Shown here: positions 1 through 64,000 of the stretch, one piece after another | How the letters are laid out: the number at the start of each line of letters is the position of its first letter | Numbering within the stretch: the stretch's first letter is position 1 | Assembly (NCBI GenBank): GCA_034231615.1 | Contig: CM067315.1 | Coordinates: 34,898,059-34,962,058 of the forward strand | Direction: 5' to 3' | DNA: 64,000 bases | Source of the DNA: Meghimatium bilineatum | Taxonomy: Eukaryota; Mollusca; Gastropoda; Stylommatophora; Philomycidae | Position numbers and translations under genes: made by a program | Notes under the pieces: model-generated | Databases searched by the model: none | The model's input: only the letters and a program-made list of their open reading frames with translations | Told to the model about the DNA's origin: nothing

Positions 1-2340
1 TTCCATAGAAACCTGGCCGCTAATAAATATCTCTTATGCTACTAGCTACCTTACCAGAGCACTATTCTTGATTACTGATTAGGAACAAACGTCACAGCAC
101 TGGGGACATTCCGATATATGCTCTGCTTGCCGTTCCGTCAGCCATCTAAAAGAGTATAAGCTCAGTTTCCGTCAGTTGCTGATTATGCGTTCTGGTTTTC
201 CGGAGAGGGAGCAATTTCTCCCATCCCCTTTAGTACCTCTATTTCTAACATTCTCTGAATATGTACATTGTATCGTTCGACCCCTCCTCGTCTTTTCGTA
301 GAGTATAAATGACTGTTCTAATCAATTCAATCATGTCTCTTCTTATCTCGGTGCCGTTCACCAAGGCATTACCAGCCAACACATCCGCTCTTTGTTTCCC
401 CTGATCCCAGCATGACCTGGACAGTAGATTCATGTTATACTCTGCGCGTCGTTGAGAAGAGTGACACATTCAGTTCTGATCATACACTTTTCTATTTTGC
501 GCAGCATACTTTGAGAGTCCGATAGAATCACTGAATCTGTTGGTGGATGCGTCGCCAGCCAAGTGAGAGCTGCTGTTACTGCTTCTATTTCTATTATCAT
601 AATCGATGTTATACCACGAAACCCTAACCACACCTGTTTGTTTCTTGTGTTACTGGACCGTCCGTGTAAATTAATGTAACGTGTGGCTTCAAGTGCTGCA
701 GTATGGTTCTTGAATCATTCTCTCTGTTCTGTTGGCAGCCCAGTCGCGGATCTCTCTTCCCATCTGTATCACAACTGTTGTCAATAACTTTCTCTCTTTG
801 CCAAATATCACCTATTCACAGCCTCTTCCCACTTCCCCCAGCCCACAAACTCTGAGTATGGTATCTTCTGCTTCTGCCATCCAGGACCTTTCTCTCTTGA
901 TACGCCGTCCTTTTGTGGTGTCTAGAGATTGGTGTAAGAGGTGATGATCATTATTGGCAACCTTAAAGTATTCTTTAACCTGAGCTATTTATGTCTTGAT
1001 TTAATGCTCGGTAGGTCTAGGAGAAACCTCATGGCTGCGATAGGTGTATCTCTTGTGCTTCATAGGACAGCTCTTATGGCCTCGTCGTGAACTCTCTCCA
1101 GTCTATCGATCTGGCCTTGGAACAATGTAAGTAAATCTAAACTATAGTCCAATGCAAATAATACCACTACCTGTATCATCTGAAAAAGGGTGCGTTACGG
1201 TATCTCTGAAGATGTTATGATTTTGACTGCACTGATACCCTTCCTAGCTTTCTTAATGACATTGTCCACATGTTTCGCGAAAGATAGACTTCTATCAAAA
1301 GTGATGCATAGATATTTCATAGTCTGTCCATGCATGTGGCTGCTGGTACTGTGTCTGTGACTATGTTGTTGTTCAGCGAGAACCAGACTATCTTTACCTT
1401 GGTGGGATTGATGACTGGTTTGAACTCTGGCAGAGTTAAATCAGAGCGACAAATGTTCTAAATTACTCTGGACATTATCAATCATATCTCTTCTGTATAT
1501 TCCGTTCTTGTACAGCAGGAGGTTGTCCACATATGTTAGTATCCTGCCGTGTCCAGCCTCCTGAATCAGCGCTAAACGTTAAAGATTACAGGTCATAGTG
1601 GGGATCCTTGTGGCAATCGCCGTGCTAAAGTTCTGATTTCTGATGTCCAGGATCACAGTCTCATAGCAACAGGTCTGGACATTAGCACCATTGTTATCCA
1701 TCTAATTATCCACGAGTCGGTGCTGAGTTCACTTTGCAAATGTATCAACTGGCCGAAACTGACTCTGTTGTAAACATCTTCTAATTCAATCGCGGCGAAT
1801 ACTGTTTCCTATATTGCATGAAAGCCCTTGTAGATGTCATAGGTGAGGATTGCCGCATTTGTAGTCTTCTAGCGATTATCCTCTCCAGCATATTGAGGTA
1901 AACATTTTGTAGGGTGATAATACGATAACTTTTGATGTCGTTGGTGTCTTTGCCTAGTTTTTCTAGGGGAAGAATGTAGATGTGTAGCCGCTCTTCTGGT
2001 GCGCCTCCTGTGTTCATACTTGTTGAAATTATCAACAATTGTTTTAAGCCAGTCGTTTGAAATATCTTTAAAGGGGATTGGGGGAGGGGGTGCTGTAGCG
2101 TATTCCGCCGGGTCCTGGTGCGCAATCTTATGTCTTCTTTATGGTCTCTTTTACATCCTCCAACGAGACCAGTTCCTCATAAGCGACGTCGCTTGTTACC
2201 AGCCATGCTGTTAAAGTGGCCACTATTGTCTTACGTTCATGAATAATGTTTTGATCTGATTGTTGGAGGTATCTGCTGAAGAAAGCGATGCCCTTCTGCT
2301 CATCTGTGGTTAGTATAAGCCCCGACTTGTCCTTCAAGCA
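1..2340 (-). mobile_element. Decayed LINE with reverse transcriptase and RNase H (I/Jockey-like)
   Basis: The minus strand reads as scattered pieces of a non-LTR retrotransposon ORF2. Around 2125-1850 a piece has the RT-type string GKDTNDIKSYRIITLQNVY followed by LERIIARRLQ. Around 1600-1050 come thumb-region strings such as LTYVDNLLLYKNGIYRRDM. Around 633-430 there is an RNase H-like stretch with EIEAVTAALTWL and ILSDSQSML, and around 420-360 a C-terminal part with GKQRADVLAGNAL. Several frame changes and stops separate the pieces, so it is dead. The 3' end lies near or beyond position 1. RT followed by RNase H points to the I/Jockey group; the exact clade is uncertain. Confidence 0.8.
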
Positions 2341-2439
2341 CTATTGACATGAGTAGTAGTTTTATTTCCATACATATTGTGGTGTCAATGACGTCACACT
2401 GATCCATAGTAAATATCCACAGTTCATGAAGTAATGTAA

Positions 2440-2553
2440 ATTCTTCTTCTTCAGCGTTCATACTCAAACTCCCACTGGATCTCCCTTGTAGCAGGACCAT
2501 GATCCTACTAGATTTCCAGCAGGATGTAGTCGAGAGAATGGAAATGCGTTGTA
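2440..2553 (-). repeat. SINE B copy, 5' truncated
   Basis: The reverse complement ends in the family's GAACGCTGAAGAAGAAG tail and contains the CTGGAAATCTAGTAGGATCA body block. The 5' head is missing. Confidence 0.8.
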
Positions 2554-2559
2554 TTATTT

Positions 2560-3136
2560 GGCTGTAGGGATTTTCTAGGCAATAGGCCTTTAAATACGTT
2601 TAGTAGTTTGCCATTATTTCCTCAACGGTCCTGATACACTATTGCCTGTGGCGGGATTATACCCGGTTCCGTGGCCTTCACATACACGCTCTGTACCATA
2701 CTGTAAGAGAGCCAGACAACATTATCATAACTACATTATGCTAATTTGCAGAATTTATTTGGAGAACAAACGCAGAAGAAAATAATAGTGACACTATTTT
2801 TTGCTCTCCTTTTGGGTTATGTCAACACTCCGGCGGTCTGATATCTTCTGATTATTATCAATAGTTCCCTGATGCTTTATAACAGGCCTATATTATTAAC
2901 TACTCGACATATTTGTTGTTGTTGTGGGTCGCGACCTAAATATAAAGTATTCCTCGTGATATCAGTTTATCAAGGAAATAAATTGTATGCATATAGGCCT
3001 AACATGCAAGGTCATGGATATCAGCGGTAAACACACCGAGTTCACTGTGATTATACAGACTTGTGGATTCATCAGAGTCATCCTTCAAAGTGACACTGTC
3101 TCACCGTTGCGGTGATTTTAAGTGGCACTTTGTGTT
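2560..3136. other. Intergenic stretch, nothing recognised
   Basis: No ORF, RNA gene or repeat family seen elsewhere in the window could be recognised here. Confidence 0.5.
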
Positions 3137-3300
3137 TGAATGAATGAGTTAACCAGTCAGGGTCGTAGTGGTACCACATTGGATGCGTCAACACGCAGAG
3201 ACCTCCAGCGATTTCTATCTCCAACGACGTGGAGGAGTGAGGACAAATCTTGTCATGTCCATTTATTGATGTTGTCTATCCATGTTTTTATTTGCCCTTC
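3137..3300 (-). mobile_element. LINE 3' terminal fragment
   Basis: This is one of several copies of a LINE 3' end. The reverse complement encodes a decayed form of the C-terminus best seen at 41505-41690 (DNIKEWTGL, then [13 protein letters not shown]). It then runs into the short tail CCTGA(C/A)GGTTA. Confidence 0.65.
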
Positions 3301-3605
3301 TTTGCTTCTTCTCCCTTCGACGGTTCCCTGCAGTGTTGTTTTGGACAAGGAATCATGTTTGTGTATACTTTGTATCGAAATCCAATGAAAATCACAAAGT
3401 TAAACAGCGTCACATTTCAAGGACACAATCATGAGCTCACATGACTGTATAAGAGACGAGGGACCTTCACAAACTGTTGGTTAAGTTCAGCTAATAAAAA
3501 ACTTAAAAATTGGTATAGCTCGAATGATGCACAGGGATAGAACATACTATAAAAGGTAGTGTTGACACGCATGAATAAAATTTATTTCTTCTGTGTTTCT
3601 TTTTA

Positions 3606-3901
3606 AACTTCTTCGTGTTCATTTTTAAACTCCATCAAATTAGCAGGATGTAGTCCGAAGAAGAGAGAAATGGAAGTATCAGGAAAGAAAGAAAGTCCAT
3701 CTGATGTGAAAACTATTTTGACCTCCTTCCTCCCCCTTGTCAAAAATTCAAGGACCCCCCCCCCACCTTATACAATCGGTTGTGTCATGTCGAAAGGCTG
3801 CATTTTGGCAGCCAATCTGTAAACCATGACACAAAGCATTCCATTCTCAGACTACATCCTATTAATCTGCAAGCGTTTGAAAACAAACGAAGAAGAAGAA
3901 T
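3606..3901. repeat. Two SINE A fragments in opposite orientation
   Basis: Positions 3606-3660 match the SINE A 3' end on the minus strand (AAACTCC, then TTAGCAGGATGTAGTCC). Positions 3780-3901 match its 3' half on the plus strand and end in a GAAGAAGAAG tail. A run of C lies at about 3757-3765 between them. Confidence 0.65.
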
Positions 3902-3997
3902 GTACGAGCATTGGAGACATATCATTTTTGTTTGTGTGTTTTCTAGATGGCCTATTCTTGTGCCGTAAAGTTATGCATCTTTTGACATTGTAATATA

Positions 3998-4175
3998 CAT
4001 CAATCATACAACATTAGAATGTCTATCAATCATACCCCATTAGAATGTGTATCAATCATACCCCATCAGAATGTGTATCAATCATACCCCATTAGAATGT
4101 GTATCAATCATACCCCATTAGAATGTGTATCAATCATACCCCATTAGAATGTGTATCAATCATACTCCATTAGCA
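3998..4175. repeat. 26-bp minisatellite, about 7 copies
   Basis: The unit is GTGTATCAATCATACCCCAT plus TAGAAT. Copies are nearly identical, and the array ends just before the first recognised oxidase exon. Confidence 0.9.
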
Positions 4176-4198
4176 GAACTATCACATTACATCTGCAG

Positions 4199-4386
4199 CC
4201 TCCAAAAATTGTTGTGATCGGTGCTGGTGTGAATGGGTTAGCATGTGCCGTCTGCATACAGAAATGTTGCCCTGAAGCCCAGGTGCAGATTGTTGCAGAG
4301 AAGTTCTCTCCACATACAACATCCGATGGCTCTGGTGGTTACTGGAAACCATTTGTTACTGGAAACACAGACCCTGAAGTGCTTTT
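4199..4386 (+). CDS. Oxidase exon 1: FAD-binding fold
   Basis: It encodes [19 protein letters not shown] through [17 protein letters not shown]. The acceptor is TCTGCAG and the donor GTGAGT, leaving phase 2. The frame stays open upstream to an ATG at 4151, which overlaps the end of the 26-bp minisatellite. The family's usual AAG after TTSD is GSGG here. Confidence 0.92.
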
Positions 4387-7300
4387 GTGAGTAGTGTCTA
4401 TTTGACAATATCTTTGCCATGAAGTTAGTCAAGTTATTATCTTGTACAATGTTGTAATAATAAGTAATCGTGATAACATTTTGTTGTAGGACTTAAGCCA
4501 TGGTAACATCTTGTTGTAGGAATTCGTAAGAATTAACCCATGGTAACATCTTGTTGTAGGAATTTGTAAGCATTAAGCCATGGTAAAATCCTGTTGTAGG
4601 AATTTGTAAGAATTTAGTCATGGTAGCATCCTGTTGTAAGAATTAAGTCATGGTAACTTCTTGTTGTAAGAATTTAGTCATGGTAACATCCTGTTGTAAG
4701 AATTTAGTCATGGTAACATCCTGTTGTAAGAATTTAGTCATGGTAGCATCCTGTTGTAAGAATTTAGTCATGGTAACATCCTGTTGTAAGAATTAACCCA
4801 TGGTAACATCTTGTTGAAGGAATTTGTAAGAATTAACCCATGGTAACATCTTGTTGTAGGAATTTGTAAGAATTAAGTCATGGTAACATCCTGTTGTAAG
4901 AATTAAGTCATGGTCAGGAGCAACACAGGCACCCACTGTCATACGGAGAAGCAAAAACAATAATCCACAACACATACACAGCAAAGTGGAAGAAACAAAT
5001 AGAAGAGGAATACAAACATGATGCATCTCCTTCAAAGATATCAACAGACTACAATATTTTGCCATAGAAATAGACTGCAGACTGTTGGGTCACCTTTACC
5101 GATTGAGGATCTCATACACAGATGAATGTCAATGTGGATCCCGAACCCAGACCCTGGAACACATACTTCAGGACTGTCCAACATACAAAGAGCAGAGACA
5201 GCAGACCTGGTCAGAGGATACAGACTTGAGACAAAAGCTATGGGGCAGCCGCTCTGACCTGGAGAAGACAGTGGACTTCATCTTGACGACAGGCCTGACA
5301 ATATAGCATGACCACAGATGCTGAACGCAGAAGAAGAAGAAATCATGGTAACATCCTGTTGTAAGAATTAAGTCATGGTAACATTTTGTTGCATATGTCA
5401 ATGTGATATCTTGTTGTAAGAAATAAATCAAGGTAACATCTTGTTGTAGGAATTAAGTCATGGTAACATCTTGTTTTAGGACATAAGTCAAGGTAACATC
5501 TTGTTGTAGGACTTAAGGTAACGTCTTATTGTAGGACCTAAGTCAAGGTGATCTGATCATAAGGCTTACGTCAAGGTGATCTGATCGTAAGGTTTAAGTC
5601 AAGGTGACATTGTAAGAAATTATAACCCAAATGACTGAAAATATATTTTATTTGTATAACTGAAACAGGAAACACAGTAAAGTAACCCATGATTACCTGT
5701 TAGACCTGGCCTATTTACCACTGGCTGCAGAAATTGGAGTTCAACTGGTATCAGGTTATGATCTTTCAGCTGATCCTACAGAGGTAAATACATTTTTTCT
5801 TCTCCTACACCCGTTTTAACGCCCCTCCCCTGATAGTTTAGCAGTATATAGTCCAGAGAATGGAGTACTTTATGTCCTGGTTTATATCTTACACCATGTC
5901 CTGGTTTATATCTTACACCTTGTCCTGGTTTATATCTTACACCTTGTCCTGGTTTAAATCTTACACCTTGTGGCTTGATTCATTAGAGTGTAGCATGGTT
6001 TTTTGATAAATTTGACCTTTTATAGGATTGAACAGCCAACACTATCGCCTAAACTTTATATTCGTCTCTTACCAAGTGCATAGCAGGTAACAGTATTGCA
6101 AAAAAGGGGAGGGGGTGTTCAACCTGTGTGCAATAGGGGAGAGTTTCTCTGGAGATTTCTTCCATACACAGAAGCAACATGAAGTCAGGAAAAAATCCGA
6201 AAACAGCAGATGGCTAAACAAACCTGGTTCACATCTTGTCTGCTGCTCTTTTTCTTCTTCTGTGTTCATTCTCAAACTCTTGCAAACCAACAGTTTGCAG
6301 TCCGGCAAATGGTATGCATTGTGTCATGATTTACATGGTTTATGGAAAACTGACTTGTATATATTCAGATGACATATTCTTATCAGTACTACATCCTGCT
6401 GGAATTCTAGTAGGACGATTGTCTTGCTACAAGAGAGATCCAGCGGGAGTTTCAGAATGAACATTGAAGAAGAAGGTCCTCCTAGTTATTGGTTATTATC
6501 TGACTGTAAGAGCATATAACAAAAGAATATCCGGACATAAGACCAAAGGTAGACCAAGAAAATGGTGGATAGAAAACATTAAGATAGCCTTGAATAAACA
6601 TGGACTAAATGCAACCAAGGTGACTCATCTGGCCTTGGAACGACAGCTGAAGCTTCCACCCTTACGCTTAATGGCAAGTGTGAATACAGTTAAACATCAT
6701 TCACTTGGGGACAGACAATAGACAACCGAAGTGACCACAAAGTGACCAATGAACAGTCGCATCAGTCAAGGTCAGTGACCCTATTTGAGATTAGCAACAG
6801 ACATCTAGATACAAGGACATAAAAATGCATCACACTTAAGGGATATTAACTTCGGAGTACTTCTCAATTATAGTTTTCGACAATGATCTAATGTAGCATC
6901 ACTTATCTTGGTATATCTGACTTCTCCATTCTTTTATTTGGCTGGCAACACAAAGTATACGCAAAGTGACCAATGAGTCAGAGCATTAGTCAAGAGAAGT
7001 GACGATGTGTAAAATCAGCACCCAGAACTATCCTGGAGAAGAACTGTGCAAATATTGAAAGGGAAATCCCAGCTATTTTTGGCAACAACTGACTCTTTAT
7101 GTGATGTTTTACAAGTCAGTTTTGTCTCCTTTTATATATCTAATTATTCGTGGATCAGCACAAAACTATTCTGGGTAACTTGGTTGAACTCTCAAACTCC
7201 CTTTTATCTACAGGCTTTAATCAAATCACATATTTTATGTTCAGTCGCAGATTGACCAAATTGTCAAAAGTGTGGTTAGTGGTTACAGGGAACTGACACC

Positions 7301-8913
7301 ACAAGAGCTGGCCAGGTTTCCAGCTGCCAAGTAAGATAATATGCAAGATAAATTTTTATCGCAATCAAATATTTAAGCCCAGAACTTCTGTGATGCTTAA
7401 ATTATTTATAAAATATACCTTTCAAGAGCAGAAAATGGAAACACTCACAGAAAATGATGGCATGAAATATGTAAAAAACAGTGTTCTTTTCCTCAATTGT
7501 ATTTAGTATAGTACGCCTATGTGGCAACTAGAATATGGACTTCTAGTTCAGGGTGGAAAGAACACTGTCTTTTTTCTATGCACATCATAGGAGATGACTA
7601 AGGAAAGTTGGGGGGATAGACTGACAACCTGTCACCTGTGAAAAAAAATATCATTATCACATTCTGTCTCAATTTCATTTGTGTCTTATATCAAATAATT
7701 CCCATGGGTGATAAAGAGATATAGACCAGTGGTCAGTACACCTGTTGCCCGTGTGTTGCCGAGGCCCGAAAGGGGAGCAAAGAATAGCAACACTTTACCT
7801 TCCACGCATGTCGTAAAAGGCGACTAAGGAGGTTATGGGATGGAGTTGGCTGTCCCATCCCATATAGGGTCAGTGACCCAAAGCCATGCTGAAGTCGGAT
7901 GTGTCAGGCTGAAAGGCGCAGATATTCACAGCATTGCTGTAAACGATGACACAACGCATTCCGTTCTCTGGACTACATCCTGCTAATCTGCAGAAGTTTG
8001 AGAACGAATGCAGAAGAAGAAGAAGAAGAAGTACACCTGTGTCCTTTTGTGGAAGACACCTAGGCGATGGGTAAATACTAGAAGTGGCATCACTGTGGAT
8101 TGGTAAAAAAATCTAATAGAATAATGATGAGTTAGTTGGCCCAGAAATGTGTGATGTGCTCCTGGCAGAACATGATAATCCTAGGTACTGGAATACTTCT
8201 GTTCTGTGACTAAACAAACATGCATCCATAAACCTTCCTTATACATCCATGCCTTTCAGACCTCATATGAGTTCACGTGTCTTCTCAGTTGTTTAACAAC
8301 TGAGAAGAACATGTGGTTTTTGCCAGAAAGGATGTAGATTGTTAAGAGCTATCGGCTCACAGCTAAAGGGATTATTTCATCATCATAATTTAGTATGGTA
8401 GCTATTCTTGTATGATGTTGTAAAGTTTTTGTTGTACCTCTTATAACATAATATGGCTAACAGACTCGGTAAAGAGGAAAATAAAAGCTAGCTCCAGTCC
8501 AGCAATGCTTTACTGAAAATGGAAATGTTTGGTAAAATGTGCAAATATTTCTTGTAAATTGTGACAGTTGTTAAGAAACACAATTTAATAAAATAATGAA
8601 GACATATCTGTTATTGAATAACATAGTGCAAGAAAATGGTTACTGATTTTCAAACCATAATCTGATTGGATCTCACATCCAACAACATAGCAGAACATTC
8701 TGATAAGGAAGGAGACACCATCTCACCATCTATGATATTATCAGTCCTAAGAAAGAGTTCACCAATCTACTAGCTCAGAATATAGTCATAGAGAAGGGAT
8801 TTACCAACCTATGCCTTACAGACAGACAAGGGTCTAAGTTCCATATACAGATAGGGTTTTATACCTATAATCCAACTACACTAACTTTCAATTGACCCAC
8901 ACAGTCTACTGTT

Positions 8914-8945
<32 letters not shown>

Positions 8946-11900
8946 GGCCCTATATGTATTTTTTTTTTTTTTAAATTGATATAGGCCTAAATGTAAAAAA
9001 AGAGCAGCAAATAGAACAATAAGAGAGCATTTGAGGAATGAAGAGATTACAAGAACTGTTGGAACAATGTCATGGTAAAATATATTGAAAAACGAAGAAA
9101 ATGGTTCAGCCACTTAATAAGAATGAACCTTTATTGGCCAGCAGTAAGAGCATACAACATGAAAATGATAACACCATGAGGCAGAGAAAGAACAAGAAGG
9201 TGGATTAAAACAGTTGCCAATGTTGTGAAGCATCACAATTTACTGCACATCAAACGATGAAACGTGCCATAACATTAAAACCTATCGTCATTCCATCCTG
9301 TGACATATTACAGCAAAAGCTGAGTAAAGACAATAGATAGATAGATTTATAATCCAACTTCACCAATCTTCTATGATGCACACAGAGCTAGTCTCATATT
9401 TGCTACAATTCTTGTCAAAGCAGTTTATATATTCACCAGGTCTGGATACTTTTGTACATCACTAATAGTGGATGTAACACCATATTTACATTGGCTAATG
9501 AAGAGGTAAGCAATGTAATTCAGTTGTAACAGTTGTTATTATTACAAATATATTTATATCAGAAGTGGGCGACCTTTCTTAGATAAAGGAACAGACCTAA
9601 ATAATAAAAATAGGATGCAGATAGTATAGCCAGATAACCTTTTGTAATTCTTTCTATAAATATTTTATTTCTATCGTACAAAATGGTACAATGTAACCCA
9701 ATTCTAGTGTAAAGTGTTTCATAAATTGTAACCAGAATCTCAAATTATAAAAAATTGTATCTGTGTGCGCAGGGGACAATGGACCATCTAATGGCATTTA
9801 TGTTATTCTTCACAAATGTTAGTAGGCCTATGTTGCCTTTCTTATGATCTTTCAGTCACACTTTCCTAAAACATTGGTAGCCATGTATCTTGAAGGTTAT
9901 ATTTTTTTATTGAGGTGGGTTTCCTGCATGCAGCACACACTAATCTCTTTCTGGTGCAAGATGTTTTCTGGAGCAAAGAACAGCAACATTGTTTCCCTTT
10001 TATGCATGTCATAAGAGGTGACTAAGGAGGTTATGGGATGAAGTTTGCTTTTCCATTCCATATAGGGTCAACATGACCCAAAGACATGCTAAAGTGGGAT
10101 GTGTCAGCCAAAAGGTGCAGATATAACAGTATTGCTGTAAACCATGATGGCACAATACAAGAATCATTGGACAAATCACGTGACAGCATACCAAATTTTT
10201 AATTTCATATACTATTGCACTATCTCAGAAACTTAAAAAGTCGTAACTTGAAATACTGATCTAGCGATTTGCACGCAATGAACTGGCCATCCACCTCCCA
10301 TTCAGTGTGCAGAGTGCATGTCGGGTGATCAGGGGCTCTTATTGTGCAACATGTAGAATATTGGATGCGTCGGTATATGCGCCTTTATCAGAATTTTGTT
10401 CCATTTAATTATATTAGCTATTTGTTCCGTAGAAACCTGTCCACTGATTCTTGTATTGTACCACCATGACACAACACATTCTGTTCTCTGGACTACATCC
10501 TGCAGGAATTTGAGAACAAACACAAAAGAAGATGTTTTCTATTTCTATGTTTTGTTTTGTTAACTCCCTCTGTATTCCAGTACATTATGTTTAGAGGGGT
10601 TGCCATCCTGTCTGATTGGCCAGTCGCTTTCCACTTCTGCCTCTTGGCTTCACACGATGGTAGCTGTCTTTTATTTCATTGACATGACTGAGGACTGGCT
10701 TTTATTTTATTCTTTGTTTTAGTTGCCAGTTTTCTACAAGACTATTGTCTAGAATAAGTAAGAAAGATGGTAATGTAACTCCCCCCCCCACTTTGTAAAA
10801 ACCCCCAAAAGTGAAAAGTTTAAAAAAACAAAAAAACCTCTACACCCCCTGCTCCTCAAAAGTTGAATCAATGACCTGAGTCTAGTCTACTTTTTCTTCT
10901 TCTTCAGCGTTCATCCTCAAATTTCCGCTGGATCTCCTTTGTAGCAGGACCATGGCCCTACTAGATTTCCAGCAGAATGTACTCCAGAGAATGGAAATGC
11001 GTTTTATTTGCGCCAATGGTCTGACACATCTGTCTTCGGCAGGGATTCTAGACAAGAGGATTTTGAATGATCATTTTAAATATCATTAGTTATCATTTGT
11101 ACTAACCTTGCAAACGTGCTTAGGCAATAAATATCTGAATATCCTAATTATGTATGTCTTTTTTGTAGGTTCACAGACAATGGAGGCACTGTATGTTCTA
11201 GAAAAGTGTCAAGTCTAAGTGAGGTAGGGATCATTTAAGGTTTTGGTAGCCAAAATTGGATGTGCTGGGCCAAATTGTGACAATAAAATGTAAAAATTTA
11301 ATCTAATATTAGACCTACTGGGTATATGTTTATTGGAGTGAATTCACAGGAAACAATTCAAGAGTGAACCAATTTTATGCTATCAATGTTTGAGTTGAGG
11401 TGGTGACATTGAATGTTTATGCAACAGCCTATGGCTCATGTCATTAACCCAAATGCTATTGTGTGTTATATTGTCAAATGGGCATATACAGGGCCATAGA
11501 TACACCTTCAGTAAAGGAGGATTAGGGTGGGGGGGGTGTTTAATCTTTAAAGAAAAGGTAATTTGCCAATTTTGTTTGCAAATCCTTTTCCACTTAATTT
11601 TTATTACTATTTTGCAGAAAATCGTTAGGGGGAACGGGTTATCCAGCTATAATTCTTAGTACTAAAAGTAAAAGGATTATACTTTTGAATGATATTGTCG
11701 ATGATTTCACAGGACTGTATAATTGACAAGTGACTTGATAGAGTGAGTTTACATTTGCAGACAACTGATTTGATGTTCTTTGCAACTTGAGGGACTAATA
11801 AAAATATTGTTGGCTTCATACCAAGCAGAACATGTTAGTTAATCCAGCCTGCCAATTCAAATAAATGATTTTCCTCTGATCTGAATCTTCCTCTCATTCT

Positions 11901-14900
11901 GCATTCATTCTCAAACTTCTGCTGATTAGCAAGATAAAGTCCGGAGAAAAATGTCATGGTTTACAGCTTGACTGTAATATCTACATCTTTCAACTTGACA
12001 CATCCGACTTCAGCATGAATATGTAAATGTGACCATGATTCAGGTGAAGAAAGTCTGTGAGGTGACACTTGGTTATATAATGTATCAAGTCTGTGAGGAC
12101 ACTTGGTTACATAATGTATCAGGTCTATGTGGACACTTGGTTATATAATGTATAAAGTCTGTGAGGACACTTGGCTATATAAATTAGGGAACATCAACAT
12201 CACATATAGGCCTCGGTTACAAGTGAGTGCAATATTAGTCTGCCACATGTGGGTGTATTAGGTTTTGAGAGATAAGACACCCATGTCAATTGTGGGGCTC
12301 ATAGGAGCAACGAATGGCGAAACTTACTTGCCAAACATGTTGCAAGAGGTGATCAAGGAAACTTTGAGATTGAGCTGGCTGTCCCATCAGATATAGGGTC
12401 AAAGGGACTCAAAATCCATGCTGAAGTCGAATGTACCAGGCGGAAAGGTGCAGATATCGAAGTTGAGTTGTAAACCATGGTATAACACATCTATTTCTCT
12501 GGGCTACATCCTGTTAATCTACAGGAGTTTGAGAACTAACGAATAATAATAAGAAGAAAGATAAGAGTTTGTGTAATATAATTAGGCACAGATATTCATA
12601 GACATTTCTTTTCCTCTTTCCAAGTTTGCTGGTCAGTGTGACTTGGTTATTAATTGCTGTGGTCTGGGTGGAAAGGATCTATTGAAAGATGATGAAGTCA
12701 TGCCCACTAGAGGACAGGTGTGGAGGGTGAGTATTCTTTCCAACACTTCTTCTTCTTCTGCGTTAGTTCTCAAACTTCTGCAGATTAGCAGGATGTAGTC
12801 CGGAGAACGAAATGCGTTGTGTCATAGTTTACAGCACTGCTGCGATATCTGCGCCTTTCGGCCTGACACATCCGACTTCAGCATGGCTTTGGGTCACTGA
12901 ACCTATATGGGATGGGACAGCCAACTCCATCCCATAACCTCCTTAGTCACCTCTTACAACATGCATGGAAAGTAAACAGTGTTGCTATTCTTTGCTCCCC
13001 TTTGGGGGTCCCGGCAACACACGGGCGAAACATCTTCTTATACAAGATTGGTTCTCAGGCAACGAAGCACCTTGTCTGAGATATACATAATCAACCCACA
13101 TCCAAATTAACTGACAACCGTTTCCCAACAAGGCCATACAGAGAAATTTGGGTTCAGCATCCAAAGAAAACAAGAGATAGTAAACTGTCCTGGCACTGGA
13201 CTAACCAAATTCTGTTCATGAAATAGACCCTCTCTATGCTGAAACAGATGTGCCTAGTCAGAAGGTGCAAAATAACGCTGCTCCTTTAAATCAACAGTAC
13301 AACATACTTCATGCTTCCGGCAGAAATCACACAAACTTTGTGTTGGTTATTAGACAGCAAATGCAGAAGAAGAAGTAGAAGAAGAGACCTCTGAATTCAA
13401 GGTTAGGTTTCTTCTTACAACTCCGGGAATTGAAATCTTCTGGGCATGAAAGACAGCACTAGAGAAACTACTCCATTGTACATAGGAAGCAAGAGTTTAT
13501 ATTTCACAATTCCTTATGAATCAGGAAAACCACAGCAACAACAACAGCAGCAACAAAAACAACAGTAGGAGTAACAACAGTAAAAATCAGAACAGTAATA
13601 ACAGCAATATTAACAACAACAGCAGCAACAACAACAAACACCTTAACAGCAGCAATAACGTCAACATAAACAACAAATACAACATCAACAATAACAGCAA
13701 GAACACCAACAGCAGCAAGAACACTAAGAACAGCAGTAACAACAACATCACAAAGAACAACCTTAACAACAGCAGCAGCAACATTTCTCTAATTTAGACC
13801 CAGATTACACATCAACTTATGGACAATATTTCTGTTATTATATGGTAAAACTTTCATTTAAAATGATATTAAATCGGAGTATTTTTATATAAATCAGGTT
13901 CATGCTCCCTGGATCAAACACTTCTACATGTTCAGTCCAAAACCTGGACAAGATTACATTTACATTCTCCCTGGGTAAGCATGATTGGTGTGTAGTAGAT
14001 ATGGTTGGTGCAGGTATGGTTAGTGTGTAGCAGGTATGGTTGGTGAGTAGCAGGTATGGTTGGTGAATAACAGCCTCAGGTGTGGTTGGTGAGGGAAGAA
14101 TTATGAGTGGCTACTTTTAAAGCACTGTAACAGCTTTTGTTCCATATTTTTACAATCTACCAGAAAAAACCCTTCTGCTTAAGACAGAGTGTAATGAAGA
14201 TTATATTGACATGTAGATATTTTGTGATCAACTAGAGTTGGCTACAGCTAATCACATGAAATTACATTTATTTTGTAGCTTTTCTATCCTCAGCCTGGCC
14301 CACAGGGAGATACAGGTCAGACAGCTAAAGGTAAACATCCACTCTCCAGAGGGTTTTTTGTGACCTATTGACAGAAACATGCCCTAGAAATACTTTATTG
14401 TGGGTTATTGTGAGAGGTTACTTCATGCTTTTCATTGGCTGGCTAGCATACAAAGTTGGTTAGCAGGATTGTCCTGAGAAGGATATGTGTTGTGTCATGG
14501 TTTATAGTTTGGCTGTTATATCTGAATCTATCTTCCTGACTCATATGACTTCAGAATGGCCTTTTAGACCTATGGGGTGCTACAGCCAACTTCATCCTCA
14601 AACCTTCTTAGTTTTTCTCTTACCACATGCACAAGTTTGCTATTCTTTGCTCCCCTCTTAGATCAGCAACATATAGGAATATAATCTGCCAAAGACAGAT
14701 GTGTTTAGCCAGGGAAATGGTGCAAATAAAATGGCAACACAATGCATTTCATTCTCTGGACTACATCCTGCTGAAAGTCTAGTAGGTCCATTGTCCTGCT
14801 ACAGGAGAGATCCAGCAGGAGTTTGAGAATAAACGCTGAAGGCACATCATGACAATACATGTGGCTGTATTGGTAATATGGTTAAAAAAGATATAGAGGA

Positions 14901-17900
14901 TTCACTCCAATGTGCATATACTTGATTTCCCCATATGCAATCTGCTCCTTTTAACAAAAGCATTCTCCTTGTGGAGAGTGTTATTCATAACTTGAGACTG
15001 ATAATCTCCCCAAAAATGCACTTGTAGATAAAATGTACTATCAAGGGATCATTCTCCCCCCCTCATTATTAACACAATGCAAATGATATAACAACTAAAA
15101 CAGGTCTCAGAGTTCAAATCAGAGTTCAAGCATCATTGTCACCATGGATGAGGATTTTGATAAATGTTATACAGAGAGATGTGTTATAAAAGGATGTGTT
15201 AGAAGGATTCCACTGTATCTGTTTTTTTCGAACCCATATCATATAAGTCTGTGTGTTCATTGTAAAACTAATCAGCCTTGTGTTGTCTTAAAGTACTATT
15301 GTTATACAGTTTTACATCAGTCTCATGTTTCTTCTTCTTCTTCAGCGTTCATTCTCAAACTCCCGCTGGATTTCTCTTGTAACAGGACAATTGTCCTACA
15401 AGATTTCCAGTTGAATATAGTCCAGAGAATGGAAATGCGTTGTGTTGCCGTTTTATTTGCGCCAATGGCCCAACACATCCGTCTTCGGCGGTAGTCTCAT
15501 GTAATATTCCTTGCCTATATTGAGTTTACTCTTATACGTCTTCCATTTCATGATTAACTTATTCCCTCAGAATCAAAAACACTGTGTTGGGAGGAACAAC
15601 TCAGGTTGGAGACTGGAGAACAGAGATAGATGATGAGAATTCTGTCAATATCTGGAAGAGGGCACAGGAGCTTGTGCCTCAAATAGCTGTAAGTTTATAC
15701 TCTACTGCTATGTCAGTTGTATGACCATGTGGCAACCAGAGACTGGACTTCTAGTTCTTCTTCTTCAGCGTACATTCTCAAACTCCTGCTGAATTTCTCT
15801 TGCAGCAGGATCCTACTACATTTCCAGCAGAATGTAGTCCAGAGAATGGAAATGCGTTATGTCACCATTTTATTTGCGCCAATGGCCAGACACATCCATC
15901 TTCAGCAGACTTCTAGTTCAGGATGTAATAAAATAGAGCTTGCCCGTGTGTGGCGGGGCCCGAAAGCGGAGCAAAGAATAGCAACACTGTTTACCTTCCA
16001 CGCATGTCGTAAAAGGCGACTAAGGAGGTTATGGGATGGAGCTGGCTGTCCCATCCCATATAGGGTCAATGACCCAAAGCCATGCTGAAGTCGGATGTGT
16101 CAGGCCGAAAGGCGCAGATATCGCAGCAATGCTATAAACTTTGACACAACGCATTCCGTTCTCCGGACTACATCCAGCTAATCTGCAGGAGTTTGAGAAC
16201 AAATGCAGAAGAAGAAGAAATAGGGCTATTCTCTTCTTTCCAGGCATGTCATAGGAGACGACCTATTAACTGAAGAAATCAATGTTAGATGTGCAATCAC
16301 TATGGATGAGTCAACAAATCCTAGGTGCCAGCAATGTTAGATGTGCCATCACTATAGATGAGTCAACAAATCCTAGGTGCCAGCAATGTTAGATGTGCCA
16401 TCACTATGGATGAGTCAACAAATCCTAGGTGCCAGCAATGTTAGATGTGCCATCACTATAGATGAGTCAACAAATCCTAGGTGCCAGCAATGTTAGATGT
16501 GCCATCACTATGGATGAGTCAACAAATCCTAGGTGCCAGCAATGTTAGATGTGCCATCACTATAGATGTCAACAAATCCTAGGTGCCAGCAATGTTAGAT
16601 GTGCCATCACTATGGATGAGTCAACAAATCCTAGGTGCCAGCAATGTTAGATGTGCCATCACTATGGATGAGTCAACAAATCCTAGGTGCCAGCAATGTT
16701 AGATGTGCCACCACTATGGATGAGTCAACAAATCCTAGGTGCCAGCAATGTTAGATGTGTCACCACTATGGATGAGTCAACAAATCCTAGGTGCCAGCAA
16801 TGTTAGATGTGTCACCACTATGGATGAGTCAACAAATCCTAGGTGCCAGCAATGTTAGATGTGTCACCACTATGGATGAGTCAACAAATCTGACAGAAAA
16901 ATGTGCCCCAGAAGTGTGTGCTGTTTTCCTAGCAGGACGTGGTAATCCTGGTCCATTGAATACCTCCCTTCAGGGACTAAGCATGCATCCATGAACCCTT
17001 CTTACATGACCATGCCGTATATGATTACAGGTGCCACCTCAGTTATATAAATGAGAATCTGTGCTTTTGTCAGAAAGGCTATGGTCTGTCAAGAGTTACC
17101 TGGTCCCTGCTAAATGGATTACTTCATCATCTTCTTCAGATGGAGAGATTCTTGCATTGGCAACTTCTTTGTCATTGTGAGCAACAGTACTGCTGATATG
17201 TGCTCCCCTGTTCACATATATGGGTGGCTGCATCACTATCTCATATTATTTCCATGCATTTATTATTGTAAATAATGACCTTCTGATAGGCTTATGAATG
17301 TTAAACTCTATGGTACAAAACAAGAAGTTGAAAACACCATCGAATTCATACAAGAAACAACACTACAGATATAGACATGTTATCCATCTATAAACCCATC
17401 AGGGTTATAGGGGTACTCAATTTGTTGCATCAATATACAAGAGTCTTCCAGTGATATTTTTCCTTGGCAATGTGGATGATTGGGGGGAAAATCTTGACCT
17501 GTCCAGTCTTTGATATTGTCCTCATCAACTTTACCCTGAAATATCGTTTTTGACAGGAAATCATATCGGCATAAATGTCCAAACTATGCAAGTTGTCATT
17601 TTACTATTTCTTCTTCAGTGTTCATTCTCAAACTCCCACTGGATCTCTCTTGTAGCAGGACAATGGTCCTATTAGATTTCCAGCAGGATGTAGTCCAGAA
17701 AATGGAAATGCGTTGTCGTCGTTATATTTACGAAAATGGCCTGACACATTCATCTTTGGCGGGACACTATTATCCAAAGGCCTGTATCCATTTCCCTGGT
17801 GAGTGTCTAACTCATAACCATACAGCATAATAGATAGCAATAGTAAGTTATACATTCTAATCTTCACTCCACAACACTGACACAGTGGAATCCTGTTATA

Positions 17901-20900
17901 ACAACTTGGTCCGGACCCACAGAATATGTATGTAATAACAGAAATTAATGATCTACATTATAAAACAATATAGAATAGGAATGGGAATTTTGAAAATGTT
18001 CATTATATAGGGAAATATGTTATAACAGAATGCACTATAGAATATCTACTGTAGTGTCGTTCCACATTTGATTTAGTCTTGACATGAAGCGTTTCTTACG
18101 CTTCATCTTCAATTCAGTTTTGGATGTTCCGTTGCTGCATTTGTAAGATCCTAGGTTTTTGAAAATATTCTAGCCGAAGACGGATGTGTCGGGCCATTGG
18201 CGCAAATAAAATGGTGACACACCGCATTTCCATTCTCTGCACAACATACTGCTGGAAATCTAGTAGGACCATGGTCCTGCTATAAGGGAGATCCAGCGGG
18301 AGTTTGAGAATGAACGCTGAAGAAGAATAAACTATTCACTTCTTCAGGTTTACACCCATTCATCATGATGCTAGCTTGTCTTTCTTAATCTCTGTTGTTA
18401 ATCAAGATCTTGATCTTTTCAGCGTTGACTTCCATTCTGTACTTGCTGGTAACTTTTTCCAACTCTACAATATAGACATTACTAGCAACTGAAAGATAAT
18501 TAATGTACCCTTTAACAGAAAGTGATACCGCAAATGTCTTCATTTTCTATTTATTTGATGAACTAACAAATACTTTATTCCAGAAAGCTACACCGATAAG
18601 AGCATGGGCCGGATTGCGACCTTCAAGATCAACATTAAGACTTGAGTCTGAAGTATTGGACATTGATGGGAAAAAGTTGAAGGTAAAATTAGGCTGTTAT
18701 TGCCATGAGGAAGAATAACATTCCAATTTCAGTGTCCCTTAGTTTTTGTAATGATTTAATAATCCCTTCAGCTGTGAGCAGGTAGCTCGTGATAGCTCAG
18801 TCTTTCTGGAAAAAAGCACAGGTTCTTCTCAGTTGTGTAATTGGGGTGACAAGGACTCCTATGTCTCAAAAGCATGGTTGTGTAAGGGGGCATTTTTGTC
18901 CCTGAAAGGAGGCATTCATTCCAGTGAAGCAGTATCCCATGATTATAATATCCTGCCACACGCGCAGTGATAGCACATCAAGCATTCTAGAAGTCTGCCA
19001 AAAAAGGACAAAGTTGCAATGTTTGTTGACATGTATCTTTTTGTCATTCATGTGGATTATTCAATAAAAGAGGACAAAGTTGCAATGTTTGTTGACATGT
19101 ATCTTTTTGTCATCCATGCGGATTATTCAACAAAAGAGGAGAAAGTTGCAATGTCTGCTGACCTGTATAATTTTGTTATTCATGTGGATTATTCAGTAGA
19201 AAACAAAAGTAAGAAATTGAGACACTATGTGACAAAGATTTTTTCACAGGTCTGTCAGCTTCTCTCTCACGAACTTTCCTTGGTCACCTCCTACAACATG
19301 CCTTGAAAGAAGATAGTGATCATAATCTTTTCACTTTGAACTAGAAGTCCAAGCTCCGGTTGTCACACAGGCATTTGTAATGGTAGTTGATTTGTAAGTA
19401 AATTGAAGTAGGAAGCATGGGGATAAAATGAAAATAATTCTCAAGGCTGACGGGAATCGAATCAGGTCCTAGAAATAACTGGATTGCCTTGCAACTCAAG
19501 TAAACAGGTTTCCATACTTGACCAACAATATCCCCATAGGCAAATATTGGTGGAGTACGGAAAACCTGTTTACATGAGTTGCAAGACAATTCAGTGCCGC
19601 TAGAATGGACCTGGTTCGATTCCTGCCAGCCGTAAGAGTTGATTTATAAATCAACATTACCCATAAGTGCTCTGCAAGAAACTGCTTGACTAGTCATCTT
19701 CAACACGTGTGCCCTACTCTGTAAGGTGTCATTTCCACAGCTTGTATTTCAGCACCCATTTTGTAGCAGCTGGGTCAACATTTTAGAAAAACACTAAACA
19801 CAAACATTTTTCTATGGAGTAATAGTTTTCAGAGGTCATGGTGGTAAAATTACTTGAACAAAAATAACTCCATACATTTTTTTATGGAAATATTTTATAT
19901 CTTTAAGGTCCATTTTAACTCCCACTTGTTCTCTCTTGTAGCAGAACATTGATCCTACATTTACAGCAGGATGTAGTCCAGAGATGGAAATGTGTTGCCA
20001 ATTTATGTGCACCAATGGCCCAACACGTCTTCAACTTTTATATAACCAAATAGGACTGAAGTCTGTGGTTGAAAGGAACTTACTGCCCATGTTGCAGATC
20101 CAAAAAAATAGCAAAACTGTTTAGTTTCCAGGCATGTCGTAAGAGGCAATTAAAGAATTTATGTGGTGGAGTGGCTGTCCTGACCTATATAGAGTTAAAG
20201 TGACCCAGAAGCCATGCACAAGTCTGATGTGTCAGGCCAAAAGATGCAGATATTGCAGCAAAGTTGTAAACCACGGTGCAATGGACCCCATTTTCTGGAC
20301 TGCACCCTGTTAACCTGCAAGAGAAAGAAAGCGGAAGCCCCACCATGGAGGAGTTGCTAGGCGCAAGGTAAAAAGAAATAACACCCGTAGATTTATTTCA
20401 GAATCATCTATATAGAAACAAATTTCCTGCCCACCAGGAGCATCCGCCGCTGACCAAACCGGTGTTGCTGACTACGAGGACGGGGTAGGATATCAGGTGG
20501 TGCTGATATCCCCACTGAAATACCCCATGTGTCTAGTGAATACCTCATAGTGAGTTCCGACATAGATCACCCACTACTCAACGAGCTCTCACGTGTGAAG
20601 GGAAGCAGGCTCAAGAGAGGCAAATCGTGGATGGGTCTGGCTGAGGATACCGTTAAACATAAGTGCCCCAGAAGACATAACTCCTGGTGAGGAATGGATA
20701 CCTATTCCTACGGTCTTTCAAGAGGTAGTCAAGACCGTCATTACACTCAATAGAGAGTGCAGGGAACTCAGCCCCGTGAACGTGGATGCTGAGGTCAAGG
20801 CACTAATCTGCGAGAATACCGATGACACAGATGTTGTGATCTACACGGATGGGTCGGTCATCCGTCACCACCGAAGCGCATGGGCCTTTACTGCCAGATC

Positions 20901-23335
20901 AAAAGGAAGAACAGTACATGAAGCCAGTGGTGCCTTTACCGCAACAACAAGCAGCCTAACAATGGAAGTATTCGCAGTAACGCAGGCACTTAACTGGCTG
21001 GAATCGCAAGCCTATTCCCACGCGTGCATACTAAATGACTCTCTGAATATGATTCAGAAAGTCAAAACAGGTGATGTACGTAGGGAATGGACGGAGTCAT
21101 TTGAGAGAGTAGAAATGCGGGCATCACTACGAAGACTCACGCTTATTTTTGTCCCCGGACACGCGGGCGTGGAGGGAAACGAACGAGCCGACCAATTAGC
21201 TAGCCTCGCCACCACAACAGACGGTCAGCCTATGGACCGATCAGACATACTCATTGCTCTCCGTGAGTCCTCATGATCAGAGGATTTTGAGATGAATGAG
21301 CACGAGTCAATTTCGAGAATGCGCGAAATGGGAGTGAGGATGGGTGTGGCCCATAGAGAACCCCTGACAAAGACTTCAAAAAGAGCAGTGAACCAACATA
21401 GAACTGGAACCATCAGCCGGTATACCCTGAGAGATTTACTAAACCGGAGATCTGAGCACCTATGGATTTGTCCGGTGTGCGAAGAGGATAATCAACATAC
21501 CTAATACGTCTAGTGAAGTCACTAACACCACACCAGAAATGTGCCAGGGGGAATTATGGATATTGGAACAAGAGAAAGGAATACTCTTAAATCATCCTTG
21601 AGTGAGAGGTGCCGTGGTTGGTTGCTGATCCAGTGGTCCATGCCCTTTGACCCAATGCCATTGTGTGATATATGCATGTGTTTGTGAGTTGTTTTGTTCC
21701 ATATAATGTGTTCCATTTATCTGGCCCTGGATGGAGAAGCATTTTCCTGTCATCCAGCGCTGGACATTCAAAAAGGTGGTGGTCAAGTTACATATGGATG
21801 AGTGCACAGCCGGCATCCTAGAGTGTGTTGTGGTTGGATTCTGTTCAGGTGATTGTACATGTGTGTGCAGTCGGAATATGATACTCTGGAGAGGTGCCTT
21901 AGATCACAAGAAATAAACTAGAGGACCGCTGATGATGGATGTGGCACATATAAAATGGTGACAACACGTGTTTTCTGAACTACATCCTGCTGGAAATATA
22001 GCAGGACCATTGTTTTACTATAACGAGAGATCCAGCAGGAGTTTGAGAATGAATGCTGAAGAAGAAACCACAGGATAGTGAATCTCTGACAACAAATTTA
22101 TCCTAGGAGAGGGGAACACTGATTTCAAACCCTGGGCAGATGGTGCTCACCAACTCTAGTAGGTAAGCTGTCTAGGAGAAGGAAAACTCCAAAATGAAAC
22201 CCCTACCCTGTGGACAATCCTTGGATGGGTAAGGACTATGGGAAACGCACCCTGGCCCATAAAGTAAGATGGAGACACTGGATGGAAAGGTACAAAATAG
22301 TCCAGCCAGGGCTGAAAACCAGTGTCATGCAATGACTCTGTAATGTCAAATAAAAGGTTGCAAAAAATTCATTTTGGTGCTTCATCTGTGGAATCCCATC
22401 AGGCAATTGATCCTCTTCCGTGATCTATATTCATATTTCTAGGCCTTCCTTTCTCACTCTGTGGGTTCTATGTCATCGATCACCTAGCTATATCTTTTAC
22501 TGGTTATTCTGAGTGTGTGCCCAATCCATCTCCACTGTCTAAGTGTTGCTTGGTAAGAAATGTGTCCATGTATTGCGTGGTGTTGGGCCCAAATGTAATA
22601 ATATTGTGCTACCTGAGGAAGTTTTGGGGGTGCAGTTAGATTCTCTATCGCAGCGGGACAATGGTCCTAATAGATTTGGATGATGTAGTTTCATTTGTGC
22701 TAATCTTCTTCGTTCTTAAACTCCTGCAGATTTGCAAGATGTAGTCCGGAGAACGGATTGCATTGTGTCATGGCTTACAGCTTTGCTGTGATATCTGCGC
22801 CTTTTGGCCTGAAACATCCGACTTCAGCATGGCTTTGGGTCACTAACCCTATATGGGATAGCCAACTCCATCCCATAACCTCCTTAGTTGCCTTTTACGA
22901 CATGCGTGGAAGGCAAAGTGTTGCTATTCTTTGCTTCCCTTTCGGGCACGGCAACACTTGGGCGTCATTTGTGCTAATGACCTGAAGCATCCATCTTTGA
23001 CAGTGTGTTAACTGTCTAACCTCTTAGATAAAATTGACCCAGAAGCCATGCTAAATATTTGATGCTAAAAAGTGCAGAAATCACAAGCTGAAAGTCATGA
23101 CTGCATTATACTCTCCAGAATACATCTAGTGGTTGATCTGCAGGAGTATTAACCCAGAAGAAAATGTTAAGAGTTTAATACCAGCTTTTTCTAACAATAG
23201 GTTGTTCACAATTATGGTCATGGTGGATCTGGAATCACTTTACATTGGGGTTGTGCTACTGAAGTCACGAAGCTTGCCTTGGAATCTCTTGGCTACTCAA
23301 CAACATCAATGCAGCAAATTAAATCCCGTATGTGA
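4199..23335 (+). CDS. D-aspartate / D-amino-acid oxidase family gene (10 coding exons)
   Basis: FAD-dependent flavoenzyme that oxidatively deaminates D-amino acids to 2-oxo acids, ammonia and hydrogen peroxide, normally in peroxisomes. Ten exons (4199-4386, 5669-5783, 7251-7330, 9440-9505, 11169-11223, 12625-12726, 13898-13974, 15571-15688, 18584-18682, 23201-23335) have GT/AG borders and join in one frame to 344 residues, the usual family length. Visible marks are the FAD dinucleotide fold [29 protein letters not shown], the active-site YIYILPG tyrosine, GLRPSR with the substrate-binding arginine, and the signature [15 protein letters not shown]. The C-terminus Ser-Arg-Met is an accepted peroxisomal PTS1 variant. 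KFSPHTTSD and VQLVSG favour D-aspartate oxidase; HWGCA is shared with D-amino-acid oxidase, so the substrate is not settled. The initiator Met may be at 4151, in the read-through of exon 1, or on an unseen upstream exon. Confidence 0.93.
4430..4914. repeat. 30-bp minisatellite, left block
   Basis: The unit is about TAAGAATTTAGTCATGGTAA plus CATCCTGTTG, with many slightly different copies. It lies in oxidase intron 1 and is interrupted by a LINE insertion. Confidence 0.92.
4915..5342 (+). mobile_element. LINE 3' end inserted in the minisatellite, with target-site duplication
   Basis: The insert encodes the C-terminal end of a LINE ORF2. First comes [20 protein letters not shown], then, after a frame change, [14 protein letters not shown] and [20 protein letters not shown], ending at a stop near 5306. 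The 3' end is GCTGAACGCAGAAGAAGAAG. TCATGGT flanks both sides (4908-4914 and 5343-5349), consistent with a target-site duplication, although the satellite repeats that string anyway. It is 5' truncated, as usual for target-primed insertion. Confidence 0.85.
5343..5620. repeat. 30-bp minisatellite, right block
   Basis: Continuation of the same array after the LINE, becoming more diverged towards 5600 (AAGTCAAGGTGATCTGATC variants). Confidence 0.85.
5669..5783 (+). CDS. Oxidase exon 2
   Basis: It encodes [20 protein letters not shown] then [13 protein letters not shown], matching the family helix and the VHLVSG strand. The acceptor is AAACAG and the donor GTAAAT; it ends in phase 0. Confidence 0.92.
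5873..5972. repeat. 24-bp minisatellite, about 4 copies
   Basis: The unit is TGTCCTGGTTTATATCTTAC plus ACCT. It lies in oxidase intron 2, just after exon 2. Confidence 0.9.
6252..6475. repeat. SINE A fragment (minus) next to SINE B fragment (plus)
   Basis: Positions 6252-6340 are the 3' end of SINE A on the minus strand. Positions 6386-6475 are the 3' part of SINE B on the plus strand, ending AACATTGAAGAAGAAGG. Confidence 0.75.
6480..6735 (+). mobile_element. LINE ORF2 C-terminal fragment
   Basis: It encodes [20 protein letters not shown] then [20 protein letters not shown] and ALERQL. This is the GRPR(x)WxxNIK block typical of LINE ORF2 ends. Related pieces lie at 8985-9345 and 60605-60960. 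Confidence 0.75.
7251..7330 (+). CDS. Oxidase exon 3
   Basis: It encodes [20 protein letters not shown] then ARFPAA. This corresponds to the FRKMTEAELKKFP region of the mammalian enzyme. The donor is GTAAGA, phase 2. Confidence 0.9.
7510..8390 (+). repeat. Family D repeat, split by a SINE A
   Basis: A long unclassified repeat with no coding potential. It starts near TATGTGGCAACTAGA, passes a core GTC(A)TAGGAGATGACTAAGG and ends near CTAAAGGGATTATTTCATCA. Without the SINE it is about 600 bp. Other copies lie at 15715-17140, 18770-19370 (minus), 31345-31830 (minus) and 34990-35430. At 8281-8307 it holds a perfect inverted repeat with 13-base arms. Confidence 0.75.
7746..8029 (+). repeat. SINE A, full length, with 11-bp target-site duplication
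   Basis: This is the best copy for defining the family. AGTACACCTGT flanks it at 7735-7745 and 8030-8040. The body begins TGCCCGTGTGTTGCC and ends CAG(AAG)n. No clear pol III A or B box was seen. Predicted short stems are GTGTTGC/GCAACAC (7753/7787) enclosing CCC-GAAA-GGG (7765-7774), GTCG/CGAC (7810/7821), GGGATGG/CCATCCC (7837/7855) and GGGTCA-G-TGACCC (7867-7879). Confidence 0.92.
8915..8946. repeat. GT/AT microsatellite
   Basis: A (GT)n run passes into (AT)n in oxidase intron 3. Confidence 0.9.
8985..9345 (+). mobile_element. LINE C-terminal fragment, decayed
   Basis: The DNA matches 29225-29375 (AGCAAATAGAACAA(T/G)AAGAG and beyond) and, more loosely, 6480-6735 (GTAAGAGCATA(C/T)AACA). 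Reading frames are broken. It ends near short GATA-like repeats at 9340. Confidence 0.65.
9440..9505 (+). CDS. Oxidase exon 4 (66 bp)
   Basis: A short exon found by searching for the missing family segment. It encodes [21 protein letters not shown], equivalent to the FTTL...YLPWL block. The acceptor is CACCAG and the donor GTAAGC. Both phases fit exons 3 and 5 exactly. Confidence 0.88.
9520..9960. other. Oxidase intron 4, first part: nothing recognised
   Basis: AT-rich intron sequence without a repeat family or ORF I can identify. Confidence 0.5.
9963..10532 (+). repeat. SINE A copy split by a terminal-inverted-repeat element
   Basis: The left part, 9963-10147, runs from GGAGCAAAGAACAGCAACA to AAACCATGA. 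The right part, 10464-10532, resumes CCATGACACAACACATTCTG and ends GAACAAACACAAAAGAAG. The break is filled by the element at 10148-10463. Confidence 0.85.
10148..10463. mobile_element. MITE-like DNA transposon inside a SINE A
   Basis: About 316 bp with terminal inverted repeats of about 25 bp. The left end is TGGCACAATACAAGAATCAT, and the right end is its reverse complement with two mismatches. ACCATGA or CCATGA stands on both sides, giving a 6-7-bp target-site duplication; the exact edge is ambiguous by one base. It has no ORF, so it is non-autonomous. I cannot name the superfamily. Confidence 0.85.
10893..11041 (-). repeat. SINE B, near full length
   Basis: The reverse complement runs from CCGAAGACAGATGTGTCAGA to GAACGCTGAAGAAGAAG. 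It ends about 130 bp before oxidase exon 5. Confidence 0.88.
11169..11223 (+). CDS. Oxidase exon 5 (55 bp)
   Basis: It encodes [18 protein letters not shown] after completing an Arg codon. The acceptor is TTTGTAG and the donor GTAGGG. It matches the GGWTLTRRIEDLWE region. Confidence 0.9.
11230..11880. other. Oxidase intron 5, first part: nothing recognised
   Basis: No repeat family or conserved ORF could be identified. A short G run lies near 11530. Confidence 0.5.
11889..12018 (-). repeat. SINE A 3' fragment, old
   Basis: The reverse complement carries GCTGAAGTCGGATGTGTCAA through the AGAATGAGAGGAAG tail, with many changes. Confidence 0.75.
12052..12190. repeat. 34-bp minisatellite, about 4 copies
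   Basis: The unit is about GTCTGTGAGGACACTTGGTT plus ATATAATGTATCAA. It lies in oxidase intron 5. Confidence 0.85.
12278..12558 (+). repeat. SINE A, old near-full-length copy with target-site duplication
   Basis: AGATAAGA stands on both sides (12270-12277 and 12559-12566). The body is strongly diverged but keeps the order of SINE A blocks, including GCTGAAGTCGAATGTACCAG. Confidence 0.75.
12625..12726 (+). CDS. Oxidase exon 6
   Basis: It encodes [20 protein letters not shown] then MPTRGQVWR, the conserved D(L/I)V(I/V)NC(S/C)GLG and RGQ motifs. The donor is GTGAGT and both ends are phase 0. Confidence 0.93.
12746..13030 (-). repeat. SINE A, full length
   Basis: The reverse complement runs from GCCCGTGTGTTGCCGGGACC to GCAGAAGAAGAAG. 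It begins only about 20 bp after oxidase exon 6. Confidence 0.9.
13516..13790. repeat. Imperfect AAC/AGC trinucleotide tract
   Basis: Purine-rich triplet repeat in oxidase intron 6. It gives a spurious open frame of Asn and Ser on the plus strand and a Leu-rich one on the minus strand. Confidence 0.88.
13898..13974 (+). CDS. Oxidase exon 7
   Basis: It encodes [20 protein letters not shown] then IYILPG. The tyrosine before ILPG corresponds to the substrate-binding Tyr of the family. The donor is GTAAGC. Confidence 0.92.
13985..14090. repeat. About 21-bp minisatellite
   Basis: Copies of GGTATGGTTGGTG(A/T)GTAGCA, starting directly after the donor of oxidase exon 7. Confidence 0.85.
14455..14840. 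repeat. SINE A (minus) followed by SINE B (plus)
   Basis: Positions 14455-14688 are a diverged SINE A on the minus strand. Positions 14697-14840 are a SINE B on the plus strand, running from CCAAAGACAGATGTGTTTAG to AATAAACGCTGAAGG. Confidence 0.8.
14845..15318. other. Oxidase intron 7, middle: nothing recognised
   Basis: Intron sequence with no repeat family seen elsewhere in the window. Confidence 0.5.
15329..15492 (-). repeat. SINE B, full length, with 10-bp target-site duplication
   Basis: AGTCTCATGT flanks it at 15319-15328 and 15493-15502. The right edge lies 78 bp before oxidase exon 8. Confidence 0.92.
15571..15688 (+). CDS. Oxidase exon 8
   Basis: It encodes [20 protein letters not shown] then [18 protein letters not shown], the VTLGG(T)xQxGDW motif. 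The acceptor is CCCTCAG and the donor GTAAGT. Confidence 0.93.
15758..15908 (-). repeat. SINE B inside family D, 11-bp target-site duplication
   Basis: ACTTCTAGTTC stands at 15747-15757 and 15909-15919. The head is complete (reverse complement begins CTGCTGAAGATGGATGTGTC). Confidence 0.92.
15941..16217 (+). repeat. SINE A inside family D, target-site duplication
   Basis: AAATAGAGCT (15931-15940) and AAATAGGGCT (16218-16227) flank it, with one mismatch. The body has the same block order as 7746-8029. Confidence 0.9.
16282..16885. repeat. 52-bp minisatellite, about 12 copies
   Basis: The unit is AATGTTAGATGTGCCATCAC, TATGGATGAGTCAACAAATC, CTAGGTGCCAGC. Copies differ by single bases; ATAGATG and ATGGATG alternate in the left half. 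The unit is an amplified internal segment of family D: compare 35270-35330, where it occurs once. Confidence 0.95.
17305..17560. mobile_element. Two LINE 3' fragments
   Basis: Positions 17305-17375 (plus) encode [20 protein letters not shown] then QI and a stop, a relative of the end of the LINE at 4915-5342. Positions 17387-17560 (minus) are the other LINE 3' end, the one also seen at 41505-41690. Confidence 0.65.
17608..17763 (-). repeat. SINE B, full length
   Basis: The reverse complement runs from CCGCCAAAGATGAATGTGTC to AACACTGAAGAAG. ACTATT stands on both sides as a possible short target-site duplication. Confidence 0.88.
17882..18054. mobile_element. Possible pogo/Tigger-like MITE, degenerate
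   Basis: The left end ACAGTGGAATCCTGTTATAA resembles pogo-group inverted repeats. The right end reads TGTTATAACAGAATGC and then CTACTGT, an imperfect inverted copy with an interruption. There is no ORF. Confidence 0.45.
18172..18329 (+). repeat. SINE B, full length
   Basis: It runs from GCCGAAGACGGATGTGTCGG to GAACGCTGAAGAAGAA, close to the consensus. Confidence 0.9.
18345..18495 (-). mobile_element. LINE reverse transcriptase fragment
   Basis: The minus strand encodes [20 protein letters not shown]. This matches the LINE RT block with KYGMEINAEKTK. A stop follows soon after. Confidence 0.7.
18584..18682 (+). CDS. Oxidase exon 9
   Basis: It encodes [20 protein letters not shown] then [13 protein letters not shown]. 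The Arg of GLRP...R is the substrate-carboxylate ligand in this family. The acceptor is TTCCAG and the donor GTAAAA. Confidence 0.92.
18770..19370 (-). repeat. Family D copy with a 66-bp internal tandem array
   Basis: The reverse complement starts GACAACCGGAGCTTGGACTT and ends near AGCTGAAGGGATTATT. The core reads CATGTTGTAGGAGGTGACCA. Confidence 0.75.
19008..19203. repeat. 66-bp tandem repeat, 3 copies
   Basis: The unit begins GAGGACAAAGTTGCAATGTT and ends GGATTATTCAATAAAA. Because 66 is a multiple of three, it creates a spurious repeated ORF ([17 protein letters not shown]). Confidence 0.92.
19905..20335. repeat. SINE B (minus) followed by SINE A (plus), both old
   Basis: Positions 19905-20035 are SINE B on the minus strand with gaps. 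Positions 20088-20335 are SINE A on the plus strand, with core GCATGTCGTAAGAGGCAATT and a tail rich in GAAAG. Confidence 0.75.
20360..21720 (+). mobile_element. LINE 3' part with nearly intact RNase H domain (I-like)
   Basis: An open frame at 20776-21276 encodes a complete RNase H fold. [20 protein letters not shown] carries the first Asp, [14 protein letters not shown] the Glu, [10 protein letters not shown] the second Asp, and [20 protein letters not shown] the His region with the last Asp. A following frame (21292-21504) gives the C-terminal part with [20 protein letters not shown]. About 60 bases near 21615-21675 match the edge of family E. Confidence 0.88.
21925..22066 (+). repeat. SINE B copy
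   Basis: It runs from CGCTGATGATGGATGTGGCA to GAATGCTGAAGAAGAA, moderately diverged. Confidence 0.82.
22090..22600. mobile_element. LINE-related fragments
   Basis: Positions 22180-22290 (plus) hold AAACCCCTACCCTGTGGACA followed by a GGGTAAGGACTATGGGAAAC-type stretch, recalling a LINE leader. Positions 22390-22600 (minus) encode a decayed WRWIGHTLR / GRPRNM type ORF2 end. The assignment rests on short motifs. Confidence 0.5.
22632..23005 (-). repeat. Old SINE B interrupted by SINE A
   Basis: The flanks 22632-22704 and 22965-23005 join into one SINE B on the minus strand. The SINE A at 22705-22964 separates them. Confidence 0.82.
22705..22964 (-). repeat. SINE A inserted into SINE B, 14-bp target-site duplication
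   Basis: TCATTTGTGCTAAT occurs at 22691-22704 and 22965-22978. The reverse complement runs from CGCCCAAGTGTTGCC to GAACGAAGAAGA. Confidence 0.93.
23030..23165 (+). repeat. SINE A 3' half, old
   Basis: It runs from GACCCAGAAGCCATGCTAAA to AACCCAGAAGAAAATG and lies just before oxidase exon 10. Confidence 0.65.
23201..23335 (+). CDS. Oxidase exon 10 and stop: family signature and PTS1
   Basis: It encodes [20 protein letters not shown] through QQIKSRM and a TGA stop at 23333-23335. It holds the PROSITE-like D-amino-acid oxidase signature and the C-terminal Ser-Arg-Met. The acceptor is AACAATAG. Confidence 0.93.
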
Positions 23336-23392
23336 TATCTGCTTCACTAATTATGCCCAAATGAAGGCAGTATGTGTTTTCGTCATATGAAG

Positions 23393-23709
23393 CTTCTTCA
23401 GTGTTCATTACCAAACTCCTGCTGCCCGCCGAAGACAGATGTATTGGGCCACTGGCGCAAATAAAACGGCAACACAACGCATTTCCATTCTCTGGACTAC
23501 ATTCAACTAGAAATCTTGTAAGACCAGTGTCTTGTGTTGCAAGAGAAATCCAGCGGGAGTTTGAGAATGAACGCTGAAGAAACTCCTGCTGGATTTCTCT
23601 TGTAGTAGGACAATTGTTGTTTTAAATTTCCAACAGGATGTAGTCCAGAGAATGGAAATGTGCTGTTGGTTTTATTTGTGTCAATGACCTGACACAGCAG
23701 TCTTTGGTG
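23393..23709 (-). repeat. SINE B (outer) with 11-bp target-site duplication, interrupted by another SINE B
   Basis: GTCATATGAAG flanks the whole unit at 23382-23392 and 23710-23720. The outer element reads on the minus strand and lies 58 bp after the oxidase stop codon, so it is probably in the 3' UTR. Confidence 0.92.
23425..23579 (+). repeat. SINE B (inner) nested in SINE B, 12-bp target-site duplication
   Basis: AAACTCCTGCTG occurs at 23413-23424 and 23580-23591, a stretch belonging to the outer element. The inner copy is complete, from CCGCCGAAGACAGATGTATT to GAACGCTGAAGA. Confidence 0.94.
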
Positions 23710-23758
23710 GTCATATGAAGCAAACCAGCATTATGTTGAATCATGTATGAAATAACAT

Positions 23759-23764
23759 AATAAA
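23759..23764 (+). promoter_or_regulatory. Candidate poly(A) signal of the oxidase gene
   Basis: AATAAA lies 424 bp after the stop codon, the first good match past the nested SINE pair. Confidence 0.4.
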
Positions 23765-23769
23765 ATTCA

Positions 23770-24190
23770 CCTTTAAGCTATTACATTTTATGTTCTCTCA
23801 TGACATGATAGAAGATTGATACATGTACTCACTGCAACAAAACTCAAATCCAACAGGTAAAAAAGTGCTAATCACTGGAAAAACATAAACAAAAATCCTT
23901 TATGAAGGTTAGTTAGTCATTGGATCATCACTGCACCTCGGATATCTCCATATGTATCCACCATTACACGTTGACTGACCATCATATTTCCTTGCCCATG
24001 AAACCACTCCTTTATGAATGACACAACCACAATAAAATATGACCAGCAAGAACAGCACTATTGATGTTTACCAATGACTAAATATAGACATGCATATTAT
24101 TAGTTTCCAGGGATTAGTAAAACTTTATTACCATGTTTAAGTTTTGCAAAACATGCCAAGAGGACTGCACTAGGCCAGCACAAAACAAAT
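23770..24190. other. Between the two genes: nothing recognised
   Basis: AT-rich sequence with no ORF or repeat family identified. Confidence 0.5.
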
Positions 24191-24194
24191 TGCA

Positions 24195-24501
24195 TCCCAA
24201 TCTGCATGAAAATGATCAGAATCTGTTCAACCCCATAGACACAGAAGGCATGTCAAGCAGAAATGTGCAGCCAAGCATTCATTTCACCAGACTACATCCT
24301 GCAGGTCATCAGCAAGAAATGCAATATGAATCAGAGTTAACATTTTGCTAGTTTACAGCAAAGCTGTGATAATTGCACCTTTCGGTTCAACAAATTTTGA
24401 CATGCATGTGATTCCCCTATGTTGTAAACACTTCAATCTGTCTTCACATGACTGTGTCTATGGGGTTGAACAGATGCTGATAATTTTCCTGCAGATTGGG
24501 A
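24195..24501. repeat. Inverted-repeat element with 50-bp arms
   Basis: The left arm 24195-24244 (TCCCAATCTGCATGAAAATG onward) and the right arm 24452-24501 are reverse complements with 3 mismatches. The 207-bp spacer contains a decayed SINE A piece (TTTACAGCAAAGCTGTGATA). A third copy of the arm start occurs near 25945-25980 (TTGCATCCCAATCTGCAGGA). It may be a fold-back element or MITE. Confidence 0.85.
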
Positions 24502-24644
24502 GTGTGTATCACCCTCTGCACAACAGGGTTTGTGGTGGAAATGCATCTTGTACAAGGTGCCTGTTTGCATGTGTTCTAGCATTTCACCTGCAAATGTAAA
24601 CAAAACCCATTATCTGAAAGCTTGGATTTGGTGTTAAATCAATC

Positions 24645-24790
24645 AATAAACCCATAACCCTTCAGGGTCGTAGGGGTACCACATTGGATGCTTCAGCACA
24701 CAGAGTCCTCCAGCGAATTATATCCTCAGCGATGCGTGTGGAAATATCTAGCACTGTCCATTTTCTCTGTGCGTGATTATCCATTGTAGT
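24645..24790 (-). mobile_element. LINE 3' terminal fragment
   Basis: The reverse complement encodes the end with [17 protein letters not shown]-like residues (as at 41505-41690). It then runs through CCTGAAGGGTTATGGGTTTA into an ATTGATTG tail. Confidence 0.8.
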
Positions 24791-25264
24791 ATTTCAGTGG
24801 GCAAAAGGTTTAGCTAGTGGTGCCCATCTCCTCTCCAGCTGTCCTACTGATGTGGTTATATGGATGTGTCTTCACTCTCCATTGCACTTTGCTGATGTTG
24901 ACACTACATCACATTTGAACTTCGCGCATCGCTACCAATTCACTAGCATTTGGTGTAGGGAATGCTAGAACATAACACCTTCTTAGATGAAGTTTAATCC
25001 ACCAAGAAATTGTTCTTACATATTTCTGTACCAACTAGAACTATTTAGCCATTTTGAAAAAAGCTCTGAACACCGTCTTTGTCATAGATTTTGTTATATT
25101 GCCTCAAATTTATTGTTGCCATCTGCTAGCACAATGATTTTTTGATTCAGAAACTTGCTCACTAATAGGAAACATGACCGTGAGGGCCAACGTTGCAAAT
25201 TTGTAGGTTGTGGTGACAGAGAGGTACTGGTCACAGTGTGCAATTAATTATCGTGCCATGTCTA

Positions 25265-25810
25265 TACATGATGGAGCATGCATGTAGTTGTGTCTGTGGG
25301 TCTCACCAATGGTCCACTAGACAAACCACCCATGCAACAGAAAACAGATGAGTTATATTGAGGTTATCTCCTTATAGAAGCCTCATGGCATGTCTTCTAT
25401 ACAATTATGCTTTTATTTTGTTGTTGCAATGTGTTTTATGCGTGGCTATTTATTTTATAGATGTACTGTGCAGCATTCGGGAGGAGGAAATTGACAGCAC
25501 TGTTTTTTTCCTGTGGCTGAAGCCCACAATAGAGGCAAAGTGACGCAGGGTGGGACAATCCTTTTGACTTGAACATTTGGTTGCATGCCTGGAGCAATAG
25601 AGAAGTTCGGCATAACCAGTAGTCAATTAGTGGCGGGAAATGGGCACAGCGAAACCCTATCTTGGCTGTAGTCTATAGACAGGAACATGCCTTACTGGTG
25701 GTGGGATAGTTATTCTCTAGCCTAGAGTGGGCAATTTTTCCAGACTTTCCAACAATATAATGCCACTGGGTCAAAGGGCATGAGCCTGTGGATGAACAAC
25801 CAACCAACTA
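25265..25810. repeat. Family E repeat
   Basis: A non-coding interspersed repeat with landmarks GTGGGTCTCACCAATGG, GTACTGTGCAGCATTCGGGA, GACTTGAACATTTGGTTGCA and GGGTCAAAGGGCATGAGCC. Partial copies lie at 38795-38945, 41090-41480 and, inverted, at 32660-32970. Confidence 0.75.
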
Positions 25811-26269
25811 AACATGATGGAGTCAAATCCCGAAAGTTGGCCAGGGGTTTCACAAGATCTTTAACATGTTACTGAGATGCATTACAAGCAGGTGCTATTA
25901 GGGTCTTGGATATCTGCAAACTCTGGAAGTTATAACAAGACCAGTACAGAACATATTGCATCCCAATCTGCAGGAAAACTGTATAGCAAAAGGTTTTATT
26001 AGCAACAATCCCCTGGAATTACGAACAACAAAGCCTTTGTTTTCTCTGTGAATGTGGTTTTAATTCTCCAGGGCTTTCATACCAAAGGACTTTCAGAGGT
26101 ATGTAACCATTTAGTGGTATCTGTAGGCCACCTTTGAATATACATATTACTGTATAGCTTCAACATGGTCTTTATACCATTAAGTACGCACAGAGAACAC
26201 ACAATTTTGCAGTTCATAAACAGGCAGACAATCCAACCTTCTTAGTTGTCAAAATTTGTACTCCTCTTG

Positions 26270-26535
26270 GGCCCCAGAAACACACGGCCAAATTTGATCT
26301 AAAAAGAGTAATAATTCATCATCTTTACCGACTAAAGATCTCATACACAGATGAATGTCAATGTGGATCAGGAACCTATACTCATGAACACATACTTCAG
26401 TATTGCCCAGCATAAAAAGAGCAGAGACAGCAGACCTAGCCAGAGAATACAGATTTGAGACACAAGCTATGGGGCAGCCGCTGTGGACTTCGCCCTGACG
26501 TTATAAAAATAACTGCAGATGGAACACAGAAAAAA
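26270..26535 (+). mobile_element. LINE 3' end, second copy of the 4915-5342 family
   Basis: The DNA closely follows 5090-5330: CTCATACACAGATGAATGTC, ATACTTCAG, AAGCTATGGGGCAGCCGCT. It ends GATGGAACACAGAAAAAAA. An internal deletion and stops show decay. Confidence 0.85.
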
Positions 26536-27065
26536 ATTCCCGCTTGTATCTCCTACCTCTTGCTCGCCCCCCCACCCGGACTATACCCCCAAGTAAGGTT
26601 TTCAATGAAATATGTCCAAAATATTTTATTTGCTTGATCTTTATTTCCTTTAATAATTCTTCATACGAAGTGTTGTTAGAACTTTCTGGAAACTGTATCC
26701 CCATATTTGATCATCTCTCTTGGCTATTTTTAAATATAAATTAATTAATTAATCCTAACCCAAGCAAGGAGACACGGGTTCCAAACCAGAACCTTGTTTT
26801 CTTCTGTTTCCATGATGTTCTCCCTATTCTTCTATACACCCACTTCTCAAAATCATCAATTCTGTCTTCTGAGCCATACATTAGTATAGAATAGATGTAG
26901 CATTCATATATTTCTCATTTTAAGCTTGTTTATAATTTGGTTCAGATGTTAATATTTTTCTCATGTCACTGAAAGTACTTTTAGCCATTTCTATTCTCCT
27001 TTTAACTTCTGTTTCACATTTGCTATCATTTGTGATTATGTACCCGAAATATTGATAAAGTTCTA
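26500..27065 (-). mobile_element. LINE ORF2 C-terminal half
   Basis: The minus strand carries [35 protein letters not shown] and [11 protein letters not shown], then RARGRRYKREF. This is the LYG...RR...GH...GRR order of LINE ORF2 thumb regions. Frames change several times. A sister copy lies at 55825-56270. Confidence 0.82.
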
Positions 27066-27505
27066 CTTGTTGTTAATTTCACAACTGACAAAACAAGACA
27101 ACAACAAGCAAAATGCAAGCCAATCGAGTCATCAGTTTCAGAAACATTTAATGCTGTGCGGGAATAAGCCTGTTGTACATCACTGTTCTAATAGCATCTG
27201 GTACAGATCTGTGAGTACACATCAACAATTGGCTCATTTCAGGGGGAAAACATGCCACGTACGTAACAATAAAGGAAATGTTTTGCTGACAATCCAGCTA
27301 ATGTTATTTGTATGTCTGCTCACACACAGTCTTCAAGTGTGAGAAAAAATTAACCTGTGATACAGGTCAACACGAAAACCATTCCAATAAAGGCTTGAAT
27401 TGCCATGATTAGAAATACTACACACACACAAACAAACAAATAATTGTTCAAGCAAATTAAGATGTGAAGAAGTAATGAACTGTCAAGACTTGAATGTCAT
27501 TTAGG

Positions 27506-27544
27506 TTAGGAAGCAGCAGGTTCAGCAGCCACAGCCATGTCTTC
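27506..27544 (-). CDS. NASP: NASP coding exon c15 and stop
   Basis: It encodes [12 protein letters not shown] and a TAA stop. The acceptor CATCTGCAG lies behind a pyrimidine tract. Downstream on the minus strand, an ATTAAA at 27147-27152 is the nearest poly(A)-like hexamer I saw. Confidence 0.85.
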   Translation of the reverse strand, partial: EDMAVAAEPAAS

Positions 27545-30500
27545 CTGCAGATGAGGAAAAAAAATAACCCATATGTTATATATTCCATAGGAGACACATT
27601 TCGTTTTATCTTTATACTCATTTTTTGTATCAATGCATCTAATTCTTATGAAGTGTGATACATCAAGTTATTTATACTTAACTCATAGCATGCTGTAGGT
27701 GGAATATTCTGACTGTTGCTATGAATCTCTTTCAACAAACAAATTATGATGGTAAATTAACACCATTCATCTGGGCAATATGAGAATCTAAAGTAGACAT
27801 AATTCACTCCTTATCCATTGGTATTTTAAGCAGGGTGACAGATACAATTATTGAGTTATTTTCTACAATCTATGAAATAGAAGCAATTTTTGAGGATTAT
27901 TTGTTTTTAATTCTTAAATATTTTGTGGTTTCACGGATGCAAATATTTCCCAGCCCCAGATAGCTGAATTGCACAGATATTTGTGTGTACGATGGGAAAG
28001 AAGTATCGTGAATGTAGTTAAATAGTGCCACATTTAGGTTACAATAATCTATGATTTTGCAAAATTTGTAAGTTGTAGGATCATTAGGCCTAGCTGATAA
28101 CGCATTTTTATTTTTAGCGGCATTTCAGCATTGAATTTATTGAAGTTTACAGAATAATTAGATCAACATATTTAATTTAATAGAAGATTAATAACACAGT
28201 TTGGTTACAAAATAACTTCAGAACATGCTTTTAGCAGCATCTTATCCTGGATTGAATATATCGAACATAAGGTGTCATATTTTCTTCCCGGCTTTATAAA
28301 ATATTAATTTCCAACTTTTCTCACATATACGCCAATAAAACATTACATTCAGCAACACCCACACAAAAAATATATTCAAAAAACCGAAAAAAATTCATTT
28401 TGAAATACCCTCCATAAATGATGTGTAATGCCCAAAAAAATGCAGGGGAACATTACTCAAGTTTAATGCTGAGTGCTAAAGGTTAAAGATCAAGAATAGG
28501 ACTTACATTTTGTATGAGACAGCAGCCATCATCAACTACCTTAGCATCTTGCTGTGAAATTCCATTAACTTCTGTCTCTGGCTTTAGGGTAGCATCATAA
28601 TCTCCATCTGGTCGAATTTTCTTTGGCTCCAGAGCATCAGTATCCAACAAATCACTGTCTGGCTTTCTCTGTAATATAGTGAGTGTTCAACAGTGAGGTG
28701 ACGCAGAAAAAGGCTAATGAGAAGTCTTTAGCGCCCATTCTCAAACTCCCACTGGATGTAGTCCAGATAATGGAAATGCAGTGTTGCCATTTCATTTGTG
28801 ACAATGGTCAGACATATGTATTCAGCTGTGGTCAATGGGGCCAACTTTAAAGTTATTAATGTAATTGCGAATTATTGTACATGCAATTACAGATGAAGAC
28901 GAATGTGTTGGGCCATTGCTGCAAATAAAACGGTGGCACACAATTCTCTGGATTACACCCTGCTAAAAATCTAGTAGGTCCATTGTTTTGCTACAAAAGA
29001 GATCCAGTGGAAGTTTGAGAACTAACGCCAAAGTACTTGAAATTTAAGAGATATAGCGTGATAACATAATAAGCATAGCAGTTTATTATAGTAGCCATTG
29101 CGAGTAACTGACAGTCACATCACACCACTCACCTTCTTTCTAACGAGATGAGCTATGTCCGAGACTTTCTGTTGAATGAAATAAAGATAGAATTATTACT
29201 ATAAATAATTTACATAAAATGAGATGTCTAAAAAAAAAAATCAGCAAATAGAACAAGAAGAGATCATGCTAACAATATAGATTACAAGAACTGCTGGAAC
29301 ATCTGTGGTCAAATATATTGAAATTAACATTTAACATGTGCCATGCCATCATCGAAACTCTCATCACAACAAAAAAACCAAAACCGCATAAATTCAAGAT
29401 AATGTGGTAGCTTTATTGCAACACGTCGTTATGCAGTGTGGTAACTACAAAAAAGTTTAAATTCAGTCTTTTCTTACGCTGAAGTCGGATGTGTCAGGCC
29501 GAAAGACAGATATCGCAGCAACGCTGTAAGCCATGACACAATGCATTCCGTTCTCCGGACTACATCTTGCCAATCTGCGGGAGTTTGAGAACAAACGCAG
29601 AAGAAGAAGTCTTTTCTTCTGGGGAAATTGTAAACTATTGCTGTAATGAAATCTAACTACCGTTTCTCATTGTGCAAAGCAGATGGCAAATCAGAGATTT
29701 TAAATTTATAGTAATGTGTCCCAATCACTGCAAAATGAGATGTGTCCCAATCATTGCAAAATGAGACGTGTCCCAATCACTGCAAAATGAGTTGTAAGCC
29801 ATTTTTAGTTAACTCTTATGGATTGTTTCTAATGATGAAGAATTGGGAATTATGTTTGTTTCCAAAGATTTTATGCACATGTTAGTTTTGTTATGAAATG
29901 TTATCGAACAACAGGCAGAGACATACTATATTGAATATAAATATGTTGTGTGTTGGACAATTACTCTTAAGACCTAGTCAAGAATGGATTGACAAGGCTA
30001 GTGATCAAGCAACACAATGTGCCATAGTTAGAAAATCAATTATCATTGAATTGTACCAGGCCAATGCACTTTTTTCACAGCAGATATTTGGGTAAACTAT
30101 GTAAACACCATAAGCCAATCGCAATGTGAACTTGGAATTTAATTGTAATTAAGTTTCCCTATATGTACCTAGTATCTCTCAATGAAGAAGTACACTTACT
30201 ACAGAGAGCACTACTCCTAGCATGTCAACTCAGTAGCTTCAAGTGTTAATCCATACAAAAATAATCCATGTAAACAAAACGCCGAAGCTGTATTCAAACC
30301 CGTGACCCCTTACGCAAGTCAAGTTTACCAATGAGCTGTTTATTATTGGACTTTAAAATCTGGAGGGAAGTTGAGAACTAATGAAAGACAAAAAAAATTT
30401 AACTGCATCTAACTATAAAACTTCTTAACATTTCCAATCAAGCATCCGTATTTTGACAAAAAAGTCAGTATAACTACACACATCAAAGTAGTTAGAAGAC

Positions 30501-33500
30501 TATATGGAGCTATACAATGGAAAGGTAGGTCCCATGGCAGCAACTACTAGGCGGAAAGGCCAGTTCCCATCTTTACCTTCCATAACTCATGTGTCAGGTA
30601 CCCATTTATAGCTGTGCCGACTGGAGGAGCGGCCATATCAGGTGAGAAATCCCGACCCGGATTAGTCAGAAAGCTCACTATCAACTAGGCTTATCATGCT
30701 CTACCAATGGAAATAGATGTTATAAAAAGATCAGCAAATAATAACACAATGGGAATATGTAAAGCTACATGTCAAGACAATAGATAATGCACTGTAGAAG
30801 GAAAACATAAAAACAATATAATTATGAATGTTTGAAACTATTAACGTATGTCAACTATTCTTAAAGTAACATTGGACACATTCCCATACCTTAGAGACAA
30901 AAGTGACATGGACTGAAATTATGGTGAGAGAAATTTGTTCACGGTAAAACAGTAATTAAATCCACTTTATATTTATTAACAGCATCGCACATCATTTTTT
31001 ATTGATCGAAACATATATCCCACACAATTAAAATAACATACTATTGGAGACGTATTTGAACCCTGCACCTTGTCAGTCACAGACAGGCTCTATACCGTGC
31101 CGCCATAGAGCCACACCTTCACAAATAACATGGCAGATATACAATTACCTCCACATTGTCATCCAAATCTCCACTGTTGTCAGTCATGGCTGTCTCAGTT
31201 GCTTTGGAAGAAGAACCATTTTCCTGATAAACACAATATTAGGATAAGAATTAGTGTCATTGTACTCAACTTGCAATAATCAATCCAATCGGTGAACAAT
31301 AAAAGTCAAATTTATGACCACACACACCAAAATGTACACATAGGAGTGTCACTTGATGAAGTAAACCATTTAGTTCTGAGCAGGTAACTCTTGACAACAC
31401 ATAGCAATTCTGATAAAAACGCAGATCCTCCGCAGTTAAGCACTAAAGTTGACTCAGTTGTGTTTGAATACATGCTTAGTATCAGAAGAGAGGCATTCCA
31501 GTATCCTAGGATTACCATGCCCCGTAAGGAGCATAACACTCTGGGCCAAGTAATCATTTTTTTTCTCTGTAAGAATTTTTAACCCATCTCTAGCAATTCC
31601 TGCCACAAATGGACAATATTGAAATGCCTGCATATATCATCATCCATAGGGACCATCTAACAGGACAGTAAGAAACAGAACAGGCACCAGTGATGATGTT
31701 TTTCACAGGTGAGAGGTTGTCAGCATAACATCCAACTTTTCTTAGTCTTATGACATGCTTGAAAAAAAAACAGTGACCATATTCATTGCGTCCTAAACTA
31801 GAAGTCCAGTCTCTGCCATAAAAGCGAAGCAGTCACATTTAATATGTTTATATCGAAATAGTGTACTAAAAACGAAAGTGCAAGATACACACACGTGTTG
31901 TTGGGGCTTGAAGGAGCAAAAACATTACATGACATTAGCGATTATGGGATCCAACACTATCAAATACAGCCATAGCAACGGTTGAGTACATTGTGTAACT
32001 GAAATCGCAGTTTACTCACAATGGTGTGCTAAGGGTAAACCTTTGGCAAGCCAGTTTACAATTACGCAATCTCCCCCCTACAACATAGTAGTAAAACAAG
32101 CATAGGATTTCAAATTGCTCGGTAGTATTTTCACAGAAAATGGGAAGCCTTGATAGAGAAAAGACGTCAAAAGGAAAATGCAGTAACATACCAACTGTAA
32201 CCCCTACTTCATCCCAAGATCAAGATGGAAAAAAAGACAAATGATTCACATAATGGAATAGCTAACTAGGATTGGTCGAATCAGGTCACGTGAACATTAA
32301 ACACCATGCTGTTTCAATCACAAAATCAATGCACAACTGACAGATCCGCTCGCCAGCAGCGTTGTGAACCTGGTAAACCGTTGTCCACTCACCGGGAGCG
32401 CAGCAAAGATTCATTTGAAGTGCTAAAGGTTAAACAAGATCAATCACTGGAACAATTTTTGTTCAAACATATGACTATACTTATCTCCTGAATGTGATAT
32501 CTTTAAGTTTTCTGTTCAGGTATGATAGGAAAGTGTATCTGTCACTTTCACACAGCCAACAGATTGGAGCCACTGTTCATCAGTCATTAGGAGATATAGA
32601 GCATGGAACCGAATACCCAATGCACAGAAACGTAAATCTGTGGATCTAAAAAGCATTGGAACCCTGTGGGCATGATGAGGACAGCACACTCATCAGTAAG
32701 GTACAACAGGAAATCCTGTCCTTTGACTCAATGTCATTATAATACTGGGAAGTTCGTGAACCAGAAAATAACGCATGCCACCAAGAAGGTAGGTTTTCAA
32801 CTATACACTGCAACCAAGATAGGGTCCACTGTGCTCATTCCAGTCACCAATTGCATACTGGTTATGCTGAACTTCTCCAGGCACGGAGTTCTCTTATGAA
32901 CTTTTATGGCCCCAGGCATGTAACCAAATGTTCAAGGCAAAAGGCGTGTCCTGTTCTGAGTCACCATATATACAAATAACACAACATTCATTATATTTTT
33001 GAACTGTCTTGAGTTTTGTTCCAGCCATGGTAAACATATCTGACTCCATTTCTGTGTATGCTGCAGTGGTTTGAGAATCACTGTAATTTGACCTGGATTA
33101 AACCACAAGCTTTCAGTGCATAAAATTACTTAGTTCAGATTTCCTCAACTTAATGGCTGTGAGCACCTTGATGCTCTCGTATAGACATGCTAGCCAGCAC
33201 CAACAATTACATATATGTGGAGCTTGCTGCCTGAACAAGTTAAGAAATCCTAATCTAGCTATTTTCTAATTTCAGCACAGGTAAACTCCCGTCTAATTAT
33301 CAGCACACGAATCTAACGGCAGTGACCTGAATGACAACCACTACTTTGTGACAGAAAAATATATAATATTTCAAACAAAAACTGGATAACCTTTGTGAGA
33401 GCAGATGACGCCAGAGCCTCCTTTGTCTTATGTTTTAACTCCTCCATCTCTTTGACCTCTTGATTGGTATCTTCAATCTGGAAATTTAAGTCACATGCTA

Positions 33501-33601
33501 CATTAGGGTTAGCATTTCTATTTCTCATATTTGGCTGCCTAAACAGTTTCTTATCAGTTTATAGAATATCTGACGGAAGAATAATGAACTAGTTGGTCCG
33601 G

Positions 33602-33661
<60 letters not shown>

Positions 33662-36600
33662 TGCACTCCTAGGATTAAATATGGCTTCTGTTTTGTTATC
33701 ATACTTCAGTGATAATCAAGGGTGTATTGTGTAACCCAAAAGAGGAGCACACATAGTTACAGCGACACAAAAGGTAACGTTCAAGAAAGCGATGCACTAA
33801 TGTCTATGCCGCGTAAATAAAACCTCATGATGAAAATGTTTACTTCTTTGTTACACAACTAGTGAGATTTCTTCTTTAGTGCTCATTCTCAAACTCCCAC
33901 TGGATCTCTCTTGTAGCAAGACAATGGTCCTACGAGATTTCCAGCAGGATGCAGCCCAGAGAGAGAATGGAAATGCACTGTGTCGCCATTTTACTTGCGC
34001 CAGTGTCCCGACACATCCGTCTTCGGCAGACTAGTGAGATTTGAATACTGACACTAAAAGAAAAACTGCAGTTTTACAAAGAAGACAAATACAGATTCAC
34101 CATTTTGACCACAAAAGCTTTTGTCAAGATAAAGACAAACAAAAACTAGAAAAAGATCAACAAAACTACATATAAAGAAAGTATGAAGGCATCTAGTGCC
34201 GTAAGAGAATCGGAAGTAGAGTAGATTACAACATAAATAGGCATGATAAGTAAAATTGACTAATTAATAAATCAAAGTTAACACTGCCTGATCACAAATC
34301 TAACCTTAACAACAGAAATTATATTCTAGATGTTAGATAATCCTTCTAGAGGGTGGCACACAACTCTTTATTGAGAAATCACTGTACCTTAGTCTTGATT
34401 TCTGGAATGAGCTGTAGCAGCTCCTGGATTTCATCTTCATACTTTTTACACTGGTCCAACTCAATGTTTTCTATCAAAGACAAAATAATTGTTTTAAACA
34501 AAATGGTGCAAACATATTTGAGTTATGATTCTCCATTTTGTTACAGGAAGACTGAAAGGGAGGCAAAGTATAGCAAAACTGTTCACCTTCCATGCTTGCT
34601 GTAGGAGGCGACTAAAGTTATATGATAGAGTTGGCGGTCCTATCCCATATAGAGTCAAAGTTATCCGGAAGTCATGCTCATGTTAGATGTGCCAGTTCAT
34701 ATATTACAACAAAGCTATTTTCTTCTTTAGTTCGCCTGCAAAGTGCTTATATTTGAAGTTTTCTCCTCTATAAACTTCAGTATTTTGCAATCTGTACTGA
34801 TGTCCATATAGTTATTCTTCCACTGTTATTTCTCTGGACCAGTGTATTTGCCTCAGCATTTTATATTCTGAAGAATAGACAGCAATTCTGCTGTCTTAGG
34901 TGTCTGTCCACATTTTGTGTTACTAAACTAATTAAACAACTGTAAACTGATGCATTCTGTACTAAATCCTGATAATCTGTGGGAGTTATGAATGCAGACC
35001 CACATAATAAATCACGCATAGGCTTGCTTACCAGCGTGGCAGACAGGGCCTGGACTTCTATAGTTCAGGTTGTAAAGAATAGGACCACAGTATTCTTTCC
35101 AGGCATGTCATAGGAGGCGAATATGGAAAGTTGGGGGATAGATTGACAACTTATCTGTGAAAACAATCATCATTGTCACATGTCTTGTCCTCTATTAATA
35201 ACTCCCATGGATGATTAAGAAATGCAGGCCAGCTAACAATGCACCTTTAGTGGCAGACTCCTAGATGACGGGAATGCTAATGTGTCACCATTGCAGATGG
35301 ATCAACAAATCTGACGGAAAAATGATTATATAGTTGGCGCAGAATTGTGTTACTGATAGGAACAGGCAATCTACCAGATGTATCATTTAGTCTGGCCTTC
35401 TAAATGACAGCTAATCACAACATTAAAAACAAACTGGTAGTGGTCTTGAACAATGTTTTTTGGGGCGTTTCAAATTCACATCGGATCTCTTTCGTACGAG
35501 GATGTTCATACTAGATTTCCAGCAGGACATAGTTTAGAGAATGGAAATGCACTGTGTCGCCATTTTATTTGTGCAAATGGACAGATAGACAACTTCAGCA
35601 TTGGTAACGAATACGCCCAGCATTTTTACCACTTTCACCTAACGCCTGTTAACTATATTGTGATAAGAGTACAGCAGTACGAGAGAACAAAGGTAACTAG
35701 TCAAGCATGTTTATAATTTTTGCTGCTATGTACATGGCTAGACAGCCACTGACAAATGAAAACATAGAAACTGTACAATTGTGGATAATGACCTCACCTT
35801 TGTCTTCACCATTCACTCCTTTCTCTTTAACCAGTTCACGGAGCGACTCTGCAAATATGAGAGAGAATATAACAATAAATGAGCGTGTAATGCCTTTTTT
35901 GTCCTCCACTAGATGTGGAGTTTAGAGCAACTGTGGCTACTAGTTCTATTGGCACACCAATTACATGACAACCAAAATTAGATAACACAATAGAAACTAA
36001 AGGTATATTTTCCAATATTCTCTAACCAAATAACAATAAAACCACAGAGGATTGGCTTCATTTTACTCAGGTTCTATGTCTATTCTGTCCATCTCAACAG
36101 AGCACATAACAGTAGCTTAAAACGATAATCCACAGACAAAAAAATTCACTTGCATACAAAACATCCAGCTCTGTAGCATGAAGTTGTGACTCTTGAATAT
36201 TCAGAAAGCAATGGCATCCTAATCAGTATTAATATTACTGAAAATAACAGTCTAAATATTGGGTTGAATAGAATATGATATCAAATTTTAAAAAATATCT
36301 GTGTTCTTGTGAACAAAAGAACATATGGCGTAACCACAATGCTGATAACTTACAGTACAAGTAGAAAGAACAACACAAACCCACCAATTTTTGACTCAAT
36401 GACTTTGATAGCTTCTCCATAATGGTGAACAGATTTTTCATATTCTCCACTGAAGCCATACGCCAAACCTAGCTGATAGTAGGTCTCAGCAATCTGTCTG
36501 TCATTGGCAGGAAGGTATTTTTGTTGAATCTTGTAAGCATTTTCCAAGTCCTCTACAGCAGTTGCATGTTGCTCTTAGAAATAGAACCAAAAAAACCAAT

Positions 36601-39600
36601 CAACAAAGACTATAAATGATATGAAGAGTGTCACAAACCCTTGTGAATAAGGAAACACATTCTATTCTTGGAACTATATAGAAGTATTGAAAATAATCAA
36701 TACTCTTGCTCATTAACTGCTCATAAAATAATACCGAGTCACTTAAATATAATAGCAAACTCGAATGTAAAGGTTAATAGGTATGCACTCCATGAGAAGA
36801 CAATCCCTGAACATTAAATGACTAGTGAGAATGAAGAAAACACTAACAAAGCAATGATGTAAAAGCACACACTCTAGTGCAGTGAAAACACTCCAATGTC
36901 TAGAAAATGTAAGATCAATATTACAGTAAAGATCAATCTATTAGATTGTTAGTGTTAAGTATACTTTTATATGGATGCGAAAGTTGGACACTCAATGTAG
37001 ATATGGAAAGAAGGACCCAGCCTTTTTGAAAACAAGTGCTATAGACTTTTAAAAATTAGCTATATACAAAAACAAGACAAAATATATTTGCCCTCCGTAA
37101 GTAGACTTGCAGGTTAGCAAGAATGACTTTTGGCAGTGGTCAAACGGCATAAACTTGTTTATTTTAGGCATAAAAAGACAAGACCCACTTTTCAAAATAA
37201 TTTTTTTATGCAAGGAACAGTTGAGAGAACAAGGAGAATATGAGTACCACAGAAAATCATGGATTGATATCAAGGAATGGTATGGACATGATTTTTCTAC
37301 TTCAAATGGCTGAGGCCTCCATTGTGGCACCCCTACAACCATGACAGGTTATGAGTCGTGTTATAATGTCTAGAAGCTTGGACAAAAGCTGAAGGTTGTA
37401 CCTGTTTCCATACTCAGTTCTCCTAGTTTGATATGACAGAGTGCAGCTTTCAGCTGGTCATCAGCTGTGTCAGACCTGTTGAGAAAATGTTAAACTTGAA
37501 AAAAAATGTGAACTATTGTGCCATCAGATATGAAACATCCACTCAGGACCTAATAAGTTGCAGAAAAAGATGGGATCTGTGTTTCACAGGATGTTGAAAC
37601 ATCTTAAGATTTATATCCGTATAAAGCTGTCAGTGCATCAATTTACAGACTAGGAACTAACTACACAATGTTTAAGATTTATGTCACTGGGAATTAGCGC
37701 TCTCTAGTTAAGCAAAATTCAACTTTCAGTTCTGCATCGCATTTTGAAATAGGAAAGAACATCAAATCTGCAGTTCATTTTCTAGGCGTCGTTCCAGGGA
37801 TAGTGGATGGAATGAAAGTCATATTCAGTGAAATTATTATTGTGACACAAATGGACAAGTATAATTAGAATAATCATATTTGAGCAGATTGTGATTTCAA
37901 CAATAGCAGATGTCTTTGTCAAAGAATATAAAATATATGCCATTTGAACCAAAGATTAACTACTTTCCATGTTGGGTGTCTCATAGCAAAATGATGTAGT
38001 TGTGTTCAATATTAACCCATCTTTGTTGAATGTTCTACTTCTATTGTGGGACCTACTTTTCTGCTTTAGCACCGTTTTCCACAACATTGTTTCTTTTGGT
38101 CTGATTTTAACATGGCCTCTGGGCAACATTTATCCTGGTCGTTAAACCAGTTTTTTTTCCCGCACGTGTGTTGCCATGAGGGGAGCAAAGAATATTTACC
38201 TTACACGCATGTCGTAAAAGGCGACTAAGGAGGTTATGGGATGGAGTTGGCTGTCCCATCCCATATAGGGTCAGTGACATAAAGCCATGCAGAAGTCGGA
38301 TGTGCCAGGCCGAAAGTTGCAGCAATGCTGTAAACCATTACACAGTGCATTCCATTCTCCTGACAATCTGCAGGAGTTTGAGAACGAACGCAGAAGATCA
38401 GTTTTTGCAAAGGTGACTGGACAGAGAATATGTTTGCACACCCTGCAATGGCTAAAAAAAATAACCCCCCCCCCCCAAGTGGCGTGTTTGTGCATACCCA
38501 CATTCAATTCCTGGGAGCCGTACCCCCCTCCCGCAGTCACTAGAACCATTTAAGGATAGACTTTCAGCAAAATGCAATGAATACTGCCATCCGATGTAGC
38601 TGTGATGAAGGGTGGCAATAATGTACCGGTAGGCAGTGACGGATGATATCAGTGCTAGAGGACGAAACTCATAACTGTTTCAGAATTCAGTGCTTAACGC
38701 TTCAAAGGAAATTTCACGCTGGTTTTTTTTCCTGCTACAGGCAGGCTTATTTCACTGTATTCTGTGTTACCATTTTTGTGATTCTACTAGAAATAATTAC
38801 GCATGTGGTTGCATCTGTGGGTCTCACCAATGGCCCACTAGACATTTGCAACATTTGACATGCTGTTATATTGAGGTTATATTCTTAGACTTAGAGAAGC
38901 TTCATGGCACGTCATCTATACAATTATTCTTGCTCGCTCTTTAAAAATTTTTAAATGTGTTTCATGTTTACCTGAATACCGTTAAATTCTGAATATAAAC
39001 CCATCCGATTGTAGGCCGAGAACCTAACTATCCCTTCCCAAAAGTGGAGAAAGTCGAAGGTCCTACTATAGACCAACATCCCCAACTTAACAAAGCCAGC
39101 AATAATGAACTTCATCATCATAAGAAAGAACCGACATGCTAAATGGAAATTAACACAAACTTTTGCAACTCTAAGAAAATGGCATTCCTTTCATTTGCTT
39201 CACTCACATAACTTGAATGAATCAAGGAATGAAACCCTGGTGGCTACTGTATTCTGGAACAATATATCCGAAAATAATGAATACCCGTAGGCTGACTTCC
39301 CTATCCATGACTATAGACAGTTTATGAGGTGGCGAGACTTTGGGGAACAAAGTTTTTCCTGAATGAATTGTCTGTGTTGGGTGTCTGGGCCTTATGATGC
39401 GGAACAGAGCTAGTGAATAGTAATTACTATGTAACTATTATGTCACCCGCTTCTGACTGACGTTTACGTGGGAAACGATGAAAGGCAAGACAGCGATTAA
39501 AGGCAAGACAGCGAGATCACGTTTGTTTTTATAAGATACAGAAGAGTTTGAACTTTGTTCCTGGTTATGTTTACCGTGTGGGAAGAATAGAGTAATAAAA

Positions 39601-42600
39601 TAAACATAACAGAGGATTGTGAAATTGATCTCTTCTTCCACTAAATGTACGGTGGTTGGGGGAGGGAATCAATTACGGTGCAATTTTACTACAAAATGCC
39701 TAAAATGTGTTGTGATTTGGAACCTCGCATCAAATCTTCTATAAAGAAAGATTGCATTTAGTCACTTATCTGAATGGCATCACATAATGTGAGGGAAACT
39801 AGGATTGGTTGAGCCAATTGAAATGGGTAGGGCCAGTTGGCCTCAGTGGGCTGGACTAATTAACAGAATATAAGGCTGACTTAGCTAGCCAAGAATACTG
39901 CACAAGTAGTTTAGCTTCAGTTCATACATTTTTATTGTTATTGTGATTTTATTCCGTAAGTGTAAGCGGGAAAATGAATGGATGAATGGCCATACAAAAA
40001 CATGCAAGATCACGTTTGTTTTTAAAAGATACAGAAGAGTTTGAACTTTGTGTGACCTGTATGTTTACCTTATAGGGTAATATAAACTGAGGCATTGACA
40101 GTTTCACTATTGATTTCTTTCCCCCATTCCCCTCCCTCCAACACTGCCTAAGCAGCAAAGTTTTGGATGTCAAAAATGTGAGTGTTTGTGCAAGACTGTA
40201 GTATGAAGAGTAAGACCTCTGTACAGAATTAATTAGGACTTCATTCTATGTTTCTGATTATTGTCTTGGTCAATATTTATATACTTGGAGTCCCATGTTA
40301 AAAAATGGCAAGACCGACCAGCGACATGCACGGAAATTACTCAAAATCTGCCTTTGAGGTGTTGTTTTAAATTTTCTGTACACAGGTCTTATAGCCTAGT
40401 AGACGGTCAGTAACTGTTGTAACATTTGCTTTACCGCAACAAGAAAGTGTGTGACAGTGTTTAGATTACTGGTAGTTAGTGTTTCCCTACACAAACAAGA
40501 CTAGGCTACCCATCAGCTTAGGCTATGGTATTTCATTTGTTTTTTTCCACAGACCATTACCGTATATTGGTCAATAAATATCAGATACTGGTATACTTTT
40601 CTGACCAATTTCGATGATCAATTGAAACCTTTATGATAGAAATATATGTACTATAAACGGTAAAAAAACCGGTAATACCCATTGCTAAAAATAGCATTTC
40701 CGGGAAATTTTGCTAAAAAAATGGCGCCGTGTTGGAAATAACGATATAGACCTAGTGAGTGAGTTTTTATCAAGAAATATAGGAGATTTTGAAGGAAATA
40801 TTGTATGATATATAGAAATTAATGTAATTAGAGGCCTAGCATTATGGTAAGTACGCTCTAGATTGCTGGTGAGCCCTAGTCATTTTATCCTGGCTTAATA
40901 TATCGGGACATGTGACTAATTTTTTAAAAAGTGTTTTTCTCCATTTTTACTGTGATTTGGATGTAATTTTTTTAAAATTTGATATTACTCTCGAAAATAA
41001 GCCTAGGAGTATGAAGTCATCTCTGTTTTTTGTCCAAAAATTCTCGGGTTATACACGGAATTTAACGGTAAATATGTATGGTTGGGAGGGAGCCAGTTAT
41101 GTACTGTGCAGCACTGAGGAGGAGGAAACTGACAGCACTGTTTTTTCCTATGGCTGAAACCCATCATAGGGGCACAGTGACCCATGACGTGACAATCCTT
41201 TTGACTTGAACATTTGGTTGCATGCTTGGAGCAATACGGCATAACCAGTAGTCAATAGGTGGCGGGGAATCAGCGCAGTGAACCCTATCTTGGCTACAGT
41301 AGCTAGGAGCAGTGCATAGGTTGAAACCTATCTTCCTGGAGGTGTGATAGTTATTCTCTAGCTCTGTCCTGGGGTGGGCCGAAAATCCAGCCTTCCAGCA
41401 ATATGCCATTTAATGGCATTAGGTCAAAGGGCATGAGCCCATGGACCGCTGGATCAGCAACCAACCAACCGGTAATAATTAAAACAATAATTTATTTACT
41501 GTGCTCATATATAAGCTGACATGGACAGACAACATCAAGGAATGGACAGGGCTAGATATTTCCACACTCATCCGCATCGCTGACGATAGAATTCGCTGGA
41601 GGACTCTGTGTGCTGAAGCATCCAATGTGGTACCCCTACGACCCTGAAGGGTTATGGGTTTATTGATTGATTGATATAAACTGAATCCCCGCACCAATGT
41701 TGCAACCAAAATTAAGTCAATGTATAAGGTCAAAAAGTGCAAATCATGACAACAGATAAATGAATGCAGAAGTAAAACAATGTATTTTGAATAAATTACA
41801 TATTCATCTAGCAATATATCAAGATTACTGCCTTAAAACATGCAATATCCACTAGACGTATACTTACTTCAGATATATCACCTTTGCTAGGTCTAAATAC
41901 TCCCAAGCCAATTGGAAATTGGGGATATCCTGCAATGTAGATTTGTTTGTAGTAGATTAAAACGTAAAAATTATGTGTGTATGTGGGAGAAGAGAAAAAA
42001 TTAAAAGACCAGAAATGAATTAGACACAGTAAACTAGCCTATGCACTATTGTGATACTCCAAATCGATTGGGCAGCATGTGGAGTTAACCTTTAGCAAAT
42101 TGTGTCAATGAAAAAAACCAGATTGGTAATTTTTTGACAGAATGTTTTACCAACATAAAGTAGACATTTCATCTAACTTCCTGTTTCTATTGTTAAAATG
42201 GCGATAGATGACGCAGTGTGATTATGAAATGGAAATCTGAGCAATCTGTAAGTATCGGCATTGCGGTGAAGCGACATGACTTGAGTTTTATATACTTTTC
42301 GTTCATCGTATATTCAGTGAAATCATTATTTATTCTGACTGGAAAGTGAAAAACTTGAGAGGCAAGTTCTTCAAATACATTATGTAAAATATATGAGGTT
42401 TCTATTATGTAAAATATATAATATTCAACAGATTTTACAGCTTTCGACTGATCAAAAATACGATACCTCTAGATAGGTCTAAATCTGTCTTTATCACACA
42501 CGCACAAACAAAACGTATACCAATATATGCAAATTTAATTCTTTATTTATATTTGCAAATATTATTTAAATATCTGTAATACCAAAAGTTATTGCGATTT

Positions 42601-45600
42601 CAAATCAGCCACCAATGATTGTGTAACATTATCAAAAACTGATTCCGCGGCAGAAGAGAAATTGCGTAATTGTAAACACAGCATGCTAAAGTTTAATTAC
42701 ACAACATACAAAAATGTGTACACAAAGCACCTGGAGATATCAAACAGCCATGTTCTAACGCAAGAAATTGATTATACACAATGTTGGGCCATTGGCGCAA
42801 ATAAAATAGCGACAACGCATTTCCATTCTCTGGACTACATCCTGCTGGAAATAGGAGCATGGTCCTGCTAAAAGAGATCTAGCAGAAGTTTGCAAACGAA
42901 CGCTGAAGAAGATTATACACAAAAAGTGTACTTCAATTTGCAATCCAACAGCACATTGTGTTGAGACATACATCTGTAATAAATTTACTTAATTAACACT
43001 ACTTTACATAATTCCCAATTAGTTTATTATTTATAGATAATTTTTGTTATTACATAAATGTTTAATTGGTACAGATCAATTTGCTTTAAAGAATAAGGAT
43101 ATCACTGTAACAACACTGCATCTGGCATACACATTGTACAAGGTGACTAAGGTTTGGGGTGTTATTGATTGACTCCATAGATCAATGTAATCCAAAAGTC
43201 ACGGATACCCTAGTCAAGCTTCTCTATTCAACAACACTTCAAAATCCCTAATTGTATTTATTCTTTGTACTCTGTACATAGAATTTCTGTTATTACATAC
43301 ATAGTTTGTCGATCTGGACCAAGCTTCTTTAATGGAATTTTACACTACTACAGAAATTGTTCGACTATTTCTCTCTATTCACATTCAGTTTAGCTTTTAA
43401 AAACTTTTAGAAATATACAAAAGAATATTTGAGATGCCCTTTGCAAACACATTCGCAAGTCTTTTAGTAGTGTGTGGATTACACTTACAGCACATATATC
43501 CCATGATACAATGGAGTTATGTGATGAATTGTCAGATGTGAACAAACAGGTGCTAGACCCACTTTCTTCATACTGGTTACAGGGACCAATTTGGTTCATT
43601 TAACAGATTTAATTTACCGATACTGGCACATTTGAACGGAGAATCCAGAAAGAAAATAGATGATAAACGGGACAGCCGAAGGATAAATTGCAAACATGAA
43701 ATGAAAATTTACCAATAAGAAAAGCAAGAACAGACATGGATGACATGAAATAGAGGAAATATCAAAGCTAAAAATACCAAAAATATTCAATTATAGACAA
43801 TTAGATACTTAACATGCGGGGAAAAAAAAACAAACCAAACAATGGCTAGAAACAAAATGCAGAGAAATAGAGATGTCAGTACAATAGAAGACAAAAGAAA
43901 TGCATATGGAGATAAGACAGATCACAAATAAAAATAATTTTTGCTTATGCTGTTCAAGAAATCGCTACAGCCACATAATGCGGGTTTGATGGCTACATCC
44001 TGAATAGGATGCTACCAATTACCAATTTTATCTTAGTTGGGTTGAGCTTTTCTAGCATGCAACATATTCACAGAAGATAAATTAGCGACATTATCTGCTT
44101 TTACAGACAATTACAACCGATGTTTACATGGCTAAGATGTTATCAGGTATTCTGCTCTTTAAACATAAGATTGTGTGCATGAGAGTTTATTATAAATATT
44201 CTGAATGTTCACGCACACAATGGATCTAACGCTATTAAAGAAAGTCACAGCACAAATCCTTACCTCCTCTTTCTCATCTCCGTTTTTGTCACCATCCTGA
44301 ACATCATCTTCAGCATCTATATCTTCATCATCTTCACCTACAATTGAGCGTTGGCAAAGCACAGAACACATTCACAAAAATTATACAATATCTATTAATT
44401 TCTAACTTATTTAGGAACTATTTATTATCTCTAAACAAAGACTTGCCCTAAAAACAAAATAAGAACAAGTTAGATAATTATTTCACTCAGAACAAGTCTA
44501 TAGGAGCTCCTATCTCTTATTCAGTGTGTTCTACAGAAAACATTAACTAAATGTTAGTTTATTCGGTACATGCTTAGCAGATGTGGCCTATTTTTTATGG
44601 AATTAATATCATACATTAACAAAATGAACTTTCACTAAAGGCGCAGCCATCGATCTGCATGCAACACACTGGAGGAGGAAATGAATGTAAAGAAAAAATC
44701 ACTGGGTGCATTATGTGAAGATCGAATTAGTGCTAGCAGGCTCTTCACATTTTTCAAAACCTCTGTGCCATGGAAGCTCAATGTAATCAAACCTACTATT
44801 AAAAAGATACTGTTATCACGTGATGAGGCCACATTTGTGTAACATGTACAGTTTAATATCATGATCCTTATATTCCACCAATTTCTAGGGACAATCTCAG
44901 GTCCTGATTTGAAACAGACGTATAAGAAACACACTGCATCTTCAAATGGTCAAACTATATTCACAGCATCCGCACGCTGGATTGAACTATGTATCACTCA
45001 CAACCCCCTCCTCCCAAAAACCCCTGCATATCTCACACCTGTTATTCCTTACTAAAAATGTTGACTTTTAGTTCGGCCACACACGAGGCATTTCAGCTAT
45101 TGTAGTCCTGAAGGGGTGTTACAGACCTGACATATTTATTACCCAGCGGTGAATGAAATAATTCGTGTGGAGGCTTGGATTTCGCTTCTGGTTCAAAGAT
45201 ACCGTTTCTCAATTTTGCGAATTTTATACAGCAGCCAGAGTTTGTGCATTTGCAAGCACAACTCAACATTTTCCATTGTCATATTTTTGTACAAGTCCTA
45301 TTAGGTTGTCATTGTTTTTGACCAGTGCACATTCAATATTTATACAGGTAAGACAATTTCGTTGTTCTTCGTGTTAATTTAGTAGGCCTAATATCATTAC
45401 TTTACATACAGTGTCAAATTTGTTAGATCATCGTTTATCATAAGAATGCAAAATAAACCTATTATGCCACGATCAAACACTAGTTTAGCATGTATATCTA
45501 GTTAGATCTCATTTTACTTGTGCAAATATGATCGAAATTAGTTACATTGAGCAATTAGATAATGTAAAAGATTCATTCCTTGTGTAACATTAACGTTACG

Positions 45601-48600
45601 AACGTGTCTTCATGATAATTTTTTAATTGGTTGCCTGCAAATATTAAGTCCAAAATAAACCTTTTATGCCACGATCAAACACTAGTTTAGCATGTATATC
45701 TAGTTAGATCTCATTTTACTTGTGCAAATATGATCGAAATTAGTTACATTGCGCAATTAGATAATGTAAAAGATTCATTCTTTGTGTAGCATTAACGCTA
45801 CGAACTTGTTCTGTGTGATAGCTATCAATCGCGGTTGGATCCCCATAACCGTTCGAATAAGTTCGTTGCATGCTACACATACACAGAATAGTAATTTGCT
45901 TACTATCATAATAAGTATATGTTATGCAGAAATGGTACTAGATGATGTCTACCTGCCAAGTTTCTGGCTTGTCTCCCCTGATTTCACCAGGGGATAATTG
46001 AAGGGTTTCTCTTATTTCCCTTGAATTTTCTAATTGCAATTTAATTGACAGTGGGCGTGAACAGTGAACACACCCACCTCTGGTTTATTGATATCTCCTA
46101 AAAACTAAAAGTTCCTCTAGTTTCAGCACATACTACAGCACCACCAGTAAGATTCATTGCATATTTACAGAACCAGAAAATTGCCAGTGTTTTTATAGGG
46201 CATGTAGTATGTTTTATGGGGCAAGGAAACAAAGAATAGCAATACTGTTACCTGCCATGAAAGTCAAAAGATGCCTAAGGAGGCCCTGAGATTGGTTTTC
46301 CATGGCATAACACTACAGCCCACCAATCTGCAGTAGTTTGAGAATGAATGCAGAGGAATCAGAAAATGGATCAACAGAGTCTTTCCATTATCACCACACT
46401 AAGTTATGCTGAAGTTGGATGTGTCAGGCTGAAAGGCGCAGACATCACAGCAAAGCTGTAAATCATAACACAATGCATACTGTTCTCCAGACTACATCCT
46501 GCTAATCTGTAGGAGTTTGAAAGCAAACGCAGAAGATTATAGTGTTCATTGAAATATCTACTGTCCTCCATTCATTTCTCTATACAATGAGCTGTAAAAG
46601 TCAATGAACTGTGCAAATAATAACCCAAGGGATCCTCACTGACCAGAATCTGGCAATCAAAATATATTATTCAAATGAAAAATAATTATATTTTATAATC
46701 ACTACAAAATTATGCTTGCACTGGATGATCATCTGCAAATGATTGACAGATATGCAAGAGCAAAGCACATCACCACTGTTACCGTACCTTATCTCTGGTC
46801 TTGCCATTCTAGATCAGGGTTAAGGGCAAAAAGTCATTCAGATATTTAAAAAAAAAAAGTCATCATCATATCACACTTCCCACATCATTCAAACATTTCA
46901 ACGTACAACAGACCAATGAAAATAAATAATCCTGTGCTGAACACTGTCCATTAAATAAAGTTTACAGGATGTAGTCCAGAGAACAGAATGTGTTGCGTAA
47001 TGGTTTACTGTGGTATCTGTGCCATTTAGCTTCTGATACATCTGGCTTCAGGGTCACTTTCATCCTAATATGGAATGAGTCAGCCAACTTCACCCCACAA
47101 CCCCTTTGCTATTCTCTACTTTCCTTTCAGGCTATGGCAAACTTTATTTGCATCTACATATCACAGGAACCATTAGCAAGCACACCCTTAGATCTCTGGG
47201 GATACTAAGCATCCCACAGGTCAGTTTAGAGTGCAACCAAATATTTTCATAATCAAATTTATTTGAATGTAACACAGTTCTAAGGCATCAAACTTCACGG
47301 ACTTTACATAGCAAAATTCCATTTAACACATTACTAACTAGTAATCCAAAACGTATGCATGTTCCATTACCAAGGATGTTCTCTAATTATTGCGATATCA
47401 AAATCTTAAAATTCTACTTAATAATGCTGGTTGCGGATTTACATTATTTTCCATGTATCACAAAATATTACCTTCCAGAATAAACAAATTTAAAGAATAA
47501 AACCCACAAACCATGTCAAGAGACATTTGTGCTTGCCATTAATTTTGAATGATGCACTATCCCAGGTGATCCACTTTTAATAATACCATCGCTGTGGTTA
47601 CCATATCGAAGTTGGTCACACAAGGGCATATAATGAAAATTTGATGACTTTGATTTAGTGAGTAAAGTGTTAATTTAAGCATGTTCTCACTGCAATGTCA
47701 AGAATACAAATTTAAATTATGAAGAAAGCAAAAATGAAGCAAGTGCACTCTGTAAAACAAAACATGTAAAATGACACATTGATCTCAAAGTCTGGAAAAG
47801 ATGAGAATGACAAGACATGGGTGCATGACAATGTGGCACTTTAAGAAGTTACAAAATTGAACAGAAAATGAGATGTTCTGGCAAACAATGTCAGACTAGC
47901 AAGTTAGCAAGCATGTAGGAAGTGTATAGCAAACAAGCAAACTACCAAGGCAATGCACAAGCAGTTATGGTTATAAGTCATGAATGAAGCATTTCTATTA
48001 AAAAAAGCTGGGCCATAAAACATAAGGTGTGTTGTGTATTTTTGTTGTTGCTTGGGAGGATTAAATCCTACTAGCAGAAAGTGCATGATCAAAACAACTT
48101 ACAATTGATCATTAGCAGGTATTCTTTTCAACTGTAATGAGCATGAAATTTATTATTATTTGCTTACATATTGTATATACAAGACTTGCTGAAAAGGTAC
48201 TGAGCAGTGCAAAGATAAATATACCCAGTTAGGAAAGACAGTAAAGAGGTTGATTGTAACATACAACTTTAAAAAAAATATAATAATCTAATGAAAAATA
48301 ATAATTTACCATCATCTTCAGCCATCTCGACATCTGCATCGGTACTGCTTGCGATTTCTTGTGCTTTAGTATCACCACCAGTTATGACTTTCTCTGCCTT
48401 GTCGTCATCAGTTATCACCTTGTTACTGTCACCACACACATCTTTGTTGGAAGTATCCTGTTCTTCAGTACAGCTAAGTTTTTCTTTGTCATCTATTTTC
48501 TTACAGCCTTCTTGCTCACCACAATTATCAATATTTTTATCTTTGTCTACATTATTTGAATTATTCTCTATCTGTTGATCTTGCTTCAATTCTTCTTTAC

Positions 48601-51600
48601 TGTTATCAATGTCTGATGTACTGATGGTTTCTCCTAGATTTTCATTTGAGCTATGCTCCTCTGTAATATTTCCATTTTTAACTGTACTATTGTCTATTTG
48701 TTCTTGCCTGCTCTCATCACTGTGTGATATACTTATATTTTCTTGTGTACTGACAAGAGTGGAATGTTCCCCTGTTACATTTTCTGTTGGACTGTCTGCT
48801 GTCTTTTCTTCTTGTTTATGTTCACCACTGACAGAGTCTTGCACTTTTTCTGCCTCTTTATCACATGCAGAGCTCTGAATCTCAGTAGTCTCTGCCACAC
48901 TGTCATCCATCTTGTCCTCTTTCTTACTTTCATCATTCCCTGTAATGTTGCCAGGTTCTCCTTGAACACTAGAATCTTGTTTCTCACCAATCTCTGTTGC
49001 ACTGTTATCTGTCTTATCTGTTTTACTTTCAACATTGTTTGCTGTGCTATTTTCCACTTCTTGACCACTTGTAGAATCCTGTTTATCAGCAATCTCTGCT
49101 ACATTATCATTCGTCTTCTCTTTATCACTTTTATCAATGTCTGATGTGTTATTTTCCACTTCTTTAATACTTGATTCCTGTTTGTCGCCAATTTCAGCGA
49201 CAATGTCATCTACCTTCCTTTCACTTTTATCATTGGTTGCTGTGCTAATACTTTCCTCTTCTTGACCAGCTGTGTTAATATTTTCCTCTTCTTTACCAGC
49301 TGTGCTAATATTTTCCTCTTCTTTACCAGATGTGCTAATATTTTCACCTTGACCAGCTGTACCAATATTTTTCCCTTCTTCAGTACATGTGGTATCATTT
49401 ACTTTAGTGGTCTCTACAGCAACATTATTTGTCTTTTCTTCATCAGCTGGTGCGCTTATATTTTTCTGTGTTTCACTTGCAGATGTATGTTTCTCTGCTT
49501 CTGCTACACTTTCATCCATCTGTTCTTCCTGATTGCCTTCAACAGCAGCTGAGGAATGTACAGTCTCTTGATCAGCAGTCTTTCCTGAAACATCTGACAC
49601 ACTAGCTTCGGTTTTATTTTCTTTCTGACTATCACTACTAGTGGATTCCATGGCCAAATCTCCATTACTACCTGCTGTATTAGCACTCTGCTCTAGTGCA
49701 ACAGCAATCTTTTCAACTGTAACATTATCTGTCTTCTCACACACAGCATCAGTTTCCATGTCAGTGACTTCCTCAGACTTATCACATTTTTCTGTTACAA
49801 TTTGCTCTGTGGAAGATTCTTTAGATTCTTCCTGTGTAGTTTTCTTCAATTCTTCCTCTCTCTCGCCCTCTGCCATGGCTTCATAGACCTCTTCTCTCAG
49901 TTTCTGTCGTTCTTCACCTGTGAAAGAAAACAAAATTCAACATCTGCCATGAATTATAATATGCATGAAATGTTCATAAATTCTACCATCTCTACATTGC
50001 TATCAAATCATATCTGACAATGTGTGATACTGTCATAAAACTAGTGTCGCTTACACATAACTGTCTACATTGTTTCTATTATACTACACCAATAAGCCAT
50101 TGAGAGAAGATGAATTCTAGCAACGATATCTGAATTGCAAGTTTGCAGTAAGAACCAAATTTATCACTGATTAGTATATTACTGCATAGTAATGGAATGA
50201 TGTTTTAGCAAAATATAATTTTTAACTCTACACACGCTCTGGTTAACTTTGACATACAAAAATTTTAATGGCACTTGTCAAACCATGTCGAGTACATTCA
50301 TCCAATGATATATCGTGTTAAATAGGCGTACCAGAGCCGGTACATTTATACGTCCATCATGTTCATTTTGAGCAGGTCTTTGTAGCAGTACCACGTTGTA
50401 ATCCAATTAATCTGACCACATCTGCACACCAGTACGATGCCATGAAGGTGAATCGGGTTTATAGACATTTGTTTCATCGTATTTTTTAAAAAATAATGAT
50501 GAATTGTGACTTATTTAGTTCCACAGCAGTGAATATACAGAATGTCGTGTTGAATTGGCACCAAATATGACTCTGCGTCTAGTTTCCAAGAATGATTTTA
50601 CTGCAAATCTACATGTTTTATAGTCACCCAAAACAATATTTTGATAATTTAGCAATGAAAGAACATAAATACAACAGATTTGTGTGTGATTTAGTGTACA
50701 GTGTTGTCAAACAATTCCACAAGAAAGGTAAGTTATTTTTTAATAATTGTGTTTGCTTTGTTATAAAATGTTTTTTGTTGTTGTGAAAAACGTCTTACCA
50801 CTTTCTCACACGTTTGGTATCACACACGTACAAAAATTACACCAATATATGCAGAATTAAATTATTTATATGTGCAAATATTATTTAAACATCTCTAAAA
50901 ACCAAAAAGTTATCACATTTTAAAAATAGCCACCAACAATAACGCAAATTCTCAAAAAAAAATCCGGCTTGCTAAAGATTAAGGAAAATAAAGTACAGGA
51001 CATAAAAATTTAAAAAGGCGTAGAGGATTGACTTTCTCGTACTCAGGATATCCATACGTACCATGCCTAGCCGCGAATCGGCATAACACATGCCATGCAA
51101 GGACTACTCATAGCACGCAATTACAAGTGATAATTCATACGGATTTCAGAAAATAAATTTCCATTGAAAACAAGACGCAGCAAGCTGGTTTCCAATTTAT
51201 CTCTATATGAGCACAAAGTGAATAGTTTAACACTGAGCTAGGGAGACCACAAGGACATCCAATTTATTCAGAAAACCGGACTTGCTTCTCAATGCTAATA
51301 AGTCTTTGCAGAGACAGCCAACATATTTCTTCAGATGTTCAGAGTCTTGTGACCACATTTCACACTCAGTGAAGACAATGCAGGTATTCAAGAACTTACT
51401 TATCCGATCCCAGAGGTTGCAAACTTTCATTCTTTCTTTCCTGTGTCTGTATAAAGGGTGTGTGTGGTGTAACAGTTGTTTCCTAGGTCTTGTAGTGCTG
51501 GGTATTCAATAAGGTGGTGTTTTACTACTATTTTTTCTTCTTGTCTGCTGCAGTATGGTGTATGTTTTGAGGTAATTCTTTGTAGATGTTTTCCTATTTT

Positions 51601-54600
51601 GCCAATTTATCAGCACTTTCATTCCTACTGATACCTATTTGACTTGGTTATCTACTGTAGTTTAGTGTTGATGCCATAGTATGTAAGTATGTTTCTTATA
51701 GTTTTCTCTGTTGTTGAATTCCAGTTTTCAAGGGTTTGTAGAGTAGACAGAGTCTGAATACTTCTCACAGCTTCTATAGTTGCCTTTTCTTTTCTTATGT
51801 TCAGTGACTATGTTTGCATAAATTTCACAGACTACTGCTTGTGTTAATCTCATGCCACAACAAATGAAGTGGAGAGTTTAGCTTTGTATTCTGTTCAAGA
51901 GCTTTTTGATGATGTAACCTGCAAGGGGAGATTATATCTAACATGGATCTGACATATTCTATGTATGCATGTCTAAGTGTTGTCTTTGCTTCCCAGGATG
52001 TGCTTGCAAATGGTTTTAGCATGTTGAATCTCCTAGATGCTTTTTTCAGTGATATTGTTAATAAAGTTGTTGAAGGCTAGCCCCCTGTCTAGTTGAACAC
52101 CTGGGTATGTCTGGTTTTCTGTGCCATTTATTTGAGCCCCTTCAAGAGTGATTTTAAGTTTTTTTTGTTGCTAAGTGTAAATATGGTATATGTGGTTTTA
52201 CAGGTGTTGACCAGTTTCCAGAAGTTGCATTATGTTGATATTGTAAGAAGGGTTTTTCTAAGTCTCCCAGCAACCTGGTGTTAAGTCTGAGATACATTTG
52301 TCCTTATGACAAAGGTCATCTGCAAACTAGACTTGCTAAGCAAGTCAGGGAGATCATTTATGAAGATTAAGAATAGGGTGCAGCTGAATCTTGGGGTAGC
52401 CCCTACCTCAAGCGTACATTTGGATTTGTTTACTGCAGTTTGCATGGTTCTGTCAGGTAGTTCTTAATCCATTTAAGTATTCAAGAAATGTTGATTCCAT
52501 TAAACCTCACTGCTGAAGTTTCTGGTCTGGCAATTGTTTAAGCGAGAACCAAGTGAGGCTTCTGTGATTATTGTGCCTGAGAGACCAGAATGTTATCAGC
52601 AAAGGATTATATTCTGGCTTTGGTTAATTGTTGCCTTGTTATCATTATGGCGTAGACACCAAATATGACTTGAGAAGTTAGTGAACCTGTGGTAACTATG
52701 GATACATTTTAGCATAGTACAGAACTGCTGATACTCATTAAATGATAAATGGTTATAATTTGTTATTCTCAATGTCTATACTATGGAGCATCAAAATTCA
52801 TAAAGAATGAAAGGATAGCACACATGCACAAGTAGCTGTGGTCATATTGGAGACGGACAAAGTAGACATCATTACAACTGTTTATGGCCACACATGGAAG
52901 AGGATATTGCTATAAATCAGAACACGATGTATCTTCGGTTCAATTCTACTGCGTTCGTTCTCAAACTCCTACAGATTAGCAGGACGTAGTCAGAAAAACG
53001 GAATATTTTGTCATGGTTTACAGTATTGTTGCACCTTTTGGCTTGAACATCCAACTTCAGCATGGCTTTGGTCCACTGACCCTATATAGGATAGCCAACT
53101 CCATCCCATAACCTCCTTAGGTGCCTTACGACATGCATGGAAGGTAAACAGTGTTGCTATTCTATATTTCCCTCTTGGATCCGGCATCACAAGGGCGCTA
53201 TGGTTAAATTATTCAAATCATCATCAGAAACATGAAGGACATGTCACCCTATTAAACAAGTATTTTTAAACCAGTGAACCACAAGAATCAGCAGCACTAT
53301 CTTTTGACTGCTGATGAGTGCCCATTGGTCTGTTAGGATTCAGCTAAATGACTAGCCGATAGCTCAATCAATCAAGTGTCATGCTGAATGTTTCTCCACG
53401 ACTCTGTCTTTTGTGTTGCCAATAAGCTTGGTTGGTGAACTTCTACCGTGCCACAATACTAGTATGTCTAGCAACTTTTCTCTTTGTCGCCCCCTATCTC
53501 TTCCCCATAATCTTTCCAGTGGTTATTAAGTGTTCAAGCTGTGTTCTTCTCAGCACAATCCCTAGAAACCGTGACCAAATGTCCTAAATATTTGATCTTT
53601 TTTTTCGCCAGCATCAATGAGAACCTCTGCATTAATTTTCTTTGCTGTCCATTGTATTTTCATCATTCTTCTCAGAAACCACATTTCTGTAGCCTCTAAT
53701 TCGCTTAAATTTTTTTGTTTACAGTCCCTGCTTAAATACACCAGATAGATCATATTTAGACATAAAAACAAACCAAATCCAGTATGATATGGGTTGGAAC
53801 ATGATATGATTACAAAGAAATTTGTAGAAACATACAACAAAATCACAAATGTCTACAACCATAAAACATTCTGAATAATGTATTCTATTGATAGAAGAAA
53901 TGCTTGCATTGAGTTAGAAACTATAACTATTGTTACAGATACAACTTGGGTGTAATATTGGTGCACAAACAAGCTATTGGCTTGCAAGCATTGAAATCAG
54001 TAAGAGGAACACCGCCGAAGACGGATGTGTTGGGCCATTGGCGCAAATAAAACGGCAACACAACGCATTTCCATTCTCTGGACTACATTCAACTGGAAAT
54101 CTTGTAGGATCATTGTCCTGTTACAAGAGAAATCCAGTGGGAGTTTGAGAATGAACGCTGAAGAAGAAGAAGTAAGAGGAACGTCTACACATAACCCAGT
54201 ACATCTAAATTAACCAGGCAATAGTTCATACAACACAGGGTGCCAGCTAAGCACTTTTTATATGTGTTGCAAATATATTTAATCTTACACAAAAACATGA
54301 CATGGTCAGCAAGTCTTCAAAAATTTGATGGTCCAGGTGTTATTTTTGTGTTAAAAATTTGCGGTTTTGTAATGTCTCATAACATTGAGAAGCTTGACAC
54401 CAAACCAAATATGAAACAAAACTGAAAAAAAGTCACAAAAATGATGGATAAATAAAATAAATGTGGAACTAAGTTACACAGACAGACAAGAAAAACCAAC
54501 AGATAAAGACTGCAGCACATCATACATTTTAAAAAAATGTGTTTTTTGTGAAAAAACGTCTTTACCATCTTCTCATACCATACATATGTGTGTATCTATC

Positions 54601-57600
54601 TATATGTGATTATCAATCAATCAATAAACCCGTAACCCTCCAGGGTCGTAGGGGTACCACATTGGATGCTTCAGCACACAGAGTCCTCCAGCAAATTCTG
54701 TCCTCCGCAATGCGGATGAGTGTAGAAATATCTTGCAGTGTCCATTCCTTGATGTTATATATGTGATTATATTGTTCAATGAATTTATACAACTATTTTA
54801 GGTTGCATATTTGTACATGTACATATCTATATTTTAATGCATGTATATATCTTCATGTGGGTGAATGTTTATGTAAGAAAATATGTTAATGCATTCTCCG
54901 CATTTCTGACAAATATACTCTGCTGGCAGAAGAGTCGGTCATATCCTGTTCTGAGGTGTAGAGTGACAACTTGGTCTGGTCTACCCACAATTCGGTAAAT
55001 ACTTAATACAGTAGACAGGTTACGGAAGAAAACTTCCAATATAAAATAATAGAAAATAACAATAAAACAAAGAACAAACACAATTGTTGGTGTGTCAGTC
55101 CTATTGGGACCTTTATGAAGACACAAAAACAGTTATGAAAACAAAACCCAACACATATAACCAAAATGGCTGGGAGAATTATTACTCTCACCAAAAAAAT
55201 CATCACCCAGTAACAGATCCAGCGCAACACAATAGGACAGACATGTTGACAATTGTATTTTTTCTTTGTTTTGTTATCTATTTACAGTTTTCTTCAGTAG
55301 TCTGTCTACCATATTAAGTATTTACCTCTACTTGTTTGGCTGCTATTTTTCCATTTTTATCGGACATCATCAGATATTTGGGTTATTTATATTCACAATT
55401 TGGTAGTAATTTTGTGTTGGGAGTTGACTCAATTGCTTTAATCATGTTTCTTTTGATGGTATGTTAATCGCACATCTGGTATATCAGCAGCGCTCCCTCC
55501 TTAGATGATCTACTTTCTGATTTCCAGGCATTACACAAAGCGATGGTATCCACTGCATAGGTAAGTAATGATCTAATTATACTCAACTTTTCTTGGCTGT
55601 TGTAATTATCTAGGCAATATTTTACACCAGCAGGTCTACCAATGATTACTAAATGGTCACGGCGCATAGCTACTTGTGGCAGAAATTGAGTATGGTACTT
55701 TGGCTAAGAGAGAGATGTGCCTATGTATTTCTTCGTTGCAGCCTGACAATGGCTTATAAACAATCGAAACATATTCTGTACAAAACATCACTTTTTAATT
55801 GCTGTTGAATTTGGACAATGAACAAACAATAAGATAGAATTGATGTCTTTGAGATGTGGATATACAGAAGAATTGGGAGAACATCATGGAAAGAGAAGCA
55901 AAAAAAAGAGGTTCTAACAATACTTAGCATGAAGAAAAAATTATTAAAGAAAATAAAGATCAAGCAAATAAAATATTTTGAACACATTAAAAGACAATTT
56001 TTGAACCCTTTTTGTAACAACAATAGTACTTACGCAGAACACAGGTTTCTGAAAGTTTCACTTGAACATGACGGACTATCACTAAAACTAAGGGGTTATG
56101 AGGTTTTAAAATACATGACACCTTGCTGACGACTACTTGAGGGTTTAGTCGAAAGGAGGCGAGCAAGAGGTAGGCAGAGATACAAGTAGGAGAGTAACGT
56201 CACAAGATGGACAGGTTAGTCTAGCTGAGTGCACCACCAAAACAAGAGACAGGTCTGTTGCAATGTGCTATTAATATTTTAAACTAAAAATTGCGCATAT
56301 TTCTGGACATACAGCCATTTTTTATGACTTCTGGTTTTTCTGCATGTGTTTACTCTTTTGGCGTAACGTTTTTATTTATTGAGTTATTGATTTCAAAATC
56401 GGAGACAATAGAGATAAATGGATGTTGATATGATGGTGTTATTTGCTTGCGTGTGTCAAGTGTTATGTTGTGTACAATCAAATTCGAAATTGTGGACAAA
56501 CACACATTAAGAACTTACTGCATCAAGGTCATGTGCAGACCTAGTTGTAGAAAACAGCTCCTCAAATTCCTCGTGGTAAATGACTTCATTTACATAACTA
56601 GTAAATATTATAAACATCTCTATCAAACACCATATGTTGGTCTACAGTAACTGAAACACTAAAGCTTTTTAAAATTTGTCCTTTTCTGAATCGTAATCCG
56701 TGAAGAAATAGTGAAAAATGGTGGCATATCCAGCCCAGTTTCCAAACATGAAAGGTCAAATAAATTACACATACTATCTATATTTTCTGAGCTCTGGAGA
56801 TGAGGCATATTATAATTTTAAATTAGTCTGGCAAGCCAATAAAAATGGCCTGGCGTGCAGTATTTGTCCCACCTCAGTTGTAGAAACCCAGCTTTCAAAA
56901 AGATCAAGTTAGAACAAGTGTTTGTGTGAAACGCTTCTACATACCACTTATCTAATGGCATAAAACAAGAAAATGGGAGTGTTTGAAAGAATTAATTTGT
57001 AGTAACTAGCAGACATATACTGATAAAAAATAAGAGTTAACAGTATGTTGAGATAAACAAGTCTTAAAATTGAGGTGACATACCTCCATCTTCTGGTGGT
57101 TTCTCAAACTGTTCACTGACTTCCTCATCTTTCTCCTCTTCTACATCAACTGAATTGTACAAATAGGAAGATAATAGGATTAATATGACAACGAGGTACA
57201 GGCTAAGCAAATGTGGCCTCTTTTTTAATGAAACAAATATGTACATTATTTAACAAAAAGAAATATCAATAAAGATGCATTTCACAGAAGTCTACTTGCA
57301 GATCAATTGATCTGCTCGCTACACACTAAAAGCCCCTCCGCTGAATGGCCCTGTAGGACAGGCCTCAGCATATCACGAAGTTGGAAGCATACATAGCAAT
57401 TTATATCCAAGGTCACGAAATCTGAATGAAACTGCACATAATATTAAAACATTGGACTTATTACGTGATAAGGACACATTTGCTTAACATGTACAGGCAC
57501 CATCAATATTATAGTATATATTTCTAAAACTGAATCACAAAAGTGTACTAAGGAAACTGAAAATGTTATCTGGAGTAGTAAATTTGTTGCATACTTCCTC

Positions 57601-60600
57601 ATTCTGTTGGAGTCATATAAGCTGATTTGGATTTCTAAAATGAATGATGAGGTGGTCAACAACACAGAAGCAGTTGTAGAGTTTGGCAATCAGAGGTTTT
57701 TTGGCAATCAGAGGTTTTTTAAATAGCCAGTTTTATTCTTTGTGGTACAGTAGATAGTTCTATGTTTTTTACAAATTGTCAAGAGGGGCACATATTAGCG
57801 CAACTAATTCCAAACACACCATACATGTGCTGTTTGAGTCTGCTGTGGCCTGTATTCAACCTAAAAATTATTTATCATTTATTCCAAACGTGGATTATCA
57901 TCTTTTTGTCTGAATGGATGAGTTGAGTCAATGTCATGTTTATTAATCTTGAGTCAATGTCATGTTTATTAACGCCGGACTTCATTTCTGGAAATGAAAC
58001 AGAATCATCTATTGTTTCTAACTGACGTCCAATTTTGACTAGCTGTTCAATTCATAGGTGCGATTTTAAGTGGAATATGACTCGTCATCACAACTCCTGC
58101 CAATTAAGCAGTATTTTGAAGAACATGTGTTGTCTTGGTTTACAGCTTAGCAATAGGCTGACAATTTCACAATTCAAGCATGGTGTTTTTGGGGGTCATT
58201 TTGCATTGACAATCACACACAAACAACCCCCCCCCCCAATCTGTCTCATGAGTTGTTTATTAGGTAAGAGATTTTTGCTAGAATGGTCCTGAAATTCAGA
58301 AAGGCATTTGCCCTACTTGATTCTAGACAGTATATAGTCTAGAGAACGGAGATTTGTATTTATGGAAATGACCAAACACATCCATTTGTATTTAATATGT
58401 TTAGTGTTTTACCAATTCTGAATAGTGGACATCTAGAGTCATATTGTTGGTAGAAGAGTCGTGAGTCACAAGCTGCTTAGAATTGCACATATAGTAAGTA
58501 CACTGGCCTTTCACTAATCTGAATGCTGAATTATGTTGCTGTATGGGCAGTTATGTACATGGTCACAAAGTTAATATTCTTTGCTCTCTTTTCACACTGG
58601 CAACATGCAGGGGAAACATATATTCACTAGTTAAAATATGAAATGTGTTATCTATTATCTTCACTCACCTCCTTCTAAAGCTACACCCAACACACTGCTC
58701 TCCATGCGACCCAACTCTAGTAGGGCAGAGCCACAACAATAATATGCATCTGCACAATCTCTGGACAGTTCTCCACAAGACTTTACCCTGGAGACAAGAA
58801 AAGATTTGCACAGCATGATTATCAGCATACATTTTATTGAAATTAAACTTGTGTGAGAGCCAAACTAATTGCAGGGGAATGCACAGAAGATAAGTTTAAT
58901 TTTGAGCATCAGAGCTCAGACATATTCCATTAGGTTTCTATCATCACCACCAAAGGATTATCAATGAATATTGTGTCAACTTACAAAGGCAATCACGGAT
59001 CTCAACAACTCGTATCTCCTGTATCTTCAATCAGGATATTTATATACGTTACCATGCCATATGTTTAGTATTTTTTTCAGGCTCTCTCCAATTTTCACAT
59101 TGTTTTCCAAACTCTCCTGTCTCAGCATATTGCTTTTCCCAACATTGGTTTTGAAGATAGCAACAGTGTTGCTGTAGAACACCATGTAGAAAGCAAATGC
59201 CAGGCCATTCATGATATATTTTGCAGTATCAGTTATTTAATCTACAGCACACTTGATAAGTTTCAGAAGCACAATTGCACCTAAGATAAAAAAAAATTAA
59301 AAAATAAAAGTATGAGTCTTATGTATGTTTCTTCAGAACTTCACTCAGCACTAAGAGTAGAAACCAATGTTCTTCAGTTTGAGCGGTGTGTTACTGTTCT
59401 TTATAAATCTTTCATCTAAGACTCAGCCATGCCCCCCTCTGATGATTGTCCTAAGAAGAATCACTTGGTTTTGTGTGTTGGTCATCTAATGCTTATTTTA
59501 AAGCTTGTAGTGGCACCTTATTCTCATTCGTACTAAGTACACATCAGATATAAACCCATATTCTTATTGAGCTTCTTTCTGCATTTCATATACCGGACAT
59601 TCCTGAAGAATATGCTCTACTGTCTGAGGCCATCCATTCCTTGATATTAATCCACACGAATTCCCCCCACCACACAAAAGATTGTTTTAGACAGGGAGTT
59701 GGCCGGATGCACTCTGCTAGACTAACGTATCCATCTTGTGATGTTTCCCACTTATATCTCTGCACACCTCTTGCTCATCTACCCTTGACTTTACCCTCAA
59801 GTAATGTCTTAAAAATTTGTTTACCAGCAATCCAGAGAGTACTTGTTCGCCATCACCGAGGGTGCATGCAAAATTTTATACATTGATATCGCGGACTTAA
59901 AAAATTTGTATAAAATCGATCTAGCGCGAGAGAGCATTGAAACTTACTGTGTTGTAACGACTGCACTTTCTGAATGAATTTGAAAGCTCCAGAGTTATTT
60001 CAAATGCAAAATGCTACTTATAATGCTAGGCCTAGATTTACATTAATTTCTATACATCCTACAATATTACTTTCGAAATCTTTTATATTTCATGATAAAA
60101 ACACATCTACAATGTCTATGTATTCCACAAGTGCCACAATTTTTACACACATTATTGCAATAGGTATTACTGTTTTACTGATCTATCATAACAATTGTCG
60201 AAAATTGTCAGGAAAGTGCTAACACTACATTTGAAATATATCACCAAAGTAAACAGCAAAATAAAATATAGAAAACACCAAAATATATACAAATACTAGA
60301 TTCTCAGCCAATAAACAGAATTTTCCCCATCTTTATTACCCCCCCATAATTTTCACTTTGACCAATTTTTTTGGCAATTCACTCCAGTTCTTTTACCACT
60401 GATATACAATGTGAAAACCAATGAACAAAAATATAAAAAACCCGCCGAAGACGGATGTGTCGGGCCATTGGTGCAAATAAAACGGCGACAACGCATTTCC
60501 ATTCTCTGGACTACATCCTGCTGGAAATCTAGTACGGCCATTGTTCTGCTACAAGAGAGATCTGGCAGGAGTTTGAGAAATGAACGCTGAAGAAGAAATA

Positions 60601-61442
60601 TAAAAAACAGTACGCACCAAGAAAAGCCACAGGAGTGACCAGAAGACACAAAATTAGAAACAATGTCATAAGAGAAAGAATGGGTGTCATATCAATTCTA
60701 CAACAGATACAATGGTTTGGTCATCTGGGAAGAATGCAGTGTGATTCATTAGTTTATAAAGCATATATGAAGAGAGGAGAAGCAGAAAGAAGAGCCAAGG
60801 GTAGGCCTAGAGTACGCTGGATCGACAACATCAAAGAGACATTACACGAACACCAAATGACATTATCTGAAGCTGTCAGAAAAGCGAGAACAAGAACATT
60901 GTATCTCCCTCGACACACGTAAAGGGTAAAAGAGGGAGGAAAGAAGAAGACACACCAAAATAAATTATATTTATATATCACATTTACATAAAGTTTGCTA
61001 GCTGAAATAATAATATAGTATTATTCATTCATTCTCCTTTTGCGCTGAAGTTAGCGCATAGGGCAGAGGTCAGATCTCTCCAATTCTGTCTGTTCAAATC
61101 TTGAATAGTATGAATATTGGTTGTTTTACTTTATCTAAGTATTGTTGTTCTGAGTGTTTATTTTGGTCTACCCTTTGCTCTTTTGCCTGTAGGTATTCAT
61201 TCAAGAGATTGGTGGTGTATTCTGTTGGTGTCTGCGCGTAGAACATGCCGATGTAGGACCAACGGCGTTTTCTGATATCTGTGATGAAATTTTGATGTGT
61301 ATATAGTATTACACTGGGCACAAATACTTACAACAGCTGTACAGCTTCCTCATACAAATTGACAGCCTTAGGTATTTCGCCACATACCATACTTCTTGTA
61401 CCCTGAGCTAGCAAGTCTGAAGCTGTTTTGATGGCTTCAATT
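27506..61442 (-). CDS. NASP: NASP-type histone chaperone gene (15 coding exons found; first exon missing)
   Basis: Nuclear autoantigenic sperm protein family: an H3-H4 (and linker histone) chaperone of the SHNi-TPR group (NASP/Sim3/Hif1), acting mainly in the nucleus. Fifteen exons with GT/AG borders join in one frame to a stop at 27506-27508, giving 944 residues, against about 790 for long human NASP. In order they give the first [21 protein letters not shown], the acidic insert of about 570 residues, [15 protein letters not shown], TPRs with [20 protein letters not shown], a coiled coil ([26 protein letters not shown]), [13 protein letters not shown] as nuclear localisation signal, and an acidic Ala-rich end. 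The start codon exon, upstream of 61442, was not recognised. The gene converges on the oxidase gene, with stop codons 4.2 kb apart. Confidence 0.95.
27545..28506. other. NASP last intron: nothing recognised
   Basis: AT-rich, no repeat family identified. Confidence 0.5.
28507..28668 (-). CDS. NASP: NASP coding exon c14
   Basis: It encodes [20 protein letters not shown], completing the basic nuclear localisation signal, then a Glu/Asp-rich stretch ending [11 protein letters not shown]. Borders are ATTACAG and GTAAGT. Confidence 0.92.
28723..29033. repeat. SINE B (minus, internally deleted) and SINE B (plus)
   Basis: Positions 28723-28830 are a minus-strand copy lacking its middle. Positions 28890-29033 are a plus-strand copy from GAAGACGAATGTGTTGGGCC to AACTAACGCCAAAG. 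They sit between exons c14 and c13. Confidence 0.82.
29133..29168 (-). CDS. NASP: NASP coding exon c13 (36 bp): start of the nuclear localisation signal
   Basis: It encodes [12 protein letters not shown], matching human VTDISHLVRKK. Borders are TCAACAG and GTGAGT. It is too short for an ORF search but unmistakable in context. Confidence 0.93.
29225..29375 (+). mobile_element. LINE fragment, relative of 8985-9345
   Basis: It shares AGCAAATAGAACAAGAAGAG, GATTACAAGAACTG(C/T)TGGAAC and the end ACGTGCCAT(G)-like tail, with a large internal deletion. Confidence 0.65.
29476..29607 (+). repeat. SINE A, 5' truncated, perfect 11-bp target-site duplication
   Basis: AGTCTTTTCTT flanks it at 29465-29475 and 29608-29618. 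Only the 3' 132 bp are present, starting ACGCTGAAGTCGGATGTGTC. Truncation with an intact duplication indicates incomplete reverse transcription at insertion. Confidence 0.93.
29715..29793. repeat. 26-bp tandem repeat, 3 copies
   Basis: The unit is ATGTGTCCCAATCACTGCAA plus AATGAG. Confidence 0.9.
29800..31148. other. NASP intron between c13 and c12, remainder: nothing recognised
   Basis: Mostly AT-rich. A more GC-rich, clearly different patch at about 30510-30700 (CATGGCAGCAACTACTAGGC onward) looks like an inserted repeat, but no partner copy is in the window. Confidence 0.45.
31149..31223 (-). CDS. NASP: NASP coding exon c12
   Basis: It encodes [20 protein letters not shown] then DDNVE. 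Borders are TATCAG and GTAATT. It is polar and poorly conserved, as in this part of other NASP proteins. Confidence 0.85.
31345..31830 (-). repeat. Family D copy, old
   Basis: The reverse complement opens with GGCAGAGACTGGACTTCTAG and contains GGCATTCCAGT...CTAGGATTA-type blocks matching 18770-19370. Confidence 0.65.
31835..32655. other. NASP intron between c12 and c11, first part: nothing recognised
   Basis: No repeat family or conserved frame identified. Confidence 0.45.
32660..32970. repeat. Family E copy, inverted relative to 25265-25810
   Basis: It contains CTGTCCTTTGACTCAATGTC, ACCAAGATAGGGTCCACTGT, CATACTGGTTATGCTGAACT and CATGTAACCAAATGTTCAAG in the reverse-complement order of the 25.5-kb copy. 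Confidence 0.78.
33391..33477 (-). CDS. NASP: NASP coding exon c11: coiled coil
   Basis: It encodes [20 protein letters not shown] then ALASSALTK. The acceptor is TTCCAG; the donor GTTATC is weak but in phase. Confidence 0.88.
33604..33659. repeat. CA/TA microsatellite
   Basis: (CA)n followed by a long (TA)n run. Confidence 0.95.
33871..34029 (-). repeat. SINE B, full length, 13-bp target-site duplication
   Basis: ACTAGTGAGATTT flanks it at 33858-33870 and 34030-34042. Confidence 0.93.
34388..34470 (-). CDS. NASP: NASP coding exon c10: coiled coil
   Basis: It encodes [20 protein letters not shown] then IPEIKTK, matching human EYKKEIEELKELLPEIREK. The donor is GTACAG. Confidence 0.92.
34557..34722 (+). 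repeat. SINE A 5' part, old
   Basis: It runs from GGGAGGCAAAGTATAGCAAA through GTAGGAGGCGACTAAAG to CATGCTCATGTTAGATGTGC. The 3' end is missing. Confidence 0.75.
34990..35430 (+). repeat. Family D copy
   Basis: It contains CCTGGACTTCTATAGTTCAG, CATGTCATAGGAGGCGA and one single unit of the segment that is amplified at 16282-16885 (GTCACCATTGCAGATGGATC). Confidence 0.75.
35465..35600 (-). repeat. SINE B copy, 3' end damaged
   Basis: The reverse complement keeps TCTCTAAACTATGTCCTGCT, GGAAATCTAGTATGAAC and the Alu-sized body, but the GAAGAAG tail is lost. Confidence 0.78.
35798..35848 (-). CDS. NASP: NASP coding exon c9 (51 bp)
   Basis: It encodes [16 protein letters not shown] after a shared Glu codon. 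Borders are TTGCAG and GTGAGG. Confidence 0.86.
35849..36384. other. NASP intron c9-c8: nothing recognised
   Basis: No repeat family identified. Confidence 0.5.
36385..36573 (-). CDS. NASP: NASP coding exon c8: SHNi-TPR core
   Basis: It encodes [20 protein letters not shown], then [20 protein letters not shown] and [12 protein letters not shown]. This is the most conserved part, equal to human [20 protein letters not shown]. The donor is GTGGGT. Confidence 0.96.
36930..37370 (+). mobile_element. LINE fragments
   Basis: Positions 36940-37020 encode [17 protein letters not shown], the classic ORF2 LLYGCE(S/T)W block. Positions 37255-37350 encode [15 protein letters not shown] and then match the LINE 3' end of 41505-41690 (GTGGCACCCCTACAACCATG). 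Exon c7 begins just after it. Confidence 0.75.
37402..37475 (-). CDS. NASP: NASP coding exon c7
   Basis: It encodes [20 protein letters not shown] then SMET, matching human [20 protein letters not shown]. Borders are CAACAG and GTACAA. Confidence 0.92.
37476..38160. other. NASP intron c7-c6, first part: nothing recognised
   Basis: No repeat family identified. Confidence 0.45.
38161..38399 (+). repeat. SINE A copy with small deletions
   Basis: It runs from GCACGTGTGTTGCCATGAGG to GAACGAACGCAGAAGA. CAGTTTTT stands on both sides, a probable target-site duplication with a stuttering T run. Confidence 0.88.
38795..38945. repeat. Family E, left part only
   Basis: GTGGGTCTCACCAATGGCCC to CGTCATCTATACAATTAT matches 25285-25410. 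Confidence 0.75.
39460..40150. repeat. Direct repeat pair about 500 bp apart
   Basis: Positions 39460-39580 and 39960-40075 share GATCACGTTTGTTTTT, AAGATACAGAAGAGTTTGAA and a following TATGTTTACC. A TATA-like ATATAAGG lies between them at about 39870. The pair could be remnants of a repeat-flanked mobile element, but there is no coding evidence. Confidence 0.6.
40213..40389. mobile_element. Small MITE-like element flanked by TA
   Basis: AGACCTCTGTACAGAA at the left and TTTTCTGTACACAGGTCT at the right are imperfect inverted repeats. TA stands outside each end. This is compatible with a Tc1/mariner-type non-autonomous element of about 177 bp. Confidence 0.6.
40400..41085. other. NASP intron c7-c6: GC-rich motif with ATG and splice donor, otherwise unassigned
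   Basis: AAATGGCGCCGTG at about 40718-40730 resembles a YY1-type initiator motif. ATG at 40844-40846 is followed directly by GTAAGT. No downstream exon could be attached. Confidence 0.25.
41090..41480. repeat. Family E, right part
   Basis: GTACTGTGCAGCACTGAGGA through GTCAAAGGGCATGAGCCCAT and AACCAACCAACC, in the same direction as 25265-25810. Confidence 0.82.
41505..41690 (+). mobile_element. LINE 3' end, best copy
   Basis: It encodes [20 protein letters not shown] then [20 protein letters not shown] and a stop. This is followed by GGGTTATGGG and an (ATTG)n tail. Shorter copies lie at 3137, 17387, 24645, 37255 and 54613. Confidence 0.88.
41878..41939 (-). CDS. NASP: NASP coding exon c6
   Basis: It encodes [20 protein letters not shown], matching human GNLELAWDMLDLAKIIF. 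The donor is GTAAGT. Confidence 0.93.
42480..42640. repeat. Dispersed repeat, copy 1 (partner at 50800-50960)
   Basis: TATCACACACGCACAAA, ACCAATATATGCAAATTTAA and CAGCCACCAATGATTGTG match the 50.8-kb copy in the same order, with small gaps. The family is unknown. Confidence 0.75.
42782..42910 (+). repeat. SINE B, 5' truncated, 12-bp target-site duplication
   Basis: GATTATACACAA flanks it at 42770-42781 and 42911-42922. The first 25 or so bases of the family are missing. Confidence 0.92.
42925..44263. other. NASP intron c6-c5, remainder: nothing recognised
   Basis: AT-rich, no repeat family identified. Confidence 0.45.
44264..44337 (-). CDS. NASP: NASP coding exon c5: short acidic exon
   Basis: It encodes [20 protein letters not shown] then EKEE. 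Borders are TTGTAG and GTAAGG. Phases fit c4 and c6, though a purely acidic exon could be alternatively spliced. Confidence 0.87.
44338..45450. other. NASP intron c5-c4, first part: nothing recognised
   Basis: No repeat family identified. Confidence 0.45.
45451..45811. repeat. Local duplication of about 159 bp at a 202-bp offset
   Basis: Positions 45451-45609 and 45653-45811 are nearly identical (AAATAAACCT, ATGCCACGATCAAACACTAG, then TTAACG(T/C)TACGAAC). They are separated by 43 bp of unique sequence. Confidence 0.92.
46210..46535 (+). repeat. Two SINE A copies in a row
   Basis: Positions 46210-46362 are an old, internally deleted copy. Positions 46403-46535 are a 5'-truncated copy from TTATGCTGAAGTTGGATGTG to AAACGCAGAAGA. 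Confidence 0.8.
46965..47140 (-). repeat. SINE A copy, old
   Basis: The reverse complement contains GCCTGAAAGGAAAGTAGAGA, AGTGACCCTGAAGCCAGATG and GGACTACATCCT; the tail is lost. Confidence 0.72.
47145..48309. other. NASP intron directly downstream of the acidic exon: nothing recognised
   Basis: AT-rich, no repeat family identified. Confidence 0.5.
48310..49917 (-). CDS. NASP: NASP coding exon c4: 1.6-kb acidic exon
   Basis: One uninterrupted 535-codon frame. It opens [20 protein letters not shown], as in human EELREQVYDAMGE, and continues with Glu, Asp, Lys, Ser and Thr-rich low-complexity sequence. It ends [12 protein letters not shown] 30-bp (10-residue) tandem, [10 protein letters not shown], lies at about 49245-49375. 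This is the histone-binding acidic insert that splits the TPR array. Long antisense frames over it are by-products of its composition. Confidence 0.95.
50376..50447 (+). CDS. Candidate exon of an unknown gene, antisense to NASP (part 1)
   Basis: A 24-codon open block, [20 protein letters not shown] then DAMK, bounded by acceptor GAGCAG and donor AAG|GTGAAT. It lies within NASP intron c4-c3 on the other strand. I do not recognise the family. It could be the 3' end of a small nested gene, a pseudogene or chance. Confidence 0.35.
50519..50623 (+). CDS. Candidate exon of an unknown gene, antisense to NASP (part 2)
   Basis: It follows acceptor TTATTTAG and continues the frame of 50376-50447 for 34 codons, [20 protein letters not shown] to FTANLHVL and a TAG stop. 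Another frame is open from 50592 to about 50727 and ends at a GTAAGT donor, so the reading is ambiguous. The composition looks protein-like rather than intronic. Confidence 0.35.
   Translation, partial: FHSSEYTECRVELAPNMTLRLVSKNDFTANLHVL
50800..50960. repeat. Dispersed repeat, copy 2 (partner at 42480-42640)
   Basis: TATCACACACGTACAAAAAT, ACCAATATATGCAGAATTAA and TAGCCACCAACAAT. The stretch just before it (GTGAAAAACGTCTTACCA) recurs at 54547-54565. Confidence 0.72.
51225..52660 (-). mobile_element. Decayed LINE with reverse transcriptase and C-terminal region (Jockey-like)
   Basis: The minus strand shows the RT core [20 protein letters not shown] followed by LLSKSSLQ (about 52400-52290). 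Further down, around 51980-51910, is [18 protein letters not shown], then an RNase H-like stretch, and a Lys/Arg-rich end near 51430-51227 ([19 protein letters not shown]). Many frame changes show it is dead. Confidence 0.82.
52945..53196 (-). repeat. SINE A copy
   Basis: The reverse complement runs from GCGCCCTTGTGATGCCGGAT to AACGAACGCAGTAGAA with several small deletions. Confidence 0.85.
53370..53790 (-). mobile_element. LINE ORF2 end, sister of 61875-62390
   Basis: The minus strand encodes [20 protein letters not shown] then [20 protein letters not shown]. After that the frame is lost, while DNA similarity to the 62-kb copy continues to about 53370. Confidence 0.85.
54011..54170 (+). repeat. 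SINE B, full length, 12-bp target-site duplication (reference copy)
   Basis: AGTAAGAGGAAC flanks it at 53999-54010 and 54171-54182. The body runs ACCGCCGAAGACGGATGTGT to GAACGCTGAAGAAGAAGA. The perfect duplication and near-consensus sequence suggest a young insertion. Confidence 0.95.
54613..54750 (-). mobile_element. LINE 3' terminal fragment
   Basis: The reverse complement matches 41540-41690, including GCTGAAGCATCCAATGTGGT, and ends in (ATTG)n. Confidence 0.82.
54869..54990 (-). mobile_element. LINE ORF2 C-terminal scrap
   Basis: The minus strand encodes [20 protein letters not shown], the LRTGHxRL block that precedes the terminal zinc-knuckle-like motif in RNase H-bearing LINEs. It stops at the edge of the inverted repeat at 54994. 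Confidence 0.65.
54994..55326. repeat. Long inverted repeat with arms of about 100-115 bp
   Basis: The left arm from 54994 (GGTAAATACTTAATACAGTA, GACAGGTTACGGAAGAAAAC, ACAATTGTTGGTGTGTCAGT) pairs with the right arm ending at 55326 (reverse complement GGTAAATACTTAATATGGTA and so on), with small gaps. The spacer is about 120 bp and has no ORF. It is possibly a fold-back or MITE-type element. Confidence 0.85.
55825..56270 (+). mobile_element. LINE ORF2 fragment, sister of 26500-27065
   Basis: It encodes [20 protein letters not shown] and [20 protein letters not shown]. After unrelated sequence (about 56010-56130) it resumes at [18 protein letters not shown]. The middle part may be an insertion. 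Confidence 0.8.
56280..57083. other. NASP intron c4-c3, end: nothing recognised
   Basis: No repeat family identified. Confidence 0.45.
57084..57149 (-). CDS. NASP: NASP coding exon c3: acidic linker
   Basis: It encodes [20 protein letters not shown] then DG. Splice borders are TTCAG and GTATGT, with phases matching both neighbours. Confidence 0.88.
57150..58030. other. NASP intron c3-c2, first part: only short local duplications
   Basis: TTTTTTGGCAATCAGAGG is doubled at about 57685-57720, and GAGTCAATGTCATGTTTATT is doubled at about 57914-57971. Otherwise nothing recognised. Confidence 0.55.
58085..58390 (-). repeat. Old SINE A and SINE B remnants
   Basis: Positions 58085-58200 follow SINE A (minus), including CATGCTTGAATTG and AAACCAAGACAACACAT. 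Positions 58310-58390 follow SINE B (minus). Both are weak. Confidence 0.45.
58669..58787 (-). CDS. NASP: NASP coding exon c2
   Basis: It encodes [20 protein letters not shown] then [19 protein letters not shown], nearly the human [22 protein letters not shown]. The donor is GTGAGT. Confidence 0.95.
59490..59835 (-). mobile_element. Two joined LINE scraps
   Basis: Positions 59490-59636 (minus) encode [20 protein letters not shown], a relative of the 4915-5342 LINE end. Positions 59640-59835 (minus) follow 56130-56250: [26 protein letters not shown]. Confidence 0.72.
59840..60428. other. NASP intron c2-c1, part: nothing recognised
   Basis: AT-rich, no repeat family identified. Confidence 0.45.
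60442..60595 (+). repeat. SINE B, full length, 13-bp target-site duplication
   Basis: AAATATAAAAAAC flanks it at 60429-60441 and 60596-60608. The head CCGCCGAAGACGGATGTGTC is intact. Confidence 0.94.
60605..60960 (+). mobile_element. LINE ORF2 C-terminal fragment, frame largely open
   Basis: An open frame at 60635-60922 encodes [49 protein letters not shown] and [10 protein letters not shown]. This is the typical ORF2 end with FGHxxRM and GRPRxRWxDNI. The tail is AGGAAAGAAGAAGACAC. It is 5' truncated. Confidence 0.85.
61332..61442 (-). CDS. NASP: NASP coding exon c1: first TPR
   Basis: It encodes [20 protein letters not shown] then [16 protein letters not shown]. This equals human [26 protein letters not shown]. 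The donor is GTAAGT and the acceptor TTTTACAG. It begins in mid-codon, so at least one coding exon lies upstream. Confidence 0.92.
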
Positions 61443-61531
61443 CTGTAAAACACAAATGTAATGTCAATTTAATTAAATATATTAAGTATTTTCATAATTC
61501 TGCAGTTAAAGATATTTTCAAACACATCTAC

Positions 61532-61637
61532 CTATGAAGACGTGTTGGACCATTGGTGTAAATAAAACTGGGACAACGCATTTCCATTTTTCTGCTACAA
61601 GAGAGATCAGATCCAGCTTGAGTTTGAATGATGAAAA
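61532..61637 (+). repeat. SINE B copy with internal deletion
   Basis: GAAGACGTGTTGGACCATTG to GAGTTTGAATGATGAAA. The central block is missing. It sits 90 bp upstream of exon c1. Confidence 0.82.
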
Positions 61638-61874
61638 ATAAACACTTTTGATGTCCCTTTTCTATCATCTTGGAAGGCACTACAGCGGTTTTCTGCAACC
61701 TCACCATTTACTTTTCTATGCTGTCACTTTATAAATTCTATTATGATCATAACACTTCTTGGCAAGACTATTTCACTGCCCATTGTATTATTTCATACAA
61801 AATCCAATTTTATCTCCGAAGTTATCATTATACTTTACCATTATTAAAAGATATGTAGACTAATTCAGTTAATT

Positions 61875-62390
61875 GTTACCTCTTCAAGACATCAATCAAT
61901 TCAGTGCCATGCCGACTGGCGTAGTCGATCATGTTTCTCCACGACTGTCTCTTGTCTTGTCAATAAGCTTGGTTGGTGAGCTTCTACCGTGCCACGGTTA
62001 AAGCCCATCTAGTAACTTTTCTCTCTTCTCCCTTTGATCTTTCCAGTGGTTATTAAGTGCTCAAGCTGTGTTCTCAGCACATGCCCTAGAAACCTTGACT
62101 GTCTGCCCCTAATGTTTGATATGATTGATCTTTTTACGCCAGCATCAATGAGAACTTCTGCATTAGTTTGCTTGGCTGTCCATGGTATTTTCATCATTCT
62201 TCTCAGAAACCACATTTCTGTAGCCTCCAATTCACTTTGAATTTTCTTGTTGACAAGACATGGGAATGTTTTAAAATTGCTACCATAATGATGTAGAAAT
62301 AGTGAAAGATAGGCATAGTCATAACCAGATTGATCTGGATGAGGCGCTCGCAGGACATCATTTCTCGTGAAATTGATCAATATTGACTAT
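61875..62390 (-). mobile_element. LINE ORF2 C-terminal end with open frame
   Basis: The minus strand frame 62380-62009 encodes [56 protein letters not shown] and TGKIKGRREKS. The end reads MIDYASRHGTELIDVLKR in another frame near 61930-61880. This RRM(M/L)KIPWTAK signature is common in invertebrate LINEs. Confidence 0.88.
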
Positions 62391-62399
62391 TCCCAATCT

Positions 62400-62708
62400 T
62401 TACTAAGTCTATGGTGAGCGGGTGGCGCAAGTCATCACTAGGCATACACTAACGATCGATGATGGTTGTTACTTTCACTACTAAATTAATTTACCCTCAA
62501 CGTACAATTCAGTATCTAAGATTCCATTTAAAGGCAAAATACACTGGAGGCAGCCATTACCGATAATCATGTCAGCGCTAAATTTAGCATGTCTATTCGC
62601 AAGGTAACCATGATGAATGGTAGTTTAGTATTTCACGTGTAAGTGGGTGGAAGCTAGCGGTGAAATCATATTTGGCAGTGTAAATTTTACACATTGATGT
62701 AACCTTTT
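62400..62708. other. Upstream of NASP c1: nothing recognised
   Basis: No convincing NASP first exon was found here. Confidence 0.4.
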
Positions 62709-62718
62709 AAATAATTTT

Positions 62719-62958
62719 GCCCGTAGGTTGCCAGGGCCCGAAAGGGGAGCAAAGAATAGCAACACTGTTTACCTTCCATGCATGTCACAGGAAAGAGTTG
62801 GCTGTCCCATTCCATATAGGGTCAGTGACCCAAAGCCATGCTGAAGTCGGATGTGTCAGGCCGAAAGGCGCAGATATCGCAGCAATGCTGTAAACGATGA
62901 CACGACACACTCCGTTCTCGAACTACATCCTGCAGGAGTTTGAGAACGGACGCAGAAG
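62719..62958 (+). repeat. SINE A, 10-bp target-site duplication
   Basis: AAATAATTTT flanks it at 62709-62718 and 62959-62968. A block of about 30 bp around the core hairpin is missing, and the 3' half is near consensus. Confidence 0.92.
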
Positions 62959-62969
62959 AAATAATTTTC

Positions 62970-63565
62970 ATAGCAAAAATTTTTCCTGGCACTTGATCAA
63001 TTTTGTAGTTTGCAGTTTCAATGTTGAAATAATACCGTGATAGAATTGAGAGAATTCATTTCTGAAATATGGGCCCCACTTTTTAAAATGAAACTATTAC
63101 AAGCACGACTGCGAGGGAGAGGAGATTGCTACCACTCATTTACAGAGCCACTGAAATGTGAGATCGCTAACATCTCACACCCCTACGGCATTAATAAATG
63201 CTATGGGTTACTTTACTTTTTTTTCTATTACAAGCACATGTAAAATGTATGAAAAAGGAATCAAAATATTATATATTGGTTAACATGTACAGGAAAATTA
63301 TAGAAGCTGACCGGACACTTCATTATAATAAATATATATATATATATATATAAAATAAGAGACTGAAGATCGTGAGAAAATGTTGGATGGCTTGAAAGCC
63401 TGGCATAATGCAGAATCAGAAACTATATTTAATGTATAACAGAGGACACTGGAGAGACAATTGCCTACGCTGGAAGGCTTGGTACCAATGAATGTATATG
63501 ACTGTTCATGTATGACTATACAATATATAGCTCTCGTATGGCCAATGACAAGAAACATATTTTAA
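62970..63565. other. Stretch with a TA microsatellite, otherwise unassigned
   Basis: (TA)n lies at about 63331-63352. No other feature recognised. Confidence 0.5.
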
Positions 63566-63865
63566 AGACACCAAAGACAACTCATTTCAAAATTCAGACA
63601 CAAAACTCATGGAATTGCACATGAGAGATATAACCATCGCCTCAGAAACAAGAGTGTTGCAGCAACTGCAGAGAACATCAGACATGATGATGTGCAACAA
63701 AAACGAGCTAAAAGAAAGGCAAGAGCTGCTCGATGTCCCACAGACACTCCCAAAGATGCTCCGAGTGCAGTAGACAATTCCAGGCATGCATATGAATCAC
63801 TAGTCACAGCTGGACAAACACCTGATGACATCATCACCCCAGCTGATCTGAATGGCCAAATCTGA
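63566..63865 (+). CDS. Unidentified open frame, 99 codons, no ATG required
   Basis: Open from a stop at 63563 to TGA at 63863, rich in Lys, Arg and Ala. It contains HDDVQQKRAKRKARAARCPT and ESLVTAGQTPDDIITPADLN. The composition is protein-like (many Asp, Ala and Arg codons) and unlike the surrounding intron. It may be a mobile-element ORF piece or a real exon. I cannot name it. Confidence 0.3.
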   Translation, partial: RHQRQLISKFRHKTHGIAHERYNHRLRNKSVAATAENIRHDDVQQKRAKRKARAARCPTDTPKDAPSAVDNSRHAYESLVTAGQTPDDIITPADLNGQI

Positions 63866-64000
63866 TTACGAAGGATGATTATACGGCCTACTGGCCAATG
63901 GGAAATCAAGCCTTCTTAATGACATTTGATTGCTCCCATGTTGTTTGTTTGTTTGGCGTTCGCTCCATTGTAACCATCACGGATATCCGGGCGATTTCCG

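Follow-up and report, generated by a model that had tools for sequence, protein, structure and literature searches.

The closest described counterparts of the elements considered here are LINE/SINE pairs with a common 3′ tail, a survey of which by Ohshima includes 58 SINEs (PMC3747384). In such pairs the LINE and its non-autonomous element end alike and in a short repeat, as is also the case here. The shared block can be long, the tobacco TS SINE, for instance, having ~100 bases in common with its LINE (PMC3747384). Compared with these pairs, the block described below is limited to 7 letters and the GAA repeats after them; the LINE 3′ UTRs measure ~19–27 nt up to the repeats, and variants of the tag occur in several LINE families. 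In molluscs, I-superfamily LINEs of the Nimb and Ingi clades carry the same three domains as the LINE studied here (PMC10294476, PMC11203168). The I element, however, is given a tail of TAA repeats (PMC3747384), whereas the LINEs here end in GAA repeats. On the SINE side, the MetaSINEs and the Nin-SINE of Lottia are short composite retroposons like SINE A and SINE B (Nin-SINE: PMC11121367). Box A and Box B are reported for the Nin-SINE (PMC11121367), whereas SINE A and SINE B showed neither a B box nor a tRNA head. A GAA-tailed LINE/SINE pair is not named in the titles and abstract openings searched, a search that lay mostly outside subscription papers.

The window, i.e. the whole stretch of 64,000 nucleotides that was analysed, contains two copies of a LINE, here termed LINE1, together with copies of SINE A (~275 bp) and SINE B (~158 bp); the copies described are listed in Table 1. 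The reading frame of the first LINE1 copy runs to a stop after ...TTGLTI, beyond which lie a short 3′ UTR and GCTGAACGCAGAAGAAGAAG. The second copy had been proposed by the original prediction and is indeed the same LINE; its end, GGAACACAGAAAAAAA, fits the loss of CG from GAACGCAG. At ≤1 mismatch, GAACGCWGAAGAAG occurs 17 times in the window, as opposed to 0.03 times expected in shuffles. The first copy sits within a tandem array (window 4480–5540) with a unit like GTAAGAATTTAGTCATGGTAACATCCTGTT, which leaves its target duplication without unique limits. To judge by eye, this array is flanked by exon-like stretches of a D-aspartate or D-amino-acid oxidase-like gene.

Table 1. Copies of LINE1, SINE A and SINE B in the window and their 3′ ends
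Feature	Position	Strand	Remarks
5′-truncated LINE1 copy: C-terminal coding region, zinc-knuckle-like motif, stop, short 3′ UTR, tail	4917..5342	+	92.1% to LINE1 copy L020 over 4917-5340
3′ tag GAACGCA + GAA-type repeats	5323..5342	+	end shared by 17/20 and 16/20 copies in the genome
SINE A copy, CG-decayed tag GAATGCA + GAA repeats	7746..8029	+	11-bp target duplication AGTACACCTGT
SINE A copy (aligned part), tag TAACGCA	12753..13026	-	94.9% to SINE A consensus
SINE B copy, tag GAACGCT	15329..15492	-	10-bp target duplication ACATGAGACT
Second, decayed LINE1 copy	26319..26536	+	aligned part 26319-26482, 85.4% over 164 bp; end GGAACACAGAAAAAAA at 26521-26536
SINE A copy from consensus position 144 on	29478..29607	+	11-bp target duplication AGTCTTTTCTT
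5′-truncated SINE B copy, tag GAACGCT	42782..42910	+	12-bp target duplication GATTATACACAA
SINE B copy, tag GAACGCT	54011..54170	+	12-bp target duplication AGTAAGAGGAAC
SINE B copy, tag GAACGCT	60442..60595	+	13-bp target duplication AAATATAAAAAAC

A LINE that ends like a SINE may simply have landed beside a SINE tail, which the original prediction had itself named as the case that would refute it. This can be dismissed with near certainty. In the genome containing the window (1.61 Gb, 32 contigs), GAACGCAGAAGAAG stands exactly at the 3′ end of 17 of 20 other LINE1 copies picked by DNA search from 40 scored copies, the remaining three (L013, L017 and L028) being 1 or 2 letters off. Since this DNA query itself held the tag, a repeat set was drawn with only the RNase H-region protein as query, taking 20 of 143 scored matches, ten near the top of the list and ten near its bottom. 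Here, the tag is exact in 16 of 20 copies, with a CG-type change in L095 and other differences in L089, L090 and L098. The flanks after the repeat run differ between LINE1 copies, and host tandem-repeat sequence directly follows the copy in the window. The end is thus intrinsic to the family, as had been claimed, rather than an adjacent SINE tail.

By its domain set, LINE1 appears I-superfamily-like, with an apurinic-type endonuclease, a reverse transcriptase and an RNase H, the combination described for this superfamily (PMC11203168). Pieces of copy L024 matched Exo_endo_phos_2/Exo_endo_phos (PF14529/PF03372) and RVT_1 (PF00078), RNase_H (PF00075) was matched on copy L011, and a C-x-C-G...H-I-L-x-x-C motif can be recognised by eye after the RNase H. 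The longest LINE1 frames span a few hundred codons in the 20 copies read at length and up to 861 codons in the protein-search list, with none near the 1,300 codons of LINE2, the next family described. A seemingly double RNase H in L024 was rejected as a feature of LINE1, being due to another LINE (LINE3) inserted there; the nested LINE3 copy is truncated and lies at 5858–6475 of the oriented L024.

LINE2 and LINE3 were met by chance beside or inside LINE1 copies, with L023 (LINE2) and L024 (LINE3) as the sources of these long-frame families. LINE2, on which PF00075 was matched as well, ends in GAACGATGAAGAAG (tag GAACGAT) in 10/10 copies read; it yields 143 scored matches of 96–98% identity (the query itself aside) and frames of up to 1,300 codons. 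LINE3 ends in GAACGAAAGAAG / ...GTGAACGAAAGAAG (tag GAACGAA), likewise in 10/10 copies read, with 150 scored matches and frames of up to 1,305 codons. Over 85 nt near the 3′ end, all 20 high-scoring copies of the two families are identical to their consensus or one change away from it; together with the many long frames (~1,300 codons), these near-identical 3′ ends suggest recent activity. In LINE4 (L100, L117 and L122), GATCGCAG / ...CTGATCGCAG precedes the GAA repeats in 3/3 copies (tag GATCGCA). The C-termini of LINE2, LINE3 and LINE4 resemble that of LINE1 by eye, and all four families have 3′ UTRs of ~19–27 nt ahead of the repeats. Judged from these ends, the tail is a trait of several related-looking LINE families, each with its own letters, and so does not single out LINE1.

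LINE5, which has a different C-terminus, is a weak control for the tail: within ~100–150 nt after the stop, a region that stops short of the true end, no GAA tail was seen in 4/4 copies (L099, L102, L106 and L121), and three of the four hold GAACGCTCACC without repeats. About 100 nt past the stop of L102, L106 and L121 lies GAGGAACGCTCACC, again without GAA repeats and containing SINE B's GAACGCT. The LINE survey as a whole is small and favours abundant families, with 14 out of 150 RNase H matches traced to their ends; six of these 14 ends are unreadable as LINE ends (L103, L104 and L105 of one eight, L118, L119 and L120 of the other six). Downstream of another RNase H match, a stretch in L101 (G000 C1:52736649-52736869) ends in GATAAGATAAGA and perhaps belongs to a LINE group whose tail consists of another repeat. 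In the window itself, positions 34727–34872 match the 3′ part of LINE3 at 69.5% on the minus strand, perhaps as part of an older or further LINE family.

SINE A copies end in GAACGCAGAAGAAG (tag GAACGCA) and SINE B copies in GAACGCTGAAGAAG (tag GAACGCT), with many CG-decayed forms. Three blocks of the two families align in the same order at 81%, 92% and 90% identity, so that SINE B corresponds to the 3′ half of SINE A plus an insertion; their common end is about GGAGTTTGAGAAYGAACGCWGAAG. Both carry the tag-type end, as the original prediction stated; being related, however, they count as one case of tail-sharing rather than two. The label ‘SINE’ rests on size, a recurring 5′ end, abundance and target duplications. 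ARAGORN and Rfam each returned 0 hits for a tRNA-like head or known RNA, a B box is absent from both families at ≤2 mismatches, and A-box-like sites occur at 1–2 mismatches. The SINE A body may resemble that of the Nin-SINE or the MetaSINEs, which we take as a lead only. Exact genomic matches to a 29-mer taken from the SINE end number 23,473; SINE B as a DNA query gave no matches. A third SINE type with a different body and TTTGAGAGC / TTATTTGAGAGC ahead of the tag was seen twice (L037:3207 with GAACGCT, L051:985 CG-decayed), with no target duplication called at either. On G000 C13, SINE A copies of equal score recur every ~35–41 kb at ~19.73–19.89 Mb and 6.02–6.06 Mb, a pattern that would fit tandem repetition of a large segment.

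How strong is the match between the LINE and SINE ends? The LINE had been predicted to share its tail with both SINE families, which holds exactly for SINE A, with its GAACGCA; SINE B ends in the same kind of tail with one letter different. The chance that the 7-mer ahead of the LINE1 run equals that of SINE A is 1.4e-4 under LINE1 composition, and 1.6e-3 for coming within ≤1 mismatch of SINE B's. The common block consists of these 7 letters plus simple repeat, and the longest exact match to LINE1 is 13 nt for SINE A (whose consensus is cut within the repeat) and, for SINE B, 8 nt that consist entirely of repeat. Relative to shuffles, the 3′ ends of LINE1 (z -3.41) and SINE A (z -2.75) fold better; those of LINE2, LINE3 and SINE B do not, and no hairpin common to all five of these folded ends, as in stringent-type LINEs, was evident.

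A structural reading of the A/T difference between the tags was considered and dropped. A stem formed by CTGC...GCAG in SINE A and CAGC...GCTG in SINE B around a GGAGTTTGAGAAY loop made the change look compensatory; the pairing was rejected because it represents one difference between two related lineages. It is broken in two of the ~100 listed copies of the 29-mer, and energy folds favour other hairpins. In ten SINE copies read that end in LINE2's tag GAACGAT, the upstream letters are CAGC (8), CAAC (1) and CAGT (1), none having the CATC that would pair with GATG.

The insertion sites of LINE1 and the SINEs are likewise similar. Target duplications were called in 36/71 SINE A, 19/37 SINE B and 11/24 LINE1 copies reaching the 3′ end, with lengths of 9–16 bp in 33/36, 10–13 bp in 18/19 and 11–15 bp in 9/11 cases, respectively. 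The motif [TA][TC]/[AG], which was picked after inspecting the sites, marks the duplication start in 25/29 SINE A, 13/17 SINE B and 11/12 LINE1 sites, compared with a fraction of 0.256 among 20,000 simulated insertions in which the ambiguity between tail and target was included. For this count, 29 of the 36 SINE A and 17 of the 19 SINE B duplications were kept, calls in tandem repeats, microsatellites, short fragments or without flanks being excluded; the 12 LINE1 sites comprise 9 of the 11 duplication calls (one with its boundary from an earlier reading) and three from that earlier reading. At position -2, T reaches 0.72 in SINE A, while LINE1 has A at 0.58 and T at 0.42; T alone shows no excess at this position in LINE1 (p 0.30, 12 sites). 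TT/A-like nick sites are common among endonuclease-bearing LINEs. For this reason, and because the motif was chosen post hoc, the signature supports a shared type of machinery rather than a particular partner. Median divergence from the consensus, with CG sites excluded, is 5.1% for SINE A copies met by chance (n 23) and 6.3% for SINE B (29). By the same measure it is 1.7% for SINE A (27) and 2.3% for LINE1 (21) among best-hit copies, tiers that are biased low and overlap each other.

What these ends argue for is a tail belonging to an I-superfamily-like LINE group (LINE1–4) with very short 3′ UTRs, a 7-letter tag GAWCGNN and GAA repeats. SINE A and SINE B RNAs would be copied by the reverse transcriptase of one of these LINEs, an enzyme that would accept RNAs ending in the tag plus repeats and nick the target at about W-Y/R (often TT/A), leaving duplications of mostly 9–16 bp. 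SINE A would most likely have used LINE1, whose tag it carries exactly, and SINE B some LINE of the group, with a minority of its copies carrying LINE2's tag. We regard this account as a whole as probable. That the SINEs use this LINE-group tail is very likely and mobilisation of the SINEs by a LINE of the group is likely, while LINE1 as the candidate partner of SINE A is plausible, with about even chances. Beyond the shared ends, coding domains, duplications and insertion preference that were observed, we infer that the tag is recognised and that the SINEs are copied in trans, on the principle of shared tails in known SINE/LINE pairs outlined in the survey cited above (PMC3747384). The tag plus repeat would be the sole candidate signal for a SINE to copy, since LINE 3′ UTRs of only ~19–27 nt leave little else to share. 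Of the partnership originally predicted for LINE1, the shared tail and the similar insertion signature thus stand; the choice of LINE1 itself does not follow from the tail, given the near-identical ends of LINE2–4.

Two other readings bear on this account. With a probability that we place slightly short of even, the SINEs' partner is another, unsampled member of the LINE group, ending in GAACGCTGAAGAAG or in the longer SINE end (GGAGTTTGAGAAYGAACGC), and the match between LINE1 and SINE A is mere family resemblance. This overlaps the group-level part of the account and rivals only the naming of LINE1. SINE B's GCT is rare in LINE1, with one case among the ~100 ends listed from 763 exact genome matches to the pattern GACCACATGCTGAACGCWGAAGAAG. 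The tag letters are not the same across the four LINE families, and the letters TTTGAGAAY ahead of the SINE tag are in none of the LINE ends read, the stretch nearest by eye to the SINEs' GTTTGAGAATGAACG being GTTTCAAGTGAACG upstream of the LINE3 tag. All of this speaks for such a partner, yet no such LINE was seen among the 14 of 150 RNase H matches followed.

Convergence, on the other hand, seems unlikely. Here, the GAA run alone would matter, any GAA-tailed LINE could copy the SINEs, and the GAACG tag would have arisen by chance or as a side effect of priming. Simple repeat does make up half of the shared letters, and the last letters of the tag vary; moreover, many target duplications start with A or GA, so that base pairing between repeat and target may be enough. 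Against this, GAACG is the consensus in LINE1–3 and in the SINE groups seen, and a 7-letter identity with SINE A is improbable by chance, as calculated above.

The preferred reading, copying by a LINE of the group, points to a group of candidate LINE partners for a highly abundant SINE superfamily by way of an unusually short shared end, and raises the question of the minimum number of letters that lets a foreign RNA be accepted by a LINE reverse transcriptase. A genome with two same-end LINE families that look recently active would constitute a compact natural system in this respect. One could go further and imagine a minimal, swappable tag: the enzyme would read no more than ~7 letters and the GAA repeats, every LINE family would have a version of its own, and SINE lineages would switch partner by 1–2 letters, with SINE A carrying the LINE1 tag, 2,439 ends the LINE2 tag and most SINE B copies that of a third LINE. 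We consider this extension doubtful. Of the ten GAACGAT-tailed ends read, nine are SINE B copies and one has only ~33 nt of SINE end. The 2,439 SINE ends of this form compare with 20,963 for the three other letters together at its variable position, 3 G and 3 T being found among ~100 listed, so that the GAT form is seemingly in excess over other changes at that letter. On a weak tree that omitted nine SINE B rows lacking a clear tail and one of the ten GAT rows (L114, the copy with ~33 nt of SINE), the nine GAT-tailed SINE B copies require six changes, a value equalled in 51/500 shuffles, and constraining them as one clade is not rejected (p-AU 0.255).
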